NCBI GenBank assembly: GCA_037043015.1
Contig: CM073325.1
Location: forward strand, 4,838,501 to 4,902,500
Origin: Bryum argenteum
Lineage: Eukaryota; Streptophyta; Bryopsida; Bryales; Bryaceae
Reading direction: 5' to 3'
Length of the DNA stretch: 64,000 bases
In this document: one piece after another, positions 1 to 64,000 of the stretch
Layout of the letters: every line of letters starts with the position of its first letter
Position numbering within the stretch: position 1 is the first letter of the stretch
The notes under the pieces: generated by a model
What the model saw: the letters and a program-made list of their open reading frames with translations, nothing else
Databases searched by the model: none
What the model was told of the DNA's origin: nothing
Program-made: the position numbers and the translations under genes

Positions 1-3000
1 TCATCACTGCTTAATCTTCCCCTCTGTAATTAATTTATCGAAATAAGGATGTACCTAGGTTTTGTCCCACTCGACAGTTGGTGGATTAGTCTTCTAGGTT
101 CTCGAAATTTTTGACACAGTTTCATCTCATCACTACAGACTGGGTTGGTTAGCTCGGCTCTTTCCTTTCGCGTGGGGAGCTCTTGCAAATTTTTGCACTC
201 TTTTTGCCTGCTTACACTTCCAGACATGCTCCTCTATATTAGCTTTTCTACGAGCCTCGTAGTATCCTTGAGAACTCAAACTTGGTTGATGAATAAAGTC
301 TCTGTTTCTATTAATTATTCTCTTGCACTCTCGCCTCTGCGCCCATAGTCGAACTCTGTCTGCTTACATTGGATACTCGAGGCTCTTACTATCCTTGTTG
401 AATGAAGTCGTTGTATACTCTTTGCATCGAAGAGCTTCTCGTCTAATATTCTTTATGGTTTCAAGAGAGTCGGTTTTGATGCGCCTGGACTCAAATAACT
501 GTTTCGATTCGATTCAGTGGAAGTAACTGTTCCTTCTACTCTTTCTGGTAGGATGCTATAAATAGATTAATTAGAGTGGGGGGGGGCGGCGGAGTGGGTG
601 AGTCAGAGTGGCACTGTAGAGTTAGTCATGGAGTTGATATGGTATCTGGATTCTGGGAGTTTGTCTGGAGAAGACGGCTGCGAATGCAATGAGACAAAAC
701 ATTACGAGCTGCAAGGCTTCCACGCTTATCTGCATGCTGACTTCTATGAGCTATGATACTGGTGCAAAGCCTTCGACGTATCGTAGTTAGAGTAGTGAAT
801 GAATGATTTACTCGATCACCAGGTGGTTGTGGACTCGACATTCTACTGCTACATTCCTCACTTGAGTGTAATTGTCGCAAGAGGAACTCAACTCCGGGGT
901 CTTTGGACTGAAAGGATTCTGTAGGCGCTGCTTAGCTCAAAAGTGAGAATTGCGAATACTTGTCCTGAAGGGGTATGAAAAAGTTTAGAACATAAAGAGA
1001 CATTTTTATAAAAGGTGTGAGAGAAGATATTATGGAAAAGTTGGTGACATTGCGTAATTATGTTCACCTGTTGAAATCTTGTGTTTCTTAGAGCTCTCCA
1101 AATTCTGTAACTCGGTGATTTTATTTTTACCACTGTGATTTTTTATTTTCTTTATTTTGTAACGCTTGGGATCTACTACATAACCTCAAGTAGAAGTAGT
1201 ATGCCAAATTTTAATTGTTGAATATGTGCCATTTGTGAGTGAGATCTAACATTTATGAATGCTACATACGACTTCATCATATCTTGGATTGGAGTTATGA
1301 TTTCTTACTAGAATACTAAATTCAACTTGAAATCAACCCAAAAATTAAGATTGTAATCCAACGATGGTGAAGGAGATATAGCTTCTCTAGAACCATCTTG
1401 TTTTTTTGGTTTTTACATTGTTGAAGCAACTCTCCGATTCAAAGGCCAAAATTGTTCAGATCAAAAATCTTCCAAATGGAAAGTTTTAATAAGCACATCA
1501 GCTTAAGATCATACTTACTGTGAAATGACTTAGTGAAAGTCATAAATTAATAGTACTAGTAAAACATGCCCCATGTATCAAAACCCCAAAATAAAAGATG
1601 TCACAAATATACTTGCCATTAATTTACATCATCTTGCAATATTTACCTCAAGAAGTAGACTTGATTCGGGGTTCAATGCGACAAGTCTTGTCATAGACTG
1701 ATTCCAATATGAGTTGTGATTCTCAAACAGTTTGAACTTGTCATCCACAATTATACCAAATTATTCCAACATTTGGCACGTCTACGTGATGTACACCAAT
1801 AAGTTGTTGAATTATCATATCGTGTGTGCAGCCATCAAATTCTATGCTCATTGTCACCATGACACCCATGACACCGACCGGATGCCCATCCAAAACCATC
1901 CTTAGCAAGCAAAGCGAAGGAATCACTTCCTCCTTGTCATCTCTAGAAGACAAATGTAGCCAAGCAACCATAAAAAGGAAGGAAGGTTGTTGGCTGAATG
2001 TCAAACTGTACATCCTGTGAAAGTGATCCGCCAGGTTTGCCTTGTCCCCCCACCCTCATGATCTAAATAACCCATTTACTTTTGGATTTTTCATTTTTTA
2101 AATTTTTTTTAAAAAATCCGTGTCCAATGTATGTACTTATGTTGAAAACCACATATTGCGGAAGATAGCATGCATGCCCCCCTCGGATTATTAACGAGGA
2201 TGAAGACATGGCACGTAAGAGTCATGTTATGTCATGGATGAAATAATCACGGTCCCGGAGTGCAAGAATCAGCGGGGCATGGATCAGCAGCCAAGCCAGT
2301 GCTACTTGAATCATGGCCTTTTGAAAGTTGTCCTGACGGCTGTTTTCCATTTAAATATTCCATGCTGTTAACCCCATATTCCTCACTTCCTTGCTAGGAC
2401 CAAATTTAGTGATATTACAAGCTGGACCATGGGGGCCACCAAGTGTCGTCATCCACATCAAATTTCTATTATGACTCCGTCTCAGAAATGTGCTTACTAC
2501 AATTATTGGTTAAAAAAATAAAAATAAAATAATGTGCTTACAAAAATAAAACTATGGATTTGATTCCTTATCTATGATATATTATACTATTTGGACTAGA
2601 ACTATGAAGTCTTGATGAAAGAAAGGTATTGGGCACCAAAAACGTTTTATTTTTTTATTTGTTGATAAAGTAATCGATCAATGTACTAGTCAATTGCGGA
2701 AAAATACAATTATGAACGGAAGTAGCAAGATATTTGGCAAGAATTTGTGCTTTATTTTACTAAGTATCCTTACTAACACGCTACCCCAGTAGTGTAAACG
2801 TCTGTATTTCATTCTAGCAAGTGCCGTTGTGGAGTGGCCAAGGCAATGATTTGTGAAGAATGTACGAAGGGCTTGCGAGCAATTATGACATTTCATTGTT
2901 AACTCCTAACTTTCCTTAAAACCCGAAACGGGTTTTGGAGGTTCCCGCAGGAGAAAAACTCAGCCAACTTTGACCATTATAATCTCACAAATGAGGAAGA

Positions 3001-3700
3001 ATGAACGGTTCAAATTTGGTATGTGAGAAGAATGTCAAGTGAACTTTGAGATCTTACGGTTGAATCTTTTGAATAATGCTCAGATTGAGATTTTTTGAGC
3101 GTAATATAAAGGAAGGTCAATTTTTATGACTTAGACCTTTTTGCAACAAGGAAATTTAGGGGTTAATGTCGAAGGGTTGTTGGAGATAGTCCACCCTAAC
3201 AATGCTTCAGAGAAACAACAAGATTTGTGGGTGATAGCTAAATTGTACATCCTACAAGAGTCGTTCGTCCTCTAAGTCAAATTCTATAGCTACTACTTTA
3301 TGCCTTTTGAACATACTAATGAAAAAAAAAAAAAAAAAACCAAGTAGTGGGGATTGGACATCTTCATGTTGCTGTGAAGAACACAATTGTGATCCTCTCT
3401 TTCATTTCCGGGGAGCTTTGCATCCATCATATAACATTTAGCTGCTTTCTTGCATAAGCCTATGCAATCATTCGTAAGTTCCTTACGTTAGGCAAAGAAC
3501 ACTCACTCAGATATTCATCACTCTATAAATGTTTTTTGAGAAAACACAACTCTTTTAGTGCGATGAAATTAATACCCTTCTTTCTAATTGCTGACGCAAA
3601 CTTCATGGTTTATCCGTTATGGTCAACAATAGGGATAAACATTGGTGACTGGACGCGACACTCAAAATCATGCACAATTCTAATCTAGCTCAAAGAAGTT
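1..3700. other. AT-rich intergenic DNA, no gene recognised
   Basis: No open frame here resembles a known protein, and the longest (1741-2013, minus, 90 codons) has no motif I recognise. The stretch contains simple tracts such as a poly-A run near 3320-3338 and T-rich runs near 2090-2115. It looks like old intergenic or decayed repeat DNA. Confidence 0.6.
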
Positions 3701-3714
3701 TAGTGCAAGTACAT

Positions 3715-3991
3715 AACTTAGCTCAATATTCTTCCAATTGAGTCATCATTGCTCCCCAATTGTTGTTGGCGTACAACATTATGGAGGCACACACCCAACT
3801 CGCAAAGTGATTGATGTTACATTGAAAGAACCCACGACCCTTCAATTTACAAATTTTCAGAACTTAGCTCAATATTCTTCCAATTGAGTCATCATTGCTC
3901 CCCAATTGTTGTTGGTGTACAACATTATGGAGGCACACACCGTCAACCCAGCTCGCAAAGCGATTGACGTTTGATTGAAAGAACCCGCGAC
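3715..3991. repeat. Direct repeat, two copies, 146-bp period
   Basis: About 125 bp beginning AACTTAGCTCAATATTC at 3715 is repeated at 3861 with few differences. The second copy has a small insertion (GTCAAC) after the shared GGCACACACC. A spacer of about 20 bp separates the copies. Nothing coding is visible. It is a local tandem duplication of intergenic DNA. Confidence 0.85.
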
Positions 3992-5105
3992 CGTGAATTA
4001 ACGATTTACCAACCAATGAAAAAGACGTTTGTTTTTGTAGAGAACGAACAAACCGGACATCCCCTCATCAGCACCAGATTGACGAGTGTATGGCAAAGTT
4101 TGTCTGTCATGTGCATGTCATTTGAGTAAGGGCATGTCATTTCTTCGAGGACATGTCTGACTTGTTCCTACCTCCTTCACCTGACCATTGACCAAAAAAG
4201 AATGTCCTATGATCAATAATTTACCCTTACAAGTGGTTATGCCATTGCTTGCCATAATGAATGTGTAGATGGATATCGCATCACTTTGTAATTTTCATAT
4301 GATTTATACTCTCTATAGCCTATTCCATGAGAGAGCATTGAAGCAATTCGTATGATCAAATGATTTAAAGGAATGATTTATAGAGCTTTATGTATATTTG
4401 AGTTGCTTTTGGAAACAAGAAGTAGAGTAATGAGGATTTGAAATTTATGTTTTATCGATTTGTTACGTCCTTGTTCACTTCGCAATACTCGAGCTTAATG
4501 TTTGTACTTCAAATGATTTTAGACACATGTTCATAATAAAGTGATAAATATAAAAATAAATACATTTCATGTTGACATCTTCAATGTCGGTATTTGCGAA
4601 AGTCAACATTTGTAAGGAGTTGGTAATGCGTACCATGGCATGGGGTCATCAACATCCAAATAGGTTTATCCATGATCTCAATGCACGTCCCTTTTGAGTG
4701 ACAATAGCCAAAATAGCAATCAGAGGGCGTACGTGGATGGGTGGCGCTCAATATCTAGGATTGAATGAATATCCAACAGCCAAACTTGAATGCAACTCTT
4801 AGGTTGGTATAATGATTTCATTATGTGATTCAAAGGCATATCATGTAAGTGTACACTTTGAGTGACACTTTTATCAAAGGTAGAAATTTATAGCAATTTA
4901 ATCTCATGTAGATTGTCTGATATTATTTTACAAATTAAGTGTAGTGAAATTACAATGCTATATTGATTATTTTAATACATTGTGGAGAATTGAGAGGTTT
5001 ACCGCCACATAGAGGAAGCTTTTGTTACTTATCAAGCGTTGTTGATGATATAAAGGGTATATCTAGCAATTCCAAGTGAATGTTTATACATCAAGCACAT
5101 GACCT
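3992..5105. other. Intergenic DNA, nothing recognised
   Basis: AT-rich sequence without a long open frame, RNA gene or recognisable transposon end. Confidence 0.5.
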
Positions 5106-5106
5106 G

Positions 5107-5271
5107 GGGCTACCTTGTGGCTACGTGAGGTCACCCGTCCCAAATCATGGTCTAGATGGTTTCCAACGTGCAAGTACAAAAGGTACCAAAGGACTTGGGG
5201 ATACCACAAGTGCAATACCTAGAGGGCTACCTCATGGCTACACTGAGTTTACCCATCCTAAACCATAGTCG
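5107..5271. repeat. Imperfect direct repeat, about 117-bp period
   Basis: A stretch of about 47 bp starting GGGCTACC at 5107 recurs at 5224 with scattered substitutions. Both end in a CCCATCC/CCCGTCC-like stretch followed by an AAACCATAGTC-like stretch. It sits directly beside the copia relic and may belong to that element. Confidence 0.55.
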
Positions 5272-5274
5272 CGA

Positions 5275-5775
5275 TATTACTGACAACATATGTTATGTCA
5301 AACCTCGTGCTAAGCCATGCCCAGTGTAAGCAACTTGACACATTTCTTGTAAGGGTAGTTCTTGACTGAAGCAGATGCCAACTAGTTCTCAACCGAGTCA
5401 CCGGAGGATCCGCCGCCACTTCAACACGGTTGCAAAACTCATGACCAAAACGCTTCAACACTCCTTCAAGATACCAACGTTGATCGATAGATGTTGTTCT
5501 CGGTCTCTTGTTACGTGTAGCCCCACATAGACTTCTGCTAAGCCTTCTGTGATACAAAAAGCTCCCTTCATGTAGTCCATCATGCTCGTGGTACTTTCAT
5601 GCAGTGTGCTAACAACGATGCCATCATTCACCCATATGCAAATGATAAGCTTTGGGTCTTGTTTGTCGACATAAACACAACAGTAAACACAATAGTCATA
5701 ATTGGATGGTTTCCGAGGTTTCCAACGTGCAATAAATGTTACTATTATTGTGCAGTACACGTTTCCAACATGCAA
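5275..5775 (-). pseudogene. Ty1/copia reverse transcriptase relic (frameshifted)
   Basis: Two overlapping minus-strand frames together resemble the central part of a copia polyprotein. The first (5775 to about 5455) contains IWVNDGIVVST, corresponding to the YVDD catalytic region, followed by DYMKGAFCITEGLAEVYVGL and HVTRDRE, which matches the usual 'LGE..YFLG..I.R' region after the catalytic loop. The second (5557 to about 5275) continues with SIDQRWYLEGVLKRFG, the usual 'Q..Y....L.RF' block. A frameshift separates them. The catalytic YVDD reads WVND, no gag, integrase or LTR was found, and the fragment is certainly inactive. Confidence 0.7.
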
Positions 5776-5799
5776 GTACTAAATCATTCAACATAATTT

Positions 5800-7590
5800 T
5801 GAATGAGACGTGTTGCAACTTTCTAACTCTTGGTGGGAATTATACATTTAAATAATCATAATTCCTTGCCGCCCCCAATCAAGAAAACTAATAAAAGAAA
5901 TTCTGCATGATGAGTTGAATAAAATCTTAGAATCACATTAATTTGACCATTTTTACAATTCAACTTAGTCGATAAGGAGGTTCTTACCCTATTGCATAGA
6001 CAAATTCAAAATCTCAATAGTTTCAATCTCAAATATTCAAATGTTTAATTCCAACTCAAGTTACAATTTGAGGTAGAGGTGAATATCACCTTTAGTCATC
6101 TAGGAGTGGACATCATCTCTTGTCATTAAACTTGCTCTTATGTATTGAAATTCCACTCTTATGCAATTTATTTTTAAAGATAATATAGAATTAAAATCTC
6201 ATCGTGGTTAAATATCTTTTTAGAGATTTTTTGAAGAAAAGTTTAACTTAAATTAGAAGAAAGTAACTGGACTATCACCTGTGCATTCCCATTTAGGTAA
6301 GTGGCGACCAACAAAAAGTCTACTTCCTTTTGGTTTCCGATCGAAAGTTTGGTTTTCCGGACGAAAGCACCTTTAGTTTGCAATAAATTCAATTTCATGG
6401 CAAGTTAGATGTGAGTGGATGTTGCAATGAAGATGTCTGAAAGAGTGGACTGGGTAAAAGCAGGAGTCACGCACCTCCTGTTGGTGAGATTGTACAGTAC
6501 CCATTCTTAAACATTCCCTTCCACACAACATTCTTTGCTTTTTGGCAGGTCTGAAAGTTGAATCATGACTGTTTCTTTCTTTCCACTCAGTCCAATCCCA
6601 CTTGCTTACTTATGTTTGTCCATTGGAACTTGCTATCACAGCATTGTACTAGAGTATGGGCCTCTCCTAGCACATTCTGCACCATAAGTGGTCTTGGGCC
6701 GAGTCAAGAGGGCAAGACCAACCACCGCAAATTGTCCAACATGTGCTGAGAGAGGCTTGTCATGTAACGGTAAATTGTAGAATCGGCAATAAGGTTAGGG
6801 TCGAATTGTGCAATTTTGATTTATCATCACATCCGGCACAATGGCCTAATTATGCATTCATAGGGTGCATCACTTGCCTTGCCAATGGAGTTTAGCTTGC
6901 CTTCCTTTGCCACAACCTATCTAACAGGTGTAACGTACTAGAGAAGTTGTATGGTTGTGTCGATTCGGCACTACCATGCAGCTTCTATAGCGTTAATGAA
7001 ATGTATGTCCAATACAATATACGAATCGGCAAGCCTCGCCGAATATCAACGGTCCGCCTCAGCTCCCGATTCCGCGCAGAAGAAGGGCTCAAAAATTGGC
7101 CGAATTATACATAGGGTCTTTAACTTACTCGTCACCGCTTCTTAAAAAATAAAATAAAAATGCAGAGTAGTCAAGTCCTTTGATTAATTGAGCACCTTCA
7201 TTCTCCAATATTGGCTTTGTGATAATTAGTCAAATTAAGTGTTGCCCCAGACTGATTAGTGAATTAGACTGGTTTGTTTTGCCATTACACCTCAGTAGAA
7301 GAAGAATGAGACCCAAAAGTCAATGTAAATGGAGCATGGATTACACACCTCATTTTATTCACTACAACCGTGATCCATATGCAAAAACATAGTGAGAGGT
7401 TACTTCACCCACGTCAAGGAGTACTTAAGCATTACCAATAAATAAATAAAAATAAAATAAAAATAATAAATTGCACTAACACGATTATCATATCTCCTAG
7501 GTCAAAATGAACTTACTATTAACTGTTGAGGACAATGCTACAAAATCTGGGTTAGAAGTAAATAATGTAACTCATATCCAAGTTGATAGG
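5800..7590. other. Intergenic DNA, nothing recognised
   Basis: AT-rich DNA with only short frames. A somewhat GC-richer patch around 6951-7145 has a 64-codon plus-strand frame without any recognisable motif. No repeat or RNA gene was seen. Confidence 0.5.
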
Positions 7591-7591
7591 A

Positions 7592-8564
7592 AACTGTTGT
7601 ACAGTCCCCTACACATTGCTTATGAATTCCTTCGGGAGGGAGTTTTTATAAAGAACTTTGAAAATACATTGTGAGCTCAAAAATGATCGGATTGAAAACC
7701 GTAAAGTTTTTTGAAATCACATTTGAGTGTACTATGATATTGTGATAAAATATCAATTCCCTTCTATAACATCATTCAATGTATTACAATTAATACTCTA
7801 TACACCATATGCCATTGACTAGTCCTACTTTTAGGTTTAATTACAATGCATATTTCAATTAAATTTTTTAAATGAGCTTCCAAAGTTGTTCTTAAGATAC
7901 TTGAGCTCATGCTTGAATGATAAAAAGAAGCTCCTATTTTGAATGTTGTGGTTTGGAGTGGTTTCTTAAGTGTTTCCAATCTCAAAACTCAAGATGGAAA
8001 TTTGTCTTCCTTTGAACTTGGAGAATACTGGAAGAATACTAGAAGAATTTAAACTTAGCATGAGCTCTATCATTCTAATAGTCTACAACAATCCTTCAAA
8101 TCCTCGGAAGATATTTGTAGTAGTGAGAAAGACTTTCACAAGTTTTGGGAAAAGTTTACTAGTTATTACGACTTATTTAGAAATTCGTCCAAGCCAAAAA
8201 TCAAACATGACATATATCAATGATACCACAAATATACACCCAAGTATCCCAAGAACAACTTCGGAAGCTCATTTCAAAATTGCAATTAACATATATATTG
8301 TAATTCACGCAAAAGGTAGGACTAGTCAATGGCATATGGTGTATAGAGTATTTGTACTATGTAGAATGATATTATAGAAATGAATTGATATTTGAACACA
8401 ATATTATAATAAACTTTGATGTGACTCCAAAACACTTAACGGTTTTCAAATCCTATCATTTTTGAGCTCACAATGAAATTTCAAAGTTTTTATAAAATTT
8501 CCCCCCCCCCCAGAAGGAATCCATAAGGAACTCGTAAGCAATTTGTAGGGGAGTGTACAGTTTG
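7592..8564. mobile_element. Foldback/MITE-like element with long inverted arms
   Basis: The two ends are long imperfect inverted repeats. The left arm begins about 7592 with AACTGTTGTACAGTCCCC, and the reverse complement of the right end (about 8564) reads AAACTGTACACTCCCC. Similarity then continues inward for roughly 300 bp per arm, for example a GTGAGCTCAAAAATGAT-like stretch near 7671 and its complement near 8460, and a TCAATGGCATATGGTGTATA-like stretch near 8325 with its complement near 7797. The interior (about 7900-8220) is AT-rich and has no transposase. It is probably a non-autonomous DNA transposon. Target duplication and exact ends are uncertain. The C12 run at about 8502-8513 marks the right arm. 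Confidence 0.75.
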
Positions 8565-8565
8565 G

Positions 8566-9117
8566 CCGAAATATATGCTTCCAAGCAGCCTTTAAATTCT
8601 TGGCGAATTTTCGCCAGAACCTTACCTCGATAATGCCCGATGTGAAAGTGGTATTCTTCATACCCCTCCAAATACCTTACCTATGATGTTGTAACTCTCT
8701 GAAACCCTAAAAATTCTATATATTGTCATACATTATTGCTCCCAACACTGCTTCTTAATACTGCTCCTAACACTGCTTCTCAACACTGCCCCCAACATAG
8801 ATTCCCAACACAAACACTAACACGGAAATCTCCACACTTAAGTTTAACACATTTACATATAAATCCATTCACAATGTCATTGAAAAAAAAATGATGGTGG
8901 TACAGACATTTTCTGCCTTGGCAATGCTACCTGGTCCTTCCAGGTACCATGAACTGACCTAAGCAGTAGTTCCTGCCACTATCCAACACTCCACACACAC
9001 ACCCCACACACGCTCCTAGTTCCAGCACCAGAGAGAGTGAGAAAGAGCTTTCAAACCCCTTCCAAACCTTGGCCGCCAAACCCTAATCTCCAACCCTAGC
9101 CGCCTTCATCCATCCAT
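8566..9117. other. Intergenic DNA, low complexity
   Basis: Short degenerate repeats around 8735-8825 (variants of AACACTGCTTCTTAATACTGC) and CA-rich stretches near 8990-9010. No coding potential recognised. Confidence 0.5.
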
Positions 9118-9206
9118 AGGATTTCATCTCAGGACATGATTTCATCCCCAAACAGGATTTCATCCCAGGACAAGATTTCATCCCCAAACAGGATTTCATC
9201 CCAGGA
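9118..9206. repeat. Minisatellite, AGGATTTCATCCC units
   Basis: Alternating near-copies of AGGATTTCATCCCAGGACA and TGATTTCATCCCCAAAC make a composite unit of about 35 bp repeated roughly 2.5 times. It lies just before the region leading into the hAT relic and has no coding content. Confidence 0.8.
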
Positions 9207-9879
9207 CTCTAAAGTCTAGTAGTCTTAATAGGCTACTAGCAGATTTACTCTTTTACTGGCTAGGTAAATCCCCGGTTAACGCCCGAGCAAACGGATATGG
9301 GAAGAATTAACCGGCTAGAGAGGGTATTATCGCCAGTTCTGGACTTAGTTTCAGCCTTGCTTACCTGTTAAGCAACTGTACATGTGGTGCTTTAATTCGC
9401 ACTTACATCCTACGTATTGTGGGGACATGGCGCCCGCTTTGTTTGCCGGCTTTACTTCCATTGCCACCTTCCCCGGAGCTTTTCTTGCGGATCGCCAGTG
9501 ATTTGAAACGGCAAACGGAGCTAGGGAGCGATGAATGGAGCCAGTACGCGCCTCGCCTCTCCCCCCTTATCGCTACATACACTAAATGAAACTAAATGAA
9601 GAGCTTCGTGACGAGGATTAGTGAGCAACATTTTTAGGTTTTAGAGGCGGCGCCAGAAATCCATTCGTTGCTTCTGGCCCTAAGCGTTGCGAGCAAGCAA
9701 GACGGTAGCTCCGTTTGTCGCAGCCTGGCTCATGCGGTGGAGCCGTGGAGGAAGGTTGGAAGCGGCACGAAGTTTAAGGGCATGAGCGATCACATAAAGT
9801 TTGGCTGCAAGTAACGCTTCATCTAATGCAAGTTTTTATGAGTGTTTATTCTATGTGTTTTGCAATATTTCTTTTGCTG
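9207..9879. other. GC-richer non-coding stretch before hAT relic
   Basis: No protein motif recognised. Base composition is more balanced than upstream. It may be the 5' untranslated or terminal region of the hAT element, but no terminal inverted repeat was identified. Confidence 0.35.
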
Positions 9880-12127
9880 ACGATGGTTGGAGGATCTCAG
9901 AAAGTCCAAGCTCCCCTTTGTAAGTTTCTGTACAAGGGGAGAGTATCGCCTTCACTTGGTAATCATGTGCTGGTAGTTTGCGAGTCTCAAGGGAGAGTTG
10001 TTAGAGCAGAGTCTACAGATTCTGATTGTGTTGTCGTTGGAGGTCAGGGATCAAAGTCTAGGAGTTCTGATGTAGAGGTCTTAGATCCCAAAATTGCTTC
10101 TTCTTCTCATGAAGCAGCAAAGAAACGAAACAAAAATTTATGAGTTCAATCGTCACTTCCAAGATTCATGGGCAGCCAAGCTTCCATGGGCTGAAGTAGT
10201 CATTGGAAGTGACGGTAGAGTCACTCAAGTGCAAGGAATTCAAGTGAGTGAATTTTTGAATTCAAGTGAACTCAAAAATTGCTTGTTCCCAAAATTGACT
10301 GACTGTGGAAGCATGTAGGTAGGCGAAAAGCCCTTGCAGATATGGGCAAGATACAGTGTGGAGAGCATTACTATTTGGGCTCTTGTCAACATGTGAAGAA
10401 TAAGCGGGTTTACTTTGAGAAGGGTGGTGATACGGTTGTCCAGCACCTACAACTTCGTGTTTCGAAGGAGGAGAAACTCAAGATTGTGCAAATGAAGTGC
10501 TTATTCAACATCATGAAGCAAGGGCGGCCCATGTGTGATTATTCAGCCATGGAGGGACTTCTACAGCAACTCAATCTACCACAAATCCCAAAAAAACATT
10601 GGAGTGAGCCTTTGGGATGGGATTTTGTCCATTCCATGGCAAAGGTTTGTAGTAATAGGTTGAGTTCAGACATTGCAAAGGTGAAGTATATCTCATTGAG
10701 TGCTGATGAGGTTACTGCCTGTGACAACCAACAATGGTTGAGCACTTGTGCATATCTATTATTGTGTTAATTTTCATCGTGAGAGTCACATGTTAAGTAT
10801 TCAGATGGTGCTGCAGTTTTCCAAGGTTCAAAGGCTAGTGTTATTCAACGCCTCAAAGAGGAGTTTGCTCTATATGTGATTGGTATTCATGACTTTGCTC
10901 ATCGAAGTGATTTGGCAGTTTCGAATCTTCCATTGGTTTCTAGGCTTGAAAATCTTTGCAAGTCCTTATACCAGTACTCTAGTTGTTCTTCCAAACGTCA
11001 TCTGGAGTTTACCAAGCTTGCCGAAGTTGTCGAGACAAAAGGATTGAAGATCCTTAACAAGGTGGACGCGCGATGGATTTCCTTGCTTGAGCCTTTGAAG
11101 CGCATTTCTAGTGAATATAAGACGTTGATTGTGAAGCTTGGAGAAGATCAGGAAAGAATTGCTTAACGCAACGTTTCCCTTCTTTGTGATGTAACCACAC
11201 TCCTTGCTCTACCTTGCATCCTTCCTTTGCTTGAATGCGTTCAATAATTGATTAAATTTGCACAATCCCGCAATGTTTTTGTTTCAGATTTCATTGCGGC
11301 TAAGAAAAGTTGTCAAAGTGAATCGTTTGAAATGTATTGTGATGGTGCTACTTCGTACCAACCTTTGCATTTTCAGCTTTTAACGGATGTGGTTAATAAC
11401 CACTCATACACCATTTCACAAGAATGGGTTATGGATTTGAACAAGCAAGGTGAGACTTTATCCTTCTACATCAATGGGCAAAGTTATCCAACACATTCCA
11501 TTGATCCACTAACAGGTGGGGAGATTTCGGTGGGCAAGAATGACTTCCTAGGATGCCATTAGGAGTGTCAAAGGTCAATGTTCACGTGCTGCGGAGTTGC
11601 TGATATCGCAATTGGGGAAGCAATTTCCCAATTGTGACATCATGGAGGCATTAGGCATCACGTTCCTGCAATTCTGGTTGCAGGAAAGGTGTGACGACCT
11701 TTTCTCTGTTCACTTGGCAACAATCAAAACGTGGTTTTGCACAACGAAGTATGTGACATATCTATCCAACAATGTGGTGCCAAGGCAAGAAATTGGTGCT
11801 CCCCTCGATGCTAAGCTCTTAGACATGCAAACATCGTTGTTCAAGATGACCATGCATAGCCAAGCGCCAAAGGCCATGGATAATCCATATTCCATAAATC
11901 CCTTGACCAAGATGTGGCAAAAGCTTGGGTGCAATGCTTTACTTTTGAACAAGCTTAGCGAGTACATGAAACTTGCACAAATTGCCATTACGGCCGTGTT
12001 GGGGTCTTCTGAGGACGAGAGAACCTTCTCAACATTGGCGTTTATGAAAAATCGATTGCGAAACCCGTTGGGTGGTGGATTGGAGTCATTGGACACATGC
12101 ATCTGTTTGTATGGACAAGATTGCTAA
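9880..12127 (+). pseudogene. Degenerate hAT-superfamily transposase (DUF4371/ZNF862-like)
   Basis: Consecutive plus-strand frames together look like one hAT transposase of the plant group related to ZNF862-type proteins. In order: an N-terminal region ending in a basic KKRNKN stretch (to about 10140), a YEFNRHFQDSW segment in the next frame, a short ALADMGKIQCGEHYYLGSC zone (10330-10390), the core with YISLSADEVTA (around 10688-10720) and LNKVDARWISLLEPL (around 11053-11100), and finally the hAT C-terminal dimerisation motif (AQIAITAVLGSSEDERTFS then NRLRNPL, about 11970-12070). Breaks include frameshifts near 10135, 10300 and 11560, and stops at about 10768, 11164 and 11247. The BED zinc finger usual near the N-terminus is missing or scrambled around 10220-10300. 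No terminal repeats were identified. The element cannot make a full transposase. Confidence 0.85.
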
Positions 12128-12545
12128 GTGAGGTAGGGGTGGGTGGGGTTTGAAGTTGCAAAGGGGAGAAGGGTTCAATTCCCCCATCAAACTGTGTTGA
12201 GTTCAATGTGCAGGTTGGAGTTTGACATCCATCTCTTCTAGCATCTATGGCTCCATGCACAATCGCTTTCAATTCTCTCTCAAGTAAGTTGACATTCTTC
12301 CGAGACTCCTTCTCTCAGGAATTTATATATTTCTTGAAATCGTGGCTAATAATTATTTGGCTTCTCCTTTTCAAGAACTGGAATGTTCAACATTACTTGG
12401 TGCATCAATATGCATTCATGCATTGGCAAGTTTGACGACAAACTTTGCTGGTATGCATTCACCTTTTTGCGTCGACGAAACTAATGTTGCTGATCATATT
12501 ACTAAGTTGATGCAAAGTTCTGCAAACAATTTATACAAGTAGGTT
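12128..12545 (+). other. Possible host-gene exon remnant beside LTR element
   Basis: A 66-codon plus-strand frame (12342-12542) has balanced composition: LECSTLLGASICIHALA, then MHSPFCVDETNVADHI and KLMQSSANNLYK. It reads like a helical-repeat protein exon rather than random DNA. A plausible acceptor (CTTTTCAAG near 12376) precedes it, but no convincing GT donor follows directly. I do not recognise the family. The gypsy element is inserted 3 bp after this frame's stop codon. It may be a captured or broken gene piece, or chance. Confidence 0.3.
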
Positions 12546-12550
12546 CTTTT

Positions 12551-12885
12551 TGTAAGAGTCTAGCTGTCAAAACAAGCAAAAACTACAAAAGAAATATATT
12601 GATCCAAGACTTAGGTTTACAATGAATAAGAGTCCCTTATATACTAATCTCTTGGCTCAACTGCCGAGGCTATACTTTAGCTCTACTGCCGAGGCTATAC
12701 TTTAGCTCTACTGCCGAGGCTATACTTTAGTTCTACTGCCGAGGCTATACTTTAGCTCTCTCGCCGAGGCTATCTTTTAGGCTCTCTCGCCGAGGCTATA
12801 CTTTAGCTCTCTTTGCCGAAGTTCTATTTATAAAATTAATAGCGAGTGAACATCCGAGCTTATCAACGGGCCTTGTCCCATGACA
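12551..12885 (-). repeat. 3' LTR of the gypsy element (335 bp)
   Basis: It starts TG and ends CA (in either orientation) and matches the LTR at 17935-18167 almost throughout. It is about 100 bp longer because it carries about six copies of a 25-bp unit (CTGCCGAGGCTATACTTTAG plus five bases, 12661-12830) where the other LTR has about two and a half. Confidence 0.92.
12661..12830. repeat. 25-bp tandem repeat inside the LTR
   Basis: Units starting CTGCCGAGGC occur at 12661, 12686, 12711 and 12736, followed by diverged units with CTCGCCGAGGC and a last GCCGAAGTTCT. The same repeat, with fewer units, sits at 18044-18110 in the other LTR. Because the array lies within the LTR, its length changed after insertion or during reverse transcription. 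Confidence 0.9.
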
Positions 12886-13390
12886 AAAATGCCTCCTCCT
12901 CCTCCTCCTCTGTCTTTGATGAATTAACAAGTGTCATAGAAGAGAATGTGCCCAAGGAATATCGATCTGCAGGCGCGCGCAACAAGCGCTCGTAATCGTC
13001 TAAGGCCATGACATTTTGTAATTGGCAAACGAGTTCCCAAGTAGGCTCCGCCATCCCGACCACTTTACAAGTAGTTGTCAACCGCGCCACGCGGCGTCGA
13101 TGTTGCAACACTCTTTCAACAAAGATACTCTTCGTCTCCGCTAGTGGATGCGCCGAAAGCGGATTGCTCAAAACAACACGGGCTCATTATCACGAGGTAG
13201 TTGGGAAGGCAACGGATCCTCACCGCCTTCTTCACTAAACTCACATGAAAAAGCAGGATGAATACTGACGGTGTATTCAAACGAACCGCATGTGTACTGT
13301 CACGCACTCCAATACACGATAAGGAAGAAGCAATCCAATCAAGCTTCTTGATTGGCGGGGCGTGTTGATGTTCTTCAACTTCAACCACAC
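12886..13390 (-). pseudogene. Gypsy pol C-terminus with chromodomain-like tail
   Basis: In two minus-strand frames the sequence matches the end of a chromovirus polyprotein. The 13388-13116 frame contains KLDWIASSLSCIGVRDSTHA and FHVSLVKKA, the conserved 'P..VHPVFHVSLLKK' region after integrase. The 13171-12863 frame contains VERVLQHRRRVARL and AEPTWELVCQLQN, the 'EPTWE' block of the retroelement chromodomain. The acidic EEEEEE run near the end is encoded by the GAG repeats that form the polypurine tract. The frame is broken between the two parts. Confidence 0.7.
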
Positions 13391-13598
13391 ACGATCACCC
13401 GGGACGAAAATCCTCGGCACCGAAATACGCATTTGGTGACGTTCTTGAGTCTCTTGCGCATGGCCATTGCCGTTGTTGCCGATTCACTTGATTACGCCAG
13501 ATCTTTCAACAAGCTTGCGTCCTTTTTCCGCCGGTGACAACGAAGAATCGCCTCGCCGGGTATAGTAATATTCATGACCGAATGATGATAACCGTGAG

Positions 13599-14045
13599 TC
13601 AAAAAATGCGGAGCATACCTATAGATCGCGACACACGATTATTCAACGCCATCATCGCGATCGGCAAATCGAAAAGCCCAATCTTCTTGCTCAAATGTCG
13701 TGAAAATACGAAGATATGTTTTAAGCTCTTGATTCGCCTCTGCATTGCACCATCCGTCTCCGGATGGAAAGGCGCCGACAACAACGCGTAATCTTCATCA
13801 ATCTGCATACTTACCCAAAGCGGACTAACAAATTGACTACCACGATCCGACACAATTCTGCTGCGAGCAATCCGTGATCTTTGAAAAACTTGCTCTAAAA
13901 GTTTGTGAGCCACATCAAGTCTTGAATTGTCTTCATAGGCGCAAAGAATGATAGATTTGAATGAACGGTCATGCATACAACCGTGATATTTTGTGCGATC
14001 GGCTTGCTGCCAATCCGTAATAAAATCAATGGAGAGCTCGGTCAA
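13599..14045 (-). pseudogene. Gypsy integrase core fragment
   Basis: A 148-codon minus-strand frame carries the retroviral integrase catalytic core: SIDFITDW near the start, IVSDRGSQFVSPLW in the middle (the second catalytic Asp in SDRGSQF) and FHPETDGAMQRR, the typical 'HPQTDGQTE' block with the catalytic Glu position replaced (DGAMQ). The HHCC zinc-binding domain upstream is not intact. It is part of the gypsy element and inactive. Confidence 0.85.
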
Positions 14046-15199
14046 ATCCGTGCGGAATTGGCAAAGGTTTTAAAGACCGCGCTTCGCCTCTCCCGCCAAA
14101 TCTTGATTTTCCACACACGTTGCGATTCCGTCTAATCTCCGAACATCTTGTGTCAACCTGCGCCACGTATATTCACGCGCAATCATCGTCACGCGTCACT
14201 CACGACCTGGATGTCCCGCTAGTGGTGAATCACGAGTAGATTGGATCAAACGCGTCCAAGAGGTTCGTGCGCGGAATCCATATTCGTCCACGCCAACGCA
14301 ATCGATGACGCGAATCTACGAACACTCACTAATCGTGATAGGTAAGCCCCATTCTTTAGATAGTCGGCGCCACCATCCATAACCGCCTTTCGCGTCTTCC
14401 AATAACGATGATTTGTTTGCGGGCAACATCCCATAATTCAATCATCTCTCGCGTCAATAAATGGACATATGGGGCGCGGGGCCATTATCGACTCAGAAGC
14501 AGCGAGCCTCTTTCTCCTCAATCCGCATCACCATCTCGCGATCCATGCGGATTTAGCGACAACCTTCAAAGCGCCATCATCTCCGTCCAAAAGTTCGATG
14601 ATAACGATTCTACGATTCGATCATCATCTGCGTGTTGGCGAAGATCCATTCCCGACGAGAAAGTGCATCCGATTGAACTTGATCGCTGCCAGGCTTGTCG
14701 ACGATCTCAAAGTCAAAATCATTCAACTCGTATCGCCTGCCTAACGATTTGCTTTTGCTTCAAATGTTGCTTCTTCCGAAAATAAGCCAAATTGCGATGA
14801 TCCAACTCACTTCAAAATGTTGGCCAACAAGTAATGTACGCCACTCGCGGATGCAATGTCTAATCGCTAGCATTTTCGCTTGTCGTGAATCGGATAATTG
14901 GACTCACGATTTGGTGTGTTTTTGAGAAATAAGCAACCGCGTCGCCAAAGTCCGTCCACCTTTGCGTTAAAGTGCCACACCAACAAAGATAACCAGAGAG
15001 GAATTACATTCAATGGTTGTTTCCAAACCTGGAGTCCATTTAACGAAGACTCGTGCATGAATTAATCGCTCCTTCAATCGATCAAAGCGCGTGTTGACAT
15101 TTCGATGTCCGATGGAAAGGTTGATCTTTCGCGTTAGTCGAGTAAGAGGTTTTGCAATGTTAGAATATCCATCTATGAATTGTCGATAATAATTGCGAC

Positions 15200-15960
15200 A
15201 AACCTAAAAATCCACGAACTCCTTTCACTTTTGTTGGCGGCTCCTATCGACGTGAATTGCTTCAAGTTTTCTTTGATCATCGCAAACCCCAACCGGTCTT
15301 CACCAAATATCCAAGATATTTTAATAGTCATCCGCTTAAACTCGCTCTTATCAAAATCGAGTTGAAGCCTGCGTTAAGCGAACTACGGATGATCCCGAAA
15401 TCGCATCACGATGTTCTTTTTGAGATCACCATAGATCACCACGTCATCAATATACGCGAGCAAGATATATCCAATTAAATCACAAGATCCAATTGATATA
15501 TCGGCCCGAAAAGTTGCGCGCGCGCGCGCGTCGGTCAAAACGCGTGACCAACCACTCATATAAGCCAAAGCGTGTTTTGAACGCCGTCTTCCACTCGTCA
15601 CCTTCTTTCACACGTATCCGATGAAACACAGAGATTACATCAACTCGGAGATATATTTGGGCGCAAAGAATGGATCTTAACGTCTCATCAATGCGCGGAA
15701 TCGGATAGTTTGTCCTTCCGACTCATCTCGTTCAATCGCCGATAGTCAACACAGAATCGCAATCCTCCGCCAGGTTTTCTTCACAAATATGACCGGAGAT
15801 GCTGCGGGTGAATTACTTACGCGAATAAATCCATTATCCAACAACTCCGTAAGGTCTTGCGCAAAACTAATAATTGATCCTTGGACATCCGATACAAATG
15901 GCGTGGCGGGGATGTCATCATTAGTCTTCCTTCAATAAGATTGATCTCGTGATCAACCCC
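15200..15960 (-). pseudogene. Gypsy reverse transcriptase region, broken
   Basis: The minus-strand frame 15601-15383 contains YILLAYIDDVVIYGDLK, the gypsy catalytic YIDD motif, followed by FRDHP where functional copies have a helix. Neighbouring minus-strand text around 15700-15760 and up to 15960 reads in other frames. A (CG)n run at 15518-15531 (GCGCGCGCGCGCGCG) interrupts the N-terminal side. No continuous polymerase frame survives. Confidence 0.75.
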
Positions 15961-16193
15961 TTTCCTATGCAAAAGAACGACTTTGCATCTTGTCGATTAA
16001 AAGCGTCGATAATAATCAGAGCGAGTCGGGAGAGTGTTGTGCGGGTCCCTATACACCTTCTCATTGTGGTGCTTTCGGATGTCAACCAAAATGACACTAA
16101 AACCTCTACTCGTTCACCGCTTCTCCGCAATGTTTGAATCATCGACGACGATCTCTCGCATTGGCTCCAACGTGTCGGTCGAGAAATTCACAA

Positions 16194-17930
16194 TCATCTT
16201 GAAAGGTTTTGAACGCAAACCTTTTCTTTAGCAGGTCGAACACTTGCATCACGTCGCTCTATCCAACCTTTTCCTGCGATTATATCATCTATCTGTCCCG
16301 GAATAACATAGGCAACAATCCTCTCCTCCATACCATCAATATCGCCATAAAATTTGCAATTTGGCAAATCATAGGCCACTTCTTCATTGTCGTAATTTCG
16401 CTTCCAAAGATCTAGGTTGAATAGATGACGATCCAACCTTCTCCGTCGAACAAATTGCTGCATACGCAAAAGCATTGGCATCCGTAATCACACAAAGACG
16501 AGTAGATATAATTGAGTTTATTAAAACATCAACATACATACCACCCGCGTGTCTAAGTTCGCCTCCTGGATTCTTCAACTTTGACAACCCGCTTCCACGC
16601 CTCCGATCGAGCCTTATGCTTGGAAGTCTCGCTCGTTTTCCGACTCTACATCGTAGCCACAACTCTCCATCTCTTTGACCTCCTCTATCTTGACATCGCT
16701 ATTCTTTCTCACCGCGCGCACTATCGAAGTTTTGTCCGCGCTTTCTTTCTTCTTCTTCTCATCGCCTTCACTCGCTTTGATTTAACAATCATTTCGCGAC
16801 GCGACCTCGCTTCAAACATAAAAAACAACGCCCTCTTAGCGACACCGCTTTTGTTCCTCCTAAGTCGACGTCTCCGCTCGCTTATTTGGATCAGAGGCAT
16901 CCAATCCATCTCATCTCCATCCTGCCATACGCGATTTGATGTCGCGATCGAAATGACACGACCTTTTCCGATATCGCAGAATCGCTTGAGAGCCGACCGC
17001 CAACAAAGCTTGACAAACATACCATAATCGATGTCGTCGCGGGTCCAATCATCGCGTTGCATCTCTCGAGTTGAGAAGACCGCAAGATATCCTATCTTCA
17101 CCATATCCGGAACCACGGTAAGTTGACTCACCAAGCTTCTTCTCAAACTTGGGCAAAAATGTTGCGAATGACTTCCTCCCCCCGCCCATTCTTGAAGCCG
17201 ATTCAATCTTTCGTGTTCTTTGCATTCGGGTCGATGTAAACGTCACAAGATGTTGAATAAAAGTCGCCGCATTGCAACCACGTTGATTTTGGTAGAAAGA
17301 TACTACCATCATCTCGCGCGCCAGCGTCCTCGCCAAAAAAGTATGCGGCTGATCTTGAGGTGTACCAAGATGACTCCATCAATTCGAAGCTTGTTATCCG
17401 CTTCGACCTTCCATATCGGGTAGCCTTTGCGACTCCACAAACTTTGAAATATCGGCAATCGCTTGCGCAATGCGACGGCAGCTTCCTCCATATTGTTCTT
17501 TGCGATCGATTGCGGCATCATCTCGCGATGAAGACGGACCTCCTAAACTCGTGAATTGTCCAAATACGGAGAGCCACTGCGATCATTGTGCAACCAATCG
17601 CCGATAGCCAACTTTTCACCACGAAGCTTGAAGTTGTGTGCGCAACCTCACGATCTCCTCGCTGATAGTCTTCCGCCGTAATTTCTCCTTGCGTCTGCTG
17701 CTTCTGCTGCAAGATCTCATCATCGATCATCTCGGCGTTCTCCATCTCAAAAAGAACACCTCTCAATCAACTCTTCAGCCGCAAAACCTTCAAATGCGTC
17801 CGCTTACGTGGCTATCTTCAATCACTACCACGGGGGTGGATAAGTTCCTCAATCTAATCAATGTCCTACTTTTGTCGTTTGAAAAACAAGGGAGGATGAA
17901 GCCCTTCGAAAAAATCAAGAGAAGTCTTGG
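16194..17930 (-). pseudogene. Gypsy gag/protease region, broken
   Basis: The minus-strand frame 16481-16194 contains VIPGQIDDIIAGKGWIERRD, resembling the linker between aspartic protease and reverse transcriptase in gypsy elements. Further toward the 5' LTR, frames at 17206-16721, 17336-17049 and 17766-17518 are basic and lack recognisable motifs. A CCHC knuckle was not found. By position this must be gag and protease. Stops and frameshifts are frequent. Confidence 0.5.
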
Positions 17931-17934
17931 ATTA

Positions 17935-18167
17935 TGTAAGAGTCTAGTCACAAAAACAAGAAAAACTACAAAAGAAATATATTGATCCAAGACTTAGGTT
18001 TACAATGAATAAGAGTCCCTTATATACTAATCTCTTGGCTCAACTGCCGAGGCTATACTTTAACTCTACTGCCGAGGCTATACTTTAGCTCTACTGCCGA
18101 AGTTCTATTTATAAAATTAATAGCGAGTGAACATCCGAGCTTATCGACGAGGCCTTGGCCCATGACA
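17935..18167 (-). repeat. 5' LTR of the gypsy element (233 bp)
   Basis: It is nearly identical to the LTR at 12551-12885 except for fewer 25-bp units. It is bounded by TG...CA and followed by the CTTTT target duplication at 18168-18172. Because the coding strand is minus, this is the promoter-bearing LTR. Confidence 0.92.
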
Positions 18168-18172
18168 CTTTT

Positions 18173-19170
18173 ATCTTCTCTGGGAATCTTTTTGTCAAAC
18201 TATTGACTTGAAGTCTGATAATGTTGTTGTACCCACTACGCACTGTAGGAGCACGGCTTTACGTCAGAACAAAACAAAAGCATGTTCGGTGGAACAATCC
18301 GTTCAAGGATGAAATCAGAAGAAGCCAGTGGGAAGGTGAAAAAATCAGTCGTGTTCTTTGGATCGTTTCTTGACATCACGGAGTGTTATATGCTATGCAT
18401 CTTATCTCACATTTTTCTTCCTTATCCTTGAGATTAATTAGACTATGAGTTTAAAGTGCATAACTTATTTGTTGTCCTATTCAGCAAGTTAATTCTTTTG
18501 CACTTCATATTTAAGTAAAGTAGTTCACTAGAAAGGTTTTATAAAAAATTTTACATAAGATTACTATGTGTGATATGTAAACTTCTGGACCCTTTGAGGA
18601 CCAAGGATTCATGACTTTATCTGATCCAAGGAATAATACATTGAATATCATGAATGGACACAATGTTAGCATTTGATTTATCATTCAACACTAATCTATA
18701 TGTGATATGATAGACTGTGTCTTTTCATAGTTTTATATACATGAGATTATTATTAGCTTCAAAAAGTCAGGTATTGTTTATGACATTTTACTTGCGGTCA
18801 TTTTCATGCATGCCTGTGTGCTATCTAAAGGTTCATAGTCATCACTTTGTCGTCATGTGAGGCTTCCTTTGTGGTGAAGGTTTGTTGTGCTTCCTCTGGA
18901 AATTTTGCTTCATTAAATGTAAACTGAATTTACATTGTGCAAGGTTTGCTGAATTTTAATCTCGTGTGAAAATCGCCAATATGAGCCCCTTATGTGTATG
19001 CCATAGCCACATAACTCTGTATTATAAAATACTTGTGGAGCCAGTTAATGGTGCTTATGAAAATCTTCATTCGCTTTTACCAGATTTTACAAATCAATTG
19101 GGTGCCAAAAAACCCCATTCTGAAACTTCAGGGTTAGCAAGAGAGGCCCTGGGTGTAGGGCGGAGGTAGC
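18173..19170. other. Intergenic DNA, mostly nothing recognised
   Basis: AT-rich. The end (18966-19169) has a plus-strand frame containing LVEPVNGAYENLHSLLPDF, which reads like a piece of a real protein, but I do not recognise it. It could be an exon of the same broken gene suggested at 12342-12542, split by the LTR insertion. That link is only a guess. Confidence 0.3.
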
Positions 19171-19179
19171 GACTCGCTC

Positions 19180-20095
19180 TACCACCTGAATTTGAGAATT
19201 TAAAGGCTGCTTCCAAGGTACCGATTTAGCCTAAGCACTATGGCAATTTGAGCTCATCGTGTGATGCATGATTGGAGAGCGGAATGATGACATTCTGTTA
19301 TCTGGATGAACCTTAAAATCACTACAGTAGTTTGTTTCACTACCGGATCTGCATGTTACGGCGCAAAGGTCCATTGACTGTATCGATTGATTCCCTTTTA
19401 GAGTCTGATGGTCTGGTGCAGCATTGCAATATCCAGAGCAATATTCAGTGCACTGTTCAGTAGCCCCAGTCAAGCGAATCAAGTGAAACCTCCTGCAGCT
19501 GAAACTTCCGATCGGCCTGTAAGCTGATCGGCATTAGCCGTTCCATGCACCGAGGTCTGCTCATACATGCTGTAACTGTTACTGTAACTGTGGCTGGACA
19601 CGGAACTGACAACGACGAAGGTAATAAAGTCCTACACTTGAGGCATGGAATGCTGTGATGAGCCTGGGATGAATCGAACGAGCGGAGAACCATGCACGCA
19701 AAGAACTGCGCGGGAAGGAAGCCTTCCGGAGAATTTCGGTGGTGGGATGGACACGGAATATAGAAATGCCCTAGATGAAGTGGCGACAGATCGCTCTGGA
19801 GCGGTTGCTTGCTTGGCGTGTACCAACGGTGAAGCGAAAGGGTAAGTGGTCCGCGCAAACAGCGTTGAAGCGAGCGAGCTACGCCAGGACGGCGATGTAG
19901 GCACGCTGCTCGCTTCCACCGCAGTACGGAGCAGCATGGTGGCCCGCGTGAATAGGAGCACGATCTGCCTATGGGCCTCCTGGTGACCAAGCTTGCTAAT
20001 ACAATCACGGGGGGTAGGGGCGATCGAGGCCATCACGAAGGGGCCGGAGGAGGTGGATACGTGATCGAGGGACACACCCAATTAACCTAGTGCGA
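19180..20095. other. GC-rich block, possible organelle-derived insertion (NUMT-like)
   Basis: Composition changes sharply: about 19.5-20.09 kb is markedly GC-richer than both flanks. Long frames exist on both strands (for example 20008-19457 minus and 19645-19845 plus), which is typical of GC-rich non-coding DNA, and none encodes a protein family I recognise. The style (text such as GATCGAGGCCATCACGAAG) resembles plant mitochondrial intergenic or intron DNA, which would make this a nuclear copy of mitochondrial DNA. This rests on impression, not alignment. Confidence 0.35.
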
Positions 20096-20099
20096 TTTT

Positions 20100-23000
20100 C
20101 ACTATACAAAATGTAGTGAAGATGTGGTATGCATCTTGGAAGAAGGTTAGGACACTTTCACTTTTCTTGATTTTACGGAAGTTTTCACCATGTCACAATT
20201 GGCCCAAGAATCATTTAAATGGGGGATGTAGGTCTAAAAGGGAGTTGTTACAATTCCTTCTTTACTCAAGGTTGGTAACTAGTGTCAACAAGCTTTGTTG
20301 GTATAGCTCACCGTGATAAAAAGCATTCCGGTTAGGTGGAGTTCAAGAAGTCACAGGTTTGGACCTACAAGCTCCCCTTTGTAACGAACTGCACAATCAT
20401 GGCCATACCATGTACTCGTAGCCTCAATCACAACCACTAAGAGTTGAACTTGCGCCTGTAGGTGTTGGTCATTCCATATGGCCACGGCCCTTCGCTTTCG
20501 CCATCAAACCTTCGGTTGCATTGTGCACCGAATGTGCCGAGATCTGCAAAGGCCCATGCCCCATGGTAAGAGGGATTAAGTATCTACACCCCGGTTTAAG
20601 ATGATGCAAAGTATTCTTTTGGTAGAAGAGTGAAGCCTTTTCTCAATGGTTTCTTGATTGTAGTACAATTGGCAATAACACTCTCACTCTAAATTATAAA
20701 AGATGATATCTTGTAATATTTTTTGATCATTTATATAGTATGATATTGCAATCTATGATGCATTGTGAATTTGTGACTTGAATTTAAATTCACATTAAGT
20801 TCATAAGAAGATTGTAATGTTGAAGATCTTAAAACTAGACTCGCATAGTCTTATATAACAAAATTGATTTTCAATGGTTCTTCTTAATCTTTCTTGAATA
20901 GTGGCCCATGATTTTTCAATAGGTGCTACACTAGAATCATGACGACAATTTTCACATGTATGTGTGCACTTAGTAAATTTCTCCCATTTACAAGTTTGAC
21001 AATTTAGAAACTTATGTCTCTAGAATATAAATAGATAATTACGTTTCGCATTGCATTAATAGTTGTAACTATCTATCAAAATATTTTTTCAATGTGAAAT
21101 CATATACTAAAAAGTAAAGTAGCATACCAATGTATGACCAACTACTTACGTTCATGAATGTATTCTTCCCAATTGATCCACATGTATATATTTATTTGTA
21201 TTGATATTTTCAATTTCTTGTACAAAAACAAAGGGAATCCTTTACTGCAAAAGATGAAATACAAGAGCTTCCTTCCCCAAGTTTGGCAAAGCCAAACAGG
21301 TTAACCAACTTTACTGATTATACATGCAGGCTGAACTACAATCTAAAAAGGTATAGAGAACCCTATGAGAAGGGACTAAAATAGAACCATAAACCGCCAG
21401 TAGAGGAAAACTTTCTCCCAAAGTAGCTAACACTCCATCAACACACCATATCTCTAAAAATCCTAAATAAGTACTTCCACTCTTCTTGGGATGTTTAACA
21501 CAAGCTTTCTATACTTTTGCCAAACTAACTTGCCAAAGTCAATAATCCTCATTCAAAGAAAGAGTTCTACCTCAAATTCTTGATATTGACATCATTCCTC
21601 TCATACCAAAGTGTCCATAAGATGCAATCTGCACATTGAAAAAAAGAAAAATCCCAAAAAAGTAAAAAAGCTAATAAACAAATCCTGTTACAGGGCTCCC
21701 TCTACTCTAAAATGAGCTCTGTCAATATTTTGAAATTTGTATAAATCCACCCAAAAGTCCAAATCTTAGAATGGTACTAATGTCGTCATGTACCAAGATT
21801 CAACTCACACTTCTAATTTCCATACGTGACCCTCATGATGAAACATAAACTAGTGTAAATTTACAAAAAAACGAATATTAAATAGACTTTTAATTAAGAA
21901 AAAAACGGAGTACAAGTGTGATCTGATCAGGATTGAGGGCGCTGCTCGGTGCACACTTGGATCCAAAATTAAACCCCACAACTTGTGGCTAACTTAAAAT
22001 TTCCCCATTTTCTGTCGTTCCAGAATTAACACGGAATTAGGGGCAGTAATGATGATAATGGGCAGAAATAGGAGGGCACGATGGGGGTGGGGCTGGGAAA
22101 ATAATAGAAGCGGCTGAATTGGTGGGGTTTGGGCATGGGTAACGGTATTCCTGACATTCCAGACATGAAATGAGGTTTTTAGCATATTTACATTTTATTA
22201 ATTTTTTTTTCTCCGACACAAATAAAAGGGTAAGAAAAGGAGGCATATTGCTATAGGCTGCATGATTTTAATTGTGGACCCCAACTTCCTTCCTGGTTTT
22301 ACTGCTGCGGCTTTTCTATCTGTCTATCTATCTCCCCCATTATGGGATTGTTCCCCCCTTCCACAATACACGATTTGGCTTCCTATATTTTGGCTTTTCC
22401 TTATTAACATGTGTGCACGAGCTTGTAACTATTTCATTTCGGCGTCACTGTAATTGGGCATTAGAATGGGATAGTAGTGGAGAATTTGGGATTTAAATAT
22501 GAACGTGCAATCAATTCAAGCTAAGGTAGAGGAACCCATAGTCGATAAGTTAAGGCGATTTGCATAGTAGAAGTTGTATTACTCATGGGGAGAAATTTTT
22601 CTCGTATAAGGAAATAAGGTTTAGGTAGAATGCACATTTTTCCAAATTTTTTTTCTCAAAATTGAAATTACTACAAATTAAAAAGGTGAAAAGTTGATCC
22701 GGACTAGTTACCAATATGTAGCTTCACCTGTAACCGATAACTATAAGAGTAGCTCACAAACACAAATTCACTAATTCCCGTGATGGAAACTGATGTAATT
22801 GAGCTAACCACATAACTAATAGTTGATATTGTCGTTCACTAGTGGCCGGTCATGCTTAAAGCCGAGCAAAAGGCTAACAATAACCAAGCCACCTAATTTT
22901 GCTGCTTAATTTAGTGCAGCCATTCTAAACCTGGAAGCCACCATGCACAATCACAGAAAGTTGCCATGATTTTCACTGTTTGCCAAAACCAAATGTCGAC

Positions 23001-24270
23001 AATTGGTCAATCAGACCCTGGCAATTGGGGAGTCTACAACTTGGGCATGGGGACTATATCGACTATGGGTTCCTCTACCTTATGGTGGAGAGGTTTCCTA
23101 CACTCGCAATATGTTGTTGTGCTTGTTGTGAACAAATGAACTCACTGCCAGTTAGGTTGTGTAAAAGGATCTATTGAAAATGAAGTTAGAAAGTTAGAAA
23201 GTGATATTTTTGGAATTGGTAGCTAGTTTTAATTTAGTGGTGGTTTTGTTATTTTATTAACTCCAAAGGTTGAAAATCACTAAAGCTTCTCAAAACCATC
23301 CTCTTTTAACTTAAGATGTAATTTCAAGTATGTAACAATAAGATCTTATACCTAACTTGTCCATGTATGTGTGTACTAGAACATAGTCTCAAATTTCTTG
23401 CTAATTGTGAGATCGCAACATTCAAAGTTGAAAAGAAAGTTATTTTCGATCGTTGCAAAACAGGTTTGAAGTTTTTTGTGAGCCCAAAAAACAGAATTTC
23501 AAGAGTAAATTTGAACAACGACTCTTCAAATCCTTGTTAAGTGCAATTTTTACCCTCATGCAACCTATAAAACCTAAAGAAATGCTTTAACTTTTACATG
23601 GAGGTATGAGGAAATCCAACTTCAAAAGCCCCTCTTTGATGATAAAAAAGGCATGTAAAGAATAATTGGATAATAGATCCAAACGGTGAGACTATGCCTT
23701 AAAAAATAATTTCCAAGTACAAAAATCAAAATTTAAAATGAAGTAAAATCTCAATTTTTGGTGAATTTTTGAAGTTTCATCTTATTTATTTTGAGAATAT
23801 TGAGCATATACCGCAATATGGGCAATTTTTGGCAGTTTTTGGCAGATTTCAAATAGTGTTTTTGGGTTGAAGGGAGAGGGAGCTCCCAGATATGCACACA
23901 GAGAGCTGCTAGGGTGTTTTGAGCAATTTTTCTCACAGCGCTCGTTCGTACACAAGAAAACAAAGTATACGGCACCAAGGGCGTTCAGCCGTTCACGTCA
24001 AAGACGTGCGGGTGGTTGAAGGGGTTTTTCCGCTCCGATCCTTTTGAGTGAAGATACTCATAGTTGTTTTGTGTTTTTTTCCTTGAAATGCAGCGTTCGT
24101 ACATTGAGGTTCTCAGGAAGGGCACGCAAGGGAAATGGAAGGGTGGAAGGATCGTCAAACAGACAGGGGCGTATTCCAATGTATGAGGCAGACAAACTTT
24201 TGATGAGGCATCACGCGGAATATACAAATCAAGGGAGACTCGGATAGGACGACTGCCACTCCCGCACACA
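20100..24270. other. AT-rich intergenic DNA, nothing recognised
   Basis: About 4 kb without a supported gene. Open frames are short and lack motifs. A T-tract lies near 22202-22212. No tRNA, rRNA or transposon end was found by eye. Confidence 0.5.
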
Positions 24271-24273
24271 AAC

Positions 24274-24441
24274 ACACGATCACCTAGGACGAGAAACCTG
24301 TCTGGCCGTAGGACAAACCAAGATAGGAGGAGTGAGGTGAGCGAGAGATCGACCAAGACACGATCACCGAGGGCGAGAAACCTGTCTGGTCGTATGACAA
24401 GCCAAGATAAGAGGAGCGAGGTGAGCGAGAGATTGACCAAC
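24274..24441. repeat. 84-bp tandem duplication
   Basis: Two adjacent units begin ACACGATCACC at 24274 and 24358 and end around GAGAGAT(C/T)GACCAA. They differ at a handful of sites. On the minus strand the repeat stays open and encodes the repeated LSLTSLLLSW...RPDRF...LGDRV, but there is no sign this is a real protein. Confidence 0.88.
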
Positions 24442-24584
24442 CTAGTCGGGCTAGAAGAGCTAAATTAACAAAAGAGGAATTTGAAGGAGGTTGAAGTCAG
24501 AGCGATATGTTGTAGGCGCCTGCGTACAAACCATTAGACCTTACGAAGCATCAAAATCAACACAACTAGTGGATTCGAGAGGTT

Positions 24585-25567
24585 GTGAAAGTAAGAGATG
24601 TGGTTAATCAAGAAGTGTTGATAGGTGAGATCTCTATGTTGAAAAGACAAGTAATCATTGTTTGCGTGTTAAACACCACTAATCATTCCCTTTCGAATGA
24701 CGTTTGGATACCAGAGCCAGAACTAGAAGCAAATGCCAAAATCATCAATCACATGGCAATAGGATGGAACTTTCAATATATCATGTTTGAAAACATGAAG
24801 AGGTGTTATAAGCTATTCACATGGCGTCCCTTGTGTGTAATGGCATGAAATGCCTATTGGACGCTTGGGTTCCAAACTTTGACCCGAGAGAGCCAGAGGA
24901 CTGCACATTCTAGTTTTGGTCACGCTACATTTACTACGTCTAGAGTTCAGCGCTCTACCTAGCTTTATTACGGGAGCAATTGGAAGAGTGATTAAGAGTG
25001 ACAAAAACAACGCTACTAGAGATGATCCAAGATTCCTAATGACAAAACAATGCTAATAGAGATGATCCGAGATTCCTAATGCTGAAAATAACGCTACTAG
25101 AGATGATCCAAGATTCCTAGTGTCTGTGAATGTAATCAGAGTTGGGTAGCATCTGTTGAGATTGAGAATGGGAGAGGTGGCCATGCAACCGTACAAGTGG
25201 AGTATAATGATCATCAAACACGATACTCTTTCTGCTATCTCACATTCTCATTAGCCATCTAGGTGAGTTCTGTACTACAAAGCAGGAACGAATTGTCACA
25301 AGCTCCCAACCTAGGCCACATGCTTACATCAAGAGGACTGCTAGTACACAAATAAGGCTCGGTCCTCAACAAAAAGAGGAGTCCTTGGCTAAGGAAGTTG
25401 TTGTCGCCCCCTTTTCACCATCGACGGCCTCGCCAACAATTGATGATGAAGGGTTTATCATTAGGAAACGAAAGCATAAAAAGAAAGAACAATCCAAACG
25501 AGCACCGCGCGACCATAGAGGAGGAAAATGGGTGTGGCGCGAGCGTTCAAGCCCTTTGAGTACATAG
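24585..25567 (+). pseudogene. LINE ORF1-like (DUF4283-type gag) relic
   Basis: Broken plus-strand frames follow the layout of plant LINE first ORFs. Near 24860-25040, once stops are ignored, there are stretches resembling the DUF4283 fold (an IGRVIKSDKN-like stretch at about 24977-25006). A cysteine-poor knuckle-like stretch follows at about 25200, and the C-terminal 60-codon frame (25385-25567) has DDEGFIIRKRKHKKKE, a common ending of LINE ORF1 proteins. A 40-bp triplication (25000-25121) interrupts the middle. No endonuclease or RT follows. The identification is tentative. Confidence 0.4.
25000..25121. repeat. About 40-bp tandem triplication
   Basis: Three near-copies each contain GAGATGATCC(A/G)AGATTCCTA, ending at about 25040, 25080 and 25121. 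The second copy has small deletions. It lies inside the LINE-like relic. Confidence 0.85.
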
Positions 25568-25569
25568 CC

Positions 25570-26180
25570 ACAAGGTAAACAAGAAAACTCCGTAGCAAAG
25601 TGAAGTTAGGCTTTTATTCAAACTTTGACTATGAATATTTTTTAAAGTATGAGGTATTTTGAAGCATGAAATGACTTTTCAGAAAGGCATGGAAAACTCT
25701 ACAACCTACAAAAGATTCCAACTTCATGCAAGCTAAAATGTCATACAAGGTTGACCAGACCTCAAACGTCCCGTTTTGGGTTCTTTTGGACATTAGGGGT
25801 TGACACTAGTTGGAATAGGGCTCATTCCCATGTTCGTTCTCGTAATTAAATTATAGAAGCCTTTGAAAAATCATGTGCCGCTATCAAGGGAAGATTAGAG
25901 CATGTCTCGTTGGTATTGGAGACCGCTCTTTAGAGCCAAGGATGGCGTGCGGGCACCCCCACCTCATGCAACAACCCTCAAACTGGGTCAATGGGGTTGG
26001 GTTTTCCTAAATTATAGCCCATCAAATCTTAAATTTTGGGTGCCTTTTCTACTATTTTAGTGTTTCCTACAAGCAATGGAGGTTTGCTATGTGACAAAGG
26101 TTCCATTGGTGGACATTGTTGTGAAGGTTGATGATCATGTGGCGCAATTTGATTTGTGATGTGATCACGTGGTCAAATAT
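25570..26180. other. Intergenic DNA, nothing recognised
   Basis: No motif-bearing frame, repeat array or RNA gene seen. Confidence 0.45.
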
Positions 26181-26184
26181 GATT

Positions 26185-26610
26185 GGTGAGGGACCTTTTC
26201 CTCTGCCCTACCTTCATTTCCTCTGCCTTGCCTTGCCTTCTGGCATAGGGTGGGATTTCTATTACAAGGGGCTTGTCATAAAGTATGATGAGCGACATTT
26301 TACTCCGCCCCTACCTACTTTTCCTTCGCCTTGCCTTCTTTTCCTCTGCCTTGCCTTCTTGCATGGGGTGAGATTTCTATTACATCTGGCTTGTCATAAA
26401 TTATTATTGGAGAGCGACCTTTTCCTCTGCCCCGCCTTCTGGCATGGGGTGGGGTTTTTATTACAAACGGCTTGTCATAAAATATGATTGGTTAGCAACC
26501 TTTTCCTCGGCCGTGCCTTCTAACATGGGATGAGATTTCTATTACAATCGGATTGTCATAAAATATGATTGGTGGATGACCTTTTCTCTTGCCCAACCTT
26601 CTGACTTGAG
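26185..26610. repeat. Degenerate tandem repeat, roughly 90-100 bp units
   Basis: About four to five imperfect copies carry ACCTTTTCCTCTGCC, CCTTCTGGCATGGGGTG, TTTCTATTACAA and GGCTTGTCATAAA(A)TATGATTGG in that order. Units differ by substitutions and small indels. No coding function is apparent. Confidence 0.8.
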
Positions 26611-26640
26611 GTAGGCTTTCGACGCCCGCCCGAGCAGAGC

Positions 26641-27118
26641 CTACCCTACGAACTTTTGACGCAACCTAGTGGCCCGGCGTGGAGCACATGGGTGGGTATG
26701 CTTTTACATCGAGTTACTCACCTACGATCTCATAAGTGAAGAAGTGATGTCACTCACGAACAGAGTCTTGGACCTCCCCGCTCTACCCTACGAGCTTTTG
26801 ACGCAGTGTAGTGGCCCGCCGTGGAGCACAAGGGTGAGTATGCTTTCACATCGAGTTACTCACCTACGATCTCATGAGTGAAGAAGTGATGTCACTCACG
26901 AACAGAGTCCCGAACCTCCCCGCTCTACCCTACGAGCTTTTGACGCAGCGTAGTGGCTCGGCGTGGAGCACATGGGTGGGTATACTTTCTCATCGAGTTA
27001 CAGAGTCACGGACCTCCCCGGGGACTTGCAGAGACCTCTCATGAGTGAAGAAGTGATGTCACTCACGAACAGAGTCACGGACCTCCCCGGGGACTTGCAG
27101 AGACCACTGGAGACCTGG
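26641..27118. repeat. 142-bp tandem repeat, about 3.3 units
   Basis: Units starting CTACCCTACGA lie at 26641, 26783 and 26925. Each has GACGCAG, TGGCCCG, GTGGAGCACA, CATCGAGTTACTCACC and GAAGTGATGTCACTCACG. The third unit is rearranged: it jumps from GAGTTAC straight to AGAGTCACGGACC, then a partial copy repeats GGGGACTTGCAGAGACC. It adjoins the preceding array but is unrelated in sequence. Confidence 0.9.
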
Positions 27119-27692
27119 CACCGCAAGCTGCCTTCTGGGCCCATAACTGATAATCCCCTCCATCGCTTGTTGGCCCAAGGCCTTGTATTTAGGTTTCTTC
27201 TCTGTCTAATTTTCCCAAAAGGGGGCTTTCAATGCACATGTTCCAACTTATTCTTTCCTTACGTGCATGAAGGTGTGTTTTGTGCATGCATGAATAGGAC
27301 CTATGATTAGCTAGCTCGAGCCAAGAAATGGTCAATTATAAGTACAGTTACCACACATCCATGTGAATAGTGTGTTGTCCACCCAAGCTAGCTAGCTTCC
27401 AAATATATACAATTCATCTCCTGCTGAAGTGGCAGTAGGATTAGTCTTCTGGTGTTGTGGCCATAGACTCTGTCTTGTTGAGTTCTTTGAGCTCTTCTTT
27501 TTATGTTGTTCATCTGTATAAAGCATGTGTCACAGTGCAAGCAACTAGCCAAGAAAAATCTGCTACTGCTGCCCACTTCTATAACTTATCTTACCAGTAC
27601 AAATTGCTTTTCTTCGTATCATGATTTTGACTTTGATTAAAGTGAACTGTCACAATGACACAATGACACAAATTTATGTCAGCTATGTGAGC

Positions 27693-27782
27693 AATTTATG
27701 TGCATAGGTGAAGAGAATTTATGTGCATAGGTGGAGAGAATTTATGTGCATAGGTGAAGTAAGTGGAAGAATTTATGTTCAT
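27693..27782. repeat. 23-bp minisatellite
   Basis: AATTTATGTGCATAGGTG plus five bases is repeated about 3.5 times, starting at 27693, 27716 and 27739, with a last diverged unit. It lies in AT-rich intergenic DNA. Confidence 0.88.
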
Positions 27783-28118
27783 ATGGACCCTCGCCTTGAG
27801 CTCCTCTCTTTGTATAATACATCAAATGACTTGGCTCTATATAGTGGTATTGGGTCTTAAAATCAAATTTTATCACGTGGTTTGAATTGCCTTTGCCATG
27901 TTACAGAAACAACTGTAGGTCAAAGTTTGGCTTCCCAAGATTGGTGTTCTTTAGTATGATTATATACTGAACATGAATTCAAAGAGTTTCCTCTTAATTT
28001 CATGATCAAGGCAATTGCATCATCCATCATCCACGAGTAAGTTTTAGTGCAACTCATTCGAAAGACAAACTGTGTTTTTCTTACAAGTAGAATCAAACAG
28101 TCTTTTAGTTTTCTTTAA

Positions 28119-28479
28119 CCCTTAAATGGCCTTCCACTCCCCAATGGGCAGCTCGAAATTGGATCTCAGCATCTTTTGGACTTGGGCATCATGAATAGTG
28201 CACTTTTTGAACTTGGGCATCATGAATGAACCAATCAATGATGAGCTTGCAACCTCCTACAAGGTTTTGTGCAACCCCAACCTACCTACCACAATCCTTT
28301 CAAATCACATATCTCTCATACAAATTGTGATTTGGATTGTGAAATTTTACTATGTGGATGCATCATAAGAAGGTGACCACAATGATATAAAAATATAAGC
28401 AAAAAGTGAAGAATCAAATGAGCTACAGAGAAGATTCTGCAGGAAAACAGCCCGAGGGGCTGACAGGGCCGTTTAAGGG
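28119..28479. mobile_element. TTAA-flanked MITE, copy 1 (uninterrupted)
   Basis: The element begins CCCTTAAATGG and ends CGTTTAAGGG, and is flanked on both sides by TTAA (28115-28118 and 28480-28483). It is about 361 bp, has no coding frame, and contains two near-copies of (A/G)ACTTGGGCATCATGAA. A second copy at 38172-38783 shares the full length apart from an inserted SINE, with the same TTAA flanks, so the ends are well supported. TTAA target sites and CCC termini are the hallmark of piggyBac-type transposons. Confidence 0.85.
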
Positions 28480-28852
28480 TTAACCAAGACCTGGTCGACA
28501 ACTGCCTCCTATAACACACTAAAAGTCAAAAATAACGTCTTCTGTACCAGCCCTTTTCTTCGGTAAACGATACCATCTTGGAATTCGAAACAAGAGAACC
28601 ATCTGCTCAATGACATACCATACTAAGCTTGCTGTAGCAATATACAAAGAATATGCACAAGATAACCTCGCACACATTCACTTCAGCAGTAATATCCTTT
28701 CATCCCATGCTAAACATGCTCCAGCTTCTACCGGCTGATAAACAGTTCATATTAAGATACCTACGTCTAGTTTATTCAAAGATATTGCACATGCCACGCT
28801 GGTCAAATGGAACCCAAAACAACCGTAAACCACTTGAAATCAGGTAGTTCGT

Positions 28853-30375
28853 TCATCTGAGTTCTCGAACAGTGAAGAATGATGCAGCAACAAGTGTGAA
28901 GACAAGCACTTGCCCAGCTCGCAAACCATTTTCTCTCACGAAGTCGCCCCACCCAAGCGACAAGCCCGACATGGTTCGCGCGGTGCTGTCGAATTCTTCC
29001 CTATCCAGTTGATTGCTCTTGTAGGCACAAGCCACAGCACGAACGGGTGAATTCTCCTGAATTCCTTGCAGCTTGACATGCGTATCACGATCCAACCATA
29101 ACCGCTTGATCTGCAGCTTTTTCACGAACCCCACCGGAATCTCCTGCATGCACGCACCCAATTCAGTTCAATCAGAATCTCCTGCATGCACGCGCCCCCA
29201 TCCATGTTCCAATCAAAACCGTGGATTCAAGCATAGCATTATGCATAAATGCTGTTACTATATTGAGTAACAACGACCTTTGTCTATGGTTGCAGTCTCA
29301 ATACCTGGGATGCGAAATTCCTAGAAACGTTTATCAGCAGTGGGCAACCAAGAAAGGAACTTACGAAGCAAGCCCCACATGAGTTTCCTGCAGCATCCTG
29401 CACATTGTGCACTTCCAATCGCTGAACGAAACTTGGTTGACGTTCTTCTTCTTTCACCCTCCAGCTGTTCTCAGTCTTGATCAGCGTGTTTTCCACATTA
29501 ATCAGTCGGTTTTCCTCATTGATAAGTCTGTTTTCCACATTGATAAGTCTGTTTTCCACATTGATAAGTCTGATTTCCATATTGATCAGCCTGTTTTCTA
29601 CGTGAGAGCTGTTTTCTGAGTCATGGTGCTTCATTTCCACGGACACGCTCGATTCTGGTTTCACAGAGCCTCCTCCAATTCTCCTCTTCTTCGAGCCCCA
29701 GCTTGATAGACAATCTTCGCGGACAGAGGCTTCGGTTTTGGACGGTTTTGCTGAAGAGGTGGACTTACCACCCCGGAAGATGTGGACTTCAAACTCAGAC
29801 ACTCCTATCAACTCGAAGATCAACGAATCACCAATCGAGAGCTCATTTCGAGCTGCGAAATCCTTCCAGCCAGTACCGAGCATAACCTCTGGTGCTCGTC
29901 GTGGTCGATAATCGTAAATGAAGAGCCTCACCTTGATTGGCTCCACGCATACACGAGACCGAAGTTTCACGATCTGGAAAAATTTATCACCGTGTTGTTC
30001 CACGAATTTAACTGGTATCGTCTGTTCAAACAAGTATCAATACAATGTCGTCAGAATTGGCTCCCAAGTGCCATCCTCATCGACACTCCCATTCTGCATC
30101 ATCGAAGTTGAAGAATTTCTAAACAGAATCGATGCCAAATCATAATCTCTACTCGCAATCGGAATTTAATCTGAGTTTACGTAATTAAACGATGGGAGAT
30201 CGGCATGAAGTTTAAAACCTCGATGGCCTACCAGAATACATCTTACGCTCTCTGTATCGTCGGCCACATGTGTGGGTCTGAGCTTCTTGATAACGAAATG
30301 AGCCCTCTCCTGCAACTCCTGAAGCACCTTCGTCATGTCACCAACTTTCTGATCCATGGTACAAGACTCGGCCAT
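28853..30375 (-). CDS. B3-domain protein A, two B3 domains with heptad-repeat linker
   Basis: Probable nuclear DNA-binding protein of the plant B3 (REM-like) family, about 363 residues from three exons: 30375-30232, 30021-29365, 29143-28853. Exon 1 starts MAESCTMDQK and holds the first strand of B3 domain 1 (AHFVIKKLRP). Exon 2 continues it (TIPVKFVEQHGDKFF, GWKDFAARNELSIGDSLIFEL), then a Ser/Lys-rich linker, then VENRLIN heptads forming a predicted coiled coil, then the start of domain 2 (PSFVQRLEV). Exon 3 finishes domain 2 (EIPVGFVKKLQIKRL, GWGDFVRENGLRAGQVLVFTL). Both introns are phase 0 with good sites (CTG|GTAGG, CAG|ACG; TTC|GTAAGT, CAG|GAG). No stops interrupt it. It is paralogous to B at 32374-33827. 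The coiled coil suggests dimerisation, which is inferred. Confidence 0.85.
29478..29600 (-). repeat. 21-bp in-frame repeat encoding VENRLIN heptads
   Basis: Within exon 2 of B3 gene A, about six copies of a 21-bp unit (plus strand GTTTTCCACATTGATAAGTCT with changes) encode successive VENRLIN, MEIRLIN, VENRLIN, EENRLIN and VENTLIK heptads. Several copies are nearly identical, so the array expanded recently. Paralogue B has diverged, shorter heptads at the same place. Confidence 0.9.
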
Positions 30376-31790
30376 GGAAACACAATTAAGAGTATTTCCA
30401 GACTGATCGGGAACTACTTCTAAGCAGTGATCCATCGTCTCGAGGTTTAAAAGGATGCTGCAGACACGGCCATTAAAAAGAAAAAACTCTAAGAAATCAA
30501 CATGAAGTGACTGGTAGACAATCCATGATATGTGTACCAAGAAATTAACATGAAGTGACTGGATAACAATCCTTTCCATGATCTGTAAACTAATAGAATA
30601 ACATGAAGTAATTGAGAGGCATTCCCTCTTATAATCTCTGTCCCCAAGTAATCAGCATGAAGTGACTGATTTGTAAAGCGATCATTATGCACATTTAATC
30701 CCGAAATTGTCCACTAACCCTCCAGTCCTCCTGCACGATGAGAACGAAAAGATATGATATCAGTAAACATGTCACTATTACTGGTAAACGAACGTGATCG
30801 ATTATAATGCCAATCTTACTGCAACCCCGAATGCTAAATACTGGGCAGCAGAATGGGCTTTACGTGGGACGTCGATCTCAAAGACGAAGTGACAAGGTAA
30901 AGCGATTTTCGTTGTCTTGAATCTTTCGATTCAGTGGAAAGTATCCCCTCTTCCGTCCATGTCGCCTCGAAGGCCTGGAAACAATGAAGCACATATCTTC
31001 TTAAGGTATACAGAATCAGGTGTTCTTAATAGTAAGTGGACTTGCAACTTCCACGTAACGATCAGAAGGGAAGGGCAAGTGCAGAATCCTTGATTTCAAA
31101 TGTATGCATTCCTAGTTCAGATGATGTCTCTCAGTTGCCAACATCAAACAAATACCTTCTACTACTTACTTCACTATTTGAGTGCCCAACGCAGTCAAAG
31201 TAACCTTCAATACACGGGAACGTACAGTACAGGGTGTAACCTCGTGAACTTCGATCGCGTAAGGATCCATGTCGTATTACCTTGTTAAATGGTATAAAGC
31301 CTAGCTTCCTCACAAGTACCTGCAATTCATGATGCCGCATGCATACTTTCACACAAACTAAGAACAGGTCATCGTTCAGCTTCTAATATCGCCCAGTGCT
31401 TCCGGGAGTTCGAGAACAGAGGTGCTCAACTCGATTCCTAAAGCTATGATCATCTAAACACTTGCAAAGTAATGCACTGGACAGTTGACAATGTTTCAAT
31501 TGTTGTTATATTGCTGATTCTGCTACAATCGTGGCAAATAACAAGTGAATAGCAGATGCATCACCTGCAAGAACATAAGTGCATAAAACAATCATGTCAT
31601 TTCTGACGTAGTCAAAGAAAGCACAGAACCATCAGGCTCCGTCACAAAAGTACAGGTAGATACGAGTGCGTTCAAAAATGCAACGGCATAACAATCTTCA
31701 AAGAAGGGACTAGAATCGTTTGAGTTATGCTACTAGAGCATGTATGAGAAAAAACTCCAAGAATTTAACCATCCCTGCTTGCTATCCCCT
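30376..31790. other. Spacer between B3 gene A and RPN7 fragment
   Basis: No gene. Short repeats of AACATGAAGTGACTG occur at about 30499, 30549 and 30655. Much of 30.9-31.6 kb is similar to 34.1-35.3 kb in the second duplication block (for example GAGTGCCCAACGCAGTCAAAG at 31179 and 34440), showing shared descent. Confidence 0.7.
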
Positions 31791-31953
31791 AATCCTTGCT
31801 TGCAAAATGCACTTAATTTACAGATCGATGACTTGAGACAAATTCAGTATGCAAGAAGCCTCTCTGCTTGTTTGTAGCCTGATACAAGGCGTTCTTCGCA
31901 TCCGGTCGGTTGGCCTCGAGCACGCCCGCAACTTTGTCAATCTGGCAGTTCAA
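31791..31953 (-). pseudogene. Truncated RPN7 3' end (duplication remnant)
   Basis: About 160 bp match the last part of the RPN7 gene at 35395-35575: minus-strand KIDKVAGVLE.NRPDAKNALYQAT is recognisable, followed by diverged sequence where the intact gene reads KQGDFLLNRIQKL. Similarity stops abruptly at about 31953 inside the codons upstream of KIDKVAGV. It therefore marks one end of the segmental duplication that also copied the B3 gene. It is not functional. Confidence 0.88.
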
Positions 31954-32373
31954 GGAAACATCTCATGTGTGAGCCAATATTTAACCTTCTAAATTTCTTC
32001 AAAACAAGATAACATCTGCTTATTGATAAGCCTCACGAAGCTTGCAGCACCAATATGACAAGAATATTCACAAGATAGCATGTAGCAAACGTGTGATACC
32101 ACTGATGTCAGACCCCTCACTCATTCATTTCTGTAATATTGTAACATTACTTTACATACCGACATGATTTTCTTTTCATGCTACATCCTAATTATACTGC
32201 AAATTGAGACGCTGTTGAGAAGGCTATGTTAAGTTTACTCGGAGAACTTGCAGATGCCACACTGGTCAAACTGGAACCAAAAGGACCCAACACAACCTTA
32301 AATAACCCAAAACTACTTGGAAAACAAGGTGACCGACCATCTTACGCTTGACACTTGGGATCAAGTAGTGCAT
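31954..32373. other. Spacer after the duplication break
   Basis: Partly similar to 28.55-28.85 kb (3' flank of B3 gene A), consistent with the second copy of the duplicated block beginning here. No gene seen. Confidence 0.5.
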
Positions 32374-33827
32374 TCATCGGAGCTCTCGAACAGTGAAGGA
32401 TGATGCAGCAACAAGTGTGAAAACAAGCACTTGCCCAGCTCGCAAACCATTTTCCCTCACAAAGTCGCCCCACCCCAGCGACAAGCCCGACATGGTTCGC
32501 GCGGCACTGTCAAATTCTTTCATATCCGATTGTGTGATCTTGTAGGCACAAGTCACAGCACGAACGGATGAGCCTTCCTGGATTCCTTGCAGCTTGACAT
32601 GCGTAATGTGATCCAACCATAATCGCTTGATCTGCAGCGTCTTTGCAAACCCCACCGGAATCTCCTGCTTGCATACACCCCAAACATAGTCCAATCAATA
32701 CCATGAATTCGAGCATAGCATCATCCATGCATGCTGTTGCTATGTTGAGTAACGAAGACCTTTATTCGACGGCATAATTCAGTCTCTATACCAGGTCTCT
32801 ATACCAGGGATGTGAAAATTCCTAGAAACTTGAAAGTCCTAAAAACTTTATCAACAATGGCCATTAAGGAACTTACGAAACAAGCACCACATGTGTTTCC
32901 CACAGCATCCTGTACATTGCGCAATTCCAATCGTTGAACGAAACTTGGTTGAACGAAACTTGGTTGACAACCTTCTTCTTTCACACTCCAGCTGTTCTCA
33001 GTCTTTTCCACATTCACCAACTCGTTTTTCATTTGGATCAGCCTATTTTCCACACAGGTTAGCCTGAGTTCCATACTGTTCAACCTGTTTTCTGAGTCAT
33101 CGCGCTTCCTTTCCACGCTCGATTTTTGTTTCTCAAATCCTCCTCCAGTTTCCCCCTTCTTCGAGGCTCTCTCCCTAGACCGTTTTGGAGAAGAGGTGGA
33201 CTTACCAGTGCCCCGGAAGACGTGGACCTCAAACACAGACTCTCCTACCAACTCGAAGATCAACGAGTCGCCTACCGAGAGTTCATTTCGAATCGCGAAG
33301 TCTTTCCAGCCATTCCCGAAAAGAGTGTCCGGTGATGATGGTCGCCTGTAGTAAATTTTAAGCGACACCTTGATTGGCTCCGCACACACTTTAGATCGAA
33401 GGTTCACAATATTCCCAATTTTGTCTCTGTGTTCTTTCAGGAATGTCGTAGGAATAGTCTGGTCATAAACCAAAACAAAGTCGTCACAGATGACCCAACG
33501 ATCAATTTCATCCACATTCTCTCAATTTTCATCAGTAATGTTCAAGGATTTCTAAACAGAAATTGATGGCGAAGAATTATCTCTGCTCGCAATCAAAAAC
33601 GTAGTAACCTGACTTCCCGTAACTAAAGAAGTAGAATTCCGGAATGGGAGGTTGGCATCAACTTCAATGTTTCAAGCGCATACCAGAGTACAATGTTTGC
33701 AGCTTGTATCGTTGGCCACATGTGACGGTTTGAGATTCTTGATAACGAAATGGGCGTTGTCCTGCAATTCTTGAAGCACCTTCGTCATGTCACCACTATC
33801 CCCACCCAAATTCTTAGACTCGGCCAT
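32374..33827 (-). CDS. B3-domain protein B, two B3 domains
   Basis: Tandem paralogue of gene A with the same three exons: 33827-33684, 33458-32877 and 32664-32374, about 338 residues. Exon 1 begins MAESKNLGG and holds AHFVIKNLKPSHVA. Exon 2 has TIPTTFLKEHRDKIG, GWKDFAIRNELSVGDSLIFEL and VFEVHVFRG (domain 1), a basic linker (SPKRSRERASKK), ENRL heptads weaker than in A, and PSFVQPSFVQRLEL with a 6-residue duplication (PSFVQ) at the start of domain 2. Exon 3 has EIPVGFAKTLQIKRL and GWGDFVRENGLRAGQVLVFTL. Exon 3 is almost identical to that of A while exon 2 is more diverged. Probably a nuclear DNA-binding protein. All frames are open. Confidence 0.85.
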
Positions 33828-34870
33828 TGTATCAGAATTCTGAGTCCCTCCACAGACTGATCGGAGACTTCATCGAAGCAGTTGTCCATTGTCTCGAGGT
33901 TTTATAAAGAACGGGGCAGACATGATTATAAAAGTGGGAAAAAATCTCTAAATAATCAACATGAAGTGACTAAAAGACAATCCTCTCATGATTTGTGTAT
34001 CAAGTAATGAACATGAAGTGACTGATTTATATAACGATCAACATGCACGTTTAAACCCGAACACGTCCCACAAACCCTCTTGCATCGACGAGAACGAAAT
34101 GACGTGATATCGGTACACATGTCAGTAATACTGAAACCAACGACGTGATCGGTTAGAGTGCCATCCTTGCCATGGCTCTTCTTCGAATAAGAAGTCAGTG
34201 TCCCCTCTTCCGACCATGTCGCTTAACCGTCAATTACGAAGATCTGTAAACAATGCAACACAAAGTTCATGATACACACCGTGACCCTATTAGTCAGGGG
34301 ACTTGCAACTTACAGAAGATGATCAGAGGAAGGGCACGCGCAGCATCCATTCTTCCAATGTATGCATTCCCTAGTTGTGCTGACACCTCCCAGTTGCCAA
34401 CGTCATACAAAGTCCTTCCTGAAACTTACCTTGCGATTTGAGTGCCCAACGCAGTCAAAGTAACCTTCAAAAAAACGAAACGTACAGAGCACAACCCTGG
34501 ACACTCCAATCAGTAAGCAACCCATGTCGGAGCATCTTCTCAAACAGTAAAAAGCCTAAGTCTCTCCTCACAAATTGTTCCAAAGTACCTGCGACGCCGC
34601 ATGCGCACTTTCACACAAACAAAGAATGAATCACCGTTTTGCTTCAAGTTCCGACCACTGCTTCCAGGAGTTTCAGAACAAAGGAGCTCATATCTATCTC
34701 CTAAGTAATTTTAGCAATCTCCATTGCATTCGAAATCTAACATCTCTCCTTGCGGGTCAAACACATTCCATCAGAATGTCAACTGTGCGGGAAATACAAC
34801 AATTCAGTCACAAATGCAGTATCTGGGAGAACAAGAGAACTACATTAACCGATCATGTTACTTCTGATCA
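33828..34870. other. Spacer between B3 gene B and kinase fragment
   Basis: Contains AACATGAAGTGACT repeats like the spacer behind gene A and sequence matching 30.9-31.4 kb. No coding content supported. Confidence 0.55.
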
Positions 34871-35310
34871 AGACATAGAATGGTACAATCGTCGAGGTGG
34901 TTTGCCGTTCAAGAACGAGAGGCTCTACATCGCATCGCAACTCGCCTGGGGTATGAACCATATCCACAAGATGGGGCTCTGTCCTCGTGGTCTTAAACCG
35001 GAGAATGGGTACGCAAAGCAGACGAAGAGAAACTCAAAATCAATAAGCAGTGAGATGTTTATAGCGCTGAAGTGCTGTGCTACTAGATATTGACCGGTTA
35101 ATTTCCACTCCTGTAGATACTTTAGTGCAGCACTGGTTTTAGCAATTCGAAAACTTGAAAAGCACTGCACGCGACATCTAACATCGCTCCTTGCAAATCA
35201 AGTAATTATAATATGGCTGTGTCCACAATCGGGGAAAATATAACAAAACAGTCACGGATGCATCACCTGGGAGTACATAAAACGATCATGTTATTTCTGA
35301 TGTAGTCATA
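34740..35310. repeat. Local direct duplication, about 440-bp offset
   Basis: Sequence around 34740-34870 (CTAACATC(T/G)CTCCTTGC ... GATCATGTTA(C/T)TTCTGAT) recurs at 35178-35310 in diverged form. The kinase fragment lies between the copies, so its arrival and the duplication may be linked. The first B3 block has only one equivalent stretch (about 31540-31620). Confidence 0.65.
34880..35015 (+). pseudogene. Protein kinase fragment (catalytic-loop region)
   Basis: In a plus-strand frame, GGLPFKNERLYIASQLAWGM, then NHIHKMGLC and PRGLKPENG match kinase subdomains V-VIB. The catalytic-loop HRDLKPEN reads PRGLKPEN: the proton-accepting Asp is Gly here. Neither ATP-binding lobe nor the DFG region is present. 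It is an isolated exon-size fragment inside a local duplication between B3 gene B and RPN7, and cannot encode an active kinase. Confidence 0.75.
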
Positions 35311-35433
35311 AAATGCACAGAACCATCATGTTCCATCGCAGAAATACATGTAGATACATGTGAGCTCCATCATGGAGACTGTCCAAATGTGCAACTGCTA
35401 TCTCCTAATCCTTGCTTGCAAAATGCACGTGAT

Positions 35434-36594
35434 TTACAGGTCAATGACTCTAGACAATTTCTGAATGCGGTTGAGCAAGAAATCTCCCTGCTTAATTGTA
35501 GCCTGATACAAGGCGTTCTTCGCATCCGGTCGGTTGGTCTCGAGCACGCCCGCCACTTTGTCAATCTTACAGTTCAACTTCCCGGCAGCAATGAACCTCG
35601 AAAGCTCCAAATCGAGAAAATTCACGCTCACACCAAAAGCCTTCGCCATAGCTTCCATCGTCACGCTCTTGTATGATTCCAGAAACTGCGAGTATGCCAC
35701 AACCCTAACTTCGCGCATGTAGAATCGGAAATGAGGATGCAGGTACCGGTCCAGTCGAATTTGGTCAGTCAAACCGGCGAACGCCACAAAGAACGTCTTG
35801 TATTGGCACTCATAGAGCGCATTCAAGAAGTCGGACAGATGGTTAATCTTCCCTATCACCGTCAAAATCTCCGGAGCATCGACTACTTTCTGCCGCAACG
35901 CCACGCGGTCGAGGGATATAATACTCGTCAAAACAGAGTAAAAAATGAAATTATCGTATGAAAAAAGCTCAGTGGTAGTGAACGTCGAAATTGAGTCGAG
36001 GAACAACGTCGCTGCTTGCTTGAAGTTCCGTGTCGCCATACAATACAGGCCTTCGTAGACCTTAAGCCTGTTTTTGCGTTCCCAATCACCGCCCTCGTCG
36101 AACAAACTCTTCGCCTTATCAATGTTGCGTGAGATTAGGGTAAAATCAAGATGGAAAAACCCTAATCGCAAGGTATGGAAAACGAGGTCCATCTTCTGCC
36201 CTACGGCGACCGTCTTGGCTTCCGTGATTTTCAGCTGCTCCAGCGAGTTCACCTTGTCGCCGATACGGACGTAGAAAAGCGCCTTCGCGAGAAGAGCCTC
36301 TCGTACCTCGCTCTCACCGAGATTCTCCTCCGCATCGGCGATCTTCTCATCAAGCTTCTTAAGCTCGGCGTCGTTCTTGCTGTTCATGGCATCCAGAACG
36401 GCTTGATCGAGCGCCCAATCAAGCTCAGAACAGCATGCTTGGTACAGACCAGCCATGTCGTCGGCCTGAATGAGCCCCAGAACCTCCTCCTTCAAAGACG
36501 CTTTCTCGATATCCTCCACATCGGGCGACCGCAGCAGGAAGAGCTTGTGCGCCAGCACGAGCTTGGAATCCTGCGAGGCCTCTTGCTCCTCCAT
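35434..36594 (-). CDS. RPN7: 26S proteasome regulatory subunit RPN7 (PSMD6 homologue), intronless
   Basis: Non-ATPase subunit of the 19S lid, which helps hold the lid together for ubiquitin-dependent proteolysis in cytosol and nucleus. The frame encodes 386 residues from MEEQEASQDS; plant RPN7 proteins are of about this length. An upstream in-frame ATG would add seven residues (MQEISGT), but the MEEQ start fits the family better. Visible family blocks are KKLDEKIADAEENLGESEVRE, VYEGLYCMATRNFKQAA, LDSISTFTTTELF, PHFRFYMREVRVVAYSQFLE and the PCI/winged-helix end ELSRFIAAGKLNCKIDKVAG, ending RIQKLSRVIDL as in other plants. The coding region has no intron, which is unusual and may mean a retrocopy. 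No stops or shifts occur. A truncated copy of its 3' end lies at 31791-31953. Confidence 0.96.
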   Translation of the reverse strand: MEEQEASQDSKLVLAHKLFLLRSPDVEDIEKASLKEEVLGLIQADDMAGLYQACCSELDWALDQAVLDAMNSKNDAELKKLDEKIADAEENLGESEVREALLAKALFYVRIGDKVNSLEQLKITEAKTVAVGQKMDLVFHTLRLGFFHLDFTLISRNIDKAKSLFDEGGDWERKNRLKVYEGLYCMATRNFKQAATLFLDSISTFTTTELFSYDNFIFYSVLTSIISLDRVALRQKVVDAPEILTVIGKINHLSDFLNALYECQYKTFFVAFAGLTDQIRLDRYLHPHFRFYMREVRVVAYSQFLESYKSVTMEAMAKAFGVSVNFLDLELSRFIAAGKLNCKIDKVAGVLETNRPDAKNALYQATIKQGDFLLNRIQKLSRVIDL

Positions 36595-36954
36595 TGTCCC
36601 TGAGATCTCTTGCAATTAGGGTTTGATCAACTCGGGATTGCGAGAGCCGACTCAAATGAACCTTCAAAATGAGCTCCGAGAACTGAAAATTCAATCACGA
36701 CGGGCTCCTCCGAGCTTGCGAGAAATGGCGAACTGGAAAAACGTAGGGCTACAATGGGAGAGAAGACGCTCCCGTGAGAAGCATCGCTCAACGAACGTTC
36801 GAGGCATACGTCGACGAACGAAACCTCAACTACGTCGGGATAGATGACGAAGATGATTCATGAAGCAACCGTTTAATGTATGAACACTTATTTTTCAGCA
36901 ATTAGGTAATCCACTATACTTGAAGTAGTGGAATGAGTGGCTTCCTATTTTCCA
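36595..36954. other. Upstream region of RPN7
   Basis: The first 250 bp are GC-balanced and could hold the RPN7 promoter and 5' leader. No clear TATA box was picked out. No further gene seen. Confidence 0.4.
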
Positions 36955-36969
36955 GTGATTAGCAAATAG

Positions 36970-37093
36970 CGTCCACCCTGAGAGGGGTTAGTAGTCCTAT
37001 ACCACTGTTGTTATGTCCTGTGGGCATATCATCAAGGGTATGTCGAACTGACACTTTATTCACGCCAACCCTCACGGGTCTGGTGTTCTTCTT
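36970..37093 (+). mobile_element. Short 5'-truncated SINE copy with 15-bp target duplication
   Basis: A 124-bp insert is flanked by perfect 15-bp direct repeats GTGATTAGCAAATAG (36955-36969 and 37094-37108). Its 3' part (from about 37012: TGTTGTTATGTCC, GTGGGCATATCATCAA, TTTATTCACGCC, GGGTCTGGTGTTCTT) matches the body of the 5S-headed SINE at 38302-38542. The head region is not 5S-like, so this copy is truncated or has a different head. Long target duplications identify LINE-mobilised insertion. Confidence 0.88.
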
Positions 37094-37108
37094 GTGATTA
37101 GCAAATAG

Positions 37109-37729
37109 AATAGACGAAGTTTCCCTATTTACGATACATATAAGCATTCACAATAGTAATTACAAAAACAAGAAGTGACAAATATAGGTTAACCTTTAAT
37201 TAGACACTCTATTGTATGTACGCATGAGGTACACTAAGAGTGATTGTAGGGTGTTCAAATCTTCATTGGAGCAAGATTTTTCCATGCACGTTTGGCCGTT
37301 TTTAGGTGCTCATGCCTTACACTTTCGAAGGGAAGGTAGGGTGTTCATCAATTTACAGTGTTGTAAAATTGTCCACTTTCTTGAATGTACACATGAGATT
37401 TTACCGAATTCTCTAATGAATTCCCTAAGTACATTCAATATGTGGTTCAATTTCAAACATTTAAATATTGTAAAAAAGACAACTCTCAAAAGTAGCTCAA
37501 GAAGCTTCAATTTGTTTGCCAAAATTTACTCATAATTATCTGAGTATCTTAGTTCAACCCTTCAAATTGTTGATTTTTTTGTCGTGCTTATTAAATAAGT
37601 GGCTGGCTCTTTGGCACCGATAACTTAAAAAAGGAAACCAATAGAAAAGAGACTTCATACTATGAGGAGAGAGGTAGTTTATATTTTTTTGATTATGGCC
37701 TTGCGCATGGGTTGTACAATTGTATGTAG
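37109..37729. other. Intergenic DNA, nothing recognised
   Basis: AT-rich DNA with no motif-bearing frame. Confidence 0.45.
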
Positions 37730-37741
37730 CGCTTGGGGTAA

Positions 37742-38117
37742 AGATAGATAGAAGATAGATAGATAGATAAAAACTCCGGTCTCTTTCTTAGGGGCCGGCG
37801 TGAATGAAGTGTTCGTTCGTAATGCTAATATCCCGATGGTCACCGGACAAGGGGAAATTGGAACAATACTACTTCCCCCTCTCGAGGGTGAACACTATAA
37901 CTACGCTAGTTTCTAGCCTAGTCACTAGTGCCTTGAAGATACTTGACATGGTATCTCCCCAAAGGGCTTTGAGGTACCCATACAACAAGGTCCAAGGACC
38001 TCCCACAATAGTTGGTGGACTATAGTGGTGAGCAACACATCGGCATGGGGAATAGAACCCACGACCTCCTCATTGGGGGCCTAAGCCCTAACCACCAAGC
38101 CAAGGCTTGTGGTGCCT
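37742..38117 (-). mobile_element. tRNA-derived SINE, full length
   Basis: Minus-strand element of about 376 bp with near-perfect 12-bp target duplications (CGCTTGGGGTAA at 37730-37741 and CGCTTGAGGTAA at 38118-38129). At its 5' end lies a Pol III A box (minus-strand TGGCTTGGTGGTTAGG, within 38080-38103), and about 25-30 bp on a B box (GGGTTCTATTCC, 38049-38060), the tRNA-type internal promoter. The 3' part carries CGAACGAACACTTCATTCACGCC, like the 3' conserved domain of plant SINEs and the same as in the 5S-headed SINE nearby. It ends in a (TATC)n tail. It depends on LINE machinery to move. Confidence 0.88.
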
Positions 38118-38301
38118 CGCTTGAGGTAACTAAATGTGTAATCTCACATGGATGATATGCATTGGCTTTAACCCTTAAATGTCTAGCTATACGAATTGGG
38201 GCAGCCCAAAATTGGATCACAACATATTTGGACTTGGGCATCATGAACAGTGCACTTTTTGAACTTGGGCATCATGAATGATCCAATCAATGATGAGCTT
38301 G

Positions 38302-38542
38302 TAAATAAATACATAAATAAATAAGAACACCAAACCCTTGTGGGTCTGGCGTGAATAAAATGCTCGTTCGACCTACCTTTGATGATATGCCCACGGGACA
38401 TAACAACAATGAAAAAGATAAATGGATGCAGCACCGGGACTTCCCGGGAGGTCACCCATTCTAGTACTATTCCGGCCCAAAGGAATTTAACTTCAGAGTT
38501 CTGATGGGATCTAGTGTAGTAGCCTTGGTATGAGCGCATCTC
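38302..38542 (-). mobile_element. 5S rRNA-headed SINE nested in MITE
   Basis: A 241-bp insert is flanked by an 8-bp direct repeat TGAGCTTG (38294-38301, 38543-38550). The uninterrupted MITE at 28 kb shows this sequence once (GATGAGCTTGCAACC), proving the insertion site. Read on the minus strand, the 5' 119 bp are a 5S rRNA sequence, followed by a short link, the SINE body (GTTATGTCCCGTGGGC, CGAACGAGCATTTTATTCACGCC, GGGTTTGGTGTT) and a TTATTTATTTATGTATTT tail. No TG...CA ends or primer site exist, so it is not an LTR of a 5S-carrying TRIM element. Confidence 0.88.
38424..38542 (-). ncRNA. 5S rRNA-derived head with Pol III internal control region
   Basis: Minus strand starts GAGATGCGCTCATACC and continues with ATCCCATCAGAACTCTGAAG, TTGGGCCGGAATAGTACTAG and AATGGGTGACCTCCCGGGAA, ending GGTGCTGCATCC. 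This is a full-length match to plant 5S rRNA. The box C/intermediate region is conserved, while box A has changed (AAGTTAAATTCCTTTGGGC in place of AAGTTAAGCGTGCTTGGGC). It is a transposon promoter or pseudogene, not a working 5S gene: it is a single copy with substitutions and continues into a SINE body. Confidence 0.9.
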
Positions 38543-38787
38543 TGAGCTTGCAACCTCCTACAAGGTTATGTACAACCCCTATCTACCTACCACAATCTTT
38601 TCGAAGCACAAAATCACTCATACAAATTGTGATTTGAATTGTAAAATTTCACTTTTTGAATGCATCACAAGAAGGTGACCAGTTTGACATCAAAATATAA
38701 GTGAAAAGTTGAGTACATTGAGAGCTACAAAGGAGAGATTCTGTTGGAAACGGCCCCCTTGGGGCCGCTAAAACGTTTAAGGGTTAA

Positions 38788-39568
38788 GGTAGAAGCGAAA
38801 TTGCCTCACTATGACTTCCGGCCTAGTCATTTGGCAACCCAGTAATAAATTGAAAACTTTGAGACAGAATGGTTGTTTAGAACTAGTTCATACAACAACA
38901 GCAAAGGCATGAGGGGTAGGTGTGAACAGTTGCAACCAATTGCAATTGTGTATGCATCGGCCAAATGTGCACACTCCTACAATGCACGTAATTAGGGGCA
39001 AAATAGACACTGTTCAAAACATGAACTGTTTTGTTCTCCCTTCGAACTTGATGATGATCAGGTTGTGTCGGTGACATGACCATATGCATGAGTGAAATTA
39101 CACAACGCTGTATATCCCAGATTGGTGCAATTTTCCTACAGATTCCGATCAGAAACCAATCTGAACAGATACATTTTGAGCAGGAATCAATTTGAACAGA
39201 TATATTCCAGCAAGAATCAATTTGAACAGATATATTTTGAGCAGGAATTAATTTGGGGATAGAAAAAAGTAGCCACACATCAGAAAATTAAGAGTCACAA
39301 TATGATGCTCTGTTTTGCATTCATAATGTAGGGTAATCTACCCTGAGGGTCTCACAACGACACAGTTTTTTTGTATCATGGGAGCTCGTCCATTACAAAA
39401 GTATACTAACTCTGCAACAGGAAGCCAATCGAATCGAGAGACTACAATCATCAGCAAAAGGATGAGTGAAGAGCTAGCTAGAAGATGGACTTTCTGAATA
39501 CCAACATGCAAGAACTATTCTGGCATGAGGGAGAAATAAAAATTGAATATTGTTGTGAGAGAATGTCA
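38788..39568. other. 3' flank of G-patch gene
   Basis: AT-rich. A short array of TTTGAACAGATATATT(T/C) variants lies near 39160-39245. No gene recognised. Confidence 0.5.
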
Positions 39569-41772
39569 TTACGATCTAGACTTGAGCGAGACTTTCTTCC
39601 CCTCTACTACAAACTTGGAGCTCTTCAGCAGCTGCAAAGTACACACAACAAACAACACTGGGTTACTTAATACACACATGAATCCATTTATGCATGTAGA
39701 AGAAAAAATCATTTCATTAATATACATCTGCAAAACAAAATCTGAAGCCACTTGCTACGTAAATATCTAATATATAGATAATTACCTTCTCCCGGAAGCT
39801 ATCTGCTTCGTCTTTGCTTGAAAACAAGCCAGTTGATGCCGTCACTCTCTTCTGCAGTCTTTTCAAGCTCATCCTTTTCTCAGGAACCTGTTCATCAATC
39901 AAAACAAAAGTCCAGATTAATTCATGATCTTAGGGCACAGTGACTCTTTCGAATGCACTAAAATTCCTCGAGAGGAAATGTGACATGAAAGAAGAACGTG
40001 AGCAATGCAAACTCTTACCTCTGTGAGAAACTGAGCCACTAGTTCTTTAAACTTCATTTTGGATCCCTTCTGCAGAGGACTTTCGATAGCAGAAGTTTCG
40101 TCTCTTTTCCTCTTCTTCTCAGATTTTTCCTCAGCTACCGTCTCACGTTGACTGTCACCGCTGACTGCTTCCTCATCACTCTCTTCAACATTAGCAAAGA
40201 CTTTCTTCTGTCCTGGACGTGATGTAATCTTCACTCCTTCAATCTTCAAGGCCCTCTCACCTTGACCTAATCCCTTCTTCCCCGTTGTTGCCTTGTCGTT
40301 AACAAGGTTGTACAGGTTCTCCTGGTCTTGCTCAGAGAATTGAGTCCGACCATTTTCACTCGGCCTTTCTCCATTCACAGTCTCCCGAACCTTCGACCCA
40401 AGCGCCCCACTTCTCACAAAACCATATTTCGTGCCCCACCAATCTGCAGCTATCTCTGGTAGAGGAGTGTTCTCTTCTATTTCTACGAAATCGACCACCT
40501 CCTTGGTTTCAGTGATCTTCACCTCCGCTGCAACAGCTGCAACGAAACAGCTCAGTACACGCAGAGGCGACCGCAACTAAGGCAAACTATGATTAGATTT
40601 TGGACCAAAAACAATTGTCAATGAGCCACTCACCTTTTTCAACAACAATTGGCGCGATCTCAGCAGGAGCTGCCTCGTCTTTCTTTCCTCCCTGACGACA
40701 GAAGAGCAAGACGTAAGCTCTCACACTATGCCGAATGCAATCAACAGGGTAATAGTGCTCAGGAGGAGAACGATAACAACGAAAGCATTGCTTTCCCTTA
40801 TCTTGTACCGAGAGCACTACTACTCGAATAAAGCTGATTTCCCATACTTTTCAATTTTTGATGCAAAGTGTGTACTTACAAGTATGGCATTAAGATCCGT
40901 GGCAGAGTAACCCGAGACTAACTTGCCCCCTTCTCGTCTTTTGTACCTGCAATATGAACAGCATCCTCAGGCTATTGAAGAGGACTGATAGCAAGTTCAT
41001 CCGAACAAGTAAACAGAAAATTCATGCTAGCTACTTTCCGATTCTCAACACCCTCAGATTGTAGAACTCTTTCGCTCAACTAAGTTGTGGCCAGGCCTTA
41101 GTTCCAAAGGCACAAGATTCAATCACACACCTCCCCTGTGGTCGAGCGATCTTCTTCACTACGGGCACAGCTTCAACAGATTCATCATCGCTACTGTCTT
41201 CATCACTACTGCTCTTCTTATCCTCGCCCGACTTGTCTTCCGGTTCGGCAGCTTTCTGCATCACATCACACAACTCAATAGGGTTCACAAGAATTCATCA
41301 GAACGGAAGATTTTACCCCTTCGAACATCAACAGCTCCTCTACTTACCACTTTCAGGTTCTTCAGAATGTTATCAAAAATGTGGGTGTTGACGGTCCAGT
41401 TAGCTGCGGCTTTTTTCTGTTCATCAGTACCGATACCTGCACCATCATTATAACTCATCAAACAATTGCCTACGAGAAATTCGAAGCGAAACCCCAATTC
41501 GAAGAAAAACCCTAATAGCCCACCTGAATTGTCCTTCCGTTGTTTGACGCGAATGTGCGATTTCATTCCTTGCTTATCCTTTCCGAGACCGCTTCCTTCT
41601 TCCCACCCCTGCAAGAAACACACAAGATTGTAACAACCGCTTTGGATTCAGGGAATCAGCAAGCGAGGGATTTATTAGGGCAAGAACGGACCATCTGAGT
41701 CATGAGGCGGAAGGCCAGGGAGTCCTTGGCCACGCCTTGGAACAGCGGAGGGGGATCGACAACCGCAGCCAT
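39569..41772 (-). CDS. G-patch domain protein (plant GPATCH4/PINX1-like), nine exons
   Basis: Plant D111/G-patch protein, related to nucleolar RNA-processing factors, about 395 residues. Exons: 41772-41692, 41608-41524, 41436-41348, 41255-41131, 40946-40880, 40691-40634, 40536-40019, 39887-39786, 39631-39569. Phases agree at every junction. The N-terminus [17 protein letters not shown] leads into the G-patch, split by intron 1: [28 protein letters not shown]. Then an acidic stretch ([12 protein letters not shown]), [20 protein letters not shown], the [17 protein letters not shown] block, [20 protein letters not shown], a KKRKRD nuclear-localisation-like motif, and the C-terminal [17 protein letters not shown]. 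This order matches plant homologues. All splice sites are GT-AG. Function (rRNA processing or splicing helicase cofactor) is inferred from the G-patch family. Confidence 0.92.
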
Positions 41773-43557
41773 GGCGAAAAGCGAGTAAGAATCGAAAGGC
41801 GAAGACGATGATGGTGCGATGGAGCTCGGAGCTTCGAAGCTCCAAAACTCAAAGGACCTTCAATAGTAGGGTTCCGGACGATTTAGAGAGGGGTCTGGAC
41901 TGTTCTCGTATGGCAGGATCGTGACCGTCCGATAAGATGGTGTTCGACGGCTCCAATCGCGTCTTTCAGTTCAAAGGTCGAAAAAAGCTTGTGGTCACTT
42001 TTGGCCCTTTTTAGGCAAACTTGTGGTATGAACACCCTTCTCAAAAAGCATTTCCTTGAAAAAATTTCCTTATTCTTAAGCAAAGTTTCACCTATTCCTG
42101 TGCACACATGATTTTACTTTAACCCTTAATTTTTTTTTTTTTTTTTTTAATTTTTTTAAAAACTTGAAACCTCGATTTAGTCTTATTTACATTCTTGAAA
42201 CCGCCTCTATGTACTCCCAAGGGTGAGAATGAGGTTATTTTACTTTGAACATACTTCTACTAGGTTGGAGTTCTTCTCCTTCTTCTTCACAAGTACACCC
42301 ATGTGGCGTTGCCATGCTCATACAAATATTTTCCAATATTATGAGGCCATAAATACTTAGAAATTTAATATCAGGGGATTCGTCAGCCATAATTGCAATC
42401 CGATCGTTGCCCACACCTTTGCAAAGAAACCAGCTTCTAACGACACCTCATACGCCTCAAGCCGAGCGACGAAGCCTGAGATCACAATGTCATGTTTAAA
42501 ACAAAACAAACTACCTCCTAATAATAAATAATGCTTCACTTTGGTTGTTGATTATTTATTATTTGAATGATCATAGCATCCAAAGTTTTTATGAAGTTTT
42601 TTTAGGGAGTAGTCGGAAGGCATTGTCTCTGTCATGCAAAGGGGGATTTGAAGATTTTTACCTCTAACATATTGGTCATATTGTTTTTCATGTTTATAAA
42701 GTCAAGGCAAATTTTTGTTTGGTTGGGTGGGTGGACGCGTTGTTAACAAAATCTTAAGAGACTATAGGTCCCATCCAGGTGGTAAAGTCATCATTGGAAG
42801 TGTTTGTTGATTTTGTTGTGCGTTTAACAATTATAACACAAATCTAATGTATGGACCCCAAAATATGAAAATTTGAAGTTTTTATGGTCCCAAAACTTCC
42901 GGAAACTGAAAAAAAATTATACTTAAAAAAAAAACACAAAAAGAAGAAAAGTGCATTGAGAAGCTTTCCCACCTTTTGGTTCAAGAAACCTTGAGTTGGA
43001 TAAGACAGGGTTGTAGTTTGAGATGGAGACACAAACATTGTCAAGGTTTGGGACGGCGATACAAAAACAACGTTTGCAACAAGGACACAAATAGAGATAG
43101 AAACACCAATTCAGGTAAAAATTACCAGATTTCCACCTAAATATTTGCATGCAGCAATGTTCCATGGGGCAAGATAATTAAGTCGGGTAAACTCATCAAA
43201 TTTTTTGAAGAGTCATTGCACATTCTCTCCCTTCACGCAAATAAATTTCTACAAGCAAAGAATGGAGATGACAATTTGGTACATTATTCAACAAGTTAAT
43301 TGATTATCGTTTATGGTAAAAAGGACAAAAGAATGGTGGGTTTCACACATTTAGGTGACTCTATTTATGAAAAATTCTAAAACTTCAAATCTTGACAATC
43401 TTGGTTTTATTAATTTTTATTTAATTTTTTTAATTTTCAATATATCTGAAAATCTCATACATTCTTTTGTGAAAACTAGACAATACAGTGATAAAACCCT
43501 CAACAAGCAAACTTGAGACACTTAGCTTTCTAAGTGTAACTATTATGATGAGTAATT

Positions 43558-43597
<40 letters not shown>

Positions 43598-44200
43598 GAA
43601 ACAATATTTAATTAAAATGAGCTTAATTGTCTCATAAATGTTAGACCTTGGTGCCCAAACAACTAAGACCATTTTACCAATACAGTGGTGCTTGGATTAG
43701 ATAAACGTTTTTGGACAAAGAAAAACGTTGATCTTATCCAAGTGTTGACCACAACGAAACAATGCCTCTTTGCATAATAAAGGGACATAGACAAAGTTCT
43801 TAACTAGACGTTGATCTCAACGAGGTTCATCTAAGAAAAACTATACTTACACAACAATGAGGGAAAATATGAATAAAATGCGCAAGACACATGCAAGAGG
43901 AGTGTAGGTGAAGGTGCCCATGGATGATTGTGGATGTCATCCACCCATTTGCATCCTGTAGTATGTTATACTGATCGGGTAGAGTCGTCCATATCGGGGG
44001 AGTGTAAGCCCCCTCTTGCAAAATGCAGGAGTCCAGTGGGAACCGGAAATTGCCAATTTGGTTGAATCGAGGTCATTGAAGATTATCGAAGCGGAATTGA
44101 AAAGGCACGGTCCAAATTTGTAATCAAGCAATTCCGAGTGATTGAAAATTATAATCAAGCAATTCCGAGTGATTGAAAACTATAATCAAGCAATTCCGAG
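41773..44200. other. Intergenic DNA, simple-sequence tracts
   Basis: It holds a poly-T tract near 42130-42165 next to TTTAACCCTTAA (possibly a MITE end remnant), an (AT)n microsatellite at about 43560-43590, and AT-rich filler. No coding content recognised. Confidence 0.55.
43560..43590. repeat. (AT)n microsatellite
   Basis: About fifteen consecutive AT units. Confidence 0.95.
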
Positions 44201-44210
44201 TGATTGATTG
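44121..44210. repeat. 31-bp tandem repeat just upstream of phosphoesterase gene
   Basis: Three units start TAATCAAGCAATTCCGAGTG at 44121, 44152 and 44183, nearly identical, and end at the first possible ATG of the next gene. The array lies in the likely promoter or 5' leader and could affect expression, though no known motif was identified. Confidence 0.9.
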
Positions 44211-46388
44211 ATCTAGTGGGATGCGGGGTTCTGCCGTATTGTCATCCGCTATCAATCCCTGCTGTTTCTCCAATAATCTCCATCACGAACGCCTTTCCCT
44301 CTCGTAAGTACCCTCAACCCATCACTCCGAACCTATCCAACTATTTGGGGTTCCTCACAGCATCGTCTTTTCGCAGGAGGCTCTTTGTTGCTTCGAATGT
44401 GAGATGTGGTTCGCGAGAAGAGAGGAGGCAAAGGAGAGGTAAAGGGATGATGCCCCTGATACGCAAGCAAGAAGAGCACCCTCCATTAAGCGCTTCCACG
44501 ATGAGGGTTTATGCCATCTCAGACCTGCACACTGACTACGAGGCTAACATGGAATTCGTGAAGAGCCTCTCCTCTAGCCTCTATCTGCCTCATACGCTCA
44601 TCGTGGCCGGCGATGTCGCCAATACTCTCGACACTTTCACTACCACCATGCGTATCTTGAGTGAGAAGTTTCAGCATGTGTTTTTCGTCGCTGGAAACCA
44701 CGACTTATGGTGCAAGGACTCCGAAGCCAATGAAGTAAGCAACATCCTCTTCTTCCCATATGAATTGGAAATTCTCGATACTGAGTGAGTGAGATTGTTG
44801 GCAGATGGACTCTGTGACAAAGCTGAGGATGCTAGAGGATACGTGCAAGTCACTAGGTGTGCACACATCACCGAAGAAGTTGAGCGGAGTCTGGATTTAC
44901 CCGATTCTTTCATGGTATCACCAGGCAATGAATATGCTACCAGAACTCCTACAGTTCGCTCTTTGCTCATGCTGGATCGATCTTATGCTCATTTTGATGG
45001 TCTTTGTGTGTGCAGAGTTTCGACAAAGAGAAAGACATCGAGGGTTACAACATTCGGCCTCCTGAAAAGGTGATTGAATCGTATCTAAGGATTGTTTCTG
45101 TCTGTGAGTGTGTATGGTCTGACTTGTTCGTTTGTTTTCAGGCTGCTTCTGACTTTCGCCTTTGCAAGTGGCCACTTCCTCTTGACGACATGGTTGATGG
45201 TTGCCTTGCTCGCTACTTTGATGAGCTCAATCTGCTGGAGTTTCAAGATGCTGTTGCCAACGATCAGAATGAGTGTCAAATTATCACTTTCTCTCATTTT
45301 CTGCCTCGGTAAGTCCCTGTTCCACTTTCTGGAAGGAGAATATAGATGTTACCAATGGAGAGCTATAACGTTTCTATTGTGGGGTGCTACAGGTTTGAAT
45401 TGTGCCCGGAGAAGCGGATGTTGTTTTACCCCAATTTGCCTAAAATCATTGGCTCAGATTGGTTGGAGGCAAGGTTGCGTTCTATTCATGGACGCCATGG
45501 TAGCTCAACTGCGTGCCATGTGTTTGGCCATACACACTTTTGTTGGGATGCAACCTTAGACGGTGTCAGGTACTCCTCTCAATTTTGTGCTATGGCCCGA
45601 ATCAAGTAACTCATATTCGTCATCACCGCAAAATCATCCAGACCTCATTGCATATGCTGAAAGGATCATTATAGTCAAAGTTTCAAATCTCAAATATAGC
45701 ATCTTAACCTAATCTAGTGCAGTTGAATAAAATCTTCTGCGCAACAGTTTGATCGATTCTAGGTCACCACAACAACGAAGACCAAGAAAAATGATTCAAC
45801 TTCATTATCATAAGTGCAATTAACCTGAGCGAATTATCAACTTGAACAGCCTCTCATTGCATTCTAGATTAGCCTAAACTGTTCTTGATAAAGCTACATG
45901 TATTTATCTACTTTCTACCTCCAATAGTGAAGTTTCTTTGATGAAGCAGGATTTAGAAATTTTCGACACCTAACTTCCAACAGAATCATGATAGTCAAAC
46001 TCAGCATTGCAATTTTTGATTTCATGATCTTGAATAAAATCTTCTGCACATCCAGTATGGGATAGCATCATGTGCTCCCAATTCTTAACTATTATCAGAA
46101 GCTTCATGCTCTGTTCGGCATTTATAATATTGGATGGCTGATGTTGGTTTCAGATACATTCAATCGCCTCTAGCGTACCCGAAAGAACGGGCGAGGCGCA
46201 TCAACGGAGGAACAGATTGGTTGCCGTTGTGCATTTACGATTCGGACAAGGGTGGCTTAGTGGAAGGTCCATTGGATTGTCATTGGTCGAATTATTATCG
46301 AGTGAACGAAAGAGATCCAGGCAACACAGAGCTTGCACCTTGGGTAGCCAGTCTCTATCGACCTGTGGTTTGTAAGCCGCATTCCTAA
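44204..46388 (+). CDS. Calcineurin-like metallophosphoesterase, six exons
   Basis: Phosphoesterase with all four metal-binding blocks: SDLHTD, AGDVANT and AGNHDLW in exon 1, FGHTHFCWD in exon 5. Exons: 44204-44734, 44805-44924, 45016-45069, 45142-45308, 45393-45569, 46154-46388; about 427 residues from the first ATG. In-frame ATGs at 44447 (346 residues) and 44501 (MRVYAISDLH, 328 residues) are alternatives. The extra N-terminus is Ser/Arg-rich (YLGFLTASSFRRRLFVASNV) and could be a plastid or mitochondrial transit peptide. A GTAAGT at 44304 and CAG near 44377 could instead be a 5' intron. Intron 2 appears to use a GC donor (CACCAG|GCAATG). Later exons contain WIYPILSWYHQ, CKWPLPLDD and the C-terminal RINGGTDWLPLCIYDSD. 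The substrate is unknown. Confidence 0.88.
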
Positions 46389-47304
46389 ATTTGAATGCAA
46401 GTATATATTACATCTCTTCTGTGGACTCTGCAGCAACCACAGATTTCCTCTTTTGTAAATCTAAGGGCTAAGGTTCAGAATCCCTTTAGTGCTATTCTTC
46501 TCAGCCTTTTAGACCTACAATTGAATTGTACCACCATCGTAGAAACGAGTTGCATCTGCTTGTAAGGAATGTATAGCTTGACACAAGCAGATTGTGTAGC
46601 CACTCAAAATTATGCACAAGAGGACTTGCTCTGATGATGATCTGAGGCTACCATGTCTCACTTCGTATAGTCTATTGATGTACTCCTGAGTTTCTTCGGA
46701 GTTCTTTGTTGTGCTGGGTTTGATTGTGAGCACATCGATAACTGAAGTAAGGCCCTCAGAATGCTTGGGATCAGAGGAAGGAAATGTTGAAGGGGAAGGT
46801 GAAGTACTTCCGAACCATTTAGCATCTAGAACTCCCGCTTCAGGTTTAAGAGATGAAGAGGAAAATCCTCTCCAGATTTATATGAAAGATTTTCAAATCG
46901 CACATTCTTTGGATCGTCCTGTTGTGGTAAAGACCGAAAGCGTGAGAGTTGAAATGTGTCATGCGTTATGAGTTTGTCTTGTCATTAAGCGTCAAGTTAT
47001 CGAGGATCAGTTAGCAATCGTAGCCGTGTGATTCTGTCATTTGAGTTCAATCTGCCCTCATGCTAAAGAAGATTTTCATCAAGCACGTTGATGATCGCCA
47101 TCAAGCACTATGATGATGGAATCCAACCATCGCTTCCGGTGAGTCTTCCTTCCGAGCATGAATAATCACTGCTGATGTAATTCACAATCTGCTGCAGAAT
47201 TACACTGCCGTTTTACGTTCTTCAAAAAGAAACTGGCAAACAATCACTGATGTAAGTTCTTATCACTGACTACAACATTCCTTGCTTTCACGTTGTATGC
47301 AGAG
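46389..47304. other. Intergenic region before the B3 cluster
   Basis: Contains sequence that recurs before B3 gene D, for example around 47100 and 49490 (ATCAAGCACTATGATGAT and neighbours), showing that duplication units include upstream DNA. A plus-strand frame at 46711-46971 has no known motif, and its equivalent at about 49140-49270 is not conserved as a frame. Confidence 0.6.
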
Positions 47305-48427
47305 ATGGCAGATTTTCAAGTAAGCACTCATCCTCTTACCGGTGAGACCAATTCTCCCTCGTTTGCGAAGACCATTTTGCGCTACAACAGTTCTCATAGC
47401 CTGGTAATGAAATGTCATCCCTTGGTTTTTATTAACACTTTCTGCAGCTTTGTTTCTAAGATATGTGGTTGTGTGAAGAGTGAATGGCAATTGTGTGACT
47501 ATATCTCTGATGGAGATGATGTGGCTGTTCAGGAGATTCCAGCCAAGTTCGTGAAGGATCATGGTCACAATCTCTACCAGAGTGTAATTCTAACAGGACC
47601 CAATGGACGAGTGAAGTGCTTGCAGCTTCAGATCTATACACTCCCTGTCGAGCGAGTGTTTATTGGTAGATGGAGAAGTTTTATGATGGAGAATGAGATC
47701 AAACTAGGTGATCAGTTGCTGTTCACCCTCGTCTCCAAGTCCGCTTTCACTGTGCGTTTCTTAAAACAGAGCAGCACTTCGACTGCAAAGGAACAACCAC
47801 AACCGTCGTTGGAGAGCTCTCTCTCACTCTCCACTCTCAACACATCTTCTACGAATGTGAAGAATGATGTCATTTACCCGATTGGTGCACGGAAGTTCAA
47901 GCGGAAGGTGCATGCTTTGTTGGAGAATCTCGAGTGTCCTCATTTTGTCAAGGTTATGAAGGCATCCGACCTTCGCGAAATCAAGTCATGCTTCATGGTA
48001 AGCCATGACCAAACATTCATCACAATTTAGAGAAATAAGACTAGCTAGAATTACACAAGAGGCAGATATAGCAGTTATGATTGGGTTTTGCAATTGCATT
48101 CGAAGAAGGTATATTCAATTATATGTAACTATTAAAGTGTTCCAGTAACATGCATGCTTTTATTGGTGTGTGAAGCAAGTGCCAGCAAAGTTTCTCAAGA
48201 AATATGGGAAGTATGTGTCCAAGTTTTGTTCGATGCGAGGACCCTCTGGCGCTACAGTGGAGGTGTGTTTCTCATTTCAGAAGTCAAGGGGAGGTTTCTT
48301 GACGACTGGGTGGAAGGCTTTTTACCGAGAGAATCGGTTTTGTGTCGGAGATGTGCTGCTCTTCTCGCTTTGTGCACCGTCATGCTGGCTTGTACAGGTG
48401 GTAGAAAAATCATCGCCATCGGAGTAA
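47305..48427 (+). CDS. B3-domain protein C, two B3 domains
   Basis: About 271 residues from three exons: 47305-47403, 47533-47997, 48176-48427. Exon 1 (MADFQVSTHPLTGETN, then SPSFAKTILRYNSSHSL) starts B3 domain 1. Exon 2 continues with EIPAKFVKDHGHNLYQSVIL, GRWRSFMMENEIKLGDQLLF and SAFTVRFLK, then a Ser-rich linker and CPHFVKVMKASDLREIKSCFM, which begins domain 2. Exon 3 holds QVPAKFLKKYGKYVSKF, GWKAFYRENRFCVGDVLLFSL and WLVQVVEK. Introns are phase 0; the second acceptor is GTGTGAAG. First of five plus-strand tandem paralogues. Likely a nuclear DNA-binding protein of the REM type; the role is unknown. Confidence 0.88.
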
Positions 48428-49722
48428 ACTCGCCACTTGGATCAGATGTTGATGTGTTAAAGACCTTCATACAATCGTAACAATACGCCACGTTTCGCGC
48501 ACTTTTGAAGATAGCATGCCAAGGATACCCAAATCTAGCATTTGGCAGGCTCCTATCAAGGTTACAGTCTATTACTGTCTGTTTGTACAATATTGTAACC
48601 AGTTTCTTTCAGTACATAGTAAGTCGTATTCTACATGAGTCGGTCCAAGGATTTTTGTTTAACTCTATTTCAAGTGAATTGTTGAAGTGGACAATTCATG
48701 CTTATCTTGTTATATGACTATATGCATGCTCGGAACTGCGTTTTCGAAATTTTCGATGATTGGTATGTATTGTTGCAAAGTTCATTTCTTGGAAGAGCCA
48801 CCCACAGATTTCCTTTTTTTGTACACTCAAAGAGCCAAGGTAGTGAAATTCTTTTCAGCATTTTAGACCAAGCAATTGAATTGGACCATTATCGTAGAAA
48901 CGAGTTGTAAGGATCATACAGCTTGGCACAAGCAGATTGTGTAGCCAGTTAACAATATGCAAAAGACGAACCTGGGTTTACGTTTGATGCTTTGGTGCTC
49001 ATACGAGGCTACCATGGCTCACTTCGTGTTGTCTATTTTGAACCACATGATGTACTCCTGAGTTTCTCTGTTGAATTGGATTCGATTGATAATTGAGCTC
49101 TTTAAAGAAATGACGTTTAAACTGAAGCTCTCAGAATGCTTGCGATCGGAGGAAGGAAATGCTGAAGGGGAAGGTGAAGTACTCGCGGACCCGTTAGAAT
49201 CTAAAACTCCTGCTTCAGGTGTGATAAAATGAGGGGACTCTGTAGAATCATATGACAGAGTTTCAAATCGCACATTCGTTAATTAATCCTCTAAAAAGGG
49301 TCTTCTTGTAGCAAGGGAGTTTTAAGACCGAAAACCTGAAAGTTGAAATGCGTCAGGAGTCATGAGCTTTTCTTGTTCACTAAGCGTCAAAGTAGTTAGG
49401 ATCAGTTAGCAATCGTAGCCGTGTGATTCTGTCATTTGTTTCCATTGAGTTCAATCTCCCTTATGTTCAACAAGATCTCCATCAAGCACGTTGATGATCT
49501 CCAACAAGCACTATGATGATTGGAATCCAACCATCGCTCTCGGTGAGTATTCCTTCCGATCATGAATTTTTTTTGATGACATAAATTCACAATTTCTTGT
49601 CGATTCTGCATGCTTAGACGTTCTTCGAAAAAGAAACTGGCTAACAACCACTTGCCCGAGTTCCTTTTGGTAAGTTCTTATCACTGACAACAACACTCCT
49701 TGCTTTCACAACGTATGCAGAG
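48428..49722. other. Spacer between B3 genes C and D
   Basis: Shares blocks with the regions after gene D and before gene C (for example GAGACGAGTTG-type and CATTTGAGTTCAATCT-type stretches). No further gene seen. Confidence 0.6.
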
Positions 49723-50800
49723 ATGGCAGATCTTCAAGCAAGCACTCCTCCTCCAACCGATGAGACCGATTCTCCCTCGTTTGCGAGGACCATTTCGTTC
49801 TACAACAGTTCTCATAACCTGGTATATCAAATGCCATTGGTTCGTCTCCTGCAACTTTATTTCTTAGATTTAGTTGTGGATGGCATTTGTGTGACTATTT
49901 ATTCAATGAAGATGATGAGGCTGTGCAGGAGATTCCGGCCAAGTTCGTGAAGGAGCATGGACATAACCTCTTCCAGAGTGTAATTCTAACAGGACCTAAT
50001 GGACGAGTGAAGTGCTTGCGGCTTGTAATTAAGTTACTCCCTGCCCACCGAGTGTTTTTTGGTGGATGGAGAAGTTTTATGATGGGAAATGAGATCAAAC
50101 TAGGTGATCAGTTGCTGTTTACCCTCGTCTCCAAGTCCGCTTTCACTGTACGTTTCTTGAAACAGAGCAGCACGGAACAACCACAACCGCCATCGACGAG
50201 CTCTTTCTCAATCCCCAGTAACGCCACATTCGTCAAGTCTTTTAGAAATGATGTTTTTTATCCGACTGGTACACTGAAGTTCAAGCCGAAGGTGGATGCT
50301 TTGTTGGAGAATCTCGAGTGTCCTCATTTTGTCAAGGTTATGAAGGTATCCAACCTTCGCGAAGTCAAGTCATGCTTCATGGTAAGCCTTCATACTGAAC
50401 AGAATTTTCGGAGAAATTAAACTAGCGAGATATGGTTACATATAACATCCATGATTGGGGTTTTGCAATTGCATTCAAAGGAGGTTCATTTAATCATATG
50501 TAACTATTAGAGCTTTCCAGTAACATGAATTGCTGTTATTGGTGTGCGAAGTATGTGCCAGCGAAGTTCCTCGATAAATATGGGATGTATATCGCCAAGT
50601 TTGGGTCGATGCGAGGACCTTCTGGTGCTGCAGTGGAGGTTAGTCTCTCATTACCGAGTGCAAGAGGAGGTTTCACGACAGGGTGGAAGACTTTTTACCG
50701 AAAGAATGGCATTTGTGTCGGAGATGTGCTGCTTTTCTCGCTTTGTGCTCCAGACTCTTGGCTTGTACAGGTGGTTGAAAAAGCACTACGATCGGAGTAA
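49723..50800 (+). CDS. B3-domain protein D, two B3 domains
   Basis: About 266 residues; exons 49723-49821, 49929-50381, 50552-50800. It is the closest relative of C, about 2.4 kb downstream. Exon 1 reads MADLQASTPPPTDETD then SPSFARTISFYNSSHNL. Exon 2 has EIPAKFVKEHGHNLFQSVIL, GGWRSFMMGNEIKLGDQLLF and a shorter Ser/Pro linker, then CPHFVKVMKVSNLREVKSCFM. Exon 3 has YVPAKFLDKYGMYIAKF, GWKTFYRKNGICVGDVLLFSL and WLVQVVEKALRSE. All phases are 0 and all frames open. It is presumably a nuclear DNA-binding factor. Confidence 0.88.
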
Positions 50801-52238
50801 ACTCGCCACTTGAATCAGATGTTGCTATTTTGGGACATCGACGCAATCGTAGCAATTCGTCACGTTGCGCGCACTTTTGAAGATATCACTCGAGAGATAC
50901 CGACTTCTAGGATCTGGTAGGCTCTTATCAAGGTAGGCAGCAAAGCGTGTTCAATGGTCCGATTGGTGAAGTAGACATTAACCTCTATTACAGTGTGTCT
51001 GTACAACCTTGTGATCAGTTTCCTTCGAGTACGTACTAAGTCGTAGTGAAATGATTCTGTATGAGTCGGTCAAGGGCTTCTATTTCAGGAGGAAAGCGGA
51101 AGAGGACAATTCATGCTTACCTTGGTATATAACTATTTGCAAATTCGGAACTATGTTTTAAACCTTTCCGAGGACTGGTATATATTGAAATCTCATCCTT
51201 TCAAATGACAACATCGCCTGCAAGTTGATTAGAGAGAAACAGTTTCATGGTTTGTGCCTCCATTCACTTTTTCAGCAACTTGAAATGTGAAGGTCGAACC
51301 CTCTCAAGCACATTGATATTGTAAGGTAACCTCATAAGCTCACCTGCTCCGAGTTCTCCCGAGTTCTCAGGCCGCTCCTCAATTGAAGTTCACTCCTGTT
51401 CATCATCATCATCATCTCCTTGGGTGCCCATACTTTGTTCGAGGTGCCCTATGATCGGCTTATCGCTTCGTGGAATATAAATGCATTCAATAAGCAGCAT
51501 TCCTGTAAGTAACCTGTAAGTGCCAGAAAATTTCGTTTCTACTTTCGAGTTTGATATTTCCAGCACCCACCACAGATTCCTGCACTGTACATCCAAAGAG
51601 CTCAGTTCACAATTCAGAATCTTCGTAGTGGAAAATGTCTACAAATGAACTGTTTACAATTCTGAAAATGTATTCCCAAAGTTTACGAGGATCGATATGT
51701 GTGGTTGCATTATGTTTCATACAAATAGAAACTTCATTCCTTCAAAAGACATCACAGTACAGGTTGAGTTTAGCAAAACGGTTTTCATCATCTCTCCGAA
51801 GAGCCTGTGTATGTAGTCATTTTTTCAGCAACTTGAAAATTAAGATCGAAACCCCCAAAAGCTCAAGCATTGGATTCAAGTATCCTTGTATGTGCACTAA
51901 AATCCACTCAAGTAAATATTATTACAAGATCGACATTATTATTGAATCTCATATCTCCATGTATAATTTCACAAGATTCGGGTATCTCATAACATCTCCT
52001 ATGCAAAGAGTACATACCTTTCAATTCCAATGTATTTTCAAATTTGCAAATAGGAAATCATCTCAAGAAAGTAGTAAAATCTTCTCATTTTGAATTCAGA
52101 GATTTTCGATAACGACAACTCATTTACTGTTATCTTACACTCCCTCGAAAAAGACGATCACCGTTTCTACTTCTTTCACTAAAATAGTGCACAGCGAATC
52201 CATTCTTTAACCAGTATCTTGTCCTCCTCCTGCAAGAG
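50801..52238. other. Spacer between B3 genes D and E
   Basis: Two diverged copies of a non-coding block (about 51.13-51.33 and 51.66-51.88 kb; TTTTTCAGCAACTTGAAA and neighbours) that also appears at 58.5-58.73 and 62.24-62.43 kb. The long frame 51635-52093 has no motif and is probably fortuitous. Confidence 0.6.
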
Positions 52239-53265
52239 ATGGCAAATTCTCATGCCGACACTCCTTCCTTTACCATTGATGCCAATTCTCCCTCCTTTGT
52301 GAAGACCATTCGGCGTTTCAACAAAAGTCACTTGGTATGAATGCTTATTGCAGTTCATGTATATTAATTGCGGTTAAGTAAATTTTTGCATAAGAATCGT
52401 GTGAACATGTTGCTGATAAAGATGGTGAGTGTGTGCAAGAGATTCCGATCAAGTTTGTGAAGAAACATTGTCACAATTTCCGCGAGAGAGTCTCCCTGAC
52501 AGGACCCAATGGCCAAACGAGATACTTCCATGTTCATGTTAATGTACACCCTCACGCCCGAGTGTTCATTACGAAATGGAAAAGCTTCATGTTGGAAAAT
52601 CAACTCAAAGTAGGTGATCAGTTGTTGTTCACCCTTGTGTCCGACTCCACTTTCATTGTGCGTCTTCAACTATCCACTGTCACTCTCCATCTCTTGAAAC
52701 ATGGGCTTTCCTTGGAACAGCAAACACACCGACAACCATCGTCGAAAGATGATGTGATCTATACGTATGGTACAAAGAAGTTCAAGAAGAAGGTCGATGC
52801 TCTGCGGAAAAATTTCGAGTTTGAGTGTCCACGTTTTGTCACGGCTATTCAGCGCAATTCTTTTCATCTTGTAAGCTACTCCCAATCACTGTAGAGATCT
52901 TTACATGTAAAATTTCATAAAACTGAACAAAATAGATATGGGTGTGAATTGAATCTCCACAGTTCGACTTTGCTATGGCAAGTGCGAAGTGTTTACCACT
53001 AACTTGCATGCATCGGAAGATTGTGCCAGCAAAATTTGCAGAGAAATATGCGAAAAGTATCTCGAAGTTTGGTTCGATGGAAGGGCCCTCTCGTGCTACA
53101 GTGGATGTGTGTTTCGAAGAGGGGAGGACAAGAAGCTCGTTCACGAATGGGTGGAATGCGTTTTATCGAAAAAATGACATTCGTGTGGGAGATGTGCTTC
53201 TCTTCTCACTTCGTTCACCGGCACGTTGGCTTGTCGAGGTGGTTGAAAGGGCTGAAATCGATTGA
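52239..53265 (+). CDS. B3-domain protein E, two B3 domains, shifted acceptor
   Basis: About 256 residues; exons 52239-52334, 52442-52870, 53020-53265. Exon 1 is MANSHADTPSFTIDAN then SPSFVKTIRRFNKSHL. In the paralogues exon 2 begins after CAG as GAG ATT. Here the site reads CAAGAG|ATT, so the canonical acceptor is lost and the next AG, three bases on, must be used, deleting one Glu but keeping frame (IPIKFVKKHCHNF). Then come TKWKSFMLENQLKVGDQLLF, a linker different from C, D and F, and FECPRFVTAIQRNSFHL. Exon 3 has IVPAKFAEKYAKSISKF, GWNAFYRKNDIRVGDVLLFSL and WLVEVVERAEID. It is the most diverged of the plus-strand set. Confidence 0.8.
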
Positions 53266-54769
53266 AGTATATGTTGCCAGTTGAAATGAACTTGCCAGTG
53301 GAATCAAATGTTGCGTATCCGTCGCGCTTTTTTCTATTTTGGTCGTAGTATTTTTTTCTATTTTTCGTCGGTACACCCCTACCTCAAAACTTACGCATTT
53401 ATCCAGGCAAAAACTAAAAACTGTATCAGTACTCCCAATCAGTAGCGAACAGTTCAGTTTCTCACAAGTAGAATGTCCCATGCTCGCATCGTCCTGTTTT
53501 AGCAAGAAGAACTTTAAATCTACCACTGAGTACGAGGATCCAAGGTGGGATACATGGAGACTCGCAAATTTGAATCTGCACTAAGAATCACCACCAATCT
53601 AATCAAAAGACTGCATCGACACTGAACATTCAGTTTCTCGCAAATAGAATGTGCCATACTTGCATCCTGTAAGTTTCAGATTTTTGATTCAAGATATCAC
53701 TGTTGGGGATTGGTGATTAGTGCGGCAGCTGGGGTTGGATGGCACGACGGACATAGGCGACAAGGTTCGCAACGCAGCAGAAGGCTATCTTCGAGAGGAC
53801 AGCCGAAAACCAAACAGCGAAGCCAAGGAGAATCTCCTCGTGCTTGTGTCCGGCGAAACGCAGGTTGAGCACGAGAAAGAAATCTGCGAAGAAGTCTTGC
53901 TCGAATTGGAGCTTCTGGTCGTCACCTACTTCAGCTTCCACTGGCAACATGAACCTGCCATCATCGAGAAGGTCACTCACTGCCCACCTCGATCTTTCAC
54001 TCACTGACTCCCGAGTCCCCAACTTAGAATTCTCTCATTCTGTTCGGATATTTGAGTGGAGTTGTAGTAAGTAATTGTTCTTTACAATGCTAGGACACAG
54101 GATACAGGATACGACAAACCCAATCCCTAGGATACGGCAATCCCAATACTCAAAGACTTTAGGATACGACAATCCCAATACTCAAGACTTTGTGAATGAA
54201 TGACTTTGATCTGCATTACTTGAATGTTTTAGCCATATACAAGCTAAGGATATATATAGTACTTCTCTGACTATAGGTATTCTAGCCTAGCGTTCCGCCT
54301 TCCGCCTATTAGAGTTCCGCCTGTTAGTATTTTGTCTGCCACATTGATTGCCACATAGATGCTGATGCGTCATGGTCTCTCAAAAGGAGTGGGTGATGTT
54401 GCGCAGATTGTGAGCAACGGGGCTCAACTGAAGAAACTGCATAAAGTAGTGTTGAATGTGTTCAGGTGGGTGGTCTTTCTGCCAGCATCAGAATCGTCTC
54501 CGGACTAGAAAGTATCTGGGATTTTTCAATTTTGTGAAGAAGAGGTGACCCACACTGGAGCATCGTTAAAACCCACACTGAAGCATTGATAAAACCCAGA
54601 CACAGCAACATGGTGACGCTCCTCAACAAAACAACAACAACACCCTCATCACGACGGAGAAGACAAGGGGTGTGTATGTACTTTTGTTGTCCATGGCACA
54701 TTCCATATGGTTCACTATTCTGTACCTAGAGAGGGATTTACCAGACTATCTGTGCATGTATAATTTGCT
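53266..54769. other. Spacer with unclassified frames and AGGATACGACAATCC repeats
   Basis: The minus-strand frame 54022-53717 (101 codons) contains hydrophobic stretches (a GFAVWFSAVLSKIAFCCVANL-like segment) and an acidic N-terminus, and could be a fragment of a membrane protein, but I do not recognise it. At 54090-54190 the motif GGATACG(A/G)CAATCCCAA is repeated about three times, as seen in some LTR ends. No partner LTR was found. Confidence 0.35.
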
Positions 54770-54861
54770 TTATTTGTAGCAACATTTTTCATCTTTGGCG
54801 GCGAGTAATTTCTCCCACAAACACATCATGTTGCGTGGCGATTGGTAGTGGATACTAATTA

Positions 54862-55162
54862 GGGCCACTTTATACTTGGGGCCGGATTGACGGCCGGCCC
54901 AAATTCTTCAAATTTCAACCAATAGGATGGCTCGATTCTTTCAAATCGGGCCCAAGGGCTTTATACTAGGACCCGACCAAAACTTCACTTTATCCTATGT
55001 GGCATCCCACGTGGCACTGTTTTGGCCCCAAAATGTTCAGGCCCAAGTGATGCAATTGGGACAAGATTTACCAAGTCCCAAACTCCCCAACTTGGGCCCA
55101 AGCCCTAATTGTCGAATCCGGCCCAGCCTCCAGCCGGCCCTCGCCTCTGTATAAAGTGGCCC
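54862..55162. mobile_element. TA-flanked MITE inside last exon of GALT pseudogene
   Basis: The 301-bp element has perfect terminal inverted repeats GGGCCACTTTATAC / GTATAAAGTGGCCC and TA on both sides (54860-54861, 55163-55164). It is rich in GGCCC motifs and has no transposase. A TA target is typical of Tc1/mariner (Stowaway-type) MITEs, although the terminal sequence is not the usual Stowaway one. It splits the GALT exon: codons for HCSQNYL lie on one side and SPRNMMCLWEKL on the other. Confidence 0.88.
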
Positions 55163-56814
55163 TAAGGTAGTTCTGTGAACAATGTCCTTGGGCCATCCGC
55201 TTGTTATTGACATATTGTATCAAATATCTTTTCTTCGCAAACTCATCTGCCCGTATACCAACCGTGACATCTTCCATTTTGAATAACTGCACAATTTTTT
55301 GATATGGTTAGTTAATGTGTCAAAAAGAAGAGATTTCTACTTGCGTAAGAAAGTTACAAAGATTACCTTCAATTTGTTGTTTTCATCATTTTCAACTACA
55401 AATTGCCCAAAGTCTTTTGAGATGATATATGCAGGACCATAAAATTCTTATATGAAAAGCAATACCTTCTCTGTAACGGCCCATTTTCCCGTACGAAGAG
55501 GATAAAATTCTAAATTCATGTTGCCCATGTATAGTCCTTGCCGCATGTCTCTAGTTCCAAGCTCGGCAAGAATATTATCGATTCTTACAAAAGTATCATC
55601 GTCACATTTCATGATGTATTTAGCTGAAATGTTTTGGACCTGCAAAAAAATCACAAGTTGGAGTTTTTAAATTTCTAAGGCTTTTATAGAGAATACAAAT
55701 ATCAAAATGGATTTGATAAATTTAAACATCATTTATCACGTATGTTGTGAGTACTTGATATGGTTAAAACAAATACCCCAAACTTAAAAATTTCAAAAGT
55801 CTTGAGAATATCATAATATCACAATATCATATTTGTCGATGAAAGGCAAGATTATGATATCGCCGTAATATTCTGCCTCCTTCTTTAGTTGCGAGTTTAC
55901 ATTCTTGTCTTTATCCTGCAAGATGAAGAGTGATGATAATATTACATATAATTACTAACTCAAAATTGGTTGTTTAGAAGTTATATAGTCCTAGCACATG
56001 ACTTCAATGATATCAATATATGTGTGGTTCTTGAGTAACTATGTAAAGCATAAGCAAGACAAATATAAAACATGTTTGATAATAAAATGAGATTTTTTAG
56101 GAATACCAAAGCTACAAAAAACCGAGGCACGACACATGATGATCGAATGGAGTTGGATTCAAACCATGTTCTTCTTATAGCCATTCACTCTTCAAAATGG
56201 CGTGTACTTGACAACACACCAACAAACATGTCCACCTCTGTCGTAAGTATAGGAGGGGCTTTCTAAGTATCATCTGGTGGCAATGATGTAATTGTTACAG
56301 AAGTTACATCAATGTCCCCAAGAACAATTACTCCAGTTGCTTCCTCCAAAGAGAATCCCTATGTATTACAAGTTAAGAGAAAACTTTGATGATTAGAATT
56401 TTGACAATATCTCCAAGAATAAGTAATTTTCAAGACTTAACTAGATGAAATTTCAAACTTTTGTAACTTACAGCTTGAATGGGAAATGAACTTATATGTC
56501 GCCCATCGATGTTTATGTGAAAACCTTCAACACCTGCTTGGATAGTGAGCAAGAAATTGCTATCTTCATTTAGAGGATAGTTCCACTCAGTCTTTTCCTT
56601 TTCAAAATTAGAATATTTGTTATACAAATCTGAGCCTTTAACTAACTTGGATAATATAGAGTCACTTTTTCTTTTGAGCCACTTTTCATAACTTTGCAAG
56701 TAATCAACTGCATGAAACATACATGAAAGTTAGTAGGTGTTGAAATAATAAATATTCCAATTTATATAATTGACAAACAATGCATTGATCTTAGTTGTAC
56801 ATATGAGATATTTT

Positions 56815-57215
56815 CTTTATCGAGCATCTAGGGCTGATCGAGCCCGCAGGGCAAAGAGCTGGAGACGAAGACCTTGATTTTAACCCGGATGGAGAACACG
56901 AGAATAAGGTCAAAGAAGTACCGCTACTTAGGAAGGTTAGCCACAAATTACTAAAAGACACTAAAAAAAGAGAATGAAGCAAAGAAGTGCAGCGTGCCGC
57001 CACTGCCTTTAGGGGAGATGGTAACAGCAATGACTGCATGATTTGTGGCATGGATGGCGTTTTGATATGTTGTGATGCCTGTCCAGCTGCCTATCACTGA
57101 CGTTGTGTCGGCGCCACTAAGGGAAAGCTTGGATCGGGCGACTGGTATTGTCCAGAATATCGTCTTCCTTGTACGGGTATCCCATATGCGAAGCGATTGC
57201 TGGGAGCGGTCAAAT
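56815..57215 (+). pseudogene. PHD-finger gene fragment, antisense in GALT intron
   Basis: The plus strand reads DEDLDFNPDGEHENKVKEVP, a basic KLLKDTKKRE stretch, a stop, then a PHD zinc finger: NDCMICGMDGVLICCDACP with AAYH, a stop, RCVGATKGKLGSGDWYCPE. The Cys4-His-Cys3 pattern is nearly complete (CMIC, CCDAC, H, RC, WYCPE with the final Cys missing). It resembles chromatin PHD proteins of the DDT/PHD type. Two stops and missing flanks show it is a captured exon, on the opposite strand from the surrounding GALT gene. Confidence 0.85.
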
Positions 57216-58033
57216 TAACATATTCATATTCTAGATAAAGATTTGTAATGAGTTTTAAAGTATATATGCTTACCTTTTTTGTGTTGTTTCGTTCCATCAC
57301 ATCGAAGTGCTTTTAACCATCAATATTGGCCATATCGAGAGTTATGCTCTATTACAGGTTCATCATTCCAATGACCTTTTAGACGAGGATTTAAATGAAG
57401 AATTGTTGCGGGATCTTCTTCAACTTTTCTAGTCTTAGACTCTTGTATTTCTAGAACAAACTGGGATACAAGCCCTTCTTTAAATGTAAGTGGATTGTAT
57501 CTCAACTGAGCTCGTCGTGGTTTTCCCGTAATAGTGATAATTGATCCAAATTCAAGACCACATGGGATTGGAACATATTGAACTCCTGGCTCATGTAATA
57601 TATTTCTTGCTACATCAATCACTGTTGAACAAACTTTATCGCTATACATATCTGAAGAAATTGGTGCTTGGATATTCAACTCTTCTAATACTTGAGCTCC
57701 TTGAGACTTAGCATGTTGTATTACTTTCAAGAACTCAACATTGTCGGTAATGAATGAGAGGGCATCAATTTCAACATCTTGAGTAGAGAGTTCATCTATA
57801 CTCACACTATTTTGTTCCAAATCTTTCTTAGGAGAATCTAATGGTTATCTAGGCAAAAAGTCTGAAACCTCTCGAGCAACATTTTCAACTTTTGAAGCCT
57901 TATTTATTTTGTCTTTAGAAAATCCTATATTTGGACATATCTGTACTAGCATAAAACCAAATAGGATCAAAGCAACTACTTTTAAAATCAGTCTCTTTTT
58001 TTTTAACCACCATAATTGCTTTTGATTTTCCAC

Positions 58034-58740
58034 CCATGTTTCTCAAACACAAATCAACAATTACTTCTCAACATAGGGTTATCACTCAACATATACACTA
58101 ACTTCAAAAACACCATAATTAGAAAATAAATTCAAAAACAGACTTATGTAACCAAGGCTATTTGTGAGTTTCTAATGTAAGCTCCACAAAATGAAGTCCA
58201 CAATATATATGAACAAGAAAATACATGAGTTATAAACATTTTACTTTGGAAGAATCTTTACTTTTTGATAATAAGAGTTATTTGGGAGCTATTTTTACCA
58301 TAGTTTGTTCAAGTGGCACTATAATTACATTGATTCTTTTGAGCAACTCATAACATGAAGTAAAACATAATTTATTTACAACTAGCTTTTGAGCACAACA
58401 TTCGACTTTCAAAGTAAACCATAATTTATTTACAACTAGCTTTCGAAAAATTTATTTACAGCTAGCTGCGTAAGTTTTGAGGTAGGGGTGTACCGATGAA
58501 ATTCGCAATTGTGCTCTAAACCTTTGCAAGGAATGATATGTATCATCCTGTGTAGGATACTGTTCATTTCACAACTATGGCAATCTCATTCCTTCAAAAG
58601 ACAACAATACCCTACACATCTAGTAAAGAAGAATGGTTTCATGGTTCGCGTGGATGTGTCTTTCATCAATTTTCAGCAACTCAACTTGTGAAGGGCCAAT
58701 CCCTATATCACATCGATACTGGAAGTTAACCTCCAACACA
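58034..58740. other. Spacer, contains shared non-coding block
   Basis: AT-rich. The 58.5-58.73 kb part matches the dispersed block noted at 51.1-51.9 and 62.2-62.4 kb. No gene seen. Confidence 0.5.
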
Positions 58741-59046
58741 ACAATTTAGCTCGAGTCGAGCTAAACTCTACCTACAGATTGGTTACTTCACTGAAACTGA
58801 ACAAAACTACCAATCATTGACATTTTCAACTGGTCATAATTTACTCAAATTCTGTCCAAATTGGGCATATGAGATGTTTTCTGACATCCACTTTGTGCAA
58901 ATGTCAAATAACACCTTGTATGTCCAATTTAGAGAAAATTTGAGTAAGTTATGACCATTTGAAATACCAACGATTGGTTGTTTTCGTCAATTTCACCAAA
59001 GAACCCGTGTGTGGGTACACTTTAGCTCGACTCGAGCTAAAATGTA
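58741..59046. mobile_element. Foldback MITE with palindromic tips, copy 1
   Basis: Long inverted arms: the left tip TTTAGCTCGAGTCGAGCTAA (from about 58744) and the right tip around 59021-59041 are reverse complements, and each tip is itself a palindrome. Further in, an ACTCAAATTCTGTCCAAATTG-like stretch on the left matches the complement of the right arm. It has no coding content. A second, diverged copy lies at 62479-62764, also upstream of a B3 gene. Confidence 0.85.
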
Positions 59047-59987
59047 TTCTCTCAAGCAATTTTCCCATTATGATGAATATTTCGGAGTCCGAACAAACGC
59101 TTTCCTTCTCACTGTTAGATACTGTTGACAAATTTCATATACTATTAGCATTTTTTAGTGTACAGTTCAGATGTTAATGTACAACATGGTTCAGAGCCAC
59201 AGTACACGCATTGCTTAGGTTAACAAACAGAAGATTCAGCCTCATGAGAGGATACAGAAAGAGTGCTCCTAAAGAGCTGGTCGAACTACGGCTCATGGCG
59301 AAATCAGGAGGAAAAGTTACTCATAACAATTAGAAAATAAGGTATTGCTTTCCAATTGTGTTCCTCACTTTCAGCGGATCCTACTTCACATCTCGAGCTC
59401 CTTTCTGAACATCAAAGCCCACAAGCCGCTCCTCAGTTAAGATTCAACTTCTGTTGTTCATCACCATCTGTAGTTCTCCTTGTGTGCTTAAATCCAGTTT
59501 TAAAATGCTATGTGATCACCTTCTCATATTCTACTCATGCATTTGAATCTGAATCTAAATTTCGATGCATGCATGTTTCGATTTATGATGTGCCTTGGGA
59601 TTGCAACGGATTTGCCACTTTCACAGCAGTCACCAGCAGGGTGCGTGATACGTTATGTCAATTACGAGTACTGTATCACTGCGGTTGGTTCTGAGTCTAA
59701 TCCTCAGTAGAATCACCCTCAACATGAATTAACTCTGTAGAAGTGATCATTTGTTCTATTCATTTTGATTGAGATGCCTCAACTTACCGAGCTTGCAATT
59801 ATTCCGGAGGAAACACTCCTTGCTTCCTCGCAATTTGAATTTCAAAACTGAAACTCAATCACCCTTCTCCTACTCATATTTAACGAGTTTACCCTCTCCA
59901 CCTCTTTCATAGGCCTAGGAACGATGCAGAGCAAACTTGTCCCTTGCATTCTTAGCAAAACTGTTTGGTTACACATTCTGTGTAGAG
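59047..59987. other. 5' region of B3 gene F
   Basis: Matches the DNA preceding gene G (63.0-63.6 kb; for example CTTCACATCTCGAGCT and GATTGAGATG(C/T)CTCAACTTACC). This upstream similarity indicates a duplicated unit of about 3.6 kb that includes regulatory DNA. No extra gene seen. Confidence 0.65.
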
Positions 59988-61073
59988 ATGGCGAAGTTTC
60001 AAAAAGGTACTACTCTTTCTGAGGCTGGTTCTCCCTCTTTTGTAAAAACCATCCGGCCCTTCAACCTTGGTAGAATGGTAAGAGCACTTCCTTCTTATGA
60101 ACACTTGTTGCAACTTCTTTCCCATGATATAATCTGTGTCAAGTGTGATTTACTACTATATATGTGTTATTAAATTGGTGAGATTGTACTGTACAGGAGA
60201 TTCCATGGAAGTTTCTGAAGGACCATGGTCACAAATTTCAAAAGATTGTGAGCTTGAAGGGACCCAGTGGACAATCGAAATACTTGGAACTTCTTCTCTA
60301 TTTTCACCGTACACAGCGAGTGTTTTTCGGGGGATGGAGAAGTTTTATGATGGAGACTGGCATCAAAGTAGGTGATCAGTTGCTGATCACCCTCGTCTCC
60401 AAGTCCGCTTTTACTGTGCGTTTCTTGAAACAGAGCAGCACTTTGACTCCAAAGGAACAAACACAACCGTCATTGAAGAGCTCTTCCTCAGTCTCCACTC
60501 TCGGCTCGTCTTCGACGAACGAGAAGAATGATGTTGTCTACATGATTGATACAAGGAGGTTCAAGCGGAAGGTGCATGCATTGTTGCAGAATTTTGAGTG
60601 TCCTCATTTTGTCAAGATTATGAAAGCCTCCAGCCTTCGCCAGACTCAGTCATGCTTTATGGTAAGCATGATACGTAACTGAAATTTCAGCGAGATATGG
60701 CTAAACAAGAAGTATACACAACTATCATTGGGTTTTTCCATTTACAATTCGAAGAAGGTACGTAGGTTTAACAGAAGGTGTAGCTCATCCTGTAAGTTGC
60801 ATACTTTTTTGGTGTGTGAAGCAAGTGCCAGCGGAGTTTCTCGAGAAATATGGGAAGTATGTGTCCAAGTTTGGTTCGATGCGAGGACCCTCTGGTGCTA
60901 CAATGGAGGTTCATTTCTCATTCACGAGGTCCAGAAGAGGAGGTTTCACGACAGGGTGGAAGACTTTTTATCGAGAGAATGGGTTTTGTGTTGGAGATGT
61001 GCTGCTCTTCTCGCTTTGTGCACCGTCATGTTGGGTTGTGCAGGTGGTTGAAAAAGCACCACCATCGAAATAA
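59988..61073 (+). CDS. B3-domain protein F, two B3 domains
   Basis: About 268 residues; exons 59988-60077, 60197-60661, 60822-61073. Exon 1 is MAKFQKGTTLSEAG then SPSFVKTIRPFNLGRM. Exon 2 has EIPWKFLKDHGHKFQKIVSL, GGWRSFMMETGIKVGDQLLI, SAFTVRFLKQ, a Ser-rich linker and CPHFVKIMKASSLRQTQSCFM. Exon 3 has QVPAEFLEKYGKYVSKF, GWKTFYRENGFCVGDVLLFSL and WVVQVVEKAPPSK. Exon 3 is very like that of gene C, although exon 1 is different. All introns are phase 0 and there are no breaks. Nearest neighbour is G downstream. Probably a nuclear DNA-binding factor. Confidence 0.88.
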
Positions 61074-62478
61074 ACTCGCCACTTGAAGCATATGTTGCTG
61101 TAGTGACATTTACACGATCGTAGCAAATCGTCTCGTTATGCGCACTTTTGAATATTTTACTCCAAGGATACCAGATTCTAGGAGGTAGCAGGCTCAGAAC
61201 CAAAAGATAGGGATCAGAAAGAGTCGTCCCAGTGCTCTCAATGATTCACAGCTACCGGAACAAAGAGTTACTCTTTGTAGCTAGTTTAATCAATTGCTGC
61301 AACAATCTGTTTAAAACTTTCAGTTTGTCTCTTTGTGGAAAATAATACAACAGCTAGTCCTACGTGCTAGACTATCACAGTTATTAGTTCCGAGAACGTT
61401 TTTCTAGCAGCTACCGTAGATCTCCATTGTTGTTTCAAAGGGCTCAGGCTCTAAACGTTTGAAGTGAAATTCTTCTCAGCATGCTAGGCCTATGATTGAA
61501 TTGTAGCGTTCCTTCTGGAAGTGTTCTCGATGTGCAAGGGAGTTTTTCTTTGGGGCCCAAATTGCACCAGAGCTACACTTGCTTGCACAACGCAATTCGA
61601 GGAAAGGATACAGAATTGTCAGATGATGAACTTATTGAGTACCAGAATTCGATGCTTACTAGAGATTTGTACACACAAAATTGGATGAAAGTAGAGGTTT
61701 ATTTGAGAGCTGGTTGGAAAGAGATCGCATCTAAATGTAAGCTTCCTAAGTGTAGATTGTGAACAAGTCAAAATATGCAAAAAGAAAACCTAGGTTTGAT
61801 GTGAATTCATGCTCAAATGACGATACGAGGCTCCCATGGCTCACTTTGTGTAATCTATTTTGAATCACATAATGTAACTTACTCTTTGGTTCCTTCAGAG
61901 TTTTGTTGGTGCTAGGTTCATTGACAAAGCCTATGAAAAACATAGAGAACAAATTAGCAATTGTAGCTATGAGTTGGTCAAAGGGCTAGTCCTTAATTTG
62001 CCTTTGAAAGGATCTATGTTGAACTATTGGCAAATCGGAATTTGGAATTGGTCCAATCGTAAAGTAGATGTCAACTCTGGCAATGTTTGGTCATAAAACT
62101 TTGTGAACAGTTTCTATGACTTCATATCAAATGTTAGTGAGAGTATTCTGAATGATGTCACTCAGGGCTTGAGAGGATTGTAGTAGAGTATAATTTCTGC
62201 TCAACTTGTTGTTGACCTATTCGCAATCCTGCTCTAAAACTTTACAAGGATTGAAATCTCTTATCACGATTTGTTTGATGCAGATGACGACATCATTCCT
62301 TCACAGTACACGGTTAGTTTAGCGAGAAGTTTCATGGTTTGCCTGAAGAGCATGTGTGTCTTTTTGTTTTTCACCAACTTGAATTTGGAAGGACGCATCC
62401 CTAAATCCCATCAACACTGTTAGTTAGCCCCAAGTTACAAAGTAATTACAATGGGAAAATTGCATGATTTGAGAAAAT
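61074..62478. other. Spacer between B3 genes F and G
   Basis: Contains an 88-codon plus-strand frame (61496-61762) without recognised motif, and the shared non-coding block at 62.24-62.43 kb. No further gene supported. Confidence 0.5.
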
Positions 62479-62764
62479 ACATTTCAGCTTGAGTCGAGCT
62501 AAATTCCACCGCAGACAAGCCAAAGCGACCAATCGTCAGCATTTTCAAATGGCCATAATTTACTTAATCTTTGTCCAAATTGGGCATATGAGATGTTTTT
62601 TGAAATCTATAAAAAGAGTACACGTCAAAAAATTCCTCATATGCCCAATTTGGATACAATTTGAGTAAGTTAAGGCCATTTGCGGATACTACCAATTGGT
62701 AGTTCCGTACATAGCGAAATTCCCAATTTGTATGTACAATTTAGCTCGACTTGAGATGAAATGT
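62479..62764. mobile_element. Foldback MITE with palindromic tips, copy 2
   Basis: A diverged copy of the element at 58741-59046. The tips (TTCAGCTTGAGTCGAGCT on the left; complement of the right end around 62743-62764) and interior (CCAAATTGGGCATATGAG) are shared. It sits at the equivalent place upstream of gene G, so it was most likely copied with the segment. Confidence 0.82.
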
Positions 62765-63598
62765 CACTGGACTTGGAAGATTGGATATCTCCCTAAATAT
62801 GGGCCGGAACGAACACTTCCTTTAGTTTGTGAAATACGGATACACAATTCATGTTTTGTTGGCATTTTTTCGTGCAAAGTTTCGATGTTTTTGCACACCA
62901 TGTTTGGAACAAGGCAACCACAGCATTGAGTATATAAATTATGATCAACAGCAGCAAATTTAAATGTAGCCTTCGTACCAAAAGAGCTGGTGGAACTACG
63001 GCTCATGACGCAACCAGGAGGAAAGGTTACTGAGAACGATAAGAAAAAAAAATTTGCTTTCACATTGTGTTCCGCACTTCCAGCGAGTACTACTTCACAT
63101 CTCGAGCTGCTCTCTCGTTTTCATATTCCTCATGCCGCTTCTTAGCGAAAGTTTAACTTCTAGTATTCATCAACTTCATCCTTGTGTGCGGAAACTCAGT
63201 TCAAAGTGCCTTGGGATCAGCTATCGCATCCTACTCAATGCATTTGAATTTAATTGTTTCTACTTATGATTTCCCTTGCCACTCACACAGAAGTCTCTGG
63301 CAGGGGTGCGCGGTACGTTCTCTCAGTTACAATTACTATATCATTGCGGTAGGTTCCGAGTCTGTTCCTCAGTTAATCTCCCACGACATGAAATCACTCT
63401 CAAAAATGGATCATTCGTTCCATTCATTTTGATTGAGATGTCTCAACTTACCGAGCTTGCAATTTGAATTCCAAAATTGAAACTCAGTCACCCCTGTCCT
63501 CCTCATACTCAACAAGCTTACCTCCTGTACCTCTTTATAGAAACGCTGCATGGCATACTTGTCCCTTGCATTGCTTTGTTCGCACATTCTGTGTAGAG

Positions 63599-64000
63599 AT
63601 GGCGAAGTTTCAAAAAGGTACTACTCTGTCGACTCTTGAGGCTAGTTCTCCCTCTTTTCTGAAAACCATCCGGCCCTCCAACCTTCATAACAACATGGTA
63701 CGAGCACCCGCTTCTTCTGAACACTTGTTGCAACTTCTTTCCCATGATATAATCTGTGTCAAGTGCGGTTTACTACTGTATATGTGTTATTAAATTGGTG
63801 AGATTGTACTGTACAGGAGATTCCATGGAAGTTTCTGAAGGACCATGGTCACAAATTTCAAAAGAGAGTGAGCTTGAAGGGACCCAACGGACAAACGACG
63901 TACTTGGAACTTCTTCTCTATTTTCACCGTAGATGGCGAGTGTTTTTCGGCGGATGGAGAAGTTTTATGATGGAGAATAGGATCAAAGTAGGTGATCAGG
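63599..64000 (+). CDS. B3-domain protein G, cut by window end
   Basis: Fifth plus-strand B3 gene, 5' part only: exon 1 63599-63697 (MAKFQKGTTLSTLEA, then SSPSFLKTIRPSNLHNNM) and exon 2 from 63817 to the window end (EIPWKFLKDHGHKFQKRVSL, a YLELLLYFHRRWRV stretch, FFGGWRSFMMENRIKVGDQ). It is closest to gene F, about 3.6 kb upstream. No stop appears in the visible part. Domain 1 is nearly complete; domain 2 and the 3' end lie beyond the window. Confidence 0.85.

Follow-up and report, generated by a model that had tools for sequence, protein, structure and literature searches.

A 5S rRNA–SINE insertion in the moss Bryum argenteum as one of at least 49 one-off 5S fusions

A 241-bp insertion in the moss Bryum argenteum (assembly GCA_037043015.1) joins a 5S rRNA sequence to a piece of a SINE. 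It was found in a stretch of 64,000 nucleotides, here called the window (contig CM073325.1, positions 4,838,501 to 4,902,500 of the forward strand; positions below are those of the window). The locus raises the question of whether it belongs to a mobile SINE family headed by 5S rRNA, as a first-pass annotation of the sequence had proposed, or whether the two parts were joined on this one occasion.

Structure of the insertion

The insertion and the related elements of the window are as follows.

28113..28483, plus strand: intact copy of the MITE that received the insert, representing the empty site
37003..37093, plus strand: further SINE C piece in opposite orientation, 86% identical
37755..38116, minus strand: free full-length SINE A, 95.8% to its consensus, far end approximate
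38166..38787, no strand assigned: MITE receiving the insert, ends TTAACCCTTAAA ... CGTTTAAGGGTTAA, limits approximate
38294..38301, no strand assigned: target site duplication, copy 1 (TGAGCTTG), 8 bp
38302..38412, minus strand: 5'-truncated SINE C, 111 bp, with a TTTA-like tail; 3' part of the insert
38413..38419, minus strand: 7-nt filler ATCTTTT, between the T-run and the SINE
38420..38423, minus strand: A and short T-run (ATTT) behind the 5S
38424..38542, minus strand: complete 5S rRNA, 7.3% divergent from the 40-copy consensus
38543..38550, no strand assigned: target site duplication, copy 2 (TGAGCTTG), 8 bp

Rfam detected 5S_rRNA (RF00001) on the minus strand at 38541-38423 with 90.6 bits (gathering score 38, E 3.6e-18), covering positions 1-120 of the 120 in the model. 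This was the sole Rfam match across the window at gathering scores, and ARAGORN (bacterial code) reported no tRNA there. The 119-bp 5S head of the first-pass annotation is a complete copy as proposed, with its exact span now placed at 38542-38424, counted from 5S base 1. The SINE body is likewise present as the 3' part of a SINE, limited to 38412-38302 (38423-38413 are the T-run and filler). Its first bases, TCATTG, correspond to position 143 in the SINE C reference. SINE A, of which a free copy lies nearby, is the most frequent 5S partner elsewhere in the genome.

The 8-bp target duplication described earlier is found at both ends of the insert. Taken alone, this 8-nt match is within chance (4 of 24 mismatched controls score equally high), and the ends of the insert are therefore fixed by the empty site at 28 kb. 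When the insert and one duplication are removed, the joined flanks align to that MITE without a gap across the site, with 81% identity overall. The empty-site control thus holds, and so does the claim of a single insertion: the 5S and the SINE lie inside one target site duplication (TSD) and both are absent from the empty site. A member of the MITE family that received the insert was also seen at another locus (L118), where it sits inside an apparent fusion of a 5S half and SINE C.

Two further observations concern genes of the window. A cluster of several B3-domain-like frames extends over 29284-60682; two are Pfam-confirmed and the others were judged by eye. An RPN7 proteasome subunit gene is present at 35434-36615 (minus strand) as a single uninterrupted frame of 393 aa, with 92% identity to Ceratodon purpureus, 88% to Physcomitrium patens, 80-81% to the conifers listed and mostly 76-80% to the flowering plants listed; other records reach 98%. 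The nearest named relatives of this one gene point to a moss, and the two confirmed B3 frames agree with a plant host.

5S loci and their partners across the genome

The whole genome (258.8 Mb in 25 contigs) was searched with the insert and its halves. Among 40 scored of 1268 candidates, the 241-bp query found at least two further places where 5S passes into a body like that of the insert (84% and 80%), together with many places that match the 5S half only and many that match the SINE half only. The SINE half alone gave 1196 first-look candidates, 40 of which were scored; it is a very frequent repeat without 5S. The SINE-half loci that were printed start at the flank or extend upstream into their own SINE, and 5S is joined to this piece in the window copy only. 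The window body therefore does not represent an element defined by its 5S head, as had been suggested, since it occurs mostly without 5S in the loci read.

The 5S half alone gave 85-88 candidates, 40 of them scored, and two DNA searches combined yielded 41 5S places. A search with a 43-nt pattern of the 5' end of 5S (at most 3 mismatches) found 54 places, 18 of them new, with 0 in the reversed control. In total 59 5S loci were read, of which 52 fit the 43-nt pattern at the 5S start. The copy number from these DNA and pattern searches is a lower bound. In 20 loci Rfam detected no RNA other than 5S at gathering scores.

A recognised SINE or LINE partner was found in 49 of the 59 loci; 3 lie in DNA resembling rDNA spacer (L040, L060, L077) and 7 have no recognised partner (L046, L050, L063, L066, L068, L073, L111). 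The most common partner is SINE A, which we take to be tRNA-like from its two promoter boxes. Among the first 41 loci, 13 carry SINE A from its 5' end or from at most two bases away and 11 carry it truncated, while 4 carry SINE C (window included), 3 other SINEs (L007, L041, L053) and 1 a LINE (L042). Among the further 18, SINE A starts from or near its 5' end in 3 and is truncated in 9; SINE C is the partner in 4 (L118 and L121 weak) and another SINE in 1 (L105). Truncated SINE A partners start at many positions, for example 43, 124, 251, 256, 263, 275, 295 and 326. Fused SINE partners were sought on the plus strand only, so the counts partly presuppose sense orientation, and partners in nested cases were assigned by eye. 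Nine partnerless loci were checked on both strands. Over the interval reaching from 300 bases ahead of the 5S to 700 behind it, neither strand of L046, L050, L063, L066, L068 and L073 matches SINE A, SINE C, SINE D or the LINE end. L111 shows no more than a weak match to SINE A, at a distance of over 300 bases.

TSDs were scored by comparing the left flank of each locus with the 640 bases behind the 5S and taking the best match (match +1, mismatch -2). A score of at least 9 was reached by 36 of the 49 fusions and by 0 of the 10 other 5S loci, as opposed to 31 of 708 mismatched flank pairs from different loci; a score of 11 was reached by 27 of the 59 loci versus 10 of the 708 mismatched pairs. 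The duplications in the 36 fusions are 9-17 nt long (L076 is counted here, though its match probably lies elsewhere than at the end of the partner). The 13 fusions below the threshold are the window locus (L039, 8 nt), L007, L042, L056, L058, L059, L061, L062, L072, L074, L110, L117 and L120; the duplications of L042 (16 nt) and L058 (13 nt) fall outside the 640-base range and hence are not among the 36. The many copies of 5S-headed inserts predicted by the first-pass annotation thus do exist, as 49 fusions, most with TSDs of their own. The duplication directly adjoins the start of the head in 26 of the 36 fusions above the threshold (5S base 1 in 25, a 5S fragment in L067), as expected of cDNA that reaches the 5' end of the RNA.

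The distribution among contigs is uneven. C1, the largest contig (44.1 Mb), contains only 1 of the 54 places of the 5S-head pattern. Exact SINE A 5' ends number 5 on C1 versus 71 on the smaller C2, and many matches to the spacer satellite described below are on C1. C1 is perhaps a sex chromosome.

Junctions and donor RNAs

An A followed by 3-5 T stands directly behind the 5S in 32 of the first 41 loci; one more has 2 T and eight have none. The ATTT of the insert probably represents the oligo-U with which Pol III ends a 5S transcript. The T-run also follows the spacer-linked 5S copies L040, L060 and L080, and it is after the T-run that the fusions depart from the genomic sequence. The bases between T-run and partner, counted in 20 of 32 fusions, are 69 A, 11 T, 8 G and 1 C (total 89). 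One or two of the A may be SINE A's own: TSDs were found in 15 of 20 free SINE A copies, and 14 of these 15 have 0-2 A between the TSD and GGCACC. The window filler, ATCTTTT, is T-rich and goes against the A-rich trend. In L067, 7 A precede a full 5S and a longer A run follows it. One donor appears to be a 5S precursor that ended in oligo-U and had gained a short untemplated A tail.

A second donor form is suggested by 17 heads that are cut inside the 5S, 13 of which end at nt 54-59 (BLAST ends). This zone coincides with the unpaired stretch at nt 54-58 of the predicted fold, and the donor would be 5S 5' halves cut in that stretch. The head pattern needs nt 3-45, so that shorter cut heads would escape it. 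The partners of the cut heads are SINE A, with various join points, SINE C and another SINE. Only 0-1 extra bases are present at 6 of the 17 junctions (L106, L107, L108, L113, L119, L120) and 5-8 at those of L112, L114, L116 and L117; the others have more, or an uncertain partner start, and part of the extra sequence may be diverged partner.

U6 snRNA is a second donor RNA of the same process. U6 matches were found in 24 places (all 24 candidates scored), and 7 of these, the imperfect ones and two others, were read. At one of the 7 (L123, 29-275) a U6-derived sequence is fused to a truncated SINE C and flanked by a short repeat. 5S is thus the favoured donor and not the only one. In L059 about 30 nt of further sequence, possibly a third RNA, separates the 5S from a truncated SINE A.

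On the partner side, the TCATTG start of the window fusion recurs in 6 of the 25 SINE C loci printed, and headless SINE C copies begin at exactly this point in L011, L022, L023, L024, L027 and L033. The recurrence suggests a common stop or RNA end.

Identity of the 5S head

The head very likely derives from 5S rRNA of the host itself, probably the expressed one. The head consensus folds as a usual 5S (its energy is matched by 14 of 200 shuffles and is by itself weak evidence); the second helix is paired, by bases that differ from those of seed-plant 5S. A general 5S pattern found 17 places, every one of the head type. In L040, L060 and L077 the 5S lies within or borders a tandem satellite of about 0.8 kb, which matches DNA beside 18S copies. 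Because the main rDNA stretches, those beside 18S, are mostly N in the assembly, the match between head and host 5S is given as very likely rather than certain. The satellite related to the rDNA spacer (~0.8 kb) occurs on many contigs (C4:15858917 onward, C1, C7 near its start). L079 was considered as an empty site for the 5S of L040 and dropped, as its sequence differs at that stretch.

The 5S copies differ by 0 to 18.5% from the head consensus; L008, L041 and L043 are the least diverged fusions. When the 20 least and the 20 most diverged copies are compared, their consensus is identical over 124 nt (40 of the 41 loci, with L071 left out and the spacer-linked and partnerless copies included). 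A consensus that is the same in old and young copies points to a conserved cellular donor gene, since drift would be expected of a master element. The difference from seed-plant 5S had suggested that the heads come from a derived "5S-like" master; this was rejected for the reason just given, and also because the fold is that of a normal 5S and some copies are linked to the spacer.

Mechanism of fusion

The insert is very probably a chimeric retrogene made by LINE machinery, in which 5S was joined to SINE C; this reading is drawn from the sequence. In the proposed series of events, a LINE-encoded reverse transcriptase would begin target-primed reverse transcription on SINE C RNA and halt at an internal point of it. 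Copying would then resume on a second RNA, the host 5S rRNA, up to its first base, and the joined cDNA would be inserted with one target duplication. Other SINEs would have taken part in dozens of events of the same type, and a LINE in at least one.

Several features fit LINE target-primed reverse transcription with jumps: the full RNA 5' end (the window 5S is complete to base 1), the 5'-truncated partners and the single TSD. Partners and break points are many. The partner in L042 is the poly(A)-bearing 3' end of a LINE; a relative that is 55% identical to this end belongs to a 1231-aa frame with RVT_1 and zf-RVT domains. In five loci (L057, L062, L067, L071, L072) two 5S pieces stand in succession, as expected of repeated jumps; both this and the reverse-transcriptase kin of the LINE partner agree with the same mechanism. 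The agent was probably a LINE enzyme, and the join appears to be a template jump rather than an RNA ligation.

Ligation before copying is the main alternative. If SINE or LINE RNA first received a ligated 5S or 5S half and was then retroposed together with it, the resulting DNA would be nearly the same, and according to the available part of the human study this is one of the two routes proposed for U6/L1 (PMC13174262). The recurrent cut at nt 54-59 resembles a defined RNA end, and six of the 17 junctions of cut heads have just 0-1 extra bases. However, the full-length class has A-rich filler, the second, incomplete 5S piece in five loci is more easily made by repeated jumps, and partners often begin at a natural SINE 5' end. 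We therefore consider prior ligation rather unlikely.

One family or repeated fusions

In a true 5S-headed SINE family of the SINE3 kind, the fused unit would amplify as a whole. The frequency of SINE or LINE partners (49 of 59 loci) and of separate TSDs (36 of 49 fusions) agrees with such a family, and its head would include the stretch that presumably carries the internal promoter of 5S. Against it, the same 5S stands on differing partners, and neither a junction nor a body is held in common. The first-pass annotation had expected a shared 5S-body junction, and instead there are many different join points and partners.

The fused SINE A copies are also scattered in the SINE A tree instead of grouping as one clade. 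With 13 fused and 20 free copies, the tree required 10 label changes versus a shuffled mean of 10.6 (234 of 500 shuffles were as low), and the fused copies formed one group in 0 of 200 bootstrap trees. Most inner branches are weak. The tree covers 13 of the 16 full-length fused partners (L058, L069 and L117, interrupted or diverged, were left out), and the free copies were hand-picked, being 20 of the 100 listed among the 1052 matches to the SINE A 5' end, from the plus strand of C1 to C3 only. Together with the head consensus, which is unchanged between old and young copies, this makes a 5S-headed family very improbable. Fusions may nevertheless be re-copied slightly: L044 and L071 have the junction ATTTAGAAAA in common.

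That the two parts arrived one after the other, a SINE landing at the 3' end of a pre-existing 5S retrocopy or vice versa, is conceivable insofar as both sequences are repeats in this genome. It is extremely unlikely, as one TSD surrounds both parts in 36 of 49 fusions, the empty site of the window contains neither part, and the short junctions printed leave little room for inner TSDs.

A Cassandra-type TRIM, or a solo LTR with 5S inside the LTR, is known from land plants and does contain 5S, so far as the accessible text of the source describes it (PMC10886601), and can practically be dismissed here: the 5S is at the extreme end of the insert, the partners vary, the TSDs are 8-17 bp, and no long direct repeats were detected within 501 bases around the window insert, in agreement with the earlier observation that LTR hallmarks are absent around it.

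The window insert is therefore one of at least 49 one-off 5S fusions and not a new 5S-headed mobile family.

Comparison with known chimeric elements

The closest counterparts are the U6/L1 chimeras of mammals. The available portion of the human catalogue (PMC13174262) gives 253 chimeras of known types, 70.9% with U6 and 10.5% with 5S. As in the moss, a complete sense small RNA stands at the 5' end and a full or truncated partner at the 3' end, with TSDs and repeated independent events; the partner there is L1 (PMC13174262), whereas in the moss SINEs predominate and 5S is the donor. The moss loci show what defines the U6/L1 type, a small RNA at the 5' side and a LINE or SINE at the 3' side inside one TSD, made in independent events with varying break points.

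Human 5S/L1 insertions also join 5S rRNA to a LINE. The same portion of that source reports 27 of them, 20 with TSDs of 7-17 bp, the 5S being typically antisense and truncated with breaks at 46 and 90, for which twin priming was suggested (PMC13174262). In the moss the 5S is in sense orientation and mostly complete, and the rest is cut mainly at 54-59.

In the fungus Magnaporthe, the part of the report available describes 31 WEIRD-MGL elements, one WEIRD-SINE and one tripartite element (PMC2104539). One RNA species is reused there as the 5' part with a LINE or SINE at the 3' side (WEIRD-MGL, WEIRD-MgSINE), double jumps occur, and direct repeats are 10-20 bp (PMC2104539), all of which resembles the moss fusions. 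The Magnaporthe donor RNA is described as one of unknown function, and the SINE partner is rare in the fungus (PMC2104539) and dominant in the moss.

SINE3 elements resemble the moss loci in having a 5S-derived head before a SINE body. They differ in that SINE3 is one fused unit that amplifies, whereas the moss fusion is made anew each time: the junction is not constant, and no single fused clade is seen among the 13 of 16 full-length SINE A partners in the tree.

TSDs of Cassandra are 5 bp long. A 5-bp TSD is also given for Ajax and for Helenus elements of plants in the accessible text of PMC10886601. Cassandra (in land plants) and Ajax are TRIMs with a 5S-like sequence in a retroelement; unlike the moss inserts they are LTR elements (PMC10886601), and neither an LTR pair nor a 5-bp TSD was seen here, the TSDs being 8 bp in the window and 9-17 bp in the 36 fusions.

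No 5S/SINE chimera in a plant was found among the papers listed from the open-licence literature, a scope outside which most subscription papers lie. The kind of fusion is known from mammals and a fungus; the SINE bias and the donor forms are what makes the moss case notable.

Biological meaning

The moss genome could be read as a graded-age record of 5S intermediates, a reading to which we give an even chance. LINE machinery would often fuse SINEs and LINEs to two 5S species, and the record would capture the birth of SINE3-like elements before amplification. The two species may be an oligoadenylated precursor that keeps its U-tail from Pol III, and 5' halves with the cut in the loop at nt 54-58. 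As to frequency, about 1% of full-length SINE A may carry a 5S head: SINE A 5' ends were found in 1052 places (at most 3 mismatches, control 0), and at least 11 of these belong to fusions read. The process could give birth to 5S-headed SINE3 families, with no fusion yet visibly amplified.

If this is true, chimeric retrogenes, described in mammals and a fungus, would also occur in a land plant, where SINEs would be the main partner and 5S rRNA the main donor. The junctions would be a genomic record of 5S RNA 3' ends, those of the oligoadenylated precursor and of the 5' halves, which can be checked by RNA-end sequencing, and the origin of 5S-headed SINEs would become testable.
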